A stretch of DNA of 64,000 nt from Altererythrobacter sp. H2. Lineage in GTDB: Bacteria; Pseudomonadota; Alphaproteobacteria; Sphingomonadales; Sphingomonadaceae. This document shows positions 1 through 64,000 of this stretch, piece by piece. The number at the start of each line of letters is the position of its first letter. The stretch's first letter is position 1. The position numbers and the translations under genes were made by a program. Location: assembly GCF_035319885.1 (NCBI RefSeq), contig NZ_CP141285.1, forward strand, positions 3,170,001-3,234,000, given 5' to 3'. The notes beneath the pieces were generated by a model. That model saw only the letters and a program-made list of their open reading frames with translations, did no database searches and had not been told where the DNA came from.

Positions 1-679
1 CATGGTGTTGCTGGAGGGCGGAGAACAGGTCGAGCTCGAACGAAACCCGCGGATGACCGGCCGCCATCATCGAATGGGTGACGAACTGGCCTGCGCCGGT
101 GCTGCCGAAGTGGCAATCGAGACAGACCTTGGCGCGCACCTGCGGGCGCTCGAGCGGGACGAGGCCCGCAGCTATGTTTGCGGCATGGGTCGCAGGTTTG
201 GCATAGTGCGACGCGAGCCAGCCGGACGACGGGCCGTGGCAGCTTTCGCAGCCGACTCCGTCGGAAATCTGGAAACGCGCGCCCTTGGCGCTGCCGGGTT
301 CATAGGTGGCATGGCAGCCGAGGCAGGCCGGTGCCGAAGTCGCCGGGCCAAGGCCGAGGCTGTCCGCAATCTGCTTCCCGCGCGGGCTGGCGAGGACGGC
401 AAAAGCGCGGCTGTGCGCGCCTGCCACGGAGGATGGTTCCTGCCAGGTGGCGATCTCGTCCTGCCGGACGACCGCGCCGTTGCCCTCTGCCCGGCCGTGA
501 CAGGTGGAACCGGCACAGCTTGCCACGCCTTCATAGCGCGCACCGGCACCCTGGGCCTGAATGGGCGATCCGGGCTGCACCAGCAGCGCGATGGCCGCAG
601 CCAGAAGAAGCAACCAGCCAAAGCGGCGCGATCCCCCGCCACTTATTCCCCGTCTGGCCCGGTCGAACCGAGTGACCAT
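1..679 (-). CDS. Multihaem cytochrome c family protein (3' part beyond window)
   Basis: Exported electron-transfer protein, 226 codons visible, with the C-terminus beyond the window edge. It starts MVTRFDRARR, has a hydrophobic segment at about residues 21-36 (signal peptide or anchor), then four haem-attachment motifs: an unusual CX4CH (CAGSTCH, about residue 55), CLGCH (about 119), CESCH (about 144) and CLDCH (about 186). Several free histidines between the motifs could be axial ligands, as in cytochrome c554/NrfB-type multihaem proteins. It lies downstream of the FecR-domain and CHASE2-cyclase genes on the same strand, with a gap of about 140 bp. The overlapping reading frames on both strands are GC-rich shadows. 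The class is well supported by the motifs; the exact family and partner are not known. Confidence 0.8.
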   Translation of the reverse strand, partial: MVTRFDRARRGISGGGSRRFGWLLLLAAAIALLVQPGSPIQAQGAGARYEGVASCAGSTCHGRAEGNGAVVRQDEIATWQEPSSVAGAHSRAFAVLASPRGKQIADSLGLGPATSAPACLGCHATYEPGSAKGARFQISDGVGCESCHGPSSGWLASHYAKPATHAANIAAGLVPLERPQVRAKVCLDCHFGSTGAGQFVTHSMMAAGHPRVSFELDLFSALQQHH

Positions 680-821
680 ATGCCTTCCCCGTTTCGCAGC
701 GATGCCTGGCATCGCCACCGATTCCCGCCCCGCGGTTGCGAGGCCCCCTTCAGTGCGCGAACTCCCTTTTGGGGTAGTCCGCAGTGCGACCCGGTCCGGC
801 GTGACTGCCGGGCAGGTAGTT

Positions 822-1538
822 TCAGCTCAGCGCCGCAGTCAGCAGCTCCAGCTGGTTGGTGCACCCCTTGTCGATCAGGGTGGCTGCCAAGTCTTCGGGC
901 TCTTCCGGCACGGCGTCAAGCATCACGAACCGGATTTCGCTGGTCGTGCCGCCCTGCGTTGGTACAATCGTGTAGGTGCTGCCATCGGCCAGCGGCAACT
1001 GCGCCCCGTCCCACGCGATGTCCCGCGTATTTTCTGCGAAGGCCACCTCGACCGCTGCCGCTCCGGCAGAACTGCCCACCGTGAAGGTCGCGGGCAGTTC
1101 ACCGCCCGGCCGCCACAGGCGGACCGCATCGGGACTGGCGATGCACATCGCGCCGGAGCGCGACACGTCGACATACCACAGGTTCGGGCTGCGCTCGGCC
1201 GCTGCCGGCGTGCCGGTGCCGCGCACGGCCCCGGTCCGCACCCGTTGGGCAGAGCGCTGGCGGGTGAGCACGGCAAAGGTCGATCGTTTGCTTTCGCCGG
1301 TGGCCGCAACGCGGTGCACGCCGGCACCCTTGATCACGCGGGTGCCTCCACCGGTCAGCACGGTCACCGTATCGCCGGCACGCAAGGTAATGGAGGAATT
1401 GTCATCCAGCTTCTTGCCTGCCGGAAACTGCGCGGCCGACGGGCCGCTCGAGGAAACCACCACGCCAGCCTGCGCCGCGCCGGCCAGTCCTGCGCCCGCC
1501 AGAGCCATGCCGATGGTAAACGTCCTAACCGAGAACAT
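822..1538 (-). CDS. FecR-domain exported protein
   Basis: 238 aa, beginning MFSVRTFTIG with a signal peptide ending near AQA (about residue 24). The start was chosen because AGGAGGG lies 6 nt upstream; an in-frame start 12 codons earlier has no such site and would overlap the cyclase gene more deeply. The middle (about 35-110) has the beta-rich pattern typical of FecR domains (LRAGDTVTVLTGGGTRVIKG) and the C-terminal part ends in a short helix. FecR domains usually sense envelope signals. The gene overlaps the end of the CHASE2 cyclase gene by 14 bp, so the two are translationally coupled and the protein probably acts with the periplasmic CHASE2 sensor. The function itself is inferred from context. 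Confidence 0.72.
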   Translation of the reverse strand: MFSVRTFTIGMALAGAGLAGAAQAGVVVSSSGPSAAQFPAGKKLDDNSSITLRAGDTVTVLTGGGTRVIKGAGVHRVAATGESKRSTFAVLTRQRSAQRVRTGAVRGTGTPAAAERSPNLWYVDVSRSGAMCIASPDAVRLWRPGGELPATFTVGSSAGAAAVEVAFAENTRDIAWDGAQLPLADGSTYTIVPTQGGTTSEIRFVMLDAVPEEPEDLAATLIDKGCTNQLELLTAALS

Positions 1539-3567
1539 ATGCGCTCCCTCCTCGGGTATCCTGTACCCTATCAAGCAGATTTGCCAAAGCCTTGTCCTGC
1601 GGATGGCGCGCCACGACCCCGGCTATCACCTGTTCCGCCTGCGGGCGGTCGTGATCCATCAGGATCGAAGCCTGGATCAAGGCTTTGCGATCCTCATCCG
1701 GAAAATCGGGGGCCGGTTCGAACAGATCGACCGGCTTTGCCCGCCCGCGCAGAATCACTGTACCCATCGGGCGCCACCAGTCCAAGGAACTTTTCTCCAC
1801 GAACTCGCGGCTCGCCATCACGCTCGACTGGAGCGGCTTGTTGGCGGACTCGAGCCGGGCCGCCGTATTCATCGAATCGCCCAGCGCGGTGTACTGGATG
1901 CGGTTGTCCCCGCCGAAGTTCCCGACCACCGCCTCGCCGAAATGCAGCCCCACCCGGGTCTTGCCGATTTTCGGCAGGTTCGGGTCCATTGCCGCCACTT
2001 CGGCCCGAAAGGCTTCGCCTGCCTGCCACATTGCATAGCCGCAGCGGGCCGCACGCTCTCCATCGTCGGGCCTGGCGATCGGCGCGCCCCAGAACGCCAC
2101 CACCGCATCGCCGATGAACTTGTCAATCACCCCGCCGTGATCGAGCACCACCTGGCTGAGCATTTCAAGATAGCGGTTGATCAGCAGCGCGACCATTTCC
2201 GGCTCGACTGCGTGGCTCATCTTGGTGAACCCTTCCAGATCGGAAAAGAGCACGAAGATCTGCTTCTTCTCCCCATGCAGAGCCAGCAGCTTGGGGTTGT
2301 CGATGATTTCCTGCGCCATTTCGCGCGGCAGGTACTTGCCCAGCGCCCCTTGCGCGAAATTGCGCTGCACCGCGCCTGACGCACGCGCCGCCGAAGTTAC
2401 CGCCATGAAGGCGGCAATCCAGCCGAGCAGCCAGCCGACCGCCGGCACGCCATAGGTATCGGTTTGCTGGAACTGCATCACGAACGGCACCCCCAGCATG
2501 ACCACGAACTGGACCGCCAGGAGCAGGTAAATCCGCCAGTTACCCCATTCGAGCAGACCGGTCAGGACCGCCATGACCACCACCAGCGCCGAAAGAACCC
2601 ACAAGACCAGGGGCATTGGCCTGGGCAAGGCCTTGCCATCGAGCATCTGGGCAATGCTGGTGGCATGAAACTCGATCCCCGGGGGCAGGCTGGTGCCCAT
2701 GGCCTGGGTCAGGGGCGTCGTCAGGCGATCAACGTCCACGATATCGCCGCCGATCAGGACATACCGACCCTCCACCTGCTCGGCGAGGGCCGCCGACAGT
2801 TCGGGAATGGCGGTGAGTTCAGGATCGGAGAAAGTGTCGATCGGCAGATAGGTGAACACCGGACGGGAGGGGTCTTCCGGCAGGCGGTAGCGCACCGCGC
2901 CCTGGTAGCCCGGCAAAGTCCGCGCGCCCTCGCCCGCAGCCTTGAGCATGGCCCGGCCAAGCAGGTCGGGCTGGCCCGCCACCTGCTCCGGCCAAAGGCG
3001 GGTGACGCCGAAGGAATCGCTCAATTTCACACTGCCGGGCACGGCCCTGCTGCCTTCCAGCTGCGCCAGGAAGGCCTTGAGATACTGCTCCTGCTCGTAC
3101 TTGATATTGTCTTCGTTGGTGGCCGTATCGACATATCCCACCACCACCGGGGTCTGCATCGCGCGCAAGGTCGCGATCAGCTCCTCGTCCTCGGCCTGGG
3201 GCTGGTCGAACAGGATATCGATCCCGATGGCCTTGGCGCCCATCCCGTCAAGCGACTGGAGCGCCCGCGCGATAATGCCCCGATCCAGCGGCGACCGCTT
3301 GCCCGCATTGATCAAGGTCTGATCGGTGAAGACGACCATCACCACCCGGTTGTCCTGCGGCACATCGTTGCGATCCGCCTCGACGTAGCTGCGCGAATCG
3401 TACATCGCCCGCTCGGCATCGGCCACCCCGGGGATCACCCAGCCGAACCGGGCGATGGCCAGTGCCACCAGCACCAGCACGCCGGTGAGCGCCAGACGAC
3501 GCGGCCCGGCCTCGCGCACATTGCGCCAGCCACGGACGATGAAATTCGGTGTGCGCTCGTCGCTCAA
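1525..3567 (-). CDS. CHASE2-domain adenylate/guanylate cyclase
   Basis: 680 aa class III nucleotidyl cyclase making cAMP or cGMP. Order of parts: N-terminal membrane helix (about 24-44), a large periplasmic CHASE2 sensor domain (about 45-310), three membrane helices (about 318-395), then the cytoplasmic catalytic domain (about 430-600). The catalytic domain carries the metal-binding FSDLEGFT motif, the second aspartate in IDKFIGDAVVAFWG and the NTAARLES transition-state region, so the enzyme looks active. Translation starts at TTG with GGGAG about 9 nt upstream; no ATG fits better. It is the first gene of a cluster with a FecR-domain protein and a multihaem cytochrome, which suggests sensing of a periplasmic redox or envelope state. 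The sensed ligand is unknown. Confidence 0.9.
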   Translation of the reverse strand: MSDERTPNFIVRGWRNVREAGPRRLALTGVLVLVALAIARFGWVIPGVADAERAMYDSRSYVEADRNDVPQDNRVVMVVFTDQTLINAGKRSPLDRGIIARALQSLDGMGAKAIGIDILFDQPQAEDEELIATLRAMQTPVVVGYVDTATNEDNIKYEQEQYLKAFLAQLEGSRAVPGSVKLSDSFGVTRLWPEQVAGQPDLLGRAMLKAAGEGARTLPGYQGAVRYRLPEDPSRPVFTYLPIDTFSDPELTAIPELSAALAEQVEGRYVLIGGDIVDVDRLTTPLTQAMGTSLPPGIEFHATSIAQMLDGKALPRPMPLVLWVLSALVVVMAVLTGLLEWGNWRIYLLLAVQFVVMLGVPFVMQFQQTDTYGVPAVGWLLGWIAAFMAVTSAARASGAVQRNFAQGALGKYLPREMAQEIIDNPKLLALHGEKKQIFVLFSDLEGFTKMSHAVEPEMVALLINRYLEMLSQVVLDHGGVIDKFIGDAVVAFWGAPIARPDDGERAARCGYAMWQAGEAFRAEVAAMDPNLPKIGKTRVGLHFGEAVVGNFGGDNRIQYTALGDSMNTAARLESANKPLQSSVMASREFVEKSSLDWWRPMGTVILRGRAKPVDLFEPAPDFPDEDRKALIQASILMDHDRPQAEQVIAGVVARHPQDKALANLLDRVQDTRGGSAYVLG

Positions 3568-3689
3568 TATCCGCTCTCCCAGCGGTTGCTGCGCGACCCG
3601 TCGTTATTTTTTCCCGCTGGCCGGACCTTGCGGAAAGCACCGCCTACAAGCAAGGGCAAAGGGCTATTGGCCCAGCTGTTGCTGCCGGG

Positions 3690-5252
3690 TCAGTCCCCCC
3701 GGTCCTGCCATGCCAGTACCGGCTTGCGGGCTGCCTGGGTCTCGTCCAGCCGCCGCCGCGGGGCGTAGACCGGCGCCTGCTTCAGCGCCATATCGCCCGC
3801 CCGTGCCCGCTCTGCCACATGCCGGAACGCGCCGATGAACTGATCGAGGCTGGCCTTGCTCTCGGTCTCGGTCGGCTCGACCAGCATTGCGCCATGAACC
3901 ACCAGCGGAAAATAGACCGTCATCGGGTGATAGCCTTCGTCAATCAGGCCCTTGGCGATGTCGAGGGTGGACAGGCCGTCGGGCAGGCCGTTGTCGCTGA
4001 ACAGCGCCTCGTGCATGCACGGCCCGCTGGCGGCGAAGGGTGCCTCGAGCAGGTCCTCCAGGCTGCGCAGCACGTAATTGGCGTTGAGCACGGCGTCTTC
4101 CGCCACCTGTTTCAGCCCGTCCGCCCCGTGGCTGAGGATATAGGTCAGCGCACGGGTGAACATGCCCATCTGGCCGTGGAAGGCGGTCATCCGCCCGAAC
4201 GCCTGGACATGATCATACTCGGCGGCGTTGTCCTCCTCCACCAGATGGACCACGCCATCGGCGGTGCGGGCGGTAAACGGCAGCGGGCCGAACGGGCTCA
4301 GCGCCTCGCTCAGCACGACCGGGCCGGAGCCGGGGCCGCCGCCACCGTGCGGGGTGGAGAAGGTCTTGTGCAGGTTGATGTGCATGGCATCGACGCCCAG
4401 GTCGCCCGGGCGGACCTTGCCGACGATGGCGTTGAAGTTGGCCCCGTCGCAATAGACGAACCCGCCGGCGGCATGGACCGCATCGGCGATCTCGCGGAAA
4501 TCCCGCTCGAACAGCCCGCAGGTGTTGGGGTTGGTGATCATCACCGCCGCCACATCCGGCCCGAGGCGGGCTTTCAGCGCCGCGACATCGACCCGGCCTT
4601 CGGGCGTCGCCGGAATGTCTTCCACCCGGTAGCCGGCAAAGGCGGCGGTCGCGGGGTTGGTGCCATGGGCGCTTTCCGGCACCAGCACCACCTCGCGCGC
4701 ATCGCCGCGCGCTTCCAGCGCAGCGCGGATGCACAGGATGCCGCACAGCTCGCCATGCGCGCCCGCCTTGGGGCTCATCGCCACGCCGTGCATTCCCGTA
4801 AGCTCGATCAGCCAGTGGGCGAGCTCGTTCATCACCTCCAGCGCGCCCTGCACGGTGGAGGCGGGCTGCATCGGGTGGATGTCGGCGAACCCGGGCAGCC
4901 GCGCCATTTTCTCGTTGAGGCGCGGGTTGTGCTTCATCGTGCAGCTGCCGAGCGGGAACAGGCCGAGGTCGATGGCATAATTCTGGCGGCTGAGGCGGGT
5001 GTAGTGGCGCACCGTTTGCGGCTCGCTCAGCCCGACCAGGCCAATCGGGCTGGTCCGACCGAGCCCGCCAAGCCGGCTGGTGGCGGGCGGATCGAAGGCC
5101 GGGAAATCGACCCCGGTGGTCTCGGCCTGGCCGATCTCGAAGATCAGCGGCTCTTCCAGCATCAGTGCGCGGTTGCCGGTGGAGGTGGCGGGTGCACCGC
5201 CATCGTCCGGGGTCATTTCGGGCTTCCAGCCGGATGCATTAGGCGCGTTCAT
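3690..5252 (-). CDS. gcvPB: Glycine dehydrogenase (decarboxylating) subunit 2
   Basis: 520 aa, the C-terminal half of the P-protein of the glycine cleavage system, in bacteria where P-protein is split in two. Together with GcvPA it decarboxylates glycine and passes the aminomethyl group to lipoyl-GcvH. The PLP-binding lysine is visible in [19 protein letters not shown], followed by the expected Gly-rich loop. Its ATG overlaps the gcvPA stop by 4 bp, showing coupling of the two subunits. It is the last gene of the riboswitch-controlled operon gcvT-H-PA-PB. Confidence 0.97.
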
Positions 5253-6613
5253 GCCAGCAGCTCCTCAAGCGCGGAGGCCAGCGTCTCGATGTCCTCCGGG
5301 GTGGTGGTTTCGGTTACGGCGACCAGGAGGCCGTCGTCCAGGTTGGCGACGCCGGGATAGAGCCGGGCCAGCGAGACGCCCGCCAGGATGCCGCGATCGG
5401 CCAGCTCGCGGACCAGCTCACGCCCGTTGCGCCCGACCTTGAGGGTGAATTCGTTGAAGAAGGTCTGGTTGACCAGGGTCACGCCCGGCACCTGCGCCAG
5501 CCGGTCCGCGGCATGGCAGGCGCGGGCATGGTTAAGCGCAGCAAGCTGGCGCAGCCCCGCCTCGCCCAGCAAGGTCATGTGGACCGAGAACGCCAGCGCG
5601 CACAGGCCCGAATTGGTGCAGATGTTGCTGGTCGCTTTCTCCCGCCGGATATGCTGTTCGCGGGTGGACAGCGTCAGCACGAAACCGCGCTTGCCGGTCG
5701 CATCGACAGTCTCGCCGCACAGCCGCCCGGGCATCTGGCGCACATGCTTGGGATCGCGCACCGCAAACAGGCCGAGGTAGGGCCCGCCGAACTGCAGGCC
5801 GACGCCGAGCGACTGCCCCTCGCCCACCACGATGTCGGCACCCAGCTCACCCGGCGACTGGATCGCCCCCAGCGCAACCGGCTCGGTGTTGACCACGATC
5901 AGCAGCGCGCCCCGGGCGTGGGCGGCCTCGGCGATTTCGGCGAGGTTGGAAATGCGGCCGAGGATGTCGGGATACTGCACCACTACGCAGCTGGTGGTCT
6001 CGTCGATCCGGCCGATCAGCCCGGCATGGTCCGGCTCCGGTTGCACCGTCGGCAGGGCGTCGGCGATCTCGTCTTCGGTGAACTTGGCCATCGTCCGCAC
6101 CACTTCGGCATAGTGCGGGTGGAGCGCGCCCGACAGGACCACGCGCTTGCGCCGGGTGATCCGCGCCGCCATCGAAACCGCTTCCCAGCAGGCGGTGGAC
6201 CCATCGTACATCGAGGCATTGGCCACCGCGCAGCCATAGAGCCGCGCGACCTGGGTCTGGAACTCGAACAACATCTGCAGCGTGCCCTGGGCGATTTCCG
6301 GCTGGTAGGGCGTGTAGGCGGTCAGGAACTCGCCGCGCTGGATGATATGGTCAACCGTGGCCGGCACGTGGTGGCGATAGGCCCCTGCGCCGAGGAAGAA
6401 CGGCACGCTGCCCGCCGCCATGTTCTTGGCCGCCAGCCGGGTCATGTGCCGCTCCACCGCCATCTCGCTGGCGTGCATCGGCAAGCCCCTGATCGGCCCG
6501 TCCAGCCGCGCCGCTTCGGGCACGTCGACGAACAGGTCATCAATGGTGGCAGCGCCGACCCTGGCCAGCATGGCGCTGCGGTCGGTATCGGTCAGGGGAA
6601 GGTAGCGCATCAT
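5249..6613 (-). CDS. gcvPA: Glycine dehydrogenase (decarboxylating) subunit 1
   Basis: 454 aa, the N-terminal half of the split P-protein; it starts [12 protein letters not shown] and has the family pattern [18 protein letters not shown] and [12 protein letters not shown]. It pairs with GcvPB to form the PLP-dependent decarboxylase. The stop overlaps the gcvPB start. The 106-bp gap to gcvH contains an inverted pair of dispersed repeats and no strong Shine-Dalgarno is seen before this ATG, so expression relative to gcvH may differ. Full length for the family. Confidence 0.97.
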
Positions 6614-6628
6614 TCTCTACTTTCGTGA

Positions 6629-6711
6629 TCCCCAGCGAAGGCGGGGGCCTCAGTCGGAAAAGGACTGCCTCGGGGACTGCCTCGGGCATGAGGTCCCCGC
6701 CTTCGCGGGGA
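6629..6711. repeat. Inverted pair of dispersed GC-rich palindromic repeats
   Basis: The gcvH-gcvPA gap holds two inverted copies of one element: TCCCCAGCGAAGGCGGGG(G)CCTCA on the left (6629-6652) and its near reverse complement on the right (6689-6711). Between them is an exact 12-bp tandem duplication (GGACTGCCTCGG, 6662-6673 and 6674-6685). In RNA the arms can form a long hairpin between two genes of one operon. Elements with this CCCGCGAAGGCGGGG core resemble dispersed palindromes seen in sphingomonad genomes; that is recollection and was not checked here. Confidence 0.75.
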
Positions 6712-6719
6712 CTCAGGCG

Positions 6720-7091
6720 TTACAGGCTGTCGCAGAAGCTCTTGTAGGCGGCTGCATCCATCAGCCCGTCGAGCTCGGCCTTGTCGGCCACGGTCATCTT
6801 GAAGAACCAGCCGTCTTCTTCCGGCGAGGTGTTGACCAGCGCCGGATCGTCTTCCAGCGCGGAATTGGCTTCCATCACTTCCCCGCTGATCGGGGCATAG
6901 ACGTCGCTCGCCGCCTTGACGCTTTCCACCACGGCAGCGTCCTTGCCCTTCTCGATCACGGTGCCGACTTCGGGCAGTTCGACGAACACGATATCGCCCA
7001 GCTGCCCCTGCGCGTAATCGGTGATGCCGACGGTGGCGAGATCGCCTTCGAGGTCGATCCATTCGTGTTCATCGGTGAAGTAACGGGCCAT
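6720..7091 (-). CDS. gcvH: Glycine cleavage system H protein
   Basis: 123 aa lipoyl carrier protein shuttling the aminomethyl group between the P, T and L proteins. The lipoylation lysine is in [16 protein letters not shown]. It starts [13 protein letters not shown], the usual H-protein N-terminus, 2 nt after the gcvT stop with GAGGGAG ahead of the ATG. Length is normal for the family. Confidence 0.97.
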
Positions 7092-7093
7092 GA

Positions 7094-8227
7094 CTACTTG
7101 CTCCCTCGATAGTAGCGGTGGGGTACGAACGGCGTCGCTGCCACCACGGCGGCGAGGCGCTTGTTTCTGACTTCGATCTCCAGCGCGGTGCCTTCATCGG
7201 CATGCGCGGAAACGACATAGGCCATGGCGATGGGCTGGCCGAGCGTGGGCGAAAAGCCGCCGCTGGTGACGGTCCCGACCTTCGCGGACCCCGCGAACAC
7301 CTCCGCGCCTTCACGCGCGGGCAAACGGCCGTCGAGCTTGAGGCCGACCCACTTGCGCGCCGTCCCTTCCACGATCTCGCGGTTGATCCGTTCCGCGCCC
7401 GGATAGCCGCCATCCGTGCGGCGGCGCTTGTTGATCCCGAACACGAGGCCCGCCTCGATCGGGCTGGTATCGGGCGACAGGTCGTGCCCATAGAGCGGCA
7501 GGCCCGCCTCCAGACGCAGGCTGTCGCGTGCGCCAAGGCCGATCGGCTTCACCTCTGGTTCGCCGCACAGCAGCGTGGCGGCTTCTTCGGCGGCGCTGGC
7601 GGGGAGCGAGATTTCGAACCCGTCCTCGCCGGTATAGCCCGCGCGCGCAATGGTCACCTCATGGCCCGCCAGGGTGAAGCGCCCGAACTTCATGAAAGTC
7701 AGTGCAGACAGCGGGTATTCGCCGGTGGCGTGCCGCGCCAGGGCATCGGCTGCCTTGGGGCCCTGAAGCGCCAGCAGCGCCTGCTCGTCGAGATGGTTGA
7801 GGGTGATGTCATCTGGCAGCGCTTCGCGCAGGGTGCCGATATCGTCCCACTTGGTCGCCCCGTTGACGACCAGATAGAGGCTGTCGGGCCAGCGCGAGAC
7901 CATCAGGTCATCCAGCACCCCGCCCTCCTCGTCCAGCAGCAGCGAATAGCGTTGCTGCCCCAGCTTCAGGGTGGAAAGGTCAATCGGCAGCACCGCTTCG
8001 ACCGCTTCGTCAAGGCCCGGCCCTGACAGGATCAGCTGGCCCATGTGGCTGACATCGAACAGTCCCGCGTTGGTGCGGGTCCATTCGTGTTCCGACACGA
8101 TGCCCTCATACTGGATCGGCATCCAGTAGCCCGCGAAGGGTACCATCCGCGCGCCTTGCGCCCGATGCCAGGCATCGAGCGGCAGGGTGCCGGTTTCCGG
8201 TTCGACGAAGTCTTGGTTATCGCTCAT
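7094..8227 (-). CDS. gcvT: Aminomethyltransferase (glycine cleavage T protein)
   Basis: 377 aa T-protein that releases ammonia from the H-protein aminomethyl group and makes 5,10-methylene-THF. The family start [15 protein letters not shown] and the folate-site region ([18 protein letters not shown]) are present, with the C-terminal barrel intact. The start at [11 protein letters not shown] was preferred to an upstream ATG 27 nt earlier because GGGA lies just ahead and the extra residues (MCAMPSGFL) fall in leader sequence. It is the first gene of the operon; the tandem glycine riboswitch lies directly upstream. Confidence 0.96.
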
Positions 8228-8271
8228 CAAAAATCCCGACGGCATGGCGCACACCGGAGCGATGCGACCTT

Positions 8272-8490
8272 CTCCATGCCCCCTCTGTCGGGAAACCTGA
8301 GAGACTGGCCCGGCGCAGACATGCGCGGGCTTACCCCTTCGGTGGTCGCCGCCCGCAAGGGCTGCGACGCTTTCCAGAGTGTCAGACAGGCGAGCGGTCC
8401 GTTGGCCTGAGAGTTTCCGGGGCGGTTGCTCCTTCGGCGCCGCGCCCCCGAAAGGACAACGGGCTCTCCCGCTCGTCCGCCCGCACGGGA
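8272..8490 (-). ncRNA. Tandem glycine riboswitch upstream of gcvT
   Basis: Reading the minus strand, two successive glycine aptamers are recognisable. The first (about 8370-8490) has GCGGGAGAG, CGCCGAAGGAGCAA and CGGAAACTCTCAGGCCAACGG. The second (about 8272-8365) has ACTCTGGAAAGCG, CACCGAAGGGGTAAGCCC and CTCTCAGGTTTCCCGACAGAG. The short linker between them and the position about 45 nt ahead of the gcvT start match the classic tandem gcvT riboswitch, which turns the glycine cleavage operon on when glycine is abundant. No clear intrinsic terminator follows, so translational control is plausible. Confidence 0.93.
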
Positions 8491-8633
8491 ATCACTTCCC
8501 GTGCAGAAGACCCATTCGCCCTGCGCGATTCGCGGCGGGGCGTCAATCGCCACCGGCCGCCTTTCACAACAATCGCGTTTGCGGGTGACAGCCATGCCGC
8601 TAAAGGCAGGGCCGCGACAAACAGGGGCCGTCC

Positions 8634-9833
8634 GTGAATCTCACCGAAATCTACCTGATTGCGCTGCTGATCATCTTCACCGTACCGTGGCTGGTGTGGC
8701 GCGTGTTCCGCACCGATTACTGGGCCCCGCTGGTGGTGGTGCAGATTGTCGGCGGGATCCTGCTCGGCCCGGGCGTCCTCGGCGCGGCCTTTCCCGATTA
8801 TTACGCCTTCGTGTTCCAGCCAGACGTCATCATCGCCCTCAACGGGGTGGCGTGGTGGGCGGTAATGCTGTTCGTGTGGATCGCCGGGATCGAGCTCGAC
8901 CTCAGCCAGGCGTGGAAGCACCGGCGCGAGACCGGTCTGACGGCGGGCCTTGCGCTGGGAATGCCCTTGCTGGCGGGCACGGCGGCGGCGGCGGTAATCC
9001 TGCAATTTCCGGGCTGGCGCGGCGCGCAGGGCGAATACTGGCAGGCGCTGCTCGGCATCGGCATGGCCTGCGCAGTGACGGCGCTGCCCATTCTGGTGCT
9101 GCTGATGGAGAAACTCGGCATCCTGCGCGAGGCGATCGGCCAGCGCATCCTGCGCTATGCCAGCCTTGACGATATCGCCATCTGGGGCGTGCTGGCGCTG
9201 ATCCTGCTCGATTGGGAGCGGATCGGCCGGCAGGCGGTGTTCCTCGTCGGCTTTACCCTGGCCGCCCTTGCAGTCCGGTGGCTGATGGCGCGGCTCAGCG
9301 AGGCGGACCGCTGGCCAGTGGGCCTGATCTGGCTGGCGCTGTGCGGTTTGGCGGGAGACTGGTCGGGCCTGCACTACATGGTCGGTGCATTTCTGGCGGG
9401 CGTGGTGCTGGACGCCAAATGGTTCGGGCACGATGCGATGGACCGGTTCCGCGGCGTGGTGCTGCTCACGGTGATGCCGGTGTTTTTCCTTTCGACCGGG
9501 CTGCGCACCCAGTGGGAAGGCGGCGGACTGGCGGTCTTCGGCGCAGCGGCCCTGCTGCTGGTGGCGGCGGTAGGCGGCAAACTGCTGGGCGTCCACATCG
9601 CCGGGCGGATGCTGGGGTGGAGCCGCACCGAGGCGAGCCTGATCGGCTGGCTGCTCCAGACCAAGGCGCTGATCATGATCATCTTTGCGAACATCCTGCT
9701 CGACAAGCAGGTCATCACGCCCACCACCTTCACCGCGCTACTGCTGATGGCGGTGGCCAGCACGATGCTGACGACGCCGATTGCCGCGCCGCTGCTGAAG
9801 AAGCTGGGTGATCGGGTGAAGGCGGAAGTTTAG
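8634..9833 (+). CDS. Cation:proton antiporter (CPA2 family)
   Basis: 399 aa integral membrane protein with about 11-12 hydrophobic helices across its whole length and the CPA2-type signatures GGILLGPGVLG near residue 40 and SLDDIAIWGVLALILL near residue 180 (paired acidic residues of the transport core). There is no C-terminal TrkA-N/RCK domain, unlike KefB/C. It starts with GTG, with CAGGGG upstream. It runs divergently from the gcv operon across the riboswitch leader. The exchanged ion (Na+ or K+) cannot be decided from sequence. Confidence 0.85.
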   Translation: MNLTEIYLIALLIIFTVPWLVWRVFRTDYWAPLVVVQIVGGILLGPGVLGAAFPDYYAFVFQPDVIIALNGVAWWAVMLFVWIAGIELDLSQAWKHRRETGLTAGLALGMPLLAGTAAAAVILQFPGWRGAQGEYWQALLGIGMACAVTALPILVLLMEKLGILREAIGQRILRYASLDDIAIWGVLALILLDWERIGRQAVFLVGFTLAALAVRWLMARLSEADRWPVGLIWLALCGLAGDWSGLHYMVGAFLAGVVLDAKWFGHDAMDRFRGVVLLTVMPVFFLSTGLRTQWEGGGLAVFGAAALLLVAAVGGKLLGVHIAGRMLGWSRTEASLIGWLLQTKALIMIIFANILLDKQVITPTTFTALLLMAVASTMLTTPIAAPLLKKLGDRVKAEV

Positions 9834-9867
9834 GCAGGAACCCCCATTCCGTTCGCATCGAACGGGA

Positions 9868-11076
9868 TTATTGGTCGCTCGCCAACTTCAACGCCCGCGC
9901 CAGCAATTCTACTTCGCGCGGGTCACTGCCTCCGGTGTCCTCGCCGCCCGGCGGGGGCGCGATCTCGGTGATGAAATAGGCAAAGCCCTGCTCCGCCTCG
10001 AGCGTGAACCACAGGCCCGAGCGCAGGCCATAGGCCTCGCCCCCGTGCCCGATGCGTTCACGCCCATCCATGAACAGGTCGTCCGAACAAGGCCCCTCGC
10101 CCGTCAGCGTGTAGGCTCCGAGCCCGTAGGCACAGAAGGTCGGCGCCGCGTCGGCCGGAGCCTGTCGGTTCGCCGCCTCGATCAACGCACCGAGCCAGAG
10201 CCGCATCGCGTTGTCGGACAGGAATTCATTGTGCTCCATCCAGAGCAGCGCCTGCCCGATCTTCGCCAGGTCCATCATCCCGATCCGCACCCCGCCCTGC
10301 GGCGAGAAGACAGAGGCGTTGGTGCCGGGAACGTAGGTATCGAGATTGCATGCTACCCCGTCGGCCACCGGGATCGTGCAATTGGGCGGGAGGTCGGCCG
10401 GATCGTCGCGCGCGATCTCGCCGGTGTGGCGGTAGAGCGTCACCGCGCGATCCTGCATCCCGGCGTCGCAGCCCAGCCAGTTGAGGCAGGCCTTCACCCC
10501 CAGCGGAGCAAACACCAGCCGTTCGACCAGCCGGTCATACCGCTCGCCGCTCGCCGCTTCGAGCGCCGTGGCCACCAGCGGCGAACCCAGGTTGGCATAT
10601 TCGAACGCCGCCTCACCCGGCGGGCCGGTGTCACGCCATGCGGCGGGGTCGGCGAGCCTGGCTCCAAGGCTCTCGCCCAGCGGGATGACGTAACCCGCCT
10701 TGTCCGACAGTCCTGCGCGGTGCGATAGCAGGTGTGCGATCGACACCGGCGCTTGCGGGTGATGGGGAGAGCGCAGGCTCCACCCGAGGTAATCCGACAC
10801 GTCCCGGCTCAGATCGACTTTGCCCTCGTCCATCAGCCTGAGGGCGGTGAGCGCCATGATCAGCTTGGAGATCGAGGCAATCCGCACCGGGTCGTTGGCT
10901 TCCACCGCGCGGCCGGTTTCCCTGTTCGCCTGCCCCTCGACGATCAGCGGGCGGACAGATTCGCGGTCAAACGCCACCACAACGCTTGCCGGCGGAGGCG
11001 AGCCTGCCGTGGCCGGAGTTAGCGGGACGGACAGCGCAAAGGCGGCGAGAAGGCGGCGCAGCATGGTTCGCATCAT
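9868..11076 (-). CDS. Serine hydrolase, class C beta-lactamase/transpeptidase fold
   Basis: About 402 aa exported penicillin-recognising-type enzyme. Signal peptide MMRTMLRRLLAAFALS to about residue 25. Catalytic motifs in order: SISK (SxxK) near residue 80, YAN (YxN) near 160, and HGG near 340 in place of KTG. This is the layout of esterase/peptidase members of the beta-lactamase class C family. The start is uncertain: a TTG 24 nt earlier would overlap the preceding metH stop, and further ATGs follow. It is the last gene of the methionine operon strand. The substrate is unknown; true beta-lactamase activity is not implied. Confidence 0.8.
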   Translation of the reverse strand: MMRTMLRRLLAAFALSVPLTPATAGSPPPASVVVAFDRESVRPLIVEGQANRETGRAVEANDPVRIASISKLIMALTALRLMDEGKVDLSRDVSDYLGWSLRSPHHPQAPVSIAHLLSHRAGLSDKAGYVIPLGESLGARLADPAAWRDTGPPGEAAFEYANLGSPLVATALEAASGERYDRLVERLVFAPLGVKACLNWLGCDAGMQDRAVTLYRHTGEIARDDPADLPPNCTIPVADGVACNLDTYVPGTNASVFSPQGGVRIGMMDLAKIGQALLWMEHNEFLSDNAMRLWLGALIEAANRQAPADAAPTFCAYGLGAYTLTGEGPCSDDLFMDGRERIGHGGEAYGLRSGLWFTLEAEQGFAYFITEIAPPPGGEDTGGSDPREVELLARALKLASDQ

Positions 11077-11096
11077 TGCCGCGAACCGGCGCGCAA

Positions 11097-13718
11097 TCAA
11101 TCGAGATTGGGCCGCAGCCAGCGTTCGGCCTGTTCCACACTCACCCCCCGGCGGCGGGCATAGTCTTCCACCTGGTCACGGCCGATGCGGGCCACGCCGA
11201 AATACTGGCTTTCCGGATGGCCGAAGTAGAAGCCGCTCACTGCAGCAGTGGGCCACATGGCGAAGTTCTCGGTCAGGGTCAGCCCGGCATTGGCCGGCGC
11301 ATCAAGCAGGTCGAACAGGATCGGCTTCAGGCTATGGTCGGGGCAGGCGGGGTAGCCCGGCGCCGGGCGAATGCCGCGGTACTCTTCCTTGATCAGCGCC
11401 TCGTTGGTCAGCTGCTCGCCCGGGGCATAGCCCCACAGGTCGGTGCGGACATGCTGGTGCAGCCGTTCGGCAAAGGCTTCGGCAAACCGGTCGGCCAGCG
11501 CCTTCAGCAGGATGTCGGAGTAATCGTCCTTGTCGGCCCGGAAGCCTTCCGAATAGGGGTCCAGCCCGTGGATGCCCACCGCGAAGCCGCCGATCCAGTC
11601 GCCCGCCGGGTCGATGAAGTCGGCCAGGCACATGTTGGCCCTCTCGCGGCTTTTCTTCACCTGCTGGCGCAGGAACGGAAGCGTGACGTGGCGCTCTTCC
11701 TCGGCCAGGTGCAGCGTCACATCGTCGCCATCCCGTGCGCAGGGCCAGAACCCGCACACGCCGCGCGCGGTCAGCCACTTTTCGCCGATGATCCGGTCGA
11801 GCATGGCGTTGGCATCGGCAAACAGCTGGGTCGCGGTTTCGCCGACCACCTCGTCGGTCAGGATCGCCGGGTAATTGCCATGCAGTTCCCAGGCGCGGAA
11901 GAACGGGGTCCAGTCGATCACCTGGCGCAGGTCCGCCAGGTCCCATTCGTCGAACACATGGACACCGGGCTTCAGTGGCGGCGCAGGCTTGTCGCTGAGG
12001 AAGGCATCGTAGAAATTGGCGCGGGCTTCCTCCAGCGTCAGCAGCACGCTCTGCGCCTTGCCTGAACGGGCATCGCGGATGTGCTGATATTCATCAGCGG
12101 TGCCGATGACGAATTCATCACGTTGCGTATCGGACAGGAGGCGGCTTGCCACCCCGACCGCGCGGCTGGCATCCAGCACGTGGATCACGGGCCCGTCGTA
12201 AGCCGGATCGATCCGCAGCGCGGTGTGAACCTTGCTGGTGGTGGCCCCGCCGATCAGCAGCGGCATGGTCAGCCCGGCACGCTGCATTTCCTCCGCCACC
12301 GTCACCATCTCGTCGAGCGAGGGCGTGATCAGACCGGAGAGGCCGATCATGTCCGCCTGATGTTCGGCGGCAGCCTCGAGAATGCGCGACCAGGGCACCA
12401 TCACGCCCAGGTCGAACACCTCGTAGCCGTTGCACTGGAGGACGACGCCGACGATGTTCTTGCCGATATCGTGCACATCGCCTTTGACCGTAGCCATGAT
12501 GATCCGGCCCTTGGACTGGTCCGCAAGGCCGCTGGCCTCCTTCTCCGCTTCGATGAACGGGATCAGGTGGGCGACCGCCTTCTTCATCACGCGGGCCGAT
12601 TTGACCACCTGCGGCAGGAACATCTTGCCGCTGCCGAACAGGTTACCGACGACGTTCATCCCGTCCATCAGCGGGCCTTCGATCACCTCGATCGGGCGGG
12701 CGAAAAGCTGGCGCGCTTCCTCGGTATCATCGACCACGTGGGCATCGATGCCCTTGACCAGGGCGTGCTCGATCCGCCGCGCCACCGGCCAGCTGCGCCA
12801 CTCCTCGGCTTCCTTCTCGGCCTTGACGTCGGTGCCCTTGTAGCTCTCGGCCAGGGCAATCAGGCGCTCGGTCGAATCCGGCCTGCGCATCAGGATCACA
12901 TCCTCGCACGCCTCACGCAGCACCGGGTCGATCTGGTCATAGACATCGAGCTGGCCGGCGTTGACGATCGCCATGTCGAGCCCGGCGGGGATCGCGTGAT
13001 ACAGGAACACCGAATGCATCGCCCGGCGCACGGTCTCGTTGCCGCGAAAACTGAACGAGAGGTTGGAGAGCCCGCCACTGGTTTTCGCATGGGGACAGGC
13101 GGCCTTGATTTCCTTCACCGCTTCGATGAAGTCGAGGCCATAGCGGTCATGCTCCTCGATCCCCGTGGCGACGGCGAACACGTTGGGATCGAAGATGATA
13201 TCCTCGGGCGGGAAGCCGATCCCGGTGAGCAGGTTATAGGCGCGGGTGCAGATCTCGACCTTGCGTGCTTTGGTATCGGCCTGGCCCTGCTCGTCGAACG
13301 CCATCACCACCACTGCCGCGCCATAGTCCATGCACAGCCGCGCCTGTTCCAGGAACTGCGCCTCGCCTTCCTTCATGCTGATCGAATTGACGATCGGCTT
13401 GCCTGATACGCATTTCAGCCCCGCCTCGATCACAGCCCACTTGGAGCTGTCGACCATCACCGGCACGCGGGCGATATCGGGCTCGGCGGAGATCAGCTTG
13501 AGGAAGGTGGTCATGGCGTGGACCGCATCGAGCAGCCCTTCGTCCATGTTGACGTCGATCACCTGCGCCCCGTTTTCGACCTGCTCGCGTGCCACCTCGA
13601 CCGCGGCGGTATAGTCGCCCGCCATGATCAGCTTCTTGAACCGGGCAGAACCAGTCACATTGGTGCGCTCGCCGATGTTGACGAACCGGGCAGTGGAAGG
13701 AGTGGTGGTATCAGTCAT
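11097..13718 (-). CDS. metH: Methionine synthase, pterin/cobalamin/activation domains (split MetH, large part)
   Basis: 873 aa. Domain order: methyl-THF-binding pterin domain (about 10-270, starting [16 protein letters not shown]), cobalamin cap domain, B12-binding domain with [10 protein letters not shown] (the DxHxxG histidine ligand to cobalt) and C-terminal AdoMet activation domain (about 560-873). The N-terminal homocysteine-binding barrel of ordinary MetH is absent and is encoded by the next gene upstream. The start at MTDTTTP was chosen over an upstream ATG because AGGGAG precedes it and the extra residues would be encoded by an intergenic palindrome. Together with metH1 and metF it forms the methyl-transfer arm of the methionine cycle. 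Confidence 0.95.
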
Positions 13719-13725
13719 ATGATCT

Positions 13726-13840
13726 CCCTCTCCCCTGGAGGGGAGAGGGCCGGGGAGAGGGGGCGTCCGCTCCATCGGCCATTTGTTGAAACTTCGAGAG
13801 ACTTCCCCTCTCCCAACCCTCTCCCCTCAAGGGGAGTGGG
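13726..13840. repeat. Two palindromic repeats between the metH halves
   Basis: Two copies of one palindrome with 10-nt arms CCCTCTCCCC and GGGGAGAGGG around a 4-nt loop: 13726-13749 (perfect) and 13817-13840 (one mismatch), about 68 bp apart. They fill the only gap between the split metH genes. On the minus strand the arm nearest metH reads GGGGAGAGGG and directly abuts and overlaps the Shine-Dalgarno of the large metH gene, so the hairpin could occlude it. The element looks like a dispersed intergenic palindrome of the REP/MITE type. Confidence 0.8.
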
Positions 13841-13842
13841 CT

Positions 13843-14889
13843 TCAGGCAGCCAACGTAAACGGTTCCAGCCCGGCCAGCCGCATCGCCGGGGCGACCTGC
13901 GGCAGCTGGCGCGGGGGAAGGCCCGCCACGGCGCGCGCCATTTCGGCGATGTGGGCCGGCGTCGAACCACAACAGCCGCCGAGCACGTTGACCTGCCCGG
14001 CGGCCGCCCATTCGCGCACCAGCGAGGCGGTCGTCTCGGGTTCCTCGTCATAGGCACCCAGCTCGTTGGGCAGACCGGCGTTGGGATAGACCATGATCAG
14101 GGCTTCCGCGATTTCGCTCAGGGAGCGCACATGGGGCCGCAGCTGGGCCGCGCCGAACGAGCAGTTCAGCCCCACCGTGAGCGGTTTTGCATGGCGCACC
14201 GCATACCAGAACGCCTCGACGGTGTGGCCCGACAGGTTGCGGCCCGACAGGTCGGTCAGCGTCATCGACAGCATCAGCGGCACGTCGCGCCCCAGTTCGC
14301 GCTCCAGCCGCTTCACCGCCATGATCGCGGCCTTGCAGTTGAGCGTGTCGAACACGGTTTCGACGAGGATGAAATCGGCACCGCCCTCGATCAGTGCGCC
14401 AGCCTGTTCGTGATAGACATCGACCAGGAAATCCCAGTCGATCTCGCGGAAACCTGGGTCGTTGACGTCAGGGCTCAAGGACAGGGTCTTGTTGGTCGGC
14501 CCGATCGAGCCGGCCACGAACCGCGGGCGTCCGTCGCGGGCAGCGAACTCGTCCGCCACCTTGCGCGCGATGGCGGCGCTGGACAGGTTGATGTCGCGCA
14601 CCAGGTGCTCCGCGCCGTAATCCGCCTGGCTGATCCGGTTGGCCGAAAAGGTGTTGACCGAGGCGATATCCGCCCCGGCTTCGAAATAGGCGCGGTGGAT
14701 GCCTTCGGGCACATCGGGCCGGGTCAGGGCAAGGATATCATTGTTGCCCTTCTGGTCGTGCGACAGGCCAAGGTTGCCGGCAAAGTCCTCTGCCGTCAGG
14801 CGCAAGGCCTGGATCTCGGTTCCGAACCCGCCGTCGTTGAGCAGGATTCGTCTGGCCGCTTCGGCCATGAACTGTTCGCGCGGGGTCAT
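13843..14889 (-). CDS. metH: Homocysteine S-methyltransferase domain protein (split MetH, small part)
   Basis: 348 aa TIM-barrel that binds and activates homocysteine with a zinc ion; it equals the N-terminal quarter of one-piece MetH. The zinc cysteines are visible in GLNCSFG (about 245) and LGGCCGSTP (about 310). It starts MTPREQFMAE with its ATG overlapping the metF stop by 4 bp; a much longer upstream frame is only the metF shadow. It lacks any pterin or cobalamin domain, so it must work together with the large MetH polypeptide encoded next. Confidence 0.95.
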   Translation of the reverse strand: MTPREQFMAEAARRILLNDGGFGTEIQALRLTAEDFAGNLGLSHDQKGNNDILALTRPDVPEGIHRAYFEAGADIASVNTFSANRISQADYGAEHLVRDINLSSAAIARKVADEFAARDGRPRFVAGSIGPTNKTLSLSPDVNDPGFREIDWDFLVDVYHEQAGALIEGGADFILVETVFDTLNCKAAIMAVKRLERELGRDVPLMLSMTLTDLSGRNLSGHTVEAFWYAVRHAKPLTVGLNCSFGAAQLRPHVRSLSEIAEALIMVYPNAGLPNELGAYDEEPETTASLVREWAAAGQVNVLGGCCGSTPAHIAEMARAVAGLPPRQLPQVAPAMRLAGLEPFTLAA

Positions 14890-15806
14890 TGGCTGGCTTC
14901 CTTCGGGCGCAGGCCGAGCAGGTGGCAGATGGCATAGGCCAGCTCGGCGCGGTTGAGGGTGTAGAAGTGGAAGTCGCGCACGCCGCCCGCATAAAGGCGG
15001 CGGCACAGCTCTGCGGCGACCGTGGCGGCGACCAGCTGGCGCGTGGCCGGCCGTTCGTCGAGCCCCTCGAACAGCCCGTCCATCCATTCCGGGATCGCCG
15101 CGCCGCAGGCCCCGGCAAACTTTCGCGCTTGCGCCACGTTGGTCACCGGCAGGATACCGGGCAGGATCGGCGCGGTAATCCCCGCAGCCGCTGCCGCATC
15201 CCGGAAGCGGAAAAAGGTGTCAGCGGAAAAGAAGAACTGGCTGATCGCCTGGCTCGCCCCGGCATCCAGCTTGCGCTTCAGGTTGTCGAGATCGGCTTGC
15301 GGGCAGTCGGCATCGGGATGGGTCTCGGGATAGGCGGCCACGGAAATCCGGAAATCCGCCACCTCTTTCAGTCCTGCGACGAGCTCTGCTGCACTGGCAT
15401 AGCCATCGGGATGGGGCACGAAAGCCGCACCGGGCTGGCCCGCATCGCCGCGCAGGGCCACGATATGTCGCACGCCAGCTTCCCAGTACTGTTCGGCAAT
15501 GGCCCGGGTTTCGGCCTTGCTGGCATCGACGCAGGTCAGGTGCGCCGCTGCCGGGACGCTGGTTTCGCGGATGATCCGCGCCACGGTCGCGTGGGTCCGC
15601 TCGCGGGTCGACCCGCCCGCGCCGTAGGTGACCGAGACGAACTGGGGATGCAGCGGCAGCAACTCCTGCAGCGCGGCCCAGAGTTGCTCTTCCATCCGCG
15701 CGGATTTGGGCGGGAAGAATTCGAACGAAACGGCAATGTCCCCCGGCAGGCCGGAGAAGAGCGAGGTATCGTGCGCAGTGCGCGCTTCACTGGACTGATC
15801 AAGCAT
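14886..15806 (-). CDS. metF: Methylenetetrahydrofolate reductase
   Basis: About 306 aa FAD-dependent reductase making 5-methyl-THF for methionine synthase. The family signature SFEFFPPKS lies near residue 28 and the folate/FAD barrel is complete (YGAGGST, RGD, AGASQAISQFFFSADTF). The start is uncertain: the ATG used overlaps the upstream regulator gene by 8 bp, while another ATG 21 nt upstream has AGGAAGG about 10 nt ahead of it. The end overlaps the metH small-subunit start, so regulator, metF and metH1 form one coupled unit. Confidence 0.94.
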   Translation of the reverse strand: MLDQSSEARTAHDTSLFSGLPGDIAVSFEFFPPKSARMEEQLWAALQELLPLHPQFVSVTYGAGGSTRERTHATVARIIRETSVPAAAHLTCVDASKAETRAIAEQYWEAGVRHIVALRGDAGQPGAAFVPHPDGYASAAELVAGLKEVADFRISVAAYPETHPDADCPQADLDNLKRKLDAGASQAISQFFFSADTFFRFRDAAAAAGITAPILPGILPVTNVAQARKFAGACGAAIPEWMDGLFEGLDERPATRQLVAATVAAELCRRLYAGGVRDFHFYTLNRAELAYAICHLLGLRPKEASQ

Positions 15807-16809
15807 ATCGGTTATCCGCCCCACCATTTCCGCTGGCCTTCCTGCCCGCCGGCACGGCGGCGCCGCGCCGCTGGCCCAGCCAGATCTTCACCACCAGTTC
15901 GCCCCCGTCCAGCGCGACCGGCGGCGCGGCGTCGAACCCGGCCTCGCCAAGCAGGGTAGCCATTGCTCCGTCGGTAAAGCCGAGCCGGGCATGGGCGTGG
16001 CGCTCGCGCAGTTCGTCATGCTCGTGCGCGGCAAAATCGACGATCGCGATCCGCCCGCCGGGCCGGGTCACCCGCGCCGCCTCGGTCAGCGCGGCCGAGG
16101 GATCGGGCGCGAAATGGAGAACCTGATGCAGCAGGACCGTATCGAAGCTCTGCGCCGGGAACGGCAGGGCAGCAAAGTCACCCTGGACCAGTTCGACCGT
16201 GTCAGCCGGCAACCGCTGCAACTTGGCCCGCGCCACCCGCAGCATGTCGAGGCTCTTGTCGAGTGCCACCATCCGGTCAGCCTGCTCGGCAAACAGCTCG
16301 GCCATGCGCCCGGTCCCGGTGCCGATGTCGAGCATGGCCCCGAGCGGTTCGCTGGCAAGCAAGGTCAGCAGCCGCTCTTCAACCAGGCTGTCGGGGCTGT
16401 GGAGCTGACGAAGCTCGTCCCATTCTTCGGCATGGCGGGCGAAATAGGCTTCGGCACTGCGCTGGCGGGCGGCGCGGATCACTGCCAGCTGGTGCCGGTC
16501 ATCCTGGCACAGGGCAGCAAAACCGGGATCTTCGGCCTCGGCCGTGGCCAGCAGACGCGCCACCGCAGCGCCGACCGGGTCCTGCCGCGCCTCGCCGATG
16601 GCGCTGCGCAGGAACACCCAGCTGCCCTCGCGGTGCCGCTCCGCCAGACCGGCATCGCACAGGATGCCGACATGACGCGACACCCGCGGCTGGCTTTGGC
16701 CCAGCACCTGCGCCAGTTCGCCCACCGCCAGTTCCATGGCAGAGAGCAGCCGCATGATCCGCAGCCTGGTCGGGTCGCCGAGCGCCCGCATGATCGTTTC
16801 GATCCGCAT
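15799..16809 (-). CDS. ArsR-type HTH regulator fused to SAM-dependent methyltransferase domain
   Basis: 336 aa. Residues about 1-95 form an ArsR winged helix (LGDPTRLRIMRLLSAMELAVGEL, recognition helix around QSQPRVSRHVGIL). Residues about 140-310 are a class I methyltransferase domain with the SAM loop LDIGTGTGRMAELF, an acidic residue after strand 2 (VALDKS) and GDFAALPF. The position at the head of metF-metH suggests a sensor of SAM or S-adenosylhomocysteine that controls this operon, as known for ArsR-type SahR regulators of the methionine cycle. Whether the second domain methylates anything or only binds the ligand cannot be seen. An AT-rich palindrome sits just upstream; no Shine-Dalgarno is visible. 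Confidence 0.88.
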   Translation of the reverse strand: MRIETIMRALGDPTRLRIMRLLSAMELAVGELAQVLGQSQPRVSRHVGILCDAGLAERHREGSWVFLRSAIGEARQDPVGAAVARLLATAEAEDPGFAALCQDDRHQLAVIRAARQRSAEAYFARHAEEWDELRQLHSPDSLVEERLLTLLASEPLGAMLDIGTGTGRMAELFAEQADRMVALDKSLDMLRVARAKLQRLPADTVELVQGDFAALPFPAQSFDTVLLHQVLHFAPDPSAALTEAARVTRPGGRIAIVDFAAHEHDELRERHAHARLGFTDGAMATLLGEAGFDAAPPVALDGGELVVKIWLGQRRGAAVPAGRKASGNGGADNRYA

Positions 16810-16815
16810 GAATGG

Positions 16816-16843
16816 TGCATATAAAGATATTTTTATATGTGCA
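16816..16843. promoter_or_regulatory. AT-rich palindromic operator candidate of the met operon
   Basis: Near-perfect inverted repeat with core ATAAAGATATTTTTAT, extended by TGCATAT and ATATGTGCA on the flanks, in otherwise GC-rich DNA. It lies 7 bp from the regulator's ATG, where an ArsR-family dimer would block transcription. The type of site resembles those described for SahR regulators; this is from memory and was not compared. Confidence 0.65.
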
Positions 16844-17043
16844 AGCGTCGTTCATTCACGGCGTGGCCGGGGCTGCTGCTGCGCGGCCGGGAGCGCACGC
16901 TTGCTTTTGGCTTGCTTGCACCTTAAATGCGCCGGTGTCTTCCGACATTGGAAAGCCACCCAGCCCCTCCCGGACCTAGACCGGGGCGGCGATGGCCCCA
17001 TCCCGGAAGCGACGGCAAATTCTAGAAGGCAAGGGGTCATCAC

Positions 17044-17253
17044 ATGGCCGAAGAGAGCAAGAGCAAAACCTCCCCGGCGGAATTTCTCCGGCAGGTGCAG
17101 GCCGAAGGCCGCAAGGTCGTCTGGCCGACGCGCGAGGAAACCGTGCGCACTTCGATCTTCGTGTTCATCATGATGATCGTCCTCTCGCTGTTTTTCCTCG
17201 GAGTCGATTCGGCTTTCGGCGCGGTCGTGCGCTGGCTGATCTCGCTCGCCTGA
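17044..17253 (+). CDS. secE: Preprotein translocase subunit SecE
   Basis: 69 aa. Amphipathic N-terminal helix with the family motif EGRKVVWPTREET, then one membrane helix (about 38-60). It is part of the SecYEG channel. Followed 28 bp later by nusG, the conserved bacterial order; the tRNA-Trp gene often found upstream in related genomes was not seen in the preceding 200 bp. Confidence 0.96.
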   Translation: MAEESKSKTSPAEFLRQVQAEGRKVVWPTREETVRTSIFVFIMMIVLSLFFLGVDSAFGAVVRWLISLA

Positions 17254-17281
17254 CAACAACATTCCGGACACGGGACTATCC

Positions 17282-17818
17282 ATGGCACGCTGGTACATCA
17301 TCCACGCCTACTCGGGCTTCGAAAACAAGGTCCGCGAATCGATCATGAGCGAGGCCGAACGGCTCGGCCTGAGCGAGGCGATCGAGGACGTGCAGGTCCC
17401 GACCGAGACCGTGACCGAGGTCAAGCGCGGCAAGAAGGTCCAGGTCGAACGCAAGTTCATGCCGGGCTACGTGCTGGCCAAGCTGAAGCTGACTGACGAT
17501 GTCTATCACCTGGTCAAGAACACCCCCAAGGTGACCGGCTTCCTCGGCGCGGGGAACAAGCCTCAGCCGATTTCCGACCGCGAGGCGGCCCGCTACTTCG
17601 GCGGCGTCGAAGAAGCCAAGTCGGCCCCCAAGCGCGAAGTGCAGGTGGAGTACGACATCGGCGACCAGGTCAAGGTCAACGCCGGACCGTTTGCCAGCTT
17701 CAACGGCGTGGTCGAGGAACTCGACTTCGACAAGCAGCGGGTCAAGGTCAGCGTCTCGATCTTCGGCCGCGCCACCCCGGTGGAACTCGGCTTCGAGGAA
17801 GTCGAACTGGTCAAATAA
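17282..17818 (+). CDS. nusG: Transcription termination/antitermination protein NusG
   Basis: 178 aa, starting [18 protein letters not shown]-terminal NGN domain (about 1-110) binds RNA polymerase and the C-terminal KOW domain (about 125-178; [21 protein letters not shown]) contacts NusE or Rho. Normal length. The usual downstream rplK-rplA cluster is not here; a convergent stress-protein gene follows at once. Confidence 0.97.
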
Positions 17819-17842
17819 GGCACCCGGCGCTGCTGCCCGGCG

Positions 17843-18643
17843 TCAGTGCGCCAGCAGCAGCGGGATGCTTGCCGTATTCAGCAGGTCGTGGGTGGCTCCG
17901 CCAAACACCGTCTCGCGCAGGCGGCTGCGGCCATAGGCACCCATCACCACCATCGCGGCCTGCATCCGCTCGGCTTCCCGTGCAATGATCACGGCGGCCG
18001 ATTCGCGGGAATCGACCGTTTCCAGCCTAGCCGTGATGCCGTGGCGGGCCAGGTAGTCCAGCGCCGCATCATCGGGCAGCCGCCCTTCGTCCGGCCCCAC
18101 GCGCAGCACCATGACCTGCCGCCCCGCCAGCAGGGGCGTGGCCGAGCGCAGCGCAGCGGCAGCTTCGTCGCTGCCATTCCACGCCACCAGCACCGGACCG
18201 GACAGATCAAGCTCCCCGCCATCCTCAGGCAGCGCCAGCACCGGCACCCGGGCGGCCAGAGCCACGTCGCCGGCCAGCATGGCATCGGGCATGACACCGC
18301 CCTTGCCCGGCAAGCCAACCAGCACGACATCGGCCAGCGCGGCAGCGTCGGCAAGCGCGCCGGCCGCCTCATTCTGCACCGTGACCAGATCCCACGGAAC
18401 ATCGCTTGCCGCCATGTTCTCCGCCAGTCTTGCTGCCAGCGCTGCATCGCGTGTCTTGGCTTCGGCGAAGGCCTCGGCAGCCAGATAAGTACCGCCGAAC
18501 GGGTCCATCGCCACAAAGCGCTGGAACGGCGAGTTGACGAGGACCGTGACATGGCCGCCGCAGCGCCGGGCGAGACCCCGGGCCGCCGCCAGCCGCCCCT
18601 CTGCGCCCGGACCGTGATCGGCGTGAACCAGTATGACCTTCAT
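17843..18643 (-). CDS. Universal stress protein (UspA family, two-domain)
   Basis: 266 aa cytoplasmic protein. The start at [11 protein letters not shown] was chosen because AGGGAGAG sits 5-6 nt upstream; the longer frame has no site. The C-terminal domain has an ATP-binding-type loop [15 protein letters not shown] (close to G-2x-G-9x-G-S/T, with G/A in the last place) and ends ASIPLLLAH as usual. The N-terminal domain is degenerate. It is convergent with nusG, 24 bp apart, and is the last clear core gene before the accessory region. Confidence 0.85.
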
Positions 18644-18994
18644 CGCATCTCTCCCTGCTGATCGAAGCGGGGAGAGTTTCGGACGGCACGCCGCGCGCCG
18701 CAATGACATGGATCAAACTTCAGGGTCGGGAAATGACGGCCCAATCTAACGATGTTTGCAGCTTGACGAGCGCGCAAGAAAAAATTCCAGTCTATTTGGG
18801 CAAAGAGATGCCGGAACGCCAAGCTAAAGTTCGCTCATTGTGAGGCAGGTGCAAATGAATCCGTAAAATACGACTTCACGCTCCCGCTCTCTCCCTCAGC
18901 TACACCATAAACAATGCCGTGCCGCCTACTTGCCTAGCCGCATCCATTTGTTAGGCTATCACTCAGGCTTAAGGATCGGAATTAGGGCGGCGAT
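18644..18994. other. Gene-free stretch at the left edge of the accessory island
   Basis: About 350 bp with no convincing gene on either strand. It covers the shift from GC-rich usp sequence to lower-GC sequence from roughly 18,720 on (AT-rich words such as CAAGAAAAAATTCCAG). AGGG lies 7 nt before the next gene's ATG. I looked for a copy of the tRNA-Gln 3' end (GCGGGGCATCCA) as an attachment site and found none. No terminator was recognised. Confidence 0.5.
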
Positions 18995-20275
18995 ATGGAA
19001 TGGGAGAAGCTGCTTTGCGGCGAACGACTCGGTGATAGCAGGTACGAGCAAAAGCCTGACCGCTCGATCTTCGTCCAGGACCATGACCGCATCGTCTTTT
19101 CGGCGCCTTTCCGCCGCCTCGCCAACAAAACGCAGGTCCAGCCCCTCTACGAACACGACCATGTCCACCATCGACTGATCCACTCCGTAGAGGTCAGTAG
19201 CGTCGGCCGTTCGCTGGCAATGCGGATCGGCGCCTGGCTCGAAGAGACCGGCCGGATCGAGCCCGGAGTGTCGAGCGACCTCGCAAGCATCGTCCAAGCG
19301 GCGTGCGCTGCCCACGACATCGGCAATCCGCCGTTCGGCCATTCGGGTGAGAAGGCTATGGGCGACTGGTTCGCCGAGCGCTTCGCCAATCCGAAAGGAA
19401 TCATGGCGGACGTCGAGGAACCACATAGGGCCGAGTTCATCGAATTCGAGGGGAACGCGCAGGGCTTCCGCATCATCACTCGGCTGGAGATGTACCGCAA
19501 TCAGGGCGGCATGCGGCTCTCAAAGGCTATGCTAGGCGCTTTCACAAAGTACCCCGTCTCCGCGGCGGTCCAGGCAGCCATCGTGGGCAGCGGAAAGGCC
19601 CCTTACATCGGATTGAAGAAGTTCGGCCTATTCCGCTCCGAGGTCGACCTGTTCCTCGACGCGGCCACCACGCTTGGCCTTCCCCGCCAGACCCACGAGT
19701 CCGGGACTTGGTGGAAGCGGCATCCGTTGGTGTTCATCGTCGAGGCCGCGGACGACATCTGCTACAACATTGTCGATCTGGAGGACGCGTTCACCACCGG
19801 GGAGCTCCCCTTTGAGACCGTCAAGCTGCTTCTCCTTAAAGCAACGGGTAATTCCAACAAGGATGCCTCCGGTCTGAACCAGGCGGAGCACATAGCCATG
19901 TTGCGAGCCGTGAGCATCGGTGCGGCCGTCAACAGCTGCCTCGAGGCATTCAAGACCAACTACGATGCGATCATGAAAGGCGAATTCTCGGGCTCGCTGT
20001 GCGGATCCGGTCTAATGGGCTCCGTCTTTGACGAAATGAAGACGCTCTCGAGGGACGAAGTGTTCACGGCTCGCCGGAAGACTGAGCTAGAGGTGTCGGG
20101 CCGCCGCGTGATCCAGAACGTAATGTCCGGCGTCATTCCAGTCTTCGAGGATCTAGCGAGTGCTGACTGGAGGGTCGAAAAGCTCAAGCCCCATAACGTC
20201 CAACTAATGCGGGCGCTTGATCTGGACATCAGGCACGTCGGCGACGCCGATCGGCCCACACTCGCCCCTTCATGA
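18995..20275 (+). CDS. dGTPase-family deoxynucleoside triphosphate triphosphohydrolase
   Basis: 426 aa HD-domain enzyme that would cleave dNTPs to nucleoside plus triphosphate. Family hallmarks: FVQDHDRIVFSAPFRRLANKTQV (here about 26-48), the metal histidine in HRLIHSVEVSSVGR (about 59), the HD pair in AAHDIGNPPFGHSGE (about 108) and the later aspartate in EAADDICYNIVDLED (about 250). All metal ligands appear present. AGGG precedes the ATG. GC is lower than in the neighbours and it lies in the accessory block, so it is probably not the housekeeping dgt. dGTPases are known to restrict phages by depleting dNTPs, which fits the neighbourhood. Its 3' end overlaps the convergent TnsA-like gene by 47 bp. 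Confidence 0.88.
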   Translation: MEWEKLLCGERLGDSRYEQKPDRSIFVQDHDRIVFSAPFRRLANKTQVQPLYEHDHVHHRLIHSVEVSSVGRSLAMRIGAWLEETGRIEPGVSSDLASIVQAACAAHDIGNPPFGHSGEKAMGDWFAERFANPKGIMADVEEPHRAEFIEFEGNAQGFRIITRLEMYRNQGGMRLSKAMLGAFTKYPVSAAVQAAIVGSGKAPYIGLKKFGLFRSEVDLFLDAATTLGLPRQTHESGTWWKRHPLVFIVEAADDICYNIVDLEDAFTTGELPFETVKLLLLKATGNSNKDASGLNQAEHIAMLRAVSIGAAVNSCLEAFKTNYDAIMKGEFSGSLCGSGLMGSVFDEMKTLSRDEVFTARRKTELEVSGRRVIQNVMSGVIPVFEDLASADWRVEKLKPHNVQLMRALDLDIRHVGDADRPTLAPS

Positions 20276-20855
20276 TCAGACGATGGACAGCAGCGCGCGC
20301 GCGACAGGTGTTAACCGGATCGAGCGCGCGGATGAGCTCGCCGTAGGTAGTTTCGGCGGTCTCGGTAGCGAGCTCCTCGAAACGCGGCATCAAATCGTCA
20401 ATATGAGCGGCGCGATCGAAATAAATGTTTGCGACATTGACCTGCCGCTCGCCTGATCCCTTAATCTGATCGAGCGTCCATGGGCTAAACTGCCAACCAA
20501 GGCGCGACAGCGTCAATTTTACGGCTTGCAGCTTGGCTTGGTAATCCGATTTTGCGAAATCGGCCGATGAGCGTTTAATTTCGCGGATGTGGACTGATCC
20601 GTCCCGCGTTACGTACACCACGTCGCAGATCCAAGATGCGAGCTTGCCTGCCACAGGCAACTCGATTCGGAACGGCTGAAACTGGTAAAAGTTGATATCG
20701 GGGTCGGTGGCGCAACGCATCATCGCGGGGCCTTCGGCAATGCCTTCAGTGGGCTGCCCGAACCGCATCTGTGGGTCGCGCCGCATCGCAATGACGTGAC
20801 GGTGCACCGAGCCAATCAATCGCCGGACCGCCCCACCACGGCTCGAAACGAACAT
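20229..20855 (-). CDS. TnsA-like PD-(D/E)xK endonuclease, orphan
   Basis: 208 aa from this ATG (up to 244 aa if the frame opens at 20963; no strong ribosome site decides). The pattern matches TnsA endonuclease: DINFYQFQPFRIEL, then the nuclease core with Asp in WICDVVYVTRDG and ExK in HIREIK (about residues 70-95), and a C-terminal winged-helix-like tail (TTYGELIRAL). TnsA cuts the 5' ends of Tn7-like elements together with TnsB and TnsC, but no TnsB (DDE), TnsC or TniQ gene is nearby. It could be the remnant of a Tn7-like element or a stand-alone TnsA-fold nuclease used in defence. Confidence 0.62.
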   Translation of the reverse strand: MFVSSRGGAVRRLIGSVHRHVIAMRRDPQMRFGQPTEGIAEGPAMMRCATDPDINFYQFQPFRIELPVAGKLASWICDVVYVTRDGSVHIREIKRSSADFAKSDYQAKLQAVKLTLSRLGWQFSPWTLDQIKGSGERQVNVANIYFDRAAHIDDLMPRFEELATETAETTYGELIRALDPVNTCRARAAVHRLIMKGRVWADRRRRRA

Positions 20856-21181
20856 GTTGGCAATCGGCTCGCCATCATGTGACCGCCGCTCTTGCGGGCG
20901 CAAAAGGCGCGCGTCGACGGCTCCGGTGCCACGGTTTGCAGGGCAGGATGAGACGGCGAGCATCTATCAGCCCACCAGGCTGCGAATGCTTGTCGCAAAC
21001 TGGCTATTCAGGATCCAAGCGAATCCAGCCCGAGCGGCAATACCCACGTAGCAGACGTCGCACGACAGCGTAGCATCGGGTGAGAGCGCGGATTTTCCTT
21101 GGTGCCACGCCCAGAGACGCAGCATGTGATGCTTAAACCGTTCCATAAACCGGGTCACTACACACGTTTTGATAAAGGTGT

Positions 21182-21220
21182 CAATACGGTATTGCATAAC
21201 TGTGCCGACCCGACTATATC
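21182..21220 (+). promoter_or_regulatory. Possible promoter with overlapping palindromic operator
   Basis: A perfect palindrome CAATACGGTATTG (21182-21194) overlaps a candidate -35 element TTGCAT (21192-21197). This is followed after 17 bp by TATATC (21215-21220), 23 bp before the 70-codon gene. Such an arrangement fits a repressor site for the HTH protein encoded next. The promoter elements are weak matches; the palindrome is certain. Confidence 0.4.
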
Positions 21221-21243
21221 AAGCTCCTAATGGAGTCTTAAGC

Positions 21244-21456
21244 ATGGGTCGCTTCACGGTTTACTTGATGGGGTGCGCGGAGGGCCTGCCGGTGGAGCTC
21301 GATGCCACGTCGGTGCACGATATCGAACAAGGTATCAGGGGGAGCCGCTTCATCGCAGGTGAACTCATCGATGTTCCCAATAGCGATGGGGTATTCGTCA
21401 ATAGGGCTGCACTGATCCCCATCTCACGCCTACGAATGATATTGGAGGACGACTGA
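21244..21456 (+). CDS. Small hypothetical protein paired with HTH gene
   Basis: 70 aa, MGRFTVYLMGCAEG at the start, no signal peptide or membrane helix. Start chosen at the ATG with GGAG 9 nt upstream. The stop TGA shares its last base with the ATG of the following HTH gene, so the two are translationally coupled. I do not recognise the family. The sequence is acidic and beta-prone (ELIDVPNSDGVFVNRAALIPISRL), as in small cofactor or antidote-like proteins, but no function can be claimed. Confidence 0.65.
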   Translation: MGRFTVYLMGCAEGLPVELDATSVHDIEQGIRGSRFIAGELIDVPNSDGVFVNRAALIPISRLRMILEDD

Positions 21457-22061
21457 TGACGCCGTTAGAGGATTGGCTTCAACCAGCTAGCATTGAGTTC
21501 GCCGTCTACACTCCGGGCGATCTAGAACGGGTAAGTGGCCTCAGCGGGGAAATGCAGCGTGTGTGGAGACGTCGAGGCCATCTTCCGTCTCCGGACAGCG
21601 GACACGCTCGGTTCACAGGTCTCGAGGTGCTCGAGATCACAATACGGACTGCTCTAAGTAAGGCGGGCATACCCCCAAGCGAAACAGAAATCGACCTTAC
21701 ATCCGCCACCAAAGCGGCCATGTACTATGCAGTGTTCAGCCACGGAGCAGTTGAAGTCATTGGTCCGACATCAAAAGTGGACCATTTTTTGAACGTATTC
21801 GAAGAAAATGGCGAACTCGGCCTGCGACTTGTCGGCAATCCGCCAGCGTCACCATTTTTTGTAATGAACGATAAACGAGAATCGCGAATCGTAGATAACG
21901 CTGACGACTTGATTCTCGATCACGAAGAACTGAACCTCGTCTATAACTTACGAAGTCTTGGAGAAAGATTGGTTGAGCGAGGCCGCAAACCGATTATCGT
22001 CGTTACATGGCCGAACGAATCAAATGAACGCTTCAAGCGGCGACTCACAAATCTGATTTAA
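21456..22061 (+). CDS. MerR-like helix-turn-helix protein of unknown role
   Basis: 201 aa. Residues about 17-65 look like a MerR-type HTH (YTPGDLERVSGLSGEMQRVWRRRGHLP followed by RFTGLEVLEITIRTAL). The rest (about 75-201) is an unrecognised alpha/beta region ending in RKPIIVVTWPNE. The lower-GC codon use (AAA, GAA, TTT-rich) contrasts with the core genes. It probably binds DNA, possibly the palindrome upstream of its operon. It could be an island or prophage regulator; the C-terminal part might bind a ligand. Confidence 0.68.
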   Translation: MTPLEDWLQPASIEFAVYTPGDLERVSGLSGEMQRVWRRRGHLPSPDSGHARFTGLEVLEITIRTALSKAGIPPSETEIDLTSATKAAMYYAVFSHGAVEVIGPTSKVDHFLNVFEENGELGLRLVGNPPASPFFVMNDKRESRIVDNADDLILDHEELNLVYNLRSLGERLVERGRKPIIVVTWPNESNERFKRRLTNLI

Positions 22062-22087
22062 AAATATCATCTTCAACCTTTAGGGCA

Positions 22088-22116
22088 TTGACTTTTCCGA
22101 TAAGTTTCTTTATAAT
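22088..22116 (+). promoter_or_regulatory. Near-consensus sigma-70 promoter
   Basis: TTGACT (22088-22093), a 17-bp spacer and TATAAT (22111-22116): one mismatch from the full E. coli consensus, which is rare in GC-rich alphaproteobacteria. It lies about 115 bp upstream of the 189-codon unknown gene and points at it, leaving a leader of about 108 nt. Confidence 0.7.
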
Positions 22117-22230
22117 AGTAGGCCTATCCAGTCATCAAACCTCGCCTATGTGCAGTTTGTACTTCGGATTGTGGCGCGGAAGCTATGTTTCGTTGCCTGG
22201 CTCCATCCAATTTTTCTTTGGGAATCTTCC

Positions 22231-22800
22231 ATGACAAAGTTTGTCGTCCAGCAGCAATTGCTGGGTCTATCCGCTTGTCAGCGCTTGTGCGGGACCTCGT
22301 CGGCCGAAACCGAAAAGTTGGCCTGGCAGGCGGGCTGGCGCGGCTTACCGGGACAATCGATGCAGCCCCCCCTCGGCACCGTGATCAACATGATGGTGCT
22401 GTCCATCGGCAGGAGCAACGGCGTTGAACTAGATGCAATGGGTGCTTGGCTGCCGCGCTTGCGAGATGAAGCAGTATTGAAATTGGCGGCGGAAGCCACC
22501 AATTGGTCATTTAACGGATCTGACGACGACCAGCGAGATTTTTGGCCTTTGCTGTACGGGGATGATAAACTGATTCGTTCTAGAATTGGCTCACTTCTCG
22601 GTTGTTACTCGGACAACCCAACTCGGCAATTGCGCGTCCACTCCCAGCGAGACGTAGAACATCTTTCATATCTTCAGGTGGAACGAGGGCTGAACTCTGG
22701 GCGGCCTCCGCTTTTCACGATTGACGCACACGATATTGCTCGGCAGGTTACGTGTAACAGTAGTGCACCGTTCTTTACCGCCAAGTCCGTACAGATCTAA
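22231..22800 (+). CDS. Hypothetical protein, strong promoter, accessory
   Basis: 189 aa from MTKFVVQQQLLG; an in-frame upstream start would add 27 residues that look like translated leader. GGGA lies 8 nt before the ATG. No signal peptide, membrane helix or known motif; the middle is helical with many Trp and Asp (NWSFNGSDDDQRDFWPLLYGDD). Not recognised. It follows the near-consensus promoter and a gene-poor stretch of about 230 bp comes after it with nothing recognisable. Placement among defence-type genes is the only functional hint. Confidence 0.55.
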   Translation: MTKFVVQQQLLGLSACQRLCGTSSAETEKLAWQAGWRGLPGQSMQPPLGTVINMMVLSIGRSNGVELDAMGAWLPRLRDEAVLKLAAEATNWSFNGSDDDQRDFWPLLYGDDKLIRSRIGSLLGCYSDNPTRQLRVHSQRDVEHLSYLQVERGLNSGRPPLFTIDAHDIARQVTCNSSAPFFTAKSVQI

Positions 22801-23029
22801 GCGCAGCACTCTATGTACTAGCCACACGACGCTTCGCCTCCATGCAGCACCACGGCGCTCCATGGCGGGAGGTCTAAAAGACGCGTGCCCCCGGCATTGA
22901 CCCGAATCCTCCGGTCGTCCCACCGCAATGCTGATTCAGCGCAGTCAGTGCCACCACTTACATACCCTCAGCTCCCATTTAATGGCCGACAATAACCGTG
23001 AGGGTTCCGCCACATCAGTGAGGATTGCA

Positions 23030-23554
23030 TTAGCGACGAGAATGCAATGGCTCGCCCTTTCTCAACTGCAATCGCACCAGCATGGCTCTAGCCAGGCTAG
23101 GTGATATGCGGCGATGCAGGGACCAAAGTTCCTCTGTGTGGCAATTGCCCACGCGCCGCCCGCTGCCACACGGGCAGGGCCAATGTCCTTTTGGCCAGGG
23201 CTGACGCAGCAACCGCAAATAATAGAGAATGTCCTTCCGCCGGTTGGCGATGCCCAAGGCATCGGCATAGGCTTCTTCCATGCCCGCCATTCCATGTGCA
23301 CGCTCACCAAACGGCCAGCTGCCGGTCTTCTCGAACCAGAACTGACCGAGGAAATACTCGCGCAAGGGACCGGCTAGATAAGCCGCAAATCCGGTATTGT
23401 CGGCTGTAGCCAACCAGTTTTCCCAGACCGTCACGCAGCAATCGCCTTCACCGTTGATATGGTGGTCGAGATCTCGGGTGACACGCCCGCCGGTCTCGAA
23501 AACGCGCGGTTCGACGCGCGGGTAGGTCACCGACCATTCCGGGTGAGCAGGCAC
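23030..23554 (-). pseudogene. E2-like (ubiquitin-conjugating fold) protein with C-terminal SEC-C zinc motif, N-terminally truncated
   Basis: 174 codons from a GTG; an in-frame stop lies 12 nt further upstream. Residues 9-50 look like the core of a prokaryotic E2: PRVEPRVFETGG, then HINGEGDCC giving H32-x-N34-x-x-G37 with Cys39/40, which matches the H-x-N-x-x-G-x-x-C active-site spacing of bacterial E2-like proteins. After a conserved-looking FEKTGSWPFGERAHG stretch (about 74-88), residues 127-139 form a SEC-C zinc motif CPCGSGRRVGNCH. The usual E2 N-terminal helix and first strands are missing, and the opposite strand at this point encodes a DUF499 fragment, so the gene was probably cut by a deletion. 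E2-like proteins occur in type II CBASS and related defence systems; no nucleotidyltransferase partner is present. Confidence 0.55.
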
Positions 23555-23817
23555 CTGCGCCTGCTACCCCCACACCTTCCGAGCGCAATCCGACCCGGTT
23601 CAGTGGCGTAGTGGCAATTTCGGCCGACCGTCCAGCTCGCGACATGCATCAGATTGTCGAGGCGATTGTTGAGCAACTGACCACGCTTCCCGGTAGCAAG
23701 GTAACTTTGCGTCTCGAGATCGATGCTGAAGTGCCGAGCGGATTGGACCGCGCTAAAGTCCGCACCCTCATTGAAAATGCGAACACTCTGGGGTTCTCCG
23801 AAAGGTCAGTAGAATGA
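23542..23817 (+). pseudogene. C-terminal fragment of a DUF499-type (AAA ATPase) protein
   Basis: About 91 codons open from here, with no start of its own suited to a complete protein (GTG at 23611 is internal). The sequence reads as a Pro/Ala-rich linker, then NPTRFSGVVAI, a helix ending EQLTTLPGSKV, TLRLEIDAEVPSGL, VRTLIENANTLGF and the stop. This is the order I recall for the C-terminal tail of DUF499 proteins (about 1,000-aa P-loop ATPases found with DUF1156 methyltransferases and helicases in phage-defence islands). The remaining 90% of the gene is absent; upstream lies the head of the E2-like gene on the other strand. Likely a deletion remnant. Confidence 0.65.
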
Positions 23818-24219
23818 CGAGGTGCACGCAGGCAGCCGAAAGTCAGCCCAGATTGACTTTCAGAAACCATCCGATGGTCGTCATTGCCAAGGGACCAAAA
23901 TCTTTGAGGCTAGCATAGCTTGCACTAGGTCACGTCCATCGGCAGAGATGGCGTATCGATGCACGGAAGCGATTGTTCCGCTTTCCGCCGCTGTTGCCCT
24001 AGACCCCATAGCCCAGCGAATATCGGATTTTTGCGTCGGCGCTGGCCTATTTGCACAGCAAACGCGGGACAAGGTTGATACCGCATTCGCCTCTATCGGA
24101 CGCAGTTAAAGCCTAAGGGAGGCCCAGCAGGGCTATTCTGCCCTGAAGTGAGCGCCGCTGCGGCAATTGCAGAATTAACTTGTGCCGGCCCATACAGTTA
24201 ACTTGGGCCGTCAGGAAAA
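23818..24219. other. Gene-poor right edge of the accessory island
   Basis: About 400 bp without a convincing complete gene. On the minus strand, 23881-24072 reads as a 63-aa frame ending HRYAISADGRDLVQAMLAS, which resembles the end of a winged-helix regulator and may be another gene remnant. A 95-codon frame on the plus strand here shows no family features. The tRNA-Gln 3' end lies at the right border. No terminator was recognised. Confidence 0.4.
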
Positions 24220-24293
24220 TGGATGCCCCGCAAGGATTCGAACCTTGATTGACGGAGTCAGAGTCCGCTCTCTTACCATTAGAGGACGGGGCA
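24220..24293 (-). tRNA. tRNA-Gln (anticodon CTG)
   Basis: 74 nt with encoded CCA. Acceptor stem TGCCCCG pairs with CGGGGCA, the D arm is CCTCTAATGGTAAGAG, and the anticodon stem GCGGA/TCCGT has loop CTCTGAC giving CTG, which reads CAG. The T arm contains GGTTCGAATCC. The discriminator base is T (U73), not the G73 of enterobacterial tRNA-Gln. Its 3' end faces the accessory island, the usual orientation for tRNA-targeted integration, although no duplicated 3' end was found. Confidence 0.95.
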
Positions 24294-24457
24294 CCAGGCA
24301 GCGGGCATGGCCCGGCTGCGAGCGGCGCACATAGGTTTGCCGCGGCATGAGGTCAAGGCTTGCGATGGCTGCAGCACTTGCTCCTTTGCCGGTCCATCGC
24401 TAGCATCGCTGCCAGGTCCTCGCGGTATCATCTGCGAGAGGATAGGAAAATATTGAT

Positions 24458-25666
24458 ATGGCGGATACTTTTCCGCCGGACAGAAACACAAGGGCTGGCC
24501 ACACCCGGGGCGACAAGTCCGGCAAAGTAGCCGATTTTCGCTACAAGCGCCCTGCGCAGCCCGAACGACGCAATGGCAAAGGTCCGCTTGCGGACGCCAG
24601 CAATGGTGGCCCGGGCAAGCGCGGCTGGGATGCCCCTGCCAACGGCGATCAACGCTATCACCAGGCCTATGCGGCGCTCGATCTGGGCACCAACAACTGC
24701 CGCCTGCTGATCGCCCGCCCTTCCGGCGAACATTTTACCGTGATTGACGCGTTCAGCCGGGTCGTCCGGCTCGGCGAAGGCCTGGCCCAGTCAGGCCGGC
24801 TCAGCGACGAGGCAATGGAGCGGGCAATGGGCGCGCTGCATATCTGCGCCGAGAAGTTGCGGCGGCGCAATGTCCGCCTCGCCCGCTCGGTCGCCACCGA
24901 GGCCTGCCGCAGGGCGGTCAATGGCGCCGAATTCATCGACCGCGTGCGGCGCGAGACCGGGCTGGTGCTCGACATTATCAGCGCCGAGGAAGAAGCGCGG
25001 CTGGCGGTGCTCGGCTGCCATATCCTGCTGGAAGAGGGCGAAGGACCGGCGCTGATCTTCGACATCGGCGGAGGCTCGACCGAACTGGTGCTGGTCGAAC
25101 CCGAAGGGCGTGTGCCGCGCATCCTCGACTGGCAGAGCGTGCCCTGGGGCGTGGTCTCGCTGACCGATACCGTCGGCCGGGTGGAAGGCCCGCGCGAACG
25201 CCGCACTGCTGTCTACGCCGAGATGCGGCGGGTCGTCAGCGAAAGCTTCGCCCCCTTTGCTGCCCGCATCGCCGGGACGGCACGACACGCCGCCACCAAG
25301 CGTCTGCTCGGCACCAGCGGCACGGTCACCACTCTGGCCAGCCTGCACCTCGAACTGCCGCACTATGACCGGCGCGCGGTCGATGGCCTGATCCTGCCGG
25401 CATCCGCCATGCGCACGGTCAGCGCCCGGCTTGCCGAGCTTTCGCATGATGACCGCAGCAAGCTGCCCTGCATCGGCAGCGATCGCGCCGAACTGGTGGT
25501 GGCTGGCTGCGCCATCCTCGAATCGATCATGGACGTGTGGCCGGCCGACCGCCTGGGCGTGGCCGACCGGGGCATCCGCGAAGGCATCCTGCGCAGCCTG
25601 ATCGCCACTGATATAGCGGGCGAGGAAAGCCGCCGCGCCCTGATCGAACGAAGGCCAGTCCAATGA
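24458..25666 (+). CDS. Exopolyphosphatase / pppGpp phosphohydrolase (Ppx/GppA family)
   Basis: 402 aa. After a basic, probably disordered N-terminus of about 70 residues comes the ASKHA ATPase fold: phosphate-1 loop ALDLGTNNCRLLIA, EEEARLAVLG and phosphate-2 loop FDIGGGSTELVLV, then GTSGTVTTLA. The HD-type C-terminal domain of long Ppx is absent (short form). It cleaves polyphosphate or pppGpp. RNA-methylase gene rlmE follows 42 bp later on the same strand, a common alphaproteobacterial pair. Confidence 0.9.
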   Translation: MADTFPPDRNTRAGHTRGDKSGKVADFRYKRPAQPERRNGKGPLADASNGGPGKRGWDAPANGDQRYHQAYAALDLGTNNCRLLIARPSGEHFTVIDAFSRVVRLGEGLAQSGRLSDEAMERAMGALHICAEKLRRRNVRLARSVATEACRRAVNGAEFIDRVRRETGLVLDIISAEEEARLAVLGCHILLEEGEGPALIFDIGGGSTELVLVEPEGRVPRILDWQSVPWGVVSLTDTVGRVEGPRERRTAVYAEMRRVVSESFAPFAARIAGTARHAATKRLLGTSGTVTTLASLHLELPHYDRRAVDGLILPASAMRTVSARLAELSHDDRSKLPCIGSDRAELVVAGCAILESIMDVWPADRLGVADRGIREGILRSLIATDIAGEESRRALIERRPVQ

Positions 25667-25708
25667 TCTGCACCCAATGATCTGCATCCTATCCGCCAAG
25701 GCCCGTTC

Positions 25709-26386
25709 ATGACCCGCGCAGGCCGCGACCCCGGCAAACGGGTCAAGACCGCGCGCGGGCGGACTGCGTCATCGGTCCGCTGGCTGGAGCGACAGCTCAA
25801 CGACCCCTACGTCAAGCAGGCCAAGGCGGACGGGTATCGCAGCCGCGCCGCCTACAAGCTGATCGAGCTCGACGAGAAGTTCAACCTGCTCAAGGGTGCC
25901 CTGCGGGTGGTCGATCTGGGCGTGGCGCCGGGCGGCTGGGCCCAGGTGGTGCGCAAGCTGGCTCCGCGCGCGGCCGTGGTCGGGATCGACCTGCTACCGG
26001 TCGAGCCGATTGACGGCGTGACGTTGCTCGAAATGGATTTCATGGCCGATGCCGCGCCCGCTGCGCTGACCTCTGCACTTGACGGGCCGCCCGACCTGAT
26101 CCTGTCGGACATGGCGGCCAATACCGTCGGCCACAAGCAGACAGACCATCTGCGGACGATGGGTCTGGTCGAAGCCGCCGCCTGGTTCGCGGTCGAGAAT
26201 CTCGAGGCGGGCGGCGCATTCGTCGCCAAGGTGCTGGCAGGCGGGACCGATGCCGACCTGCTTGCCCTGCTGAAGCGGCACTTCCGCACCGTCAAGCACG
26301 CCAAGCCGCCCGCGAGCCGCAAGGGTTCGTCCGAATGGTACGTGATCGCTCAGGGGTTCAAGGGGCTCCAGGAACCCCCGGCCTGA
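25709..26386 (+). CDS. rlmE: 23S rRNA (uridine-2'-O)-methyltransferase RlmE
   Basis: 225 aa FtsJ-family methyltransferase acting on U2552 of 23S rRNA. It starts MTRAGRDPGKRVKTARGR (basic) and contains YRSRAAYKLIELDEKF with the first catalytic Lys, SAM loop DLGVAPGGWAQV, VGIDLLP, the catalytic Asp in LSDMAANTVG and the catalytic Lys in FVAKVLAGG; the last Lys/Glu pair is near KPPASRKGSSEWY. Complete. Confidence 0.95.
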   Translation: MTRAGRDPGKRVKTARGRTASSVRWLERQLNDPYVKQAKADGYRSRAAYKLIELDEKFNLLKGALRVVDLGVAPGGWAQVVRKLAPRAAVVGIDLLPVEPIDGVTLLEMDFMADAAPAALTSALDGPPDLILSDMAANTVGHKQTDHLRTMGLVEAAAWFAVENLEAGGAFVAKVLAGGTDADLLALLKRHFRTVKHAKPPASRKGSSEWYVIAQGFKGLQEPPA

Positions 26387-26404
26387 CCTTTATCCCGGCC
26401 CGGA

Positions 26405-27064
26405 TTACTCGGCCGCAGGCGCCTCTTCGGCAGCCGGGGCCACTTCGGCAGCGACGGCATCAGCGCCTTCGGCTGGCGTGCCTTCGGCCGGCGCCTCGCC
26501 CTCGAGTGCCGGCTCGGCGGCCGCTGCTGCGGGAGCGGGCAGCGGCAGGTTGGAGCCAAGGCTGTTGAGGTAAAGGATGATGCTGGCGCGGGCGTTGTCG
26601 TCCTTCAGGCCGGCAAAGCCCATCGTGGTGCCGGCAGCAAACTGCTTGGGGGCCAGCAGCCAGGAATTCATCGCTTCCCAGGTCCAGTTGCCGCCCTTGC
26701 CGGAAAGATCGGCGCTGTAGTTGAAGCCGGCCGCGTGCTTGCCGATCGGCAGGCCCATCACGCCGTAGAGATTCGGGCCGGTGCCATTGGCCCCGCCCTG
26801 ATTGAAGGTGTGGCAATTGCCGCAACGCGCCGCAGCCTGCTGCTCGCCCAGGGCAACATCGGCGCTGGCGAGGATCGTGCCGAGATCGACCACGGCCTCG
26901 CCCGCATCGGCGCCGCCGTCAACATCCTCGATCGGGTAACCGCCAGCTTCCACCGAGTGCGGATTGCCCGCTTCGAAGTACATCCCGCTGGCAATCGAGG
27001 CACCAAGCCCCACGATCCCGGCAAAAAGGGCCCAGCCGGCGGCGGTGTTGAAGCGGTCGTCCAT
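26405..27064 (-). CDS. Membrane-anchored mono-haem cytochrome c
   Basis: 219 aa. Start chosen at MDDRFNTAAGWAL, giving an N-terminal uncleaved membrane helix (about 8-28) rather than the longer frame with no hydrophobic start. One haem motif CGNCH (about residue 82) with the distal methionine in TTMGFAGL (about 147). The C-terminal 50 residues are an Ala/Glu/Pro-rich tail. This is the cytochrome c2-like membrane carrier (CycM type) linking the bc1 complex to oxidases. It is transcribed divergently from pheA, a familiar arrangement. Confidence 0.9.
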   Translation of the reverse strand: MDDRFNTAAGWALFAGIVGLGASIASGMYFEAGNPHSVEAGGYPIEDVDGGADAGEAVVDLGTILASADVALGEQQAAARCGNCHTFNQGGANGTGPNLYGVMGLPIGKHAAGFNYSADLSGKGGNWTWEAMNSWLLAPKQFAAGTTMGFAGLKDDNARASIILYLNSLGSNLPLPAPAAAAAEPALEGEAPAEGTPAEGADAVAAEVAPAAEEAPAAE

Positions 27065-27245
27065 GCGTCGAAATCCGGATATAGCTAGCGGTTGATTTTC
27101 GCGCGTCGCTTTAGGGGGGCAAGGGCGCGGGTGCAATAGCCGCAATTGCATCGCGCGTTGACAGCAATGCACCATTGCCGCGCGCGCGGCAGACGGTTAG
27201 GCGCTCTGACCAGTTAGGCGCTCTGGCCAGATAGACATCGACTGG

Positions 27246-28157
27246 ATGACAATGAGCTTTCCCGGACCCGCGCTCGCCATGGTCGAACGGATGCAGGCCG
27301 CCGCCGCCGCCGACCCTGCGCGCGCCATTGCCTTCCAGGGCTCGCCCGGTGCCAATTCGCACCGAGCCGCGACCGAGGCCGCGCCCGATTACCTGCCCCT
27401 GCCCTGCTTCAGCTTCGAAGACGCGCTGGAAGCGGTCAAGGATGGCCGGGCCAGCTGCGCCATCATCCCGATCGAGAACAGCCAGCATGGCCGGGTGGCC
27501 GACATCCATTTCCTCCTCCCCGAAAGCGGCCTGTCAATCGTGGGCGAGCATTTCATGCCAATCAGCCATGCGCTGATGGCCCTGCCCCATCCGGACGGCA
27601 GCTTCGGGCCGTTCTCGGCTGCCTACAGCCACCCGCAGGCGCTGGGCCAGTCACGCCATTTCCTGCGCGAGCGGGGCATCGTCCCGCTCAGCCATGCCGA
27701 CACCGCCGGGGCCGCCGCCTATGTCGCCGAGCGGGGCGATCCGGGCGTAGCAGCCATCGCCCCGCCCCTCGCCGCCGACCTCTATGGCCTGACAATCGTC
27801 GAGGACCGGGTGGAGGATGCGGCCGACAACATGACCCGCTTCGTCATCCTCGCGCGCGAACCACGCGAGCCCGCCTCACTCGGCAGCGAAGCGGCGATGA
27901 CCACCTTCGTGTTCGAAGTGAAGAACATCCCGGCCGCGCTCTACAAGGCGCTGGGCGGGTTCGCGACCAACGGGGTCAACATGACCAAGCTGGAAAGCTA
28001 TCAGAAGGGTGCCAGCTTCTCGGCCACCATGTTCTACGCCGATATCGTCGGCAGTCCGGGCGATCCGGCGATTGACCGGGCGCTGGAAGAGCTGGCCTTC
28101 CATTGCAAGGAACTGCGGGTGCTCGGCACCTACCGCCAGGCCCGCCAGCGGGGATAG
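27246..28157 (+). CDS. pheA: Prephenate dehydratase
   Basis: 303 aa, the phenylalanine-branch enzyme converting prephenate to phenylpyruvate. Catalytic part about 27-205 with FQGSPGANSH, IPIENSQHGRV and the essential NMTRF (TRF) motif; regulatory ACT domain about 215-295 with the ESYQ motif (KLESYQKG), so feedback by phenylalanine is expected. There is no chorismate mutase domain. Start uncertain among ATGs at the front; no strong ribosome site. Confidence 0.95.
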   Translation: MTMSFPGPALAMVERMQAAAAADPARAIAFQGSPGANSHRAATEAAPDYLPLPCFSFEDALEAVKDGRASCAIIPIENSQHGRVADIHFLLPESGLSIVGEHFMPISHALMALPHPDGSFGPFSAAYSHPQALGQSRHFLRERGIVPLSHADTAGAAAYVAERGDPGVAAIAPPLAADLYGLTIVEDRVEDAADNMTRFVILAREPREPASLGSEAAMTTFVFEVKNIPAALYKALGGFATNGVNMTKLESYQKGASFSATMFYADIVGSPGDPAIDRALEELAFHCKELRVLGTYRQARQRG

Positions 28158-28185
28158 ACCAGCGCGGCTGGAAAAGTCCTGCCGC

Positions 28186-28887
28186 TTGCGCCAGTTGGCG
28201 CGCTCTGTCACCAGTGCAGTCGTGACGAGGGGCGCAGCGCAACCGGCGGTCGAAACCGCAGAGGCACCGGCGGAAGGCTGGAGCGCGATCCGCGCCGACG
28301 ATTCGATCCAGTTCGCCCCGGTCGAAATGCCGCAGCAGCCCGCGCCGCAAACGCCGGACTGGCTGGACACACTGTTCCGCTGGCTGGGCGACTTGCTGGC
28401 GCCGCTGGGGCAAATGCTCGGCCTGTCGTGGCCGACGCTCAAATGGATCCTGATCGGGCTGGCGGTGGCAGGGGTTCTGCTGCTGCTCTGGCGCCTGCTT
28501 GCCCCGGTGCTGCAACGTCCCGCGCGAGCAGCGGGGGATGACGAGGCCTGGACGCCCAGCCGCAGCGATGCATTGGCACTGCTCGAAGAAGCGGACCGGC
28601 TGGCGGCGGAAGGCCAGTTTGACGAGGCCACCCACCTGCTGCTGCGCCGCAGCGTGGGGCAGATTGCCGCCGCCCGCCCGGACTGGGTCGAGCCGTCCAG
28701 CACGGCGCGCGAACTGGCCGCCCTGCCCGCCCTGCCCGATGCCGCACGCGCTGCCTTCCGGGTGATTGCGGAACGGGTCGAGCGCAGCCTGTTCGCGCTG
28801 CGCCACCTGAGGCGGGAAGACTGGGAAACGGCGCGCGCCGCCTATGCCGAATTTGCGCTGCAGAGACTGCCGGGGCGCGGCCAATGA
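28186..28887 (+). CDS. DUF4129-domain membrane protein
   Basis: About 233 aa from a TTG with GGAAAAG ahead (a GTG 36 nt later is the alternative). One membrane helix at about residues 85-107 (ILIGLAVAGVLLLLWRLL), then a cytoplasmic DUF4129-like domain (EEADRLAAEGQFDEATHLLLRRSV, ending near LRREDWETARAAYAEFAL). DUF4129 proteins accompany MoxR/DUF58 operons. It is the first gene of the seven-gene operon; the next gene overlaps it by 4 bp. Confidence 0.75.
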   Translation: MRQLARSVTSAVVTRGAAQPAVETAEAPAEGWSAIRADDSIQFAPVEMPQQPAPQTPDWLDTLFRWLGDLLAPLGQMLGLSWPTLKWILIGLAVAGVLLLLWRLLAPVLQRPARAAGDDEAWTPSRSDALALLEEADRLAAEGQFDEATHLLLRRSVGQIAAARPDWVEPSSTARELAALPALPDAARAAFRVIAERVERSLFALRHLRREDWETARAAYAEFALQRLPGRGQ

Positions 28888-30169
28888 ACGCCGCGAACGC
28901 CCGCACCTTCGATCCGAAAGTCGTGCTCGGGATGGTGCTGTTCGGCGCGCTCGCCTTTCTCGCCATGCTCTGGTTCATTGGCGCGGGCGAGACCGGTCGC
29001 GGCGACAACAATGGCGGCGGCCATGCTGCGGCCCGTGGCCTGAACGGCTTTGCAGCGCTGGCGGGGCTGGTGGAGGATGAAGGCATCACCGTCACGCTGG
29101 GCCGCAACACCGGCAAGCATGAAACGGCCGACCTGCTGGTCCTGACGCCGCCGCACGCGCTCGATCCGGAAGACTTGCGGGCGATCCTTGATGCCCGGCG
29201 ATACGCCGGGCCGACCATGGTCGTGCTGCCCAAGTGGTACGCATCGGAGGTTCCGCCCGAGGCCAATGCGGATGCCGAGCCGGGCTGGGTGGTCCTGGCC
29301 GGAGCGAGCGAACCGACGTGGCTGGCCGAGCTTGGCGATCCCTACCCGAAGGTGGCGGAAGTCGGGGAGATCAGCGGCAGCGGCCCCCACTGGAGGGGCC
29401 TGGGCTATTCAGGCCGCCTGCCGGACCCGGGGTCGGTGCAGTCATTGGGCAGCGGCGCGCTGGTGCCGCTGGTGCTGGATCGCAATGGCCGCATCCTGGC
29501 CGGATACCTGGCCGATGACGGCTATTACCCCGTGCTCGACCAGGCTGCCGGGCGGAGCCCGCCCGATACCGAATCGCTCGACGAAGAGAAATGGGGGGTG
29601 ATCGTGGTGGCCGAACCCGATCTCCTGAACAACTGGGGCATGGCTGACCGGACCCGTGCCAATCTCGCGCGCGACCTTGTCTGGCTGGCGATGGAGGGGG
29701 AGGAACTGGGCGTCACCTTTGACCTGACGCTCAATGGCATCGGCCAGACCCGCAACCTGCTGACCCTGGCCTTTACCCCGCCCTTCCTGGCCGCCACACT
29801 GTGCCTGCTGCTGGCCATGCTGGTGGTCGGCTGGCGCGCCTTCCGGCGGTTCGGCCCCCCGATCGCAGAGGACCGTGCGATTGCATTCGGCAAGGCGCGG
29901 CTGGTTGCCAACAGCGCCGGGTTCATCCAGCGGGCCGGCCGGGTCCATCTGCTTGGCCCGCCCTTCGCCGCGCTGGTGGCGGCACGGATCGCGCGCCTGC
30001 TGCGGCTGCGCCAGGCCGACGAGCGGAGCATCGACGAGGCCCTCGAGCGCCGCCAGCGGGGCGGCCCTACGTTCAGCGCCAGCGCCGACCGGCTGCGGGC
30101 CGCCCGATCCCGGCACGAACTCCTGCGCGCGGCGCGCGCCCTGAAAGACATCGAAAGGAACCTCACCCC

Positions 30170-30173
<4 letters not shown>
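28884..30173 (+). CDS. DUF4350-type membrane protein
   Basis: 429 aa. N-terminal membrane helix (about 13-34), a periplasmic GATase-like region (about 45-285; [18 protein letters not shown]) typical of DUF4350, then a second membrane helix (about 300-322) and a basic cytoplasmic tail. Overlaps both the DUF4129 gene (4 bp) and moxR (ATGA). It belongs to the MoxR-DUF58 module; the biochemical role is unknown. Confidence 0.75.
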
Positions 30174-31132
<959 letters not shown>

Positions 31133-31153
31133 CACGCTGGTGAGGATGCAGGC

Positions 31154-32482
31154 TTGACCTTTCCCGTCGTCCCCACTGGCCGGGCCGCATGGCTGGTCGC
31201 GCTGGCCGCGCCGGTGGCGCTGGTCATTGCGGCGGCGGTGCCGGGGGCATGGATCGTGGCCCCGGCAGCGGGCGCGGCCCTGCTGGTGCTGGTGCTGCTT
31301 GATGGCCTGCTGGCAGGACGGCTTGACGATTGGCAGTTGATCGCACCCGCCGATGCGGAAGTGGGCGAGCCGGTGACGATCCGCATCCTGACCGGGATTG
31401 CCGCACGCGCCGGCACCAGCCCGGTCGAGGCCGCGCTGGCCTGCGACCCGCGCCTGGCCGAGGGCGGGGCGTTGTCCTTCACCCTGAGCCCGGATGACGC
31501 CGGCACCGCCTGGCAGGGCGAGGTCGCAACCCGGCCCAGGCGGCGCGGCACTGGGGCGATCTCAGGCCTGTGGCTGCGCTGGAGCGGGCCGCTGGGGCTG
31601 GGTGCGCGGCAGGTCAGCCTGGGCGTAGACCACAGCGTGCGGATCTGGCCCGATCTTGCTCCGGTCCGCAGCCCGGAGCTGCAGTTTTTCCTGCGCGATG
31701 CCCAGTTCGGCCTGATCGCCCGCCGCATCCGCGGGGAAGGCACCCAGTTCGAAGCGCTGGCCGAATACGAAGCCGGGATGGACCGGCGCCGGATCGACTG
31801 GAAGGCCAGCGCGCGCCACACCCGGCTCTATGCCCGCGAAAACGAGAGCGAGCGCAACAACCAGATCGTGTTCGCGTTCGACTGCGGGCAGGCGATGTGC
31901 GAGCCGGTGGACGGTCTGCCCCGGATTGACCGGGCGGTTACCGCCGCGCTGACCGCCGCCTATGTCGCACTCAAGGGCGGTGACCGGGTGGCCCTGTTCG
32001 GATTTGCCCGCAAACCCGAAGTGATGACGCCGTTCGTGGCCGATGCACGCGCATTCCACCAGCTCCAGTCCGCCGCGGCCGGGCTCGACTATCATGCCGA
32101 GGAAGCCAATTTCGTGCTCGCCCTCGCCACTCTGGCAGCCCGCTTGCAGCGCCGCTCGCTGGTGGTGCTGTTTTCCGATTTTACCGACCCGACCGGGGCG
32201 GAGCTGATGATCGAGAGCGTCGGGCGGCTGGTGGAGCGGCACCTGGTGCTGGTGGTGACGATGGAAGACACCGAGCTGGCCCAGCTCCAGTCGGCCGAGC
32301 CCGAGACGGTGGGTGATATCGCCATAGCTGTCACTGCCGACACGCTGGCCCGCCAGCGCGCGCTGGTGCTGCAGCGGCTGCGCGCACTCGGGGTCGATGT
32401 GCTCGAAGCGCCATACCAGCAGATCGGCTACCGGCTGATCGACCGTTACCTCGAAATCAAGCGCAAGGGGGCGATCGGATGA
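31154..32482 (+). CDS. DUF58-domain protein (MoxR partner)
   Basis: 442 aa from TTG with GAGG upstream. Two membrane helices near the N-terminus (about 12-50), beta-rich region, then the DUF58 core (REGTQFEALAEYEAGMDRRRIDWKASARHTRLYARE is the family hallmark; here around 195-235) and a VWA-like C-terminal part (about 240-430). It works with MoxR in an unresolved envelope process. The end overlaps the SpoIIM-like gene start by 4 bp. Confidence 0.88.
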   Translation: MTFPVVPTGRAAWLVALAAPVALVIAAAVPGAWIVAPAAGAALLVLVLLDGLLAGRLDDWQLIAPADAEVGEPVTIRILTGIAARAGTSPVEAALACDPRLAEGGALSFTLSPDDAGTAWQGEVATRPRRRGTGAISGLWLRWSGPLGLGARQVSLGVDHSVRIWPDLAPVRSPELQFFLRDAQFGLIARRIRGEGTQFEALAEYEAGMDRRRIDWKASARHTRLYARENESERNNQIVFAFDCGQAMCEPVDGLPRIDRAVTAALTAAYVALKGGDRVALFGFARKPEVMTPFVADARAFHQLQSAAAGLDYHAEEANFVLALATLAARLQRRSLVVLFSDFTDPTGAELMIESVGRLVERHLVLVVTMEDTELAQLQSAEPETVGDIAIAVTADTLARQRALVLQRLRALGVDVLEAPYQQIGYRLIDRYLEIKRKGAIG

Positions 32483-33561
32483 AGACGCCCGTGCTCGGAT
32501 CGCTGCTCGGCCGCAAGGAACTGGCCGCCGCGCCGCCCGATGTCGCGGCGGCGGCCCTGCGGTCCGACCGCTTCCGGCTGGAGCGCGAGCAGGACTGGGC
32601 GCGGCTCGAAGCCATGCTGACCCGGATCGAGAAGGGGCGCCTGCGCGGCCTGTCGGACGAAGACGTGCTGGCCCTGCCCACGCTCTATCGCACCGCCGCC
32701 TCCAGCCTCGCCGTAGCGCGCGAGACCTCGCTCGACGCGGCGACGCTCGCCTATCTGGAGGCGCTGGTCCAGCGCGCGTGGTTCCAGGTCTATGGCCCGC
32801 GCGAAGGCGTGACCGCCTGGCTACGCCGGTTCCTGGGCGGCGACCTGAGCAAGGCGGTGCGCGAAATCTGGCTCGACAGCTGCATCGCGCTGTTCGTGAT
32901 GGTGATGGGAACGGTGGCTGGGTGGCTGCTCGTGGCGCGCGATCAGGAATGGTATTTCTCGCTGGTGCCGACCCAGTTTGCCGACACCCGCGTGCCCGGT
33001 GCCAGCCGCGAGGTGCTGCTCGAAACGCTCAAGGTGGAGGACAGCACCGGCGGGCTGACCGCGTTTGCCGCGCAGCTGTTCCAGAACAACGCGGGCGTTT
33101 CGATCCTCGCCTTCGCGCTTGGCTTTGCCTTCGGGGTGCCGACCCTGCTGCTGCTGGTCCACAACATGGCGGTGCTGGGGGCGATGCTGTGGCTCTATCA
33201 CGATGCCGGGCTGCTGCTGCCGTTCCTCGCCTGGCTGGGCGTGCATGGCACGACCGAGCTGTTCGCCATCCTGCTGGCCGGGGCAGCGGGCCTGCACATC
33301 GGGCGCAGGATGGCCTTTCCGGGCCGGCGCAGCGTCATGGCAGCAGCAGCCGAGGCAGGCCGGCGCGGGGCGCAGGTCATGGTCGGCGTGGTGCTGATGC
33401 TGGTGTTCGCCGCCCTGCTCGAAGCCTTTCCGCGCCAGCTGGCCGGAACCGAGACCCGCGCCATCGTGGGCCTGTTCATGCTGGTGTTCTGGCTGGTCTA
33501 TTTCTACGCCTTCCACGGCCGCGACCGTCAGGCCATCCGCGCCCAGGGCACCGCGCCATGA
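32479..33561 (+). CDS. Stage II sporulation protein M-like membrane protein
   Basis: 360 aa with a soluble N-terminal third and six or so membrane helices from about residue 130 on. The SpoIIM-type pattern is seen in NNAGVSILAFALGFAFGVPTLLLLVHNM and LPFLAWLGVHGTTELFAILLAGAAGL. Non-sporulating bacteria carry this family in MoxR/DUF58/RDD operons. Overlaps its neighbours by 4 bp on both sides. Confidence 0.85.
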   Translation: MKTPVLGSLLGRKELAAAPPDVAAAALRSDRFRLEREQDWARLEAMLTRIEKGRLRGLSDEDVLALPTLYRTAASSLAVARETSLDAATLAYLEALVQRAWFQVYGPREGVTAWLRRFLGGDLSKAVREIWLDSCIALFVMVMGTVAGWLLVARDQEWYFSLVPTQFADTRVPGASREVLLETLKVEDSTGGLTAFAAQLFQNNAGVSILAFALGFAFGVPTLLLLVHNMAVLGAMLWLYHDAGLLLPFLAWLGVHGTTELFAILLAGAAGLHIGRRMAFPGRRSVMAAAAEAGRRGAQVMVGVVLMLVFAALLEAFPRQLAGTETRAIVGLFMLVFWLVYFYAFHGRDRQAIRAQGTAP

Positions 33562-34460
33562 GCGCCGCTTACGTCGACAAGCGCCAGCGTGAGCTGGTCA
33601 CCCCTGAAGGGATCGCACTGCCGTTCCGGATCGCCAGCCGGGGGGCCCGGGCCGGGGCGCTGATCCTCGACATGGTGATCCTGTTCATGTCAGCATTGCT
33701 GGTGACCCTGCTGCTGATCTACCTCGCCAGCGGGCTGTTCAGCCTCGACGCTGAGATCGACCAGGCCGGCGCGGGCGAATTCCTGCTGGTGATCTGGACC
33801 CTGTTCTGGTTCTTCCTGTGGAACGGCTATTTCATCGTCATGGAACTGGGCCCGCGCGGCGCAACCTTCGGCAAGCGCGCGGTCGGCATCCGGGTCGCCG
33901 CGCGTGACGGCGGACGGCTGACTGCCGAAGCCGTGCTGGCGCGCAACCTGCTGCGCGATATCGAACTGTTCCTGCCGCTGGTGCTGCTGATGGTCGCGCC
34001 GAGCGGCGACGCGGGCAACGCCGGGATGGCGGCAACGCTGTGGTTCCTCGTCTTCATGCTGTTCCCCTTCTTCAACCGCGACGCGTTGCGCGCTGGCGAT
34101 CTAGTGGCGGGCACCTGGGTGGTCGATGCCCCGCGCACCCGGCTGGCCGATGCCCTGTCCACCCAGGGGGCCATGCGGGACCACGCCAGCGCCGTCACCG
34201 GCGCCGCCTACCGCTTCGGAGCCGAAGAGCTTTCGATCTACGGCGAGTACGAATTGCAGACGCTGGAGCGGGTCCTGCGCGAAGGCCGGCCGGAAGCCAT
34301 GGCGGCAGTGCATCAGGCAATCTGCCGCAAGATCGGCTGGGAACCGGGCGCAGGCGACGAGCGTGCCTTCCTCGAGGCGTTCTACGCCCAGTTGCGCGCC
34401 CGGCTGGAAGGCGGCATGCGGTTCGGCAAGCGCAAGAAGGACAAGCACGATGACCAATGA
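33558..34460 (+). CDS. RDD-family membrane protein
   Basis: 300 aa. The RDD domain spans about 20-190: RGARAGALILDMVIL, ATFGKRAVGIRV and RNLLRDIELFLPLVLL, with four membrane helices; the Arg-Asp pairs name the family. A soluble tail (about 190-300) follows. The start overlaps the SpoIIM-like stop (ATGA); a longer frame running upstream is that gene's shadow. Last 11 bp overlap the beta-lactamase gene. Confidence 0.87.
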   Translation: MSAAYVDKRQRELVTPEGIALPFRIASRGARAGALILDMVILFMSALLVTLLLIYLASGLFSLDAEIDQAGAGEFLLVIWTLFWFFLWNGYFIVMELGPRGATFGKRAVGIRVAARDGGRLTAEAVLARNLLRDIELFLPLVLLMVAPSGDAGNAGMAATLWFLVFMLFPFFNRDALRAGDLVAGTWVVDAPRTRLADALSTQGAMRDHASAVTGAAYRFGAEELSIYGEYELQTLERVLREGRPEAMAAVHQAICRKIGWEPGAGDERAFLEAFYAQLRARLEGGMRFGKRKKDKHDDQ

Positions 34461-35361
34461 CGAGGTCTTGCTCGGCCGGCGCCAGTTGCTGGCGGGTGCG
34501 GGGGCATTCAGCCTCGCCGCCTGCGTGCCGGTGTCGCCCACGATCGCCAACCGCTATGCCCTGCGCCTGCGGATCATCGAGGCAGGCGCGAACGGCGTGC
34601 TGGGGGCGAGCTTCCATGACACCGGCACCGGCGAGACGGTGAGCCACAATGGTTTTGCCCGGTTTCCCCATGCGTCTTCGTTCAAGCTCTCACTGGCGGC
34701 CATGGTGCTGGCCCGCGACCGGGCCGGGGTGATCGACGCTGACCGGCTGGTGCGCTGGACCCGGGCCGACCTGATGTCATACTCGCCCTTCACCACCGAG
34801 AGGCTGGAGCAAGGGGCGACCTTGCGCGAACTGGCGCGGGCGACCCAGACGACCAGCGACAATGCCGCTGCCAACGCCCTGCTGCGCGAACTGGGCGGGC
34901 CGGAAGCGCTGACCGCGTTCTGGCGCAGCCTGGGTGACGAGACCAGCCGCCTCGACCGGATCGAGCCCGAGCTCAACCTGGTCCCGCCCGGCGATCTGCG
35001 CGACACGACCACGCCCGATGCCATGGCCCGCACCGTGGCCGCGCTGCTCTATGGCCCGGTGCTCGACGCCCCGCGCAAGGCGGAGCTGCGCCAGTGGCTG
35101 ATCGAGACCCGCACTGGTCTGGACCGGGTCCGGGCAGGCCTGCCGCCGGAATGGCCCGCGGGCGACAAGACCGGCACCTCGCTCGCGCCGGGCATGGGCA
35201 GCGTCTATGTCGACGTCGGCTTCGTCGAACCGGCGGGCCGCGCACCGATTACCTTCGCGGTCTATTTCCGCGCGGCGCAGCAGCACCTGCGGATGGACCC
35301 GGCCGCGCTGGCGGCGATGGCGGAAACGGGCCGGGTGCTGGCGCAGTTCGCGCGGGGCTAG
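34450..35361 (+). CDS. Class A beta-lactamase family enzyme (Tat/lipoprotein signal)
   Basis: 303 aa. N-terminus has a twin-arginine stretch and a lipobox-like LAAC (about residues 10-25), so it is probably an exported lipoprotein. All class A motifs are present: SSFK (Ser76, Lys79), SDN (136-138), EPELN (Glu172/Asn176, the deacylation glutamate) and KTGT (240-243). The start overlaps the RDD gene by 11 bp, making it the last gene of the MoxR operon. The sequence predicts an active penicillin-hydrolysing fold; spectrum and expression are unknown. A chromosomal, core-like gene: GC and codon use match the neighbours. Confidence 0.87.
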   Translation: MTNDEVLLGRRQLLAGAGAFSLAACVPVSPTIANRYALRLRIIEAGANGVLGASFHDTGTGETVSHNGFARFPHASSFKLSLAAMVLARDRAGVIDADRLVRWTRADLMSYSPFTTERLEQGATLRELARATQTTSDNAAANALLRELGGPEALTAFWRSLGDETSRLDRIEPELNLVPPGDLRDTTTPDAMARTVAALLYGPVLDAPRKAELRQWLIETRTGLDRVRAGLPPEWPAGDKTGTSLAPGMGSVYVDVGFVEPAGRAPITFAVYFRAAQQHLRMDPAALAAMAETGRVLAQFARG

Positions 35362-35388
35362 AAGGTCCGGCGAATACCGGAACAAGGC

Positions 35389-36483
35389 TCAGTGATCGGG
35401 TGTGGCCGAAGGCTTGCCCTCACCGCCGAAGATCGCCACTTCGTTCACGCCGGCGCTGGTCGCCCGCCCGCGATACATCCCGCTGGTGTTGAAGCTGAAG
35501 ATCGCATAGCCTTCCGGCGTGACGAGGATCACCCCGCCGTCGCCGCCCAGTTGCTTCACATCGGCCATGACAGCATCGGCGAAGTACTGGGCTTCAACCG
35601 TCTTGACGACCGGATCGGTTTCCATCCCTGCCGCCAGGACATCCAGCACTTCCTGCCGGGCACGCAGCCGCGCGCAGATTTCGTGCGCCACGCCCACGCG
35701 GATGAAGTACTCGCCCCACCCCGTAGCCGAAACTGCGCAGCTGCGGTTGTCGGCATAAGTGCCAGCTCCAATGATCGGCGCATCGCCCACCCGGCCCCAG
35801 CGCTTGCCGGTCATCCCGCCGGTCGAGGTCGCCGCCGCAAGATTGCCTTGTCTGTCCAGCGCCACCGCACCGACCGTGCCGAACTTGTGATCGACATCGA
35901 GCGCGGAGAGCTGCTTCGCCTTCATCCGCTCCAGCGCCTCGCGCCGCGCCGGGGTGGCGAAGTATTCGGGCGGGGTCACGGCAAAGCCCTTCTCCACCGC
36001 GAAGGCCTCAGCGCCTGCACCCATCAGCATCACGTGCTCGCTCTGGGTGCGGACCGTGTCGGCGAGCAGGATCGGATTCTTCACCGTCTTCACCCCCGCC
36101 ACCGCGCCCGCACTCCGGTCGCGCCCGTCCATGATCGAGGCGTCGAGTTCGTTCGTCCCCTCCCAGGTAAACACCGCGCCCTTGCCGGCGTTGAACAGCG
36201 GCGAATCCTCCATGATGATGACCGCCGCCTTGACCGCATCGATCGCGCTGCCACCTTCAGCCAGCACCCTGGCCCCGGCATCGAGCGCGGCCTGCAGCGC
36301 AGCCTCGTATTCGGCCCGGCGTTCCGGCGTCATCGCCGTCTTGTCGAGCGTGCCCGCCCCGCCGTGGATGGCGAGCGACCACCTGGGCATTTCAGGGGCG
36401 GCCTCCTCGGCCATGGCCGGCGCAGCGAACAGGGCAAGGATGGTGGCGAGCAGCGTGCGGCCGGTATTCATGGTCTTGTTCAT
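35389..36483 (-). CDS. Isoaspartyl peptidase / L-asparaginase (Ntn hydrolase)
   Basis: 364 aa with a signal peptide (MNKTMNTGRTLLATILALFAAPAMA), so exported. The N-terminal alpha part starts IHGGAGTLDK and the autoproteolysis site is in KFGTVGAVALD, where Thr becomes the nucleophile after cleavage; the GGMTGKRWGRVGDAPIIGAGTYAD substrate loop follows. It removes beta-aspartyl residues or hydrolyses asparagine. Convergent with the beta-lactamase gene. Confidence 0.92.
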   Translation of the reverse strand: MNKTMNTGRTLLATILALFAAPAMAEEAAPEMPRWSLAIHGGAGTLDKTAMTPERRAEYEAALQAALDAGARVLAEGGSAIDAVKAAVIIMEDSPLFNAGKGAVFTWEGTNELDASIMDGRDRSAGAVAGVKTVKNPILLADTVRTQSEHVMLMGAGAEAFAVEKGFAVTPPEYFATPARREALERMKAKQLSALDVDHKFGTVGAVALDRQGNLAAATSTGGMTGKRWGRVGDAPIIGAGTYADNRSCAVSATGWGEYFIRVGVAHEICARLRARQEVLDVLAAGMETDPVVKTVEAQYFADAVMADVKQLGGDGGVILVTPEGYAIFSFNTSGMYRGRATSAGVNEVAIFGGEGKPSATPDH

Positions 36484-36561
36484 GGCCTTGGGCTAGCATG
36501 CCTGCCTGCCCATGCGAAGCGGGCTTGCGCATGGCGCGCACCGGTTTACGACTGCGTCCCG

Positions 36562-37083
36562 ATGAACCTGCGCCCTGTTACCTCCGCCGACGTTCCCGCG
36601 CTCGCCCTGCTCGGGCGGGAGAGCTTCGTCGCCGCCTTCGGCCACCTCTATTCCGAGGCGAACCTCCAGACCTTCCTCGACATGGTCTATTCCGACGAGG
36701 CCGTGCGGGGCGAGGTGGAAGGCGGCGAATGCATCCATCAGCTGGCCGATGACGGCACCCGCCTGCTGGGTTTCGTCAAGCTGCGCTACCCGAGCTGGTA
36801 TGCGGACGATTCGCCCACGGGCGTGCGCGATCCGATCGCGCTCGGCCAGCTCTACACCCAGCCTGATGTGACCGGGCAGGGCATCGGCGCCGCCCTGATG
36901 GACTGGGCCATTGCCGAGGCACGGGCGCGCGGTCATGATGCGATCCAGCTCTCGGTCTGGGCCGAGAACTTCGGCGGCCAGCGCTTCTACGAGCGTTACG
37001 GCTTTGCCAAAGTGGCCGAGATCGACTTCTGGGTCGGCGACCACCGCGATGACGAATTCCTCTACGAGCTGCGGCTCGGCTGA
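36562..37083 (+). CDS. GNAT-family N-acetyltransferase
   Basis: 173 aa. Start MNLRPVTSADVPALALLG is typical of the family; the acetyl-CoA loop is TGQGIGAALMDWAIAEA (motif A, about 114-130), then FYERYGFAKVAE (motif B). The longer upstream frame is a shadow of the divergent peptidase gene. Substrate unknown. Confidence 0.9.
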   Translation: MNLRPVTSADVPALALLGRESFVAAFGHLYSEANLQTFLDMVYSDEAVRGEVEGGECIHQLADDGTRLLGFVKLRYPSWYADDSPTGVRDPIALGQLYTQPDVTGQGIGAALMDWAIAEARARGHDAIQLSVWAENFGGQRFYERYGFAKVAEIDFWVGDHRDDEFLYELRLG

Positions 37084-37105
37084 GGTCACCCAAGGGAGAG
37101 AATGC

Positions 37106-38059
37106 ATGGCCGGATACGGAGCAACCACCACTGCCGACGAAGTGCTGGCAGGCATCGACCTTGCCGGGCAGACCGTGTTCGTGACCGGCGGCGCCTCCGG
37201 CATCGGGCAGGAGGCGGCCCGCGCCATGGCAGCGCGCGGGGCACGGGTGGTGCTGGCGGCACGCGATCAGGCCAAGCTCGATGCCGCAGCGGACTCGATC
37301 CGCGCGGCGGTTCCGGGGGCCAGCGTGGAAACGATCGTGGTCGATCTCGCCTCGCTCGCCAGCGTGCGCGCCTGCGGGGCCGAAGCGGCACAGCGTTTTC
37401 CCGTGATTGACCTGCTGATCAACAATGCCGGGGTGATGGCCTGCCCCCACGGCGAGACGGCCGACGGCTTCGAGCTGCAGTTCGGCACCAATCACCTGGG
37501 CCATTTCCTGCTGACGAAATACCTGGCGCCGCTGGTCGAAGCGGGCCGGGGCAAGCGGATCGTGAATCTCTCCAGCCTCGCCCACCACTATGACCGGGTC
37601 CATTTCGACGATCCCAATTACCGCGCACGGCCCTACGACAAATGGGAAAGCTACGGCCAGTCGAAGACAGCCAACGTGCTGTTCTCGGTTGGCCTGCAGC
37701 AGCGGCTTGCAGCGCGCGGGTTCGATATCTTTGCGGTCCACCCGGGCGGAATCGCCACCAATCTCGGTCGCCACCTGACCGAACAGGATGTGGCGGAGAT
37801 GATGGCCCGGATCCAGGACCGGGCCGGTGGCAGCTTCAGCTTCAAGACCATCGAGCAAGGCGCTGCCACGACCTGCTGGGCAGCAACAGCGCCGGACCTG
37901 ACGGGCAACGGCGGGGTCTATTGCGAGGACTGCCACGTTGCGCCGGTTGACGATGTCGACCCGCGGGGCGGCGTCCGTTCCTACGCGGTAGATCCGGACG
38001 CGGCGGAGCAGCTCTGGACCCTGTCGGAAGAGCTGGTGGGCGAGGCGTTCAGCGTCTGA
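37106..38059 (+). CDS. Short-chain dehydrogenase/reductase
   Basis: 317 aa NAD(P)-dependent oxidoreductase. Rossmann motif TGGASGIG (about 30), NNAG (about 108), catalytic Ser in VNLSSLAHH and YGQSK (Tyr/Lys, about 185). The length and C-terminus (DAAEQLWTLSEELVG) match the retinol-dehydrogenase/WWOX-like subgroup. AGGGAGAG precedes the start. Substrate unknown. Confidence 0.9.
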   Translation: MAGYGATTTADEVLAGIDLAGQTVFVTGGASGIGQEAARAMAARGARVVLAARDQAKLDAAADSIRAAVPGASVETIVVDLASLASVRACGAEAAQRFPVIDLLINNAGVMACPHGETADGFELQFGTNHLGHFLLTKYLAPLVEAGRGKRIVNLSSLAHHYDRVHFDDPNYRARPYDKWESYGQSKTANVLFSVGLQQRLAARGFDIFAVHPGGIATNLGRHLTEQDVAEMMARIQDRAGGSFSFKTIEQGAATTCWAATAPDLTGNGGVYCEDCHVAPVDDVDPRGGVRSYAVDPDAAEQLWTLSEELVGEAFSV

Positions 38060-38295
38060 ACGCCAGCGTCACCGCCGCCTTTGCAGCAGCGGCGCAGGCG
38101 CATTTCCTACCGCGCGCGGCGGTGCTAAGGGGGGGCGATGCACGCGCCCCTCGCCAAACCCCGCCATGCTCGCCACATAAGCCCGGCAGGCGCGCTGGCG
38201 CGCTGCAACTTTTTTGACACAGGACAGTGTAACATGTGGTCCATGTCTCTCGTGAAGTCCCCCTTGAACACCCTATCAGGAAGCCGGTCAGTCCG

Positions 38296-39450
38296 ATGAG
38301 CGAAATCCGCCCCTGGCGCACGATCATGCGCCGCCAGTCGCGCCAGATCATGGTCGGCAACGTGCCAGTGGGCGGCGACGCGCCGATCACGGTCCAGACC
38401 ATGACCAACACCCCGACCGAAGACGCGGTGGCGACGATCGACCAGATCCGCCGCTGCGAGGAAGCCGGGGCGGACATCATCCGCGTCTCCTGCCCGACCG
38501 AGGAATCGACTGCCAGCTTCCGCAAGATCGCCAAGGCAGCGCAGGTGCCGCTCGTCGCCGACATCCACTTCCACTACAAGCGCGCGCTCGAAGCGGCTGA
38601 CGCCGGTGCCGCCTGCCTGCGCATCAACCCGGGCAACATCGGCTCCTCGCAGCGGGTGGCGGAGGTCGTCCGCGCAGCCAAGGCCAACGGCTGCGCGATC
38701 CGCATCGGGGTCAATGCCGGCAGCCTCGAGAAGGACCTGCTGGAGAAGTACGGCGAGCCTTGCCCCGAGGCGCTGATCGAAAGTGCGCTCGACCACATCA
38801 AGCTGCTGCAGGACCACGACTTCCACGAGTACAAGGTGGCGGTGAAGGCGAGCGACGTGTTCCTCGCCGTCGCCGCCTATCATGGCCTCGCCGAAACCGT
38901 CGACTGCCCGCTGCACCTCGGCATCACCGAAGCGGGCGGGCTGATCGGCGGCACGGTCAAGTCGAGCATCGGCATCGGCAGCCTGCTGTGGGCGGGCATT
39001 GGCGATACCATCCGCGTCAGCCTCTCCGCCGAGCCGGAGCAGGAGGTCAAGGTCGGCTTCGAGATGCTGAAGGCCCTGGGCCTGCGCACCCGGGGGGTGC
39101 GGATTGTCTCCTGCCCCAGCTGCTCGCGCCAGGGCTTCGACGTGATCCGCACGGTCGAGGCGCTGGAGAAGCGGCTCGAGCACATCAAGACGCCGATGAG
39201 CCTCTCGGTGCTCGGCTGCGTGGTCAATGGCCCCGGCGAAGCGCGCGAGACCGACATCGGCCTGACCGGCGGCGGCGCGGGCAAGCACATGGTCTACCTT
39301 CGCGGAGTGACCGACCACCACGTGCAGAGCGAGGCCATGCTCGACCACATCGTCAGGCTGGTGGAGGACAAGGCCGCCGAGATCGAGCGCGGCGAAGCAA
39401 CCGCCTTCGACCCCCATGCAGCGCCAGCACCTGCGGTAGCGGCTGAATGA
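38296..39450 (+). CDS. ispG: 4-hydroxy-3-methylbut-2-enyl-diphosphate synthase
   Basis: 384 aa [4Fe-4S] enzyme of the MEP isoprenoid pathway. TIM-barrel start [18 protein letters not shown]; the cluster cysteines are in SCPSCSRQG and in GCVVNGPGE near the C-terminus. Start at MSEIRPWRT chosen for AGGAAG upstream; the longer frame adds 20 residues unlike IspG. The next gene overlaps by 4 bp. Confidence 0.96.
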
Positions 39451-40160
39451 TTCGCGACACGTTCGCCCTGTTCGGGCAAACCTTGCGTGATGGCATTCGC
39501 ATCTGGTGGCTCGCACCACTCATTCCCGCGCTGGTGGTGGTGCCGGAGTTCTTGCAACACGTCGCCGAGATCCGCATCGGGATGTTCGACAGCCGCGAGG
39601 CGGCACGCACGCTGTCTGACGATCCCCGGCGTATGGTGTGGGGCTATCTCAAGATCGCCGGACTCGTGCTGGCGTTTCTCGCGTCCATCCGGTTCTGGGG
39701 CGCGTGGGAGCGAGGCCAGCGATGGTGGGATGTGCGCGGCGTGGCATGGAAGGGTTTCCTGGTTGCCATCGCGCTGCTGGCGGCCACAAGCCTTCCGGGT
39801 ACGCTGGTTGAACCAAGCATTGGGGCTGAGAGAGCCGGATACATCGATATCGCGCTGGCTCTGGCGACACTGCCCCTGATGGTCATGCTGGTTGCTGCCC
39901 TTGGCGGAGCAAGGGAGGCAAGCCTGCGCGACTACTTCCGCCACGGCTGGTGGCCGGCGGTGCGCATGCTGCTGTTCGCTGCGGCGACATGGGCTCCGCT
40001 GCAATGGCTGCATGTGCAAAACCACATGTGGGCCATGGGGCAACACGATGCGGTGGTCTGGGCATTGATGGTGTTCGATTCGCTGGTTGTCGGTTTGCTT
40101 GCGACCATGGCGGGCACGGCGTTCCATCACGGAGGCCAGATCGAGCCGGTCGTTCGCTGA
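39447..40160 (+). CDS. Polytopic membrane protein of unknown function
   Basis: 237 aa with about six hydrophobic helices (first at about 18-38, last at about 205-225). No recognised domain. Coupled to ispG through a 4-bp overlap and followed 2 bp later by mntP. GC is somewhat lower than in the flanks. The layout resembles small membrane proteins with repeated GXWXPXXR-like helices ([17 protein letters not shown]), but no family name can be given. Confidence 0.75.
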
Positions 40161-40162
40161 CG

Positions 40163-40708
40163 ATGTTCGCTGTTTTCCTGCTTGCCCTCGCGCTGGCGAT
40201 GGATGCCTTTGCCGTCGCCCTGACCCAGGGCGCGCGGTTCCGGCCGGGCTGGCGCGGCGGGGCGGCCATCGCGGGCACTTTCGGGCTGTTCCAGGGGATC
40301 ATGCCGCTGATCGGCTGGGGGATCGGGGCCTTTGCGCTGGCCTATGTCGCGGCGGTGGACCACTGGATCGCGTTTGGGCTGCTCGCCTTCCTCGGGGTGC
40401 GGATGCTGCGGGGTTCAGGCAGCGATGACGCGGAGGGCGCGGCCCTGACCGGCTTGGCTCTGCTGGTTGCCGGCATTGCTACCAGCATCGACGCGCTGGC
40501 GGCGGGTGTGACCCTGCCCACCCTCGATGTCGCCCCGCTCACAGCCGGGCTGGTGATCGGGCTGGTCACGCTGGTGCTGAGCGGCCTCGGCGTCATGTTG
40601 GGGCGCAGGGCAGGCGACCGGTTCGGGGCGTGGGCAGAGCGGCTTGGCGGAGTGATCCTGATCGCGCTCGGCGTGAAGATCCTCGCCGAACACACCGGAT
40701 ACCTGTGA
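40163..40708 (+). CDS. mntP: Manganese efflux pump MntP
   Basis: 181 aa, six membrane helices, starting MFAVFLLALALAMDAFAVAL, with the internally repeated helix pair GIATSIDALAAGV; the Asp residues in AMDAFA and SIDALA are the family's metal-site residues. It exports Mn2+. No yybP-ykoY manganese riboswitch is seen upstream; the gene follows the preceding one by 2 bp. Confidence 0.92.
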   Translation: MFAVFLLALALAMDAFAVALTQGARFRPGWRGGAAIAGTFGLFQGIMPLIGWGIGAFALAYVAAVDHWIAFGLLAFLGVRMLRGSGSDDAEGAALTGLALLVAGIATSIDALAAGVTLPTLDVAPLTAGLVIGLVTLVLSGLGVMLGRRAGDRFGAWAERLGGVILIALGVKILAEHTGYL

Positions 40709-40713
40709 GCGCC

Positions 40714-41643
40714 ATGTTGCACGTCGTCCACCATGTCGATTACGCCCCGCCCGCACCTGCACGCGGCACCTTCCGGTTCGACAAGTACCGGCTGGTAATG
40801 GAGGAACTGCGCAGCAGCGGCATCCCGCTGACCGAACACGCGCCTGAGCCAATGCCGCGCCGCTGGCTGGAGGCAGTCCATTGCCCCATCTACGTGGATG
40901 AGGTGTTCCGCGCTGCCGTGCCGCCGGACAAGGAACGCCGGATCGGCTTTCCGGTGACAGAGCGGATCGCGGCGCGGGTGCAGCACACCAACGGCGGGAC
41001 ATACCTCGCCGCGCGCCTCGCCATGGCGCACGGCTATGCCGCCAACAGCGCGGCGGGCAGCCACCATGCGCTGCACGATACCGGCGCGGGCTATTGCGTG
41101 CTCAACGATCTGGCCGTCGCCGCCAACCGTCTGCTCGCTGAAGGCCACGCGCGGCGCGTGCTGGTGGTCGATCTCGACGTCCACCAGGGTGACGGGACCG
41201 CCAGCCTGCTCGCGGGGCGGGAGGACGTGTTCACCTTCTCGATGCACGCGGACAAGAACTTCCCCGTGCGCAAGGCCCGCTCCAGCCTCGATGTCGCCCT
41301 GCCCGACGGCATGGATGACGCGGCTTACCTCGCGGAACTGGCGCGGCACCTGCCCGCGCTGCTTGACCGGTTTGCGCCCGACATGGTGCTCTACCAGGCC
41401 GGGGTTGACCCCCATGCCGACGACAAGCTGGGCCGCCTCGCGCTCAGTGGCAGCGGGCTGGCAACGCGCGATTGCATGGTGCTAGGCGAGGCCCGCGGGC
41501 GCGGCATTCCGGTCGCCAGCGCCCTCGGCGGCGGCTATGGCGCAGACGTCCGCGCGGTCGCGGCCCGCCACGCCGCCTCGATGATTGCCATGGCCCGCGA
41601 GAACGCCCGCCACCCTGCCCCCACGTTCAAGGACACTGCATGA
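40714..41643 (+). CDS. Histone deacetylase-like amidohydrolase
   Basis: 309 aa zinc hydrolase of the HDAC/acetoin-utilisation/acetylpolyamine superfamily. Motifs: GSHHALHDTGAGYCVLND (His-His/Asp relay, about 118-135), DLDVHQGDGT (Zn Asp and His, about 155), QAGVDPHADD (Zn Asp, about 230) and GGGYG at the end. The start could also be GTG 9 nt upstream, overlapping mntP. Its end overlaps the thioredoxin-like gene by 4 bp. Substrate unknown. Confidence 0.9.
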   Translation: MLHVVHHVDYAPPAPARGTFRFDKYRLVMEELRSSGIPLTEHAPEPMPRRWLEAVHCPIYVDEVFRAAVPPDKERRIGFPVTERIAARVQHTNGGTYLAARLAMAHGYAANSAAGSHHALHDTGAGYCVLNDLAVAANRLLAEGHARRVLVVDLDVHQGDGTASLLAGREDVFTFSMHADKNFPVRKARSSLDVALPDGMDDAAYLAELARHLPALLDRFAPDMVLYQAGVDPHADDKLGRLALSGSGLATRDCMVLGEARGRGIPVASALGGGYGADVRAVAARHAASMIAMARENARHPAPTFKDTA

Positions 41644-42131
41644 CCCGCCTGCTCCTGCTGCTCGGCGCTCTGGCGCTGGCCGGATGTGCCACCACCGGCG
41701 CACCCAAAACCGGTCATCCGGAAGCCCGATCCTACAATGCCGCACCTGATGCCGTGGCGGCGGTCGATGCCGCGCTTGTCCGCGCAGCCGAGCGCGGCAC
41801 GCGGGTGCTGGTCGTGTTCGGCGCGAACTGGTGCCATGACAGCCGCGCGCTGGCCGGATGGCTGGAAACGCCGCGCTTTGCCGCGCTGGTGGCGGAGCGG
41901 TACGAGCTGGTGTTCGTCAATGTCGGGATGCCGCAGACGGGCGACGGGCATAACCTTGGCCTGGCACGCCGGTTCGGGCTGGATGCCGTGCCCGGAACCC
42001 CTGCAGTGCTGGTGCTGCGGAGCGATGGCCGCGCGCTCAACCTGGATAGCGCCGCTTCATGGCGCAACGCCGCCAGCCGCAGCGAAGAGGCGATCTTCGC
42101 CGAGCTCCTGGCGCTGGCAGACCAGGTCTGA
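41640..42131 (+). CDS. Thioredoxin-fold lipoprotein
   Basis: 163 aa. Lipobox signal LALAGC (Cys16) targets it to the envelope. The thioredoxin fold has the redox site ANWCHDS, i.e. CxxS with a single cysteine, so it would act by mixed-disulfide or monothiol chemistry and not as a dithiol reductase. The cis-Pro loop VPGTPAVLVL is present. Coupled to the HDAC-like gene by ATGA overlap. Confidence 0.85.
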   Translation: MTRLLLLLGALALAGCATTGAPKTGHPEARSYNAAPDAVAAVDAALVRAAERGTRVLVVFGANWCHDSRALAGWLETPRFAALVAERYELVFVNVGMPQTGDGHNLGLARRFGLDAVPGTPAVLVLRSDGRALNLDSAASWRNAASRSEEAIFAELLALADQV

Positions 42132-42248
42132 TCAGTCGAGCTGTCCGGCGCCACGCCGGCGGAACAGCGCGGCGTCTGGACCTCCCCGCCATTTGGGGTA
42201 TGCTCCGTTCACCTGTCCGTCACCGATTCCCGTGCTACAATGGCCTGC

Positions 42249-42965
42249 ATGAACAGACGCGATCTCCTCAAGGGCACCCTTGCCACCGGCGCAGCACTGA
42301 CGCTGCCTGCCGCCGTGCCTGCCATGGCGCGCGGCGGGCTGGCGCGGGATGCAAAGCTGGTCGAGATCGCAAAACAGGCGCAGCAGCGGGCGGGCGACCT
42401 GGTGTGGCGGCATGACGTGGTCGGCATTGCCGACTTCGGCCTCGCCAGTACCGAGCCTCGGATGCACCTGGTCTATCTCGACGCGGGGCGGATCGATTCC
42501 TACCTTGTCAGCCATGGTGACGGGTCGGACCCGGAGCATGACGGCTGGCTCAACTGGTTCTCCAACGACCACGATTCGCACTGTACCAGCGAAGGCACCT
42601 ACATGACCTACAGCTGGTATGTCGGGCGGTTCGGCACCTCGATGCGTCTGGAAGGGCTCGATCCCACCAACAACAATGCGCTCGACCGGGCCATCGTGAT
42701 GCACCCGGCGCGCTATTCGGAGCGTTCGCACCTCGACAAATGGGGCAAGCTCGGGCGCTCCAACGGCTGCTTCGCCATGGGCTTCGATGACTTCCAGCGC
42801 GCACTGGTCGACCTCGGCGGCGGGCGCGTGCTCCATGCAGGCCGGTTCGGGCTTACCCCCGATGGTTCGATAGCGGCCCGCCCGGTCCAGCAGCTGGGCG
42901 AATTGCGAGCGCTGATGCCCAATCCTGCGCGCGGGGGCGATATCCTCCAGGCAGGGTCTTACTGA
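42249..42965 (+). CDS. L,D-transpeptidase-like (YkuD_2-type) murein enzyme
   Basis: 238 aa with a Tat-type signal (MNRRDLLKGTLATGAALTLPAA), hence exported. The L,D-transpeptidase catalytic core is seen in AIVMHPARYS and GRSNGCFAM (His ... Ser-x-Gly-Cys; the nucleophilic Cys at about 175). Belongs to the murein L,D-transpeptidase catalytic family of alphaproteobacteria. An ATG 9 nt earlier is an alternative start. It stands tail to tail with another L,D-transpeptidase gene. Confidence 0.85.
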   Translation: MNRRDLLKGTLATGAALTLPAAVPAMARGGLARDAKLVEIAKQAQQRAGDLVWRHDVVGIADFGLASTEPRMHLVYLDAGRIDSYLVSHGDGSDPEHDGWLNWFSNDHDSHCTSEGTYMTYSWYVGRFGTSMRLEGLDPTNNNALDRAIVMHPARYSERSHLDKWGKLGRSNGCFAMGFDDFQRALVDLGGGRVLHAGRFGLTPDGSIAARPVQQLGELRALMPNPARGGDILQAGSY

Positions 42966-42973
42966 GCGGCGCT

Positions 42974-44368
42974 TCAGGCGCGGGGATCGTCCAGGATCTC
43001 GATCACTTCTTCGTCGGTCACTCGCGGGCGGTCAGCCACCCGCGGCGCGTCGAGCGAGGCGAGCACCGGCGCATCGCGCCCGTAGATGTCGCCGAAGCTG
43101 CGCAAGGTCCCGTCAATGTCGGTGCCGTAGGTGAAATAGGTGATGTAGACCGGCATCTTCTTGGTGAAGGGAACGCGGGTGTACTTGCCCGATTTCAGCG
43201 TGGCGACGCCTTCGTCCGCCGTCAGCCCGGCCTGCAGGATCGAGAGCGTGATCGCCAGCTCGGTCGCCCGCTCGGTCCGCACGCAGCCATGGCTCAATGC
43301 CCGGTTGGCGGACGCGAACAGGTTGCGGTTGGGCGTGTCGTGCAGGAAGATCGCGTGCCGGTTGGGCATGTCGAGCTTCATGAAGCCCAGTGAATTGCCC
43401 GGGCCCGGCTGCTGGACCACGGTGACAAAACCGTTAGCGCCCCGGGTAGCGGTATATCCGGCTCTTTTCGCCCAGGCTGGGTTGCCCAGCACGCGCGCGC
43501 CCAGCCCTTCGCCCTTCACGATGGACTGCGGCACGGTCCAGGTGGGGTTGAAGATCACGCCCTCTACCGATTCGGCCAGCTGCGGCGTTGCCTGCCGCCC
43601 CGGCTTGCCGACGATGGTGCGATAGGTCCGCACGATCTTGTCTTTGACCGTCAGGCGCAGCTGGAACTCCGGCACGTTGGTCATCAGGTACTGCGAGCCG
43701 AGATCGCGCGCCAGCCAGCGCCAGCGGTCCATGTTGGCGCGGATCAGCTTGCGCTTGGCACCGTCACTGGCCGGAGTGGCGGCAAGCGCTTCGCGCAGGC
43801 GCGCGTAGTCAGGATGGACCGGCGCAACCGACTGCAGCACGGCGGCAAAATCGCCCGAGGCAAGCGCTTCGGCCATCAGGCGCCCGGTCGGCATCCGGTC
43901 CGCATCCGGGTCCATCACGAACCATTGCTTGCGGTGCGACATCGGCGTGCGACCGTCTCGCATGTCCTCGATCAGCCAGGCGAATACCCTGGCCGCCTCG
44001 CGGTCAAGCGCGATGCCCTGCCCGGCCGCCATTGCGGCGCGCAGGGCGGGCAGGTTGTAGTCGGCCGGGTCCAGCCCTTCAGCCTTGATGCCTTCGGCAA
44101 GGGCGAGCAGGGCAGCCGCCTGTTCGGCCGTCCAGCTTTGCAGCACCGGTTCCGGCGCCGGTGCGGGCAGTGGCTGGACCTGGGTGGGCTGAACCTGCGG
44201 CTGTTGGGGCGCCGCCACCGCGTCGCTGTCTGCCTCCACCGGCTGCTGCACGATCGCCCGCTCGGGCGGCAGGAGGTTGGTCGGTACGCTTTGAGCCAGC
44301 GCAGCCGCAGGCACGGCGAGCGCGGCCGTCCACATCAGGGAAAGGCGGATAGGTGCGGCGAAAGACAT
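42974..44368 (-). CDS. L,D-transpeptidase, YcbB/LdtD-like
   Basis: 464 aa with a signal peptide (to about residue 25, ALAQS). A long N-terminal region (about 75-230), followed by the YkuD catalytic domain (about 245-420) with the catalytic cysteine in LSHGCVRTE and the histidine in HAIFLHDTPN. YcbB-type enzymes make 3-3 cross-links in peptidoglycan and can bypass beta-lactam-sensitive penicillin-binding proteins. Convergent with the other L,D-transpeptidase gene, 8 bp apart. Confidence 0.9.
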   Translation of the reverse strand: MSFAAPIRLSLMWTAALAVPAAALAQSVPTNLLPPERAIVQQPVEADSDAVAAPQQPQVQPTQVQPLPAPAPEPVLQSWTAEQAAALLALAEGIKAEGLDPADYNLPALRAAMAAGQGIALDREAARVFAWLIEDMRDGRTPMSHRKQWFVMDPDADRMPTGRLMAEALASGDFAAVLQSVAPVHPDYARLREALAATPASDGAKRKLIRANMDRWRWLARDLGSQYLMTNVPEFQLRLTVKDKIVRTYRTIVGKPGRQATPQLAESVEGVIFNPTWTVPQSIVKGEGLGARVLGNPAWAKRAGYTATRGANGFVTVVQQPGPGNSLGFMKLDMPNRHAIFLHDTPNRNLFASANRALSHGCVRTERATELAITLSILQAGLTADEGVATLKSGKYTRVPFTKKMPVYITYFTYGTDIDGTLRSFGDIYGRDAPVLASLDAPRVADRPRVTDEEVIEILDDPRA

Positions 44369-44545
44369 TGAAAACCCCTGCGACCGGGCCAGACAAGGCG
44401 CGGGTCATGTGACCGGATACGCCAAGGCTTGCCCCAATTCGTGCCCCTCATCAAGCATCGTCCCTTGCTCTATCGTGAATTGCCGCTTCGCGCGTGACGT
44501 GTTGGCGCGTGACCTGGCCGGTCCGTCTGCCTAAGGGGCAAACCG

Positions 44546-45427
44546 ATGAACAGCCGCAGCGCATTGGCCCCGGTCCTGGCGACCGTGATCGGTATCGGCC
44601 TGTTCTCGGCGATGGACGCCTACATGAAGGGCGCCGCGCTGGCGGTCGGTGCCTACAGCGCCGTTCTGCTGCGCAATGTGGCCGGTACCCTGCTGGTGCT
44701 GCCCTGGTGGCTGTGGAACGGGCGGCAGATACCGGCGCGCGCCACCTTGCGGGTCCATGTGAAGCGGAGCGCGGTTGTCGCCGTCATGGCGCTGGCCTTC
44801 TTCTTCTCGCTGACCCGCCTGCCGCTGGCCGAAGCCATCGCCCTGTCGTTCATCGCCCCGCTGATCGCGCTTTACCTCGCCGCGCTGCTGCTGGGCGAGA
44901 CCGTCGAGCGCAAGGCGGTGATCGGCGCCGTTCTCGGGCTGGGCGGGGTGGTGGTGATCGTCGGCAGCAAGCTGGGGCGCGAGACCCTGACCGAAGACAT
45001 GCTGGTCGGCCTTGCCGCCCTGCTGTTTTCCGCCCTGCTCTATGCCTGGAACCTGGTGATCCAGCGCGAGCAGGCGCTGATTGCCGGACCGGGCGAGGTG
45101 GCCTTCTTTCAGAGCGGACTGGTGGCCCTTGCCCTGCTGCCGGGGGCGCCATTCCTGCTGCAATGGCCGGATCAGGCGGCGCTGGTGCAGATCGGGACCG
45201 GGGCCGTGCTGGCAGTCGGCGCGCTGCTGACCCTGACCTGGGCCTATGCGCGGGCCGAGGCGCAAGTGCTGGTTCCGGTCGAATACACCGGCTTCCTGTG
45301 GGCCGCGCTGTTCGGCTGGCTGATGTTCGCCGAGCCGCTGACCGGCGGCACAGTGGCCGGGACCGTCCTGATCGTGATTGGCTGCTGGATCGCCACCCGC
45401 AAGCGCCCGGAACAGAGCGCGCTCTAG
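44546..45427 (+). CDS. DMT-superfamily transporter (EamA family)
   Basis: 293 aa with ten membrane helices in two EamA repeats (about 5-140 and 150-287). No soluble domain. Typical exporters of amino acids or metabolites; the substrate cannot be predicted. Divergent from the L,D-transpeptidase gene. Confidence 0.88.
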   Translation: MNSRSALAPVLATVIGIGLFSAMDAYMKGAALAVGAYSAVLLRNVAGTLLVLPWWLWNGRQIPARATLRVHVKRSAVVAVMALAFFFSLTRLPLAEAIALSFIAPLIALYLAALLLGETVERKAVIGAVLGLGGVVVIVGSKLGRETLTEDMLVGLAALLFSALLYAWNLVIQREQALIAGPGEVAFFQSGLVALALLPGAPFLLQWPDQAALVQIGTGAVLAVGALLTLTWAYARAEAQVLVPVEYTGFLWAALFGWLMFAEPLTGGTVAGTVLIVIGCWIATRKRPEQSAL

Positions 45428-45613
45428 CCCCGCCTGCCGAAAGCCTGCACTTTGCCCGACGATAGTCGTAATTGACCCCGCCCAAGGCGGCCCGCCCTTG
45501 ATTTTACCGCCGTGAAAGCGCAGGGCCGCGCCAGAGACGAGCCACCCATTTTCCGGCCCTGCCGCGCGGGTGGCGCACTGATGTAGACATCGCACGAAAG
45601 GACACTTCAGCGC

Positions 45614-48282
<2,669 letters not shown>

Positions 48283-48286
<4 letters not shown>

Positions 48287-48714
48287 TGCGGCGCACTCTT
48301 GCCGCACCGGCGCTCGCCGTCCTGCTGCTGGCGGGGGCCTGTTCCCCTGCCGTCGGGGCGGCGGACGATGCGGCAGTCGTGCCCGATTCGGGGGCCGGCG
48401 TGGTAACAGTGGGCACTGCGGAACTCGCGGCTCTCGTCGCTTCAGGCAAAGTCCGGCTGATCGACGTGCGCACACCCGAAGAGTTCGCCGAAGGCAGCAT
48501 CCCCGGTGCGGTCAACGTTCCGCTCGACCGGTTCGACCCGGCTGCGATCGTGGATGAACCGGGCAGGGAAACCGTCCTGTTCTGCCGCTCCGACCGCCGT
48601 TCCGGCGTGGCAGCCGAACAGCTTGCGGCGCACCGCGATGCCACCGTGCGCCATCTGGATGGCGGGATCCTCGACTGGATCGCGCAGGGCCAGGAGGTCA
48701 CCCCCGCGCAGTAG
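48283..48714 (+). CDS. Rhodanese-like sulfurtransferase, exported
   Basis: 143 aa with a lipoprotein-like signal (LLLAGACSP) and a single rhodanese domain (about 42-140): [24 protein letters not shown] and the active-site loop FCRSDRRSG with the catalytic cysteine. Coupled to acnA by ATGA overlap. It may handle sulfane sulfur or cyanide in the envelope. A bidirectional terminator follows. Confidence 0.88.
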
Positions 48715-48733
48715 CGCGCCTCAGGCCCGGAGA

Positions 48734-48775
48734 CAGAAAAAGGGCGGCTCCTTCGCAGGGGCCGCCCTTTTTCTG
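48734..48775. terminator. Bidirectional intrinsic terminator
   Basis: A perfect 15-bp inverted repeat, CAGAAAAAGGGCGGC and GCCGCCCTTTTTCTG, around a 12-nt loop. The GC-rich inner stem with A/T tracts on both sides gives a U run in either direction, so it can end both acnA-rhodanese (plus) and the PEP-CTERM gene (minus). Confidence 0.9.
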
Positions 48776-48797
48776 TATGCTCCGAAGCCCGTGCGGA

Positions 48798-50204
48798 TCA
48801 ACCGCCGCGGATCACCTTGAACTTGCGCCGCCCCAGGATCGCCGCTGCCGCAGCGCCGAACAGGATCATCATCGGCGGGGCCGGGACCGGGGTACCGCCC
48901 GTAGTGTTCCCGGAGGTGTTACCCGAAGTATTGCCGGACGTGTTGCCCGAGGTGTTTCCGGACGTATTGCCCGAGGTGCTGCTGACATTGCCGGACGAGC
49001 TCGTGCTGCTGGTAATGTTGCCCGACGAGCTGGTGCTGGTCGACACGTTGCCCGATGTTGAGCTGGAACTGGTCACATTCCCCGAGGTCGAGCTGGAGGT
49101 GGAAGATGACGTCGAGGACGAGCTGGACACGTTGCCCGACGAACTGGAGCTGACGTTGCCGGACGAGCTTGAGCTGACATTGCCCGACGAGCTGGAACTG
49201 GCGTTGTTGCCCGAGCTGGACGAAACATTCCCGGAGCTGGACGAGACACTGCCCGAGCTTGAGGATACGTTGCCCGAGCTCGACGAGACATTGCCCGAGC
49301 TCGAGGATACGTTGCCGGAGCTGGTGCTCGTGCTGCTGGTCACGCCGCCGGTCGAGGTCGAGACGCCACCGGTCGAGGTCGACACCCCGCCAGTGCTGGT
49401 GGAGGTCGAAACGCCGCCGGTCGAGGTCGACACCCCGCCGGTGGTCGAACTGCTGCCGCCCGTCGAGCTGGTGGTGGTCGAACTCAGGCCGCCCGTCGTA
49501 GTGGTCGACGTAAGCCCGCCGGTCGAGGTCGAGGTCGACGTGCCACCGCTGGTGTTGTTGTTGTCGATAATGATGTTGATGCCGCTGGTGCTGCCGCTGG
49601 TCGTGCCATTGCTCGTGCCGCCGGAGGTGGTGGTGGTCGAAGTAATGGCCACGGACCCGCCCGATCCGCCGCTGCCGCCCACGAAGCCGCCGAAGAAGCC
49701 GCCGCCGAAACCGCCACCGAAACCGCCGCCGCCGCCAACCACGGTGACCCCGCTGCCGCCGCCACCGCTCACCGGAGGAAGCGCGGGCAGGGGAAGCGGC
49801 ATCGGCATCGGCGTCGGCATGGCTGCCATGGCATACTGGTAGGCCGGCGCGCATTCTCCGTATGGGTTGGCGCCATATGCATTGGCGCTGCCGGGAATGG
49901 TGCGCGATCCGTCCGTGTAGCCGAGGGGCTGCGGAACGATCGTGCCCGGGCCTGCCGGAACGCATTCGACAGTCGGCCGGACGACGCGCCGCTTGCGCTG
50001 CACGGTCTTGGGCACCTGCCGCTTGGCGGTCTTCTGCTTGACATAGCGCGGCTGGCTCTTGACCGACTTGTACGACGGCCGTTCCGTCGCCATCGGTTCA
50101 GCGACGTGAACCGCGCCTCCTGCTAGCAGCGCTGTGCCCGCGGCAGTCGCGGACAGTTTCGCCAGGGCCAATTTTACCGACAAGGGCAAGCTCTCTTGTT
50201 GCAT
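48798..50204 (-). CDS. PEP-CTERM protein with long Ser/Thr/Gly/Asn repeats
   Basis: 468 aa from MQQESLPLSVKLALAKL (signal-like helix to about 35; an upstream in-frame start adds 19 residues). A basic segment and a Met/Pro linker lead to a Gly-rich stretch, then about 250 residues of degenerate repeats (VSSSSGN, TGGVSTS, NTSG). The C-terminus TPVPAPPMMILFGAAAAAILGRRK has the PEP-CTERM layout (motif, hydrophobic helix, Arg cluster), the signal cut by exosortase. PEP-CTERM substrates are typically exopolysaccharide- or biofilm-associated and glycosylated. The many Ser/Thr are candidate glycosylation sites; function inferred. No exosortase gene lies in the window. Confidence 0.82.
   Translation of the reverse strand: MQQESLPLSVKLALAKLSATAAGTALLAGGAVHVAEPMATERPSYKSVKSQPRYVKQKTAKRQVPKTVQRKRRVVRPTVECVPAGPGTIVPQPLGYTDGSRTIPGSANAYGANPYGECAPAYQYAMAAMPTPMPMPLPLPALPPVSGGGGSGVTVVGGGGGFGGGFGGGFFGGFVGGSGGSGGSVAITSTTTTSGGTSNGTTSGSTSGINIIIDNNNTSGGTSTSTSTGGLTSTTTTGGLSSTTTSSTGGSSSTTGGVSTSTGGVSTSTSTGGVSTSTGGVSTSTGGVTSSTSTSSGNVSSSSGNVSSSSGNVSSSSGSVSSSSGNVSSSSGNNASSSSSGNVSSSSSGNVSSSSSGNVSSSSSTSSSTSSSTSGNVTSSSSTSGNVSTSTSSSGNITSSTSSSGNVSSTSGNTSGNTSGNTSGNTSGNTSGNTTGGTPVPAPPMMILFGAAAAAILGRRKFKVIRGG
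48901..49480. repeat. Coding tandem repeats within the PEP-CTERM gene
   Basis: Degenerate short repeats in phase with codons. Near the 3' end there are 12-15-bp units encoding NTSG (48901-48975), then units encoding VSSSSGN (about 49100-49330), then TGGVSTS units (about 49340-49480). Copies differ at silent positions, so they are old or under selection rather than fresh slippage products. The antisense frame through this stretch is open but is only a by-product of the repeat. Confidence 0.85.
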
Positions 50205-50401
50205 CCGGGTCGTGGGTGGAAACGGCGGCTCCGCCCCCATGAACACGCCCTGTGGCAGCAAGAAGCGACCAAGTCCTTAAACGGGCAATCACATTAACCA
50301 TGAATTGGCAGCCCGGCGGCAAAAAAGCGCGCCGATTTCCGGCCCTTCGCCGGGACTGTCCCGTTATGGAACCGAACTGGCGGCAAAACCCAACGAAATC
50401 A

Positions 50402-51430
50402 TTAATCTTCCGGGCCGAACAGCGGGGTCTGGCTCCCGGCCGGGGGGCGCATGTCGAGGTGATTCCATCCCGCATCGTTGAGGCAGCGGCCGCGCGCGGT
50501 GCGGGCAATCAGGCCCAGCTGGATGAGGTAAGGCTCGATCACTTCCTCCACCGTATCACGCGGCTCGGCGAGGCCGGCGGCCAGCGTTTCCACTCCCACC
50601 GGGCCGCCTTTGTAGACCCCTGCGATCATGGTGAGATAACGCCGGTCCATCGCATCGAGGCCAAGCCGGTCGATCTCCAGCCGGGTCAGCGCGGCATCGG
50701 CAATCGCGCGGGTGACGAGGCCGTCCCCCGCAACATGGGCGAAGTCGCGCACCCGGCGCAGCAGCCGCCCGGCCACCCGGGGCGTGCCCCGGCTGCGCCG
50801 CGCAATCTCGCGCGCGCCCGCGGGATCAATCTCCATGCCGAGCAGCCGCGCGCCGCGCGTCACCACCAGGTCAAGCTCCTCGTGGGTGTAGAAATTGAGC
50901 CGCACCGGGATGCCGAACCGGTCCCGCAAGGGCGTGGTCAGCAGCCCCTGCCGGGTGGTCGCGCCGACCAGGGTGAACGGCGGCAGGTCGATCCGCACGC
51001 TGCGCGCCGAGGGCCCTTCGCCGATGATCAGGTCGAGCGCGCGGTCCTCCATTGCCGGGTAGAGCACTTCCTCGACCACCGGATTGAGCCGGTGGATCTC
51101 GTCGATGAACAGCACGTCGTGCGGTTCCAGATTGGTCAGCAGCGCGGCCAGATCGCCCGCCTTGGCGATCACCGGGCCGGAGGTGGCGCGGAAACCGACC
51201 CCCAGTTCCTTGGCGACGATCTGCGCCAGCGTGGTCTTGCCCAGCCCCGGCGGGCCGAAGAACAGCACATGGTCCATCGCCTCGCCCCGCCCGCGCGCGG
51301 CTTCGATGAACACGCGCAAGTTATCCCGCGCCGCCTCCTGCCCGATGAACTCGCCGAGCGATTTGGGCCGCAGCGCAGCGTCCGGGTCCTCCGGCTGGCG
51401 AGCGGGGGAATGGAGGGGTTGGTCGGTCAT
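50402..51430 (-). CDS. ruvB: Holliday junction branch-migration helicase RuvB
   Basis: 342 aa AAA+ motor. Walker [12 protein letters not shown] (about 62), Walker [10 protein letters not shown] (about 110), [12 protein letters not shown] sensor and C-terminal winged helix (about 255-330). Drives RuvA-bound Holliday junctions. Its start overlaps the stop of an unrelated membrane gene by 4 bp, unlike the usual ruvA-ruvB junction. Confidence 0.97.
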
Positions 51431-52011
51431 TTTCCTACCTCCGGTTGCGCCACACTTTCATGCTGCTCAGATTCGAACTGAACCATTCCAACGCCGCCGC
51501 AGATCAAGCCAACGAAAAAGCATGCTGCAGACGCCCAACCTCCAATCCGTCCCAGCTTTTCAAGCCGGGAGGACTTTCCCAGCTCAGACGCTAATTCAGC
51601 TTCAAACTGTTCATTTCTCACTCCGTCGTCGACAACCGACATCCAGTACCCAATTTGCCGCTGTAGGGGCATCAAAGAAGCCATGATTGCATGCTGCGCA
51701 AAGACCGCAACCAGAAGTGCGCAGGCAATCCCGAGGGCAAAGGCCGCCCCTCCGAAAAGACGCTCAATCAACGCAATTCCTGTAGCTTGAACAATTGCGA
51801 GCAAACCTCCCCCATTCAGCGCAAGCAGCGATCCAACCAGCCACTTAAATGAGTGCGAGTGCTGCTCCCATGCGACTGCTCGCATGAACTTTAGACTTTC
51901 GATTTCTTCTTTTGCGGCCTCTTTGATCCACGATACGGAATCGACCGCAGAACTACCGTTCTCAATTCCTTGGGCATCGGGAGGATTTGATACGGAAAAC
52001 TGAGAGCTCAC
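51427..52011 (-). CDS. Unknown membrane protein inserted between ruvA and ruvB
   Basis: 194 aa. Soluble N-terminus of about 55 residues, then membrane helices at about 56-80 and 85-110, an amphipathic linker, and a last helix at about 158-180. No recognised domain. Codon use is AT-richer (AAA, GAA, TCT, CAA common) than in ruvA and ruvB, yet the gene overlaps both by exactly 4 bp (ATGA). The topology resembles small effector-type membrane proteins, but this is speculation. Likely an acquired gene exploiting operon expression. Confidence 0.82.
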
Positions 52012-52616
52012 CCCGCCGCCCTCTTCAACGCAACCCTTATCAACTCGCTCTCACTCGCGCCTTCGCCCAGTTCGCCTTGCGCCAGGGCTACGGCGCGGGC
52101 GGCGGTGGCGGGTTTGAAGCCGAGGTTTTCCAGCGCGCTGACCGCGTCGGCACTGGCGGCTCCGGCTTGCGAGACGGCGCTCACCGGCACTCCGGCCATG
52201 CCGCCACCCGGCATCCCGCCCGCCTTGTCCTTCAGCTCGTTGACGATCCGGCCGGCCAGCTTCGGCCCGACCCCGTTGGCGCGGGCGACCATCGCCGCGT
52301 CGCCTTGCGAGCAGGCCGCCTGCAATTCACCCGCCGACAGGGCGGAGAGGATCGCCAGCGCGACCTTGCTGCCCACCCCCTGCACCTGGGTAAGCAGGCG
52401 GAACCAGTCCCGCTCACCGCTGTCAGCAAAGCCGAGCAGGCGCATGTCGTTCTCGGAAACCTGCAGGTCGGTGTAGAGCGTGCAGGCCTCGCCCCGTTCG
52501 CCCAGCGCGCTCAATGTCTTGGCCGAGCAGTGGACGAGGTAGCCCACGCCCGCCACGTCGATCACCGCCCAGTCGGTGCCGGTTTCGTCGAGCAGGCCCT
52601 TCAGCTTCGCAATCAT
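52008..52616 (-). CDS. ruvA: Holliday junction DNA helicase subunit RuvA
   Basis: 202 aa. Starts [21 protein letters not shown], with the OB-fold (about 1-64), helix-hairpin-helix region ([31 protein letters not shown]) and the C-terminal RuvB-binding domain (about 155-202, [14 protein letters not shown]). The usual ruvC is not next to it. The end overlaps the inserted membrane gene by 4 bp. Confidence 0.97.
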
Positions 52617-53025
52617 CGCTATCTTTCTGCGCTACCGCTTCGCTGCTTGAGCGCGTTTTGTTCCTGCCGCAAAGCACGCGGTTTGGCCAGTGCGGCGGGC
52701 GCATTATCGTCAACCGCAGCCAGACGGCGCGGGCCGCCTGACACCTGCTTGACGAAGTTGACGCCTTGTCAAGCGAGTCCAACATTTATAACTGACTGGT
52801 TTATCGTATTTATTTTCCAAACACCATCCCGAATGCTGCGAGGGGAGCCCCCCGCCCCCTCTCCGTCATTGCGACGTGCTGCAGGCGGGCCATCGGGCTA
52901 CGGTGCCAGATCGCGCGCTTGTAGGAAAACGGTTCTTCGCCCCTCCTTTGCGTCTTGGTGCGCACGAAATAATCCTATGCGCTGACAGATTGGACAGCCG
53001 CCCGAAGTTGCGCCAAATGCCTGCC
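52617..53025. other. Divergent ruvA / aroC intergenic region
   Basis: About 410 bp with no gene. It is AT-richer at about 52,770-52,820 (TTTATAACTGACTGGTTTATCG...), likely holding divergent promoters. It also has a small inverted repeat CTTGAC...GTCAAG (about 52,747-52,772) and a C-rich run GGGGAGCCCCCCGCCCCC. Nothing could be assigned. Confidence 0.4.
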
Positions 53026-54093
53026 ATGAGCTGGAACACTTTCGGGCGGGTTTTCCGCATGACGACCTGGGGCGAAAGCCATGGCCCCGCATTGGGGGCG
53101 GTGGTGGACGGGTGCCCGCCGGGGCTCGTCCTCGATGAAGCCGCGATCCAGCCGTTTCTGGACGCGCGCCGCCCGGGGCAGAACAAGTTCACCACCCAGC
53201 GCAACGAGCCGGACCAGGTCCGCATCCTGTCCGGCGTGTTCGAAGGGCGCACCACCGGCACGCCGATCAGCCTGATGATCGAGAACACCGACCAGCGCAG
53301 CAAGGACTATTCGGAGATCGCCCAGGCCTATCGCCCGGGCCATGCCGATTATGCCTATGATGCCAAATATGGCCTGCGCGATTATCGCGGCGGCGGGCGT
53401 TCCAGCGCGCGCGAAACCGCGGCGCGGGTGGCAGCAGGCGCAGTGGCGCGGCTGGTGATCCCGGAGGTCTCCCTGCTCGCCTATGTGGCCGAGATCGGCG
53501 GCGATGCGGTCAACCCGGCCAATTTCGATGCCGGTGAAATCGGCAACAACCCGTTCTGGTGCCCCGATGCCGCTGCAGCGCAGCGGTGGGAGAAGCTGGT
53601 GGACGAGGCCCGGCTGGCAGGCTCCTCGCTCGGCGCAGTGGTCGAATGCGTCGCCACCGGGGTGCCCGCCGGATGGGGCGCGCCGATCTATGCCAAGCTC
53701 GATGCCGATCTGGCCGCCGCGATGATGGGGATCAATGCGGTGAAGGGCGTGGAAATCGGCGACGGCTTCGGCGCCGCGCGCCTCTCGGGCGAGCAGAACG
53801 CCGATCCGATGCGCGCGGGAGAGAATGGCCCCGAGTTCGCGGCCAACCATGCGGGCGGGATCGCGGGCGGGATCAGCACCGGGCAGCCGGTGGTTTGCCG
53901 GGTCGCGTTCAAGCCAACCAGCTCGATCCTCACCCCGGTACCCTCGATCACCCGCGATGGCGCAGAAACCGAGGTCCGCACCAAGGGGCGGCACGATCCC
54001 TGCGTGGGCATTCGCGGCACCCCGGTGGTGGAGGCGATGATGGCGCTGGTGCTGGCCGACCACAAGCTGCTGCACCGGGCGCAGTGCGGATAA
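53026..54093 (+). CDS. aroC: Chorismate synthase
   Basis: 355 aa FMN-dependent enzyme forming chorismate from EPSP. Starts [20 protein letters not shown], with [23 protein letters not shown] and the C-terminal RHDPCVG motifs. An ATG 9 nt upstream is an alternative start. Transcribed divergently from ruvA. Confidence 0.97.
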
Positions 54094-54115
54094 GATAACA
54101 CGCCCGGGCGGTGCC

Positions 54116-54721
54116 CTACCGCCTCCGTTTGAGCACCAGGTAGAGCGCGCCTTCGCCCCCGTGGCGGCGGTGGGCCTTGCGGATCGCGGCAATGTCGCTC
54201 CCGTGCGGCCCGGCGGCGAGCCAGTCGAGCAGCTTGGCCCGGATCGCCCCGCGCCGATCCCCCCGGTCCGCCGCTTCGACCGGGCGCGGCTTGCCCGCGA
54301 TCACCAGCACCACCCGCGCGCCCAGGGCCTTGGCCTGCATGAGACCGTCATCGAGCCGGTCATGCGCCGAATCAAGCGTATGGCCATGCAGGTCGAGGGT
54401 GAAATCGGGATCGATCGACCCGGCTTTGAATCGCCGCTCCCAATGGGAATCGAGACCGGTATCGGCGCGCACGGGAGCCGGGGCCAGAGCCGGGACCCGA
54501 GCCGGGGCCCGAGCAGGAGCAGGCGCGACAGACGCCTTGACCGGGCGGCTCGCGGGCCGGGGCACGGGCGCGGCAACGAGCGGCTTGCTCTCCACCCGGA
54601 TGGCCTTGGCAGGCTGCGCCGCCGCCTTGGCCTTTCGCACCGGGTGGAGCGGCTTGACCGTTGCCGCCACCTTGTCCCAGGCCGAAGCTTCTTCCGGGGT
54701 CAGGCCGCGCGGATGGCTCAT
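54116..54721 (-). CDS. Smr-domain protein
   Basis: 201 aa. A basic, Pro/Ala-rich N-terminal region (about 1-105), then the Smr (MutS2 C-terminal-like) domain (about 108-200) with DLHGHTLDSAHDRL and the GxG-like VLVIAGK loop, ending ALYLVLKRRR. Probable nucleic-acid nicking or ribosome-associated nuclease. The start overlaps the mltA stop by 4 bp. Confidence 0.88.
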   Translation of the reverse strand: MSHPRGLTPEEASAWDKVAATVKPLHPVRKAKAAAQPAKAIRVESKPLVAAPVPRPASRPVKASVAPAPARAPARVPALAPAPVRADTGLDSHWERRFKAGSIDPDFTLDLHGHTLDSAHDRLDDGLMQAKALGARVVLVIAGKPRPVEAADRGDRRGAIRAKLLDWLAAGPHGSDIAAIRKAHRRHGGEGALYLVLKRRR

Positions 54722-55911
54722 TCGCCGTTGAGGCGCGCGACCGTGCCCTTGGGCAGCAGCACCAGCGCCGTACCGCGCGCGCTCATTCCGCCGGCGATCA
54801 CCCGGGCATCCTCCCCCGCGCCCCAGAACGTGTCGAACCGGTTGGGGCCCTTGATCGCGCCGCCGGTATCTTGTGCCACCCACAGCCCGTTCGCTTCGGG
54901 CCGGTCGACCTCCAGCCAGACCGGGGCGCCATAGGGCACGAAGGCCGGATCCACCGCCACCGAGGCTTCCCGCCGCACCGGCACACCGATCGAGCCCACG
55001 GGTCCGTCGCCGGTGAGCTCGCGGAAGAACACGTAGCTGCGGTTCTGGTGCATGACCTTGCGGCCTTCTTCCGGGTTGTCCCGGATCCAGGCCATCAGCC
55101 CCTGCATCGAGCCGGGATATTGCCCCGGCCCGCTGCCGAGCACCCCGCGTTCGCGCAGGATCCGCCCGATCGCGACATATTCGCGCCCGTTCTGCCCGGC
55201 GTAGCCAATGCGAATTACCTGCCCTTCAGGGGTGATCAGCCGCCCGGAGCCCTGGATCTGGAGGAAGAACAGCTCGACCGGGTCAGCCGCCCAGGCCAGC
55301 TCCAGCCCGCGCCCGGCAAGCGCGCCGGCGTCGATCTCCGCCCGTTCATAATAGGGGACGAATTGTCCCGACGGCAGCTTGCGCCCCAGCGGCGGGCGGC
55401 CGGTCCGCTCACTGACAGGGATTTCTTCGTGCCAGCCGCGTTCAAGGTCAGCCGGCAGGGCATAGACCGGCACTTCGTAGCCCGGCCTGCGGGTGCGGCT
55501 GCCAGCGATTTCAGGCTCGTAATAGCCGGTGGCAAAGGCTTCCCCGCTGCCGACCCGGGCAGTCTCGAAATGCTCGATGAAGAACTGGCTGGCCCGCGTG
55601 ACGGGCCAGGTACGCGCCGCCTCGCAGGCTGGCATCCAGTCGGCAGGGTAGGTCAAGCCGCTGGCATCAGGCCGTTTGGTCAGCACCGGACAGGATTCGG
55701 CAAAGGCGGCCAGCGCAGTCCCGGCATCGTCGCGGCCGGGTGCCAGGGCACCAATGCTCGGGCCGCGCACGACACCGGCGAATGCGGCGCTCGACACGGC
55801 TCCGGCAGGCGGCTGGGCCGGGCCGACCGGGCGCGGCGCTTCTCCTCCGGGGACAAGGCGGCAGCCCGCCAGCAGAAATGCCGCTGCCAGACCCGCCGCA
55901 ATCCGTCTCAC
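54718..55911 (-). CDS. mltA: Membrane-bound lytic murein transglycosylase A
   Basis: 397 aa lipoprotein (signal MRRIAAGLAAAFLLAGC, Cys17). MltA core: ATGYYEPEIAGSRTRRPGYEVPVYALP, FLQIQGSGRLI (about 215) and the 3D domain near the C-terminus ending with WVAQDTGGAIKGPNRFDTFWG, which carries the catalytic Asp. It cuts glycan strands to 1,6-anhydro products. Confidence 0.94.
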   Translation of the reverse strand: MRRIAAGLAAAFLLAGCRLVPGGEAPRPVGPAQPPAGAVSSAAFAGVVRGPSIGALAPGRDDAGTALAAFAESCPVLTKRPDASGLTYPADWMPACEAARTWPVTRASQFFIEHFETARVGSGEAFATGYYEPEIAGSRTRRPGYEVPVYALPADLERGWHEEIPVSERTGRPPLGRKLPSGQFVPYYERAEIDAGALAGRGLELAWAADPVELFFLQIQGSGRLITPEGQVIRIGYAGQNGREYVAIGRILRERGVLGSGPGQYPGSMQGLMAWIRDNPEEGRKVMHQNRSYVFFRELTGDGPVGSIGVPVRREASVAVDPAFVPYGAPVWLEVDRPEANGLWVAQDTGGAIKGPNRFDTFWGAGEDARVIAGGMSARGTALVLLPKGTVARLNGE

Positions 55912-55946
55912 CGGAAACGCCCCCCGTTTCGTTGCCTGCTGCTGCC

Positions 55947-56609
55947 TCAGCCTTCGTCGGTCTCGTCCAGCACCCAGTCAGGCGCGGACGAAGTCACGTC
56001 GCGGCGGAAGGTCCAGACATCGCGGCTGACGATGGCATCGTCCAGCGAACCGGCAATGATCGTGCCATCACGGTCACGGGTGACCGCAGCGATATCCGCC
56101 ACGAAGCGCACCGCGACCCGCGCCACCTTGCCATCCAGCGTGGCCGAGTGGATGGTTGCTTCCTCGATCCGGATCAGCGCGTTCTGCATCGTTTCGCCCG
56201 CTTCATCACGGGCGGTGATGGCGGCATCGAAACCGGCGTAGACATCGTCATCGCACAGCTCGCGCAAGGTCGCGCGGTCACCGGTCCAGAAGGCTTCCAG
56301 CACCATCCCGTAGGCACCCTTGGCGCCTTCGAGGAACCCGGTGATGTCAAACTGGCGGTCCGCCGCCGCGATGGCGCGGACGCCGCGTTCCACTGCGGGC
56401 AAGACGGCATCGGCCTGCTCGCCCTGCGCGGCAGCCACCGGCGTCAGCGCCGGGCGCGGCATGGCGGCGGGCGGAGGTGCGCCATCGGGCCCTTCGAACC
56501 GGTTGGGCACATGTTCTTCCTCGTGGTCAGCGCGCTGGCCCAGCACCGAATAGAGGCGCAGGCCCAGAAAGGCGGCTATCGCAGCGAGGATGACGATCTC
56601 GTAGATCAC
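55947..56609 (-). CDS. Tim44-like domain protein
   Basis: 220 aa. N-terminal membrane helix (starts MIYEIVILAAIAAFLGLRLYSVLG from a GTG with GGA 8 nt ahead; an upstream ATG adds 14 residues), a linker, then the Tim44-like NTF2-fold domain (about 95-215: FLEGAKGAYGMVLEAFWTGD). Commonly next to secB or mltA in sphingomonads and proposed to act in inner-membrane quality control. Divergent from secB. Confidence 0.85.
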   Translation of the reverse strand: MIYEIVILAAIAAFLGLRLYSVLGQRADHEEEHVPNRFEGPDGAPPPAAMPRPALTPVAAAQGEQADAVLPAVERGVRAIAAADRQFDITGFLEGAKGAYGMVLEAFWTGDRATLRELCDDDVYAGFDAAITARDEAGETMQNALIRIEEATIHSATLDGKVARVAVRFVADIAAVTRDRDGTIIAGSLDDAIVSRDVWTFRRDVTSSAPDWVLDETDEG

Positions 56610-56830
56610 AGTCAAAATCCGTTCATCAATGTGGAGCAGCGCCGCTCCCACGCGCTCCGGTCCAGTCCCCTTCGTGCCCTATATGGCGCGGGTTTTCAAA
56701 TGAACAACGCGGAGCGGCGGGAAAATGTCCTGCGTTGCGGCACGGCGCACACAGTGCTAGGCGGCCCGCCGAACCACCGCTGCCCCCACCGGGCAGCGCC
56801 CGCAAGACTGGCACGAAAGCATCCCAGACC

Positions 56831-57352
56831 ATGGCCGACGAAGGCGATATCCTGACCGACATCAATCCCGATCCGCTGCCCAACGGCGCCGACACGACCC
56901 CGGCAGCCGGCCTGATCTCGCAGTACATCAAGGATCTCTCGGTCGAGAATCCGAACGCGCCGCAGGCGTACCAGTGGACCGAAGCGCCGCAGATCGACCT
57001 GCAGCTCAACATCGGCGCCCAGCCGGTCAGCGACGAAGTGCACGAAGTCGAGCTGAAGATCACCGTCACAGCAAAGGCCCAGCAGGGCAATTTCTACATC
57101 GTCGAGCTGGCCTATTGCGGCCTGGTCGGGATGCGCAACCTGCCCGACGAGCAGGCCCATGCCTTCCTCTATGCCGAAGCGCCGCGCATCCTGTTCCCGT
57201 TCGCCCGCCGCATCGTGGCCGACGCCACGCGCGATCTCGGCTACCAGCCGCTGCTGCTCGACCCGATCGACTTCAACGGCCTCTATTTCCAGCGCATCCA
57301 GGAACAGGCTGCGGCTGCCGGCGGAGCCGGTGCCCCTGCGGCAGAAGCCTGA
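56831..57352 (+). CDS. secB: Protein-export chaperone SecB
   Basis: 173 aa, starting MADEGDILTDINP. SecB signature regions: ISQYIKDLSVENPNAPQAY, the beta-sheet VHEVELKITVTAK, and AYCGLVGMRNLP, followed by EAPRILFPFARRI. Holds precursors unfolded and passes them to SecA. The longer frame upstream is leader. Confidence 0.95.
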   Translation: MADEGDILTDINPDPLPNGADTTPAAGLISQYIKDLSVENPNAPQAYQWTEAPQIDLQLNIGAQPVSDEVHEVELKITVTAKAQQGNFYIVELAYCGLVGMRNLPDEQAHAFLYAEAPRILFPFARRIVADATRDLGYQPLLLDPIDFNGLYFQRIQEQAAAAGGAGAPAAEA

Positions 57353-57380
57353 GCGCACCCGGCAAGCGCGGGCCTGATCA

Positions 57381-58952
57381 ATGAGCCTGCTCCGTAACGT
57401 CGGCACGATCGGCGGGCTGACTCTGGTCAGCCGCGTATTTGGTTTCGTGCGCGACATGATGCTGGCCCGGGTGCTCGGGGCGGGCGGCGTGGCCGATGCC
57501 TGGCAACTGGCCTTCCAGCTGCCCAACATCTTCCGCCGCCTGTTTGCCGAAGGGGCCTTCGCCAGCGCCTTCGTGCCGCTGTTCAACCGGCGGATGACGC
57601 GGGACGACGACATATCCGAAGCGCGGCGCTTCGCCGAGGACGTGCTGGCGGTGCTGATCCCGATCCTGATCGCCTTCGGCGGGATCGCGCTGCTGGTCAT
57701 GCCGTGGATTGCCGGGCTGTTCGCCAACCAAGGCACCACGGGCGATCCGGCCCTGTTCGATCATGCCGTGCTGATGGCGCGGATTGCCTTTCCCTATCTG
57801 GTGTTCATGAGCCTGGCGACGCTGTTTGCCGCCGTGCTCAATTCGCTGTCGCGCTTTGCGGCAGCGGCGGCGGCACCGATCCTGCTCAACATCTGCCTGA
57901 TCACGGCGCTGACCTGGGGCGCGTTTCAGCCCGGCGGCGAAGCGACCCGGATGGCGGTCGGGTTCTGGCTGGCGGTGGCAGTATCGGTTTCCGGGCTGCT
58001 GCAACTGCTGTGGCTGTGGTTCTGGATGCGTCGCTCCGGCTTCCGGCTGGCATTGCGCCGCCCGCGCCTGACCGCGCAGGTCCGGGAACTGGGCGTGCTG
58101 ATCGTGCCGGCCGTGTTCGGCGCGGGCGTGTACCAGATCGCCCGTTTCATTGACCTGTTCTTCCTCTCCAACCTGCCAGACGGCAGCTACACCTATCTCG
58201 CCATGGCGGACCGGTGGAACCAGCTCCCGCTCGGCATTATCGGCATTGCCCTGGGCACCGCGATCCTGCCGGCCCTGTCGCGCCATCTGGGGCGGGGCGA
58301 GCCGGAGGAAGCCTCGCGCCTGCAATCGAACGCGATCGAGCTCGCCATGCTGCTGACCATCCCGGCTGCGGTGGCGCTGTTCGTTACCGGCAGCGCCTTT
58401 ACCCGGGTGTTCTTCGTCGGCGGGGCGTTCACCCTGGAGGATGCGCTGGTGACCGGCACCGTGGTCGGCGGGCTGGTGATCGGCTTGCCCGCCTATGTGC
58501 TGGTCAAGGTGCTGACCCCCAACTTTTTCGCCCGCAAGGATACCCGCACTCCGGTCTATACCGCCGCCGCCAGCCTGACGGTCACGGTCTTGCTCAACTT
58601 CTTGCTGGTGCCGCGGCTGGGCGTGCTGGGGCTGGCGATCGCCGGCTCGATCGGGGCGTGGTGCAACGTGGCGCTGCTCTATGCCCTGCTGGCGCACAAG
58701 GGGCATTTCCACCTGCCCGGCCGGATCATGGGGCGGATTGCCCGGATCGTGCTGGCCGCAGCTGTGATGGGGGCAGCCTTGTGGTTCCTGATGGCCCCGC
58801 TCGACCCGATGTTCAGCGGCACCGCGCTGGAGCGGGCAACCGCCATCCTCGCCATCGCCGGCGCGGGCCTTGCCAGTTTCGCCGCTGCCGGTTTCCTGCT
58901 CGGCATCCTCGACAAGGCGACCGTGCAGCGCCTAATGCGCCGCCAGAGCTAA
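57381..58952 (+). CDS. murJ: Lipid II flippase MurJ
   Basis: 523 aa MVF/MOP-superfamily membrane protein with 14 helices. N-terminal signature RVFGFVRDMMLARVLGAGGVADAWQLAFQLPNIFRRLFAEGAF; RWNQLPLGIIGIALGTAILPALSRH in the middle. Flips lipid II for peptidoglycan synthesis. Directly upstream of trpS on the same strand (16-bp gap). Confidence 0.95.
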   Translation: MSLLRNVGTIGGLTLVSRVFGFVRDMMLARVLGAGGVADAWQLAFQLPNIFRRLFAEGAFASAFVPLFNRRMTRDDDISEARRFAEDVLAVLIPILIAFGGIALLVMPWIAGLFANQGTTGDPALFDHAVLMARIAFPYLVFMSLATLFAAVLNSLSRFAAAAAAPILLNICLITALTWGAFQPGGEATRMAVGFWLAVAVSVSGLLQLLWLWFWMRRSGFRLALRRPRLTAQVRELGVLIVPAVFGAGVYQIARFIDLFFLSNLPDGSYTYLAMADRWNQLPLGIIGIALGTAILPALSRHLGRGEPEEASRLQSNAIELAMLLTIPAAVALFVTGSAFTRVFFVGGAFTLEDALVTGTVVGGLVIGLPAYVLVKVLTPNFFARKDTRTPVYTAAASLTVTVLLNFLLVPRLGVLGLAIAGSIGAWCNVALLYALLAHKGHFHLPGRIMGRIARIVLAAAVMGAALWFLMAPLDPMFSGTALERATAILAIAGAGLASFAAAGFLLGILDKATVQRLMRRQS

Positions 58953-58967
58953 CCCACAGGACAGATC

Positions 58968-59984
58968 ATGCGCGTCGTTTCCGGCATCCAGCCCACGGGC
59001 AACCTGCATCTCGGCAATTACCTGGGCGCGATCCGCAACTGGGTGCGGATGCAGGATTCGATGCCTGAAGGGGGGCAGTGTCTTTACTTCCTCGCCGACC
59101 TCCATGCCATCAGCCAGCCGCACAATCCGGCCGAGCTGCGCGCCGCGACGCTGGAGATGACCGCCGCACTGGTCGCCTGCGGGATAGACCCGGATCGCTC
59201 CATCCTGTTCAACCAGGCGCAGGTTCCCGCCCATGCCGAGCTGCAATGGCTGCTCAACGGCACCGCCCGGATGGGCTGGCTCAACCGGATGACCCAGTGG
59301 AAGGACAAGGCCGGCAAGAACCGCGAAGGCCAGTCGGTCGCCCTGTTCACCTATCCCGTGCTGCAGGCGGCCGACGTGCTGCTCTATCAGGCCACCCAGG
59401 TGCCGGTGGGCGAAGACCAGAAGCAGCACCTGGAGCTGGCGCGCGACATCGCGCAGAAGTTCAACAACGATTTCTGCGCCGACGATGCACCGGTGTTCAC
59501 CCTGCCCGAGCCGATCGTGCCGCTCGAAGCCGCGCGGATCATGAGCCTGCGCGATGGCAGCGCCAAGATGTCCAAATCCGATCCGAGCGAGATGAGCCGG
59601 ATCAACCTGATCGATGATGCCGACACGATCATGCAGAAGGTCCGCAAGGCCAAGACCGACCCCCAGCCGCTGCCCGGCGAAGCAGCCGGGCTGGCCGGGC
59701 GGGCGGAGGCGCTCAACCTCGTGACGATCTTCGGCGCGGTGACCGGGCAGCCGGTTGACCAGGTGCTCAGCCAGTTTGCCGGACAGGGGTTCGGCGCGTT
59801 CAAGCCCGCCCTGGCCGAGGCGCTGGTGGAAACGCTTGGCCCGATCAACACCCGGTTCCGCGCCCTCCGGGATGATCGCGAAGCGCTGGACGCGATCCTC
59901 GCGCGCGGCGCGGCACGGGCACGGGACATGGGCGGCGCAACCCTGACGGCCACCTATCAGGCGCTGGGGCTGGTCCGCGGCTGA
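58968..59984 (+). CDS. trpS: Tryptophanyl-tRNA synthetase
   Basis: 338 aa class I synthetase. HIGH-like motif GNLHLGNYLGA (about 13), KMSKS-like MSKSDPSEM (about 202), and the AIDW-region equivalent TYPVLQAADVLLYQA. Charges tRNA-Trp. Complete. Confidence 0.97.
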   Translation: MRVVSGIQPTGNLHLGNYLGAIRNWVRMQDSMPEGGQCLYFLADLHAISQPHNPAELRAATLEMTAALVACGIDPDRSILFNQAQVPAHAELQWLLNGTARMGWLNRMTQWKDKAGKNREGQSVALFTYPVLQAADVLLYQATQVPVGEDQKQHLELARDIAQKFNNDFCADDAPVFTLPEPIVPLEAARIMSLRDGSAKMSKSDPSEMSRINLIDDADTIMQKVRKAKTDPQPLPGEAAGLAGRAEALNLVTIFGAVTGQPVDQVLSQFAGQGFGAFKPALAEALVETLGPINTRFRALRDDREALDAILARGAARARDMGGATLTATYQALGLVRG

Positions 59985-60111
59985 GGCTTTTGCCCCGTAT
60001 TCAAACCCGGTTCAGGCCATCTGCTTTACAGCACGCCTCAACGATGACAGCGTGCGACCGGGAAATGGCTGGTCGCGACAGACGTTGCTGTTTTCCGAAG
60101 AGGAAAGTCTC

Positions 60112-60813
60112 ATGAACACTACCAGAAACACCCGGGTCCGCTTGATGAAGCTGGCCGCCGTGCCGCTGCTGCTGGCCGGGCTGGCTGCCTGCGCCACACC
60201 GTTCAAGGCCGATGTCTCACGCTTCCAGACCCAGCTTCCCGCGCCGCAGGGCCAGAGTTTTGCAGTGGTTGCCGATGATCCGGCGCTGGCAGGCGGGCTC
60301 GAGTTCTCCCGCTATGCCGATCTGGTCGAGGCGCAGATGGCGCGGCTGGGCTATGCCCAGGCCGCCTCGCCGGAACAGGCCAGCCTGCTGGTGCGCTTCG
60401 ATTACGGGGTCGATAACGGCCGCGAGCGGGTGCGCAGCACCGGTTTCGCGGATCCGTTCTGGGGCAGCTGGCATAGCTATCGCCCGGTCTATTACCGGAC
60501 CCGTTCGGGCTATATCCGCCGGATCCACCCATCCTCGGCGTGGGGTTACGGCTTCCACGATCCGTGGTTCGGCGGGGGCGAGGTGGAAAGCTACACCGTG
60601 TTCACCAGCGGCATTGACCTGAAGATCGACAATGTGGCCAGCGGCCAGCGCCTGTTCGAAGGCAAGGCCGAAGCCGTGTCGACCTCCAACCGCCTGCCGC
60701 ACCTGGTGCCCAACCTGGTCGAGGCGATGTTCACCGATTTCCCTGGCAATTCCGGCGAAACCGTGCGGATTACCATCGCACCTGACAAGAAGACGGTGCG
60801 CCGGATCGACTGA
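60112..60813 (+). CDS. DUF4136-domain lipoprotein
   Basis: 233 aa, lipobox LLLAGLAAC with Cys at about 27, strong AGAGGAAA ribosome site. The DUF4136 fold spans about 30-225 (FEFSRYADLVEAQMARLGYAQA, ending TIAPDKKTVRRID). It has a run of aromatic residues typical of outer-membrane lipoproteins (FWGSWHSYRPVYYRTRSGY). Function unknown in the family. Confidence 0.82.
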   Translation: MNTTRNTRVRLMKLAAVPLLLAGLAACATPFKADVSRFQTQLPAPQGQSFAVVADDPALAGGLEFSRYADLVEAQMARLGYAQAASPEQASLLVRFDYGVDNGRERVRSTGFADPFWGSWHSYRPVYYRTRSGYIRRIHPSSAWGYGFHDPWFGGGEVESYTVFTSGIDLKIDNVASGQRLFEGKAEAVSTSNRLPHLVPNLVEAMFTDFPGNSGETVRITIAPDKKTVRRID

Positions 60814-60913
60814 GCCATTCGGGGGGTGCGCTGCGGCGCGCCCCCTACAGGCTTAATCCGGTATTTACCCTGTTCTGGCATTGATCGGTCTTTCTCAGGG
60901 GGAAGACCGGCCG

Positions 60914-61420
60914 ATGGGCGAGATGACCAGAATCGAAGCAGCTGCATCGGCGGACAAGGCCGCTGCGGCCCGGCTCAGCGCCAATGGCGCAGACTTCGCG
61001 GCCGGCGAACACCCCGATACCGCCCGGCACCGCATCCAGCACGCTTTCATCATGCAGGTTTCCAGCCTCTCGCGCGAGGCCGCTGATCGCCGTTACGCCC
61101 ATCTCATGCGCCTGATCGATCGCGCCAAGGAAGAGCTCGGCCACGCCCGCTCCGCCTCCAACGAGATGCGCATGGCTGCAATGCAACAGAACATCGATGA
61201 ACTGGTGGCCTATGTGGCAGGCCACGGCATCCGCGCGAAGTTGCCCAACCGCCACGGCGAATCGGCCTCACCCAGCATGGCCAACCTCTACGTGCTGGAC
61301 GAAATCCCGACCTTCCTCGGCGAAATCGGCTTCCTGATCGACCTGTGGTACGAAAAGGAGCTGGAGAAAGTGCACGCCGAGCTGCTCAAGCTGACCGGAC
61401 TGGCCGCCCGACTGGCCTGA
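60914..61420 (+). CDS. Hypothetical helical protein
   Basis: 168 aa from MGEMTRIEAAAS (AGGGGGA ahead). Mostly alpha-helical by eye with an amphipathic middle (LSREAADRRYAHLMRLIDRAK) and no signal peptide. No domain recognised. Located between the DUF4136 lipoprotein and dut. Confidence 0.7.
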   Translation: MGEMTRIEAAASADKAAAARLSANGADFAAGEHPDTARHRIQHAFIMQVSSLSREAADRRYAHLMRLIDRAKEELGHARSASNEMRMAAMQQNIDELVAYVAGHGIRAKLPNRHGESASPSMANLYVLDEIPTFLGEIGFLIDLWYEKELEKVHAELLKLTGLAARLA

Positions 61421-61441
61421 GCCACCGCGGGCGGTGCCGGG

Positions 61442-61903
61442 CTAAAGGCGCTCGTGCCCCCCGGTCGATCCGAAGCCGCCCGAGCCGCGCGCGGTATCAT
61501 CCAACTCCGCGACCTCGTGCCATGTCGCCTGCGTCACCGGGGCCAGCACCAGCTGCGCCACCCGGTCTCCGCGCACGATGGCGAAAGGTTCGCTGCCGTG
61601 GTTGATCAGGATGACCTTCAGCTCCCCCCGGTAGTCCGAATCAATCGTGCCGGGCGTGTTGGGCACGGTGATCCCGTGTTTCAGCGCCAGGCCGGAGCGC
61701 GGGCGGACCTGGATTTCGTAGCCCGGCGGGATCGCCAGCGCCAGGCCGGTCGCCACGGCATGGCGCGCGCCGGGGGCCAGCGTCACGTCCTCGGCCGCAA
61801 GCACGTCCATGCCCGCCGCGCCGGCCGTGGCATAGTGCGGCAGGGCAAGGCCTTCGCCATGCGGCAGGCGCTTCAGCGCCACGGCGACCGGACCCTGTGT
61901 CAT
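61442..61903 (-). CDS. dut: dUTP diphosphatase
   Basis: 153 aa trimeric dUTPase with all five motifs: [35 protein letters not shown] and GSGGFGSTG. The start overlaps the coaBC stop by 4 bp, so an ATG 9 nt earlier is less likely. Confidence 0.96.
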
Positions 61904-63561
61904 TGCGGCCACCCTTGTTCCAGCTCAGCCACGATCCGCTCGACCAGCGCCCGCGCCACCTCGCCCTTGGGCATCTCGTCCAGGTGCTCGACCCCGCTTT
62001 CACGCACGATATGGACCCGGTTCATTTCGCCGCCCATGACATCGCCCGAGACATCGTTGGCGACGATCCAGTCGGCCCCCTTGCGCTTGCGCTTGACCTG
62101 GGCGTGCTCGACCACTTCCTCGGTCTCGGCCGCAAAGCCGATCAGCAGGCCCGGCCTGGACCTGCCCGAAGCAACCGTGGCGAGAATGTCAGGGTTCTCG
62201 GTCAGCAGCAGCGCGGGCGGGGCCGAGCCGCGCTTCTTCATCTTCTGGGCCGCGAAATCCTTGCTGCGCCAGTCAGCCACGGCAGCGACCATGATGGCGA
62301 CATCGGCAGGCAATGCCTGCTTGACCGCCTCGGCCATCTCACGCGCGGATTCGACGTCGATCCGGTCAACCCCGTGCGGCGTATCGAGGTGGACCGGCCC
62401 GGCCACCAGCGTGACCCTGGCCCCGGCAGCGGCGGCGGCGGCCGCGATCTCGAAGCCCTGCTTCCCGCTGGACCGGTTGGCGATATAGCGGACCGGATCG
62501 ATCGGCTCGTGGGTCGGCCCGGCGGTGACCAGCACGTGGCGCCCGTAGAGCGGGCGGTGGGCCGGGTCCTCGTCAAAGTCGGGCTGCCCGTCGAGCGGAT
62601 CGGTCATCTCCACTTCGGGCGGACCAGCGGGGCCGCCGACCATGTGATTGATGGCAGCAGGATCGGTGGGCGGCGCGGCCACCGCGCGTCCCTTGGAGGC
62701 CAGCAGTCCGCCGCCGAAACCCGGCGAAGAGGGCGGCGGGGGCATCGGCGCGTCTCCGGCAGGATCTTCGGGGGCAGGGTCTTGGGGGGCAGGGTCTTCG
62801 GGGACCGCGCCTTCGGGGGCCGCGTCTTCGGGCACTTCGGCTTCAGGCGTGTCCTGCCATTCTGTCTCGATCACCTCGGCGCTGCGGCGCGGGGTCGAGC
62901 GGGGGATGAGGGACGACAGCAGCCCGCCCAATCCGCCACGCGGCCGCACTTCTGGCTCAGGCTCCAGCGCTTCGAGCAAGTCGGGCTGCTGCCGGGGCTC
63001 GCAATCAGCGACAAGGCCGAAGCGGGCGGCAATCTCGGCCCAGATCACTTCAGGCTCGGGCAGGCGGCCCGGGCCGAACTCCCCGCAGGCCATCGGGCCT
63101 TCGTCGGGATCGATCACGTCGACCCCGGCCTGGCGCAGCCAGGCAAGGTTGCGCTGAGTCGCCTCGTGCTGCCACATCCGCACGTTCATCGCCGGGACAA
63201 CCATCACCGGCTTGTCGGTCGCCAGGATCAGCGTGGTGGCCAGATCGTCGGCAATACCGGCTGCCATCTTGGCCAGAAGATCGGCTGTGGCCGGGCAGAC
63301 GACCACCAGATCAGCCTCGCGGCTGAGCTGGATATGGCCCATCTCGGCCTCGTTCTTGAGATCCCACAGGGTGGTGTAGACCGGGTTTTCGCTGAGCGCG
63401 GCGAGCGCCATCGGGGTGACGAATTGCTGGCCGCCCTGAGTCACGACACAGGTCACCGCCCCGCCGCCCTTGCGGATCAGGCGCACGAGCTCGCACGATT
63501 TGTAGGCGGCAATCCCGCCGCCAACCACCAGCAGGATGCGCGGATAACCCGTTCCGGTCAC
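61900..63561 (-). CDS. coaBC: Bifunctional phosphopantothenoylcysteine decarboxylase/phosphopantothenate-cysteine ligase with long linker
   Basis: 553 aa, about 130 longer than ordinary CoaBC. CoaC part (about 1-190): [26 protein letters not shown] and the substrate clamp [11 protein letters not shown]; CoaB part from about 330: [24 protein letters not shown] and [11 protein letters not shown]. Between them lies an acidic, Pro-rich segment of about 130 residues ([16 protein letters not shown] repeats), not needed in other CoaBCs. Makes 4'-phosphopantetheine for CoA. Coupled to dut. Confidence 0.93.
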
Positions 63562-63775
63562 CCGCCTGCTCCTGCCCTGGCCACTGCCATGCCCGCCGTG
63601 GGCGCCATCCTGACCCGTCCCCTCATTGCCCGATGTTGAGCAGGGGCATGGTTAACCGCGCACACCCGTTCGCGCCAGCCCCGTCGGCCATCCCTTGCCG
63701 GGCACAGGGATAATTTTGTCTGGCGACTTATCCCTATCGTCTTGGTAACCTGCCCGCGAAATGGGGAGACTACGG

Positions 63776-64000
63776 ATGCGTTTGGTGCTGACCGGGCTGA
63801 TTTTCGCCGCAGGGTTGCTGTTCCTGTTCATTGGCCTGGGCTTCCTGCTCGATCCCGTGGCCGCAGGCACGGACTTCGGCCTCACCCCCACTACCGCTCA
63901 GGGTCTGGCCTCGATCAGGGCCGACATGACCGCGTTCTTCGTGGTGGGGTCCGTTTGCATGATGGTGGGCGCCTGGCGCCGCAACGGGGACCTGCTGCTG
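63776..64000 (+). CDS. Small membrane protein (DUF4345-like), 3' end beyond window
   Basis: First 75 codons only. GGGGAG lies 9 nt before the ATG. Two hydrophobic helices (about 4-26 and 50-65) with LDPVAAGTDFGL between them, a layout like DUF4345 membrane proteins. The gene continues past the window edge; the family is a guess. Confidence 0.55.
   Translation, partial: MRLVLTGLIFAAGLLFLFIGLGFLLDPVAAGTDFGLTPTTAQGLASIRADMTAFFVVGSVCMMVGAWRRNGDLLL

Follow-up and report, generated by a model that had tools for sequence, protein, structure and literature searches.

Does the short E2-like protein with a SEC-C zinc tail that is encoded in the genome of Altererythrobacter sp. H2 belong to a poorly described orphan family, or is it what remains of a known defense system? 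The gene lies within a stretch of 64,000 nucleotides (contig NZ_CP141285.1, positions 3,170,001 to 3,234,000), which is called the window here. A first-pass annotation had described a headless E2 protein with a SEC-C tail in a decayed island, linked it to short type II CBASS and suspected an orphan family. The open reading frame was found exactly where that annotation had placed it.

23030..23554, minus strand: E2-SEC-C fragment open reading frame, 174 aa, GTG start
23435..23461, minus strand: E2 active-site stretch H32-x-N34-x-x-G37-x-C39-C40 (HINGEGDCC, residues 32-40)
23138..23176, minus strand: SEC-C motif CPCGSG...CH, residues 127-139 (CPCGSG 127-132, CH 138-139)

We conclude, with a probability of about 0.92, that one internal deletion truncated an E2 gene here and left its 3′ two thirds; the gene would have belonged to a type II short CBASS housed within an Hma island.

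The E2-like nature of the fragment was borne out by profile searches. Its best PADLOC match was the CBASS E2 model PDLC00861 (E = 1.1e-74, profile positions 64-218 of 232). Nine PADLOC E2 or E1-E2 models matched the fragment, PDLC00861 and seven others at E of 0.0018 or better and the ninth at 0.013; the models matching alongside PDLC00861 have about 216-241 positions. As a sequence match, the agreement with E2 profiles is far beyond chance. H32 and C40 of the fragment align to columns that are invariant in 14 aligned family sequences. In the numbering of a full-length relative (L009), the invariant residues are H81, C89, H136, G140, C176, C178 and C187, of which H81 and C89 form the active-site pair and C176, C178 and C187 are the SEC-C cysteines. 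The homologues thus keep the active-site H and C. The fragment carries the SEC-C metal ligands C-x-C-x(8)-C-H as CPCGSGRRVGNCH, and the three SEC-C cysteines were present in all 26 family E2s checked, with variation in the last ligand. The SEC-C tail is therefore present as described, with the Pfam SEC-C model (PF02810) scoring sub-threshold on the fragment (E = 0.077, 13.3 vs cut-off 20.4). No prokaryotic E2 family of Pfam matched the fragment at E≤1, no NCBIfam family matched the window protein, and E2-ntca (PF20298) stayed below its cut-off on L009 (18.7 bits vs 27.5). A profile of the family searched against solved structures matched a ubiquitin-conjugating enzyme (E = 4e-6) and a SecA zinc tail (E = 5.7e-5); sequence comparison, which here covered the 60 of 113 matches listed, singled out no solved stand-alone E2 of CBASS, although one may exist.

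Structure prediction, which the first-pass annotation had proposed as a check, gave only moderate UBC-type matches for a full-length relative and a poor model for the fragment. Modelled alone, the fragment reached a pLDDT of 51.6 from a shallow alignment of 11 rows, with blocks over residues 1-100 at 29-48, and a UBC fold was not evident. The full-length L009 model (pLDDT 70.4; shallow alignment, 9 rows) matched UBC-superfamily chains moderately: the best 50 rows of VIA-align were all of UBC, UEV or RWD type, led by FANCL (Z 7.2), TSG101 UEV (7.0) and UFC1 (up to 6.3), where Z under 8 is modest by the program's own note. A Foldseek search of the same model against the PDB returned no match at E≤0.001.

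The fragment is indeed headless. Its homology starts at residue 6-7, which is profile position 63-64, so about 63 N-terminal residues are absent; these correspond to the first helix and the first strands in the predicted model of L009. Residues 6-168 align to intact E2s, and residues 1-5 coincide with the deletion joint described below or fall past it. An N-terminus hidden in another frame upstream was considered and rejected, since the three upstream frames showed no E2 continuation and, together with tblastx, revealed HmaC and stops only.

One scan of a species-genome collection recovered 10 relatives with 59-84% identity, aligned from residue 6 to residue 155-168. The neighborhoods of L004 and L009 were scanned gene by gene with profiles, and the others were judged from lists of open reading frames and from partner tails. 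In L004 (Erythrobacter colymbi), a patatin phospholipase, which is a CBASS effector in PADLOC, lies near a WYL regulator, HmaA and a PDC-M11B-like small gene, and the row goes on to HmaB and HmaC. The gene order in L009 is patatin, CD-NTase (DncV-like domain, E = 3.6e-9), E2, in direct succession. These gene orders point to a short CBASS of type II nested within an Hma island; the available text on Hma describes helicase, methyltransferase and ATPase genes (PMC8565338). The link to short type II CBASS stands, both by the PADLOC model and by L004 and L009, where a patatin and/or a CD-NTase lies ahead of the E2 and Hma genes are close by. Among the seven locus genomes searched for HmaC (L004-L010, with L002, L003 and L011 outside this search), six had it nearly full length and L006 had none. 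In 199 genomes of the family, HmaC was found in 12, among them the window with its relic and seven with a nearly full-length gene of 78-87% identity, and the E2 in four, counting the window. Hma without E2-SEC-C is commoner in these genomes than Hma with it.

Erythrobacteraceae CFH 75059 (L006, genome G019) has an open E2 adjoining a shortened CD-NTase, and no HmaC in the genome; the gene that comes then resembles the ArdC-like gene of L004 in length and start. This locus is a partly decayed cassette. Phylum-wide SEC-C matches, found in 355 of 398 genomes, were rejected as relatives because most of them were SEC-C tails in long frames, which by their length are probably SecA. Among the matches listed in the phylum scan, only those of G000, G1034, G1155 and G272 match most of the profile, and 48 genomes of the class of G1034 held no relative beyond G1034. 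Four single-protein scans of viral collections yielded no relatives, nor did two queries against phage records.

What adjoins the fragment in the window is the 3′ end of HmaC, and a relic of this kind agrees with the decayed island of the first-pass annotation.

23540..23817, plus strand: 3′ end relic of HmaC (AAA+ ATPase), up to residues 1002-1097 of 1097, TGA at 23815-23817
23527..23540, no strand: approximate joint left by the deletion, from E2 codon ~64 to HmaC codon ~1002, placed to about 15 bases

The PADLOC HmaC model matches 23596-23817 (profile 868-938 of 941, E = 3.8e-12), and the relic is 79% identical to the E. colymbi HmaC (3193527-3193814, genome coordinates). E2 homology reaches about 23524-23539, and HmaC on the plus strand begins at about 23527. 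The ORFs scanned around the fragment gave no CD-NTase or effector match, the HmaC relic being there instead. Across the whole source genome, a profile search gave a single PDLC00861 match, and HmaC was likewise matched once, by this 3′ relic; with HmaC reduced to the relic, the trio of HmaA, HmaB and HmaC is incomplete.

In all six records of L004-L010 that hold HmaC, the E2 gene lies at one end and HmaC at the other, each with its 3′ end facing out. Between the positions that meet in the window there are 13.4 kb in Erythrobacter colymbi, 13.8 kb in L089 and 17.3 kb in L090. Because the two genes lie at opposite ends of the island and kilobases apart in relatives, one internal deletion explains the truncation. 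Supported by this comparison, such a deletion would have joined E2 codon ~64 to the last ~96 HmaC codons. By the E. colymbi layout it would have measured 13.4 kb and, reading the lost genes from the layout of relatives, would have taken the patatin effector, the CD-NTase, the WYL regulator, HmaA, the PDC-M11B-like small gene, HmaB and most of HmaC.

A different E2/HmaC joint exists in G180, a genome of the same family, in which the E2 from about residue 89 (window protein) is fused to the last HmaC codons. This scar (L014, 1501-1840) joins the 3′ ends of the two genes about 200 bases from a tRNA-Arg. The sequence TGCCCGCC at the G180 joint is common to the HmaC of L018 and the window E2; the E2 of L003 has only TGCCC of it. 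Since the G180 joint is distinct and involves the same two genes, the loss happened at least twice. The scars flank tRNAs, a tRNA-Arg at G180 and a tRNA-Gln at the window, where the following features delimit the inserted stretch.

24220..24293, minus strand: tRNA-Gln (CTG), edge of the inserted stretch, where homology to the same-genus genome resumes
17818..24217, no strand: stretch with no counterpart in G033, a genome of the same genus, where about 1.07 kb of different sequence is found instead

The G+C content is 55.6% in the 20.2-24.2 kb part, vs 66.2% for the window. A genome of the same species, 70% complete, showed nothing that matched this region, a result that its incompleteness makes indecisive. 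Within the stretch absent from G033, a dGTP triphosphohydrolase-like gene (18995-20275, plus strand; TIGR01353 E = 9.6e-83, PADLOC dGTPase E = 1.2e-57) is possibly a defense gene. The frame at 20229-20963 on the minus strand showed a weak, below cut-off match to a TnsA-like transposase endonuclease (NF033179, E = 2.6e-7), and 22150-22800 on the plus strand had no match in Pfam, PADLOC or NCBIfam.

Is the fragment dead? A dN/dS of 0.06-0.11, with dS near saturation, indicates a mostly purifying history. The window branch carries 14 non-synonymous or multiply changed codons to 22 synonymous ones, a significant excess relative to L002 (2:24, p = 0.007) and not relative to L004 (3:15, p = 0.13). 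This codon excess fits a recent loss of function and is no proof of it. Because the frame is open over 174 codons, the catalytic H, N and C and the SEC-C residues are intact and the overall history is purifying, any decay would have to be recent and some residual role is conceivable. These same features would suit a functional short E2 retained after the deletion, for example as a dominant-negative or scavenging protein. However, the first ~63 residues are gone, the neighboring ORFs scanned contain no cyclase match and the genome only the one PDLC00861 match, the excess of changed codons sets the branch apart from L002 (though not from L004), and the model of the fragment, built on a shallow alignment of 11, is poor. 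We consider a retained function improbable. Having no partner and modelling poorly alone, the fragment is most likely a dead relic, and its product, if made, would be non-functional because the first ~63 residues are missing and there is no cyclase.

The naturally short E2-SEC-C orphan family suspected in the first-pass annotation could appeal to two similar lengths, 174 aa for the fragment and 172 aa for a Carnobacterium protein. The latter, on a megaplasmid (L040, 3018-4492), is a headless E2-SEC-C with an IS30 transposase gene directly upstream and an S-4TM effector gene after it. The two joints contradict a common short form, with HmaC upstream in the window and the IS30 transposase gene upstream in Carnobacterium, whose E2 is headless for another reason given that upstream gene; the remaining 25 measured E2-SEC-C frames are at least 212 aa. 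PADLOC, moreover, already models such proteins as CBASS E2, and the relatives are no orphans, having CD-NTase and patatin genes adjoining. An orphan family is thus highly improbable. As the truncation coincides with the deletion joint with HmaC, the fragment testifies to a CBASS lost from within an Hma island rather than to a separate family. It is a fossil of a kind already known. Alone it is a modest find, the trace of a CBASS cassette lost from an Hma island by an internal deletion that the 3′ ends of the two outer genes survived, as seen twice independently. The E2-SEC-C family matters more than this fossil, and the relatives yield a more interesting and testable claim.

This claim concerns the C-terminus of the partner encoded upstream of the E2. 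At all 28 E2-SEC-C loci where the upstream partner could be read, its C-terminus carries a [KRS]P[WYH] tail, which takes the form [KR]PW in 23. Among the first 25 loci, 20 had [KR]PW, two SPW (L042 and L045), and one each KPY (L015), SPY (L029) and RPH (L024), and one to five variable residues followed the motif. A search of 321 genomes from a different class of the same phylum later added three loci, whose partners have the ends KPWGMHE, KPWRA and KPWREA. The [KR]PW rule was fixed first and fits 11 of the 16 loci read after that; S at the first place and Y or H at the third were added afterwards, so that the wide pattern is partly post hoc and only the three held-out loci L107-L109 postdate its final form.

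The initial tail set comprised 26 loci, from which L040 was dropped because the IS30 transposase gene replaces its partner. The tail of L011 (QSKPWAQS) was scored by hand, as the script had picked another frame. The scar L014, the weak SecA-like loci L025-L028, L030-L032 and L047-L072, and the duplicates L013 and L046 were excluded, and 10 of the 13 E2-SEC-C plasmid records were used, the other three being additional L. salivarius records. Tails were also counted for L003, L006 and L011, whose cyclases are incomplete, shortened or broken. The 28 loci represent about 15-17 lineages; 26 E2 representatives, including L040 and without the near-identical L003, L005 and L006, formed 18 clusters at 50% and 15 at 40% identity. 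In the background, the wide pattern occurred in the last 12 residues of 2 of 418 mechanical ORFs from the window and the other loci, a recount that leaves out the cyclase copies still contained in an earlier figure of 5 of 481 for [KR]PW.

Twenty-six of the 28 partners look like CD-NTase genes, mostly by ORF sequence and not each by profile. The other folds are represented by one case each. A Chryseobacterium plasmid (L034, NZ_MN657149.1, 2530-4651) carries a PycTM and PycC operon with the E2-SEC-C gene overlapping the cyclase; this partner is a Pycsar cyclase (PADLOC PycC, E = 2.3e-116) with the tail NRPWLKRS. A Runella plasmid (L041, NC_015694.1, 2899-4636) carries an MBL-fold hydrolase gene that overlaps the E2-SEC-C gene and has the tail AKPWQRG.

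The wide pattern was absent from all 15 control partners, namely 14 homologues picked from lists (two of 31 PycC, three of 24 MBL and nine of 125 CD-NTase) and an unannotated Lactococcus PycC. The three control MBL homologues adjoin an E1 of ThiF type, and KPMG lies at or near their C-termini. Three control CD-NTases with neighbors of Cap2 and Cap3 type end in KPAGFGGK, KPQGFGGAE and SGQFIVNIG. A Sutcliffiella plasmid (L086, 2420-4944) carries a CBASS with a short E2 without SEC-C (PDLC00876, E = 5.4e-61), and its CD-NTase ends in RTNTFYGQ, without a KPW-like tail. Therefore, in this sample, the tail tracks the SEC-C-type E2 and not lone E2s generally, and CBASS E2s seem to fall into two types that differ in the tails of their partners. 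The pattern agrees with the available text of Jenson et al. 2023 (PMC10097602), where E1-containing systems have a C-terminal Gly or Ala and no conservation is reported in other architectures. We found no published description of SEC-C or KPW in CBASS in a search that covered subscription literature poorly, and an earlier account of the tail may exist; among the literature matches listed for Pycsar in combination with E2s, none was a Pycsar paper.

From these sequences we infer that E2-SEC-C may recognize and process the partner tail without an E1. The proposed mechanism concerns the relatives and not the window fragment. An intact E2-SEC-C would recognize and bind the [KR]PW-like tail of its partner, and the cysteine equivalent to C40 would attack the tail. 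The resulting cut or exchange would yield a thioester without E1 or ATP (transpeptidation), from which the partner would be passed onto lysines and thereby switched on. The SEC-C tail may assist in binding, whether of tag, partner or target. The step without E1, the part played by SEC-C and the site of the cut are all putative.

The partners might instead share the tail because they descend from one ancestor, or because the tail region overlaps the start of the E2 gene. That 26 of the 28 partners look like CD-NTases, that several tails overlap or abut the E2 start and that about 15-17 lineages stand behind the 28 loci all speak for this explanation. It accounts less well for the same tail on a Pycsar cyclase and an MBL-fold protein, for the KPMG ends of E1-adjoining MBL homologues, for the tailless CD-NTase beside a short E2 without SEC-C and for the low background (2/418 ORFs). 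We think it unlikely. We lean, with reserve, towards the view that E2-SEC-C is a portable E1-independent module for a [KR]PW-like C-terminal tag on any fold, tag and E2 having been acquired, beyond CD-NTases, by a Pycsar adenylate/guanylate cyclase and an MBL hydrolase. If true, ubiquitin-like conjugation of the partner would be a shared on-switch across unrelated defense enzymes. To our knowledge, the action of a lone E2 on a cyclase without E1 is only partly understood. A conserved tail on three unrelated folds would offer a residue-level and testable answer, and would make it possible to predict E2-only conjugation in CBASS, Pycsar and MBL operons from their sequences.

Among known systems, the fragment stands closest to the type II short CBASS E2 with SEC-C (PDLC00861; effector, CD-NTase, E2), with which it shares sequence, active-site residues and SEC-C, and its relatives share the same operon order. 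It differs in having lost the N-terminal ~63 residues and the partner genes, and in being joined to HmaC. The short CBASS E2 without SEC-C (PDLC00876, 158 positions; L086) is likewise a lone E2 adjoining a CD-NTase, together with a phospholipase. However, that of L086 has 155 aa, no SEC-C and a CD-NTase without the tail. In work by Yan and colleagues in 2024, a stand-alone CBASS E2 of Serratia marcescens reportedly acts on its cyclase, with C-terminal processing and poly-conjugation; this E2 may be of the kind without SEC-C.

In the Hma system, E. colymbi has HmaA, HmaB and HmaC beside its CBASS, whereas the window has only the last ~96 HmaC codons. According to one report (PMC11153139), conjugation of cyclase to cyclase has been proposed as the activating step in a short type II system whose sole conjugation enzyme is an E2. 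In type II CBASS with Cap2 and Cap3, the cyclase is conjugated via its C-terminus in a ubiquitin-like manner, according to the available text of Jenson et al. 2023 (PMC10097602). As described there, this system needs an E1 domain and a C-terminal Gly or Ala, whereas the partners of E2-SEC-C have a [KR]PW-like tail followed by variable residues. Finally, the Pycsar PycC proteins of Citrobacter, Alteromonas and Lactococcus have no such tail and no E2 was seen adjoining them, whereas the operon of the Chryseobacterium plasmid has both PycC and PycTM, plus E2-SEC-C.
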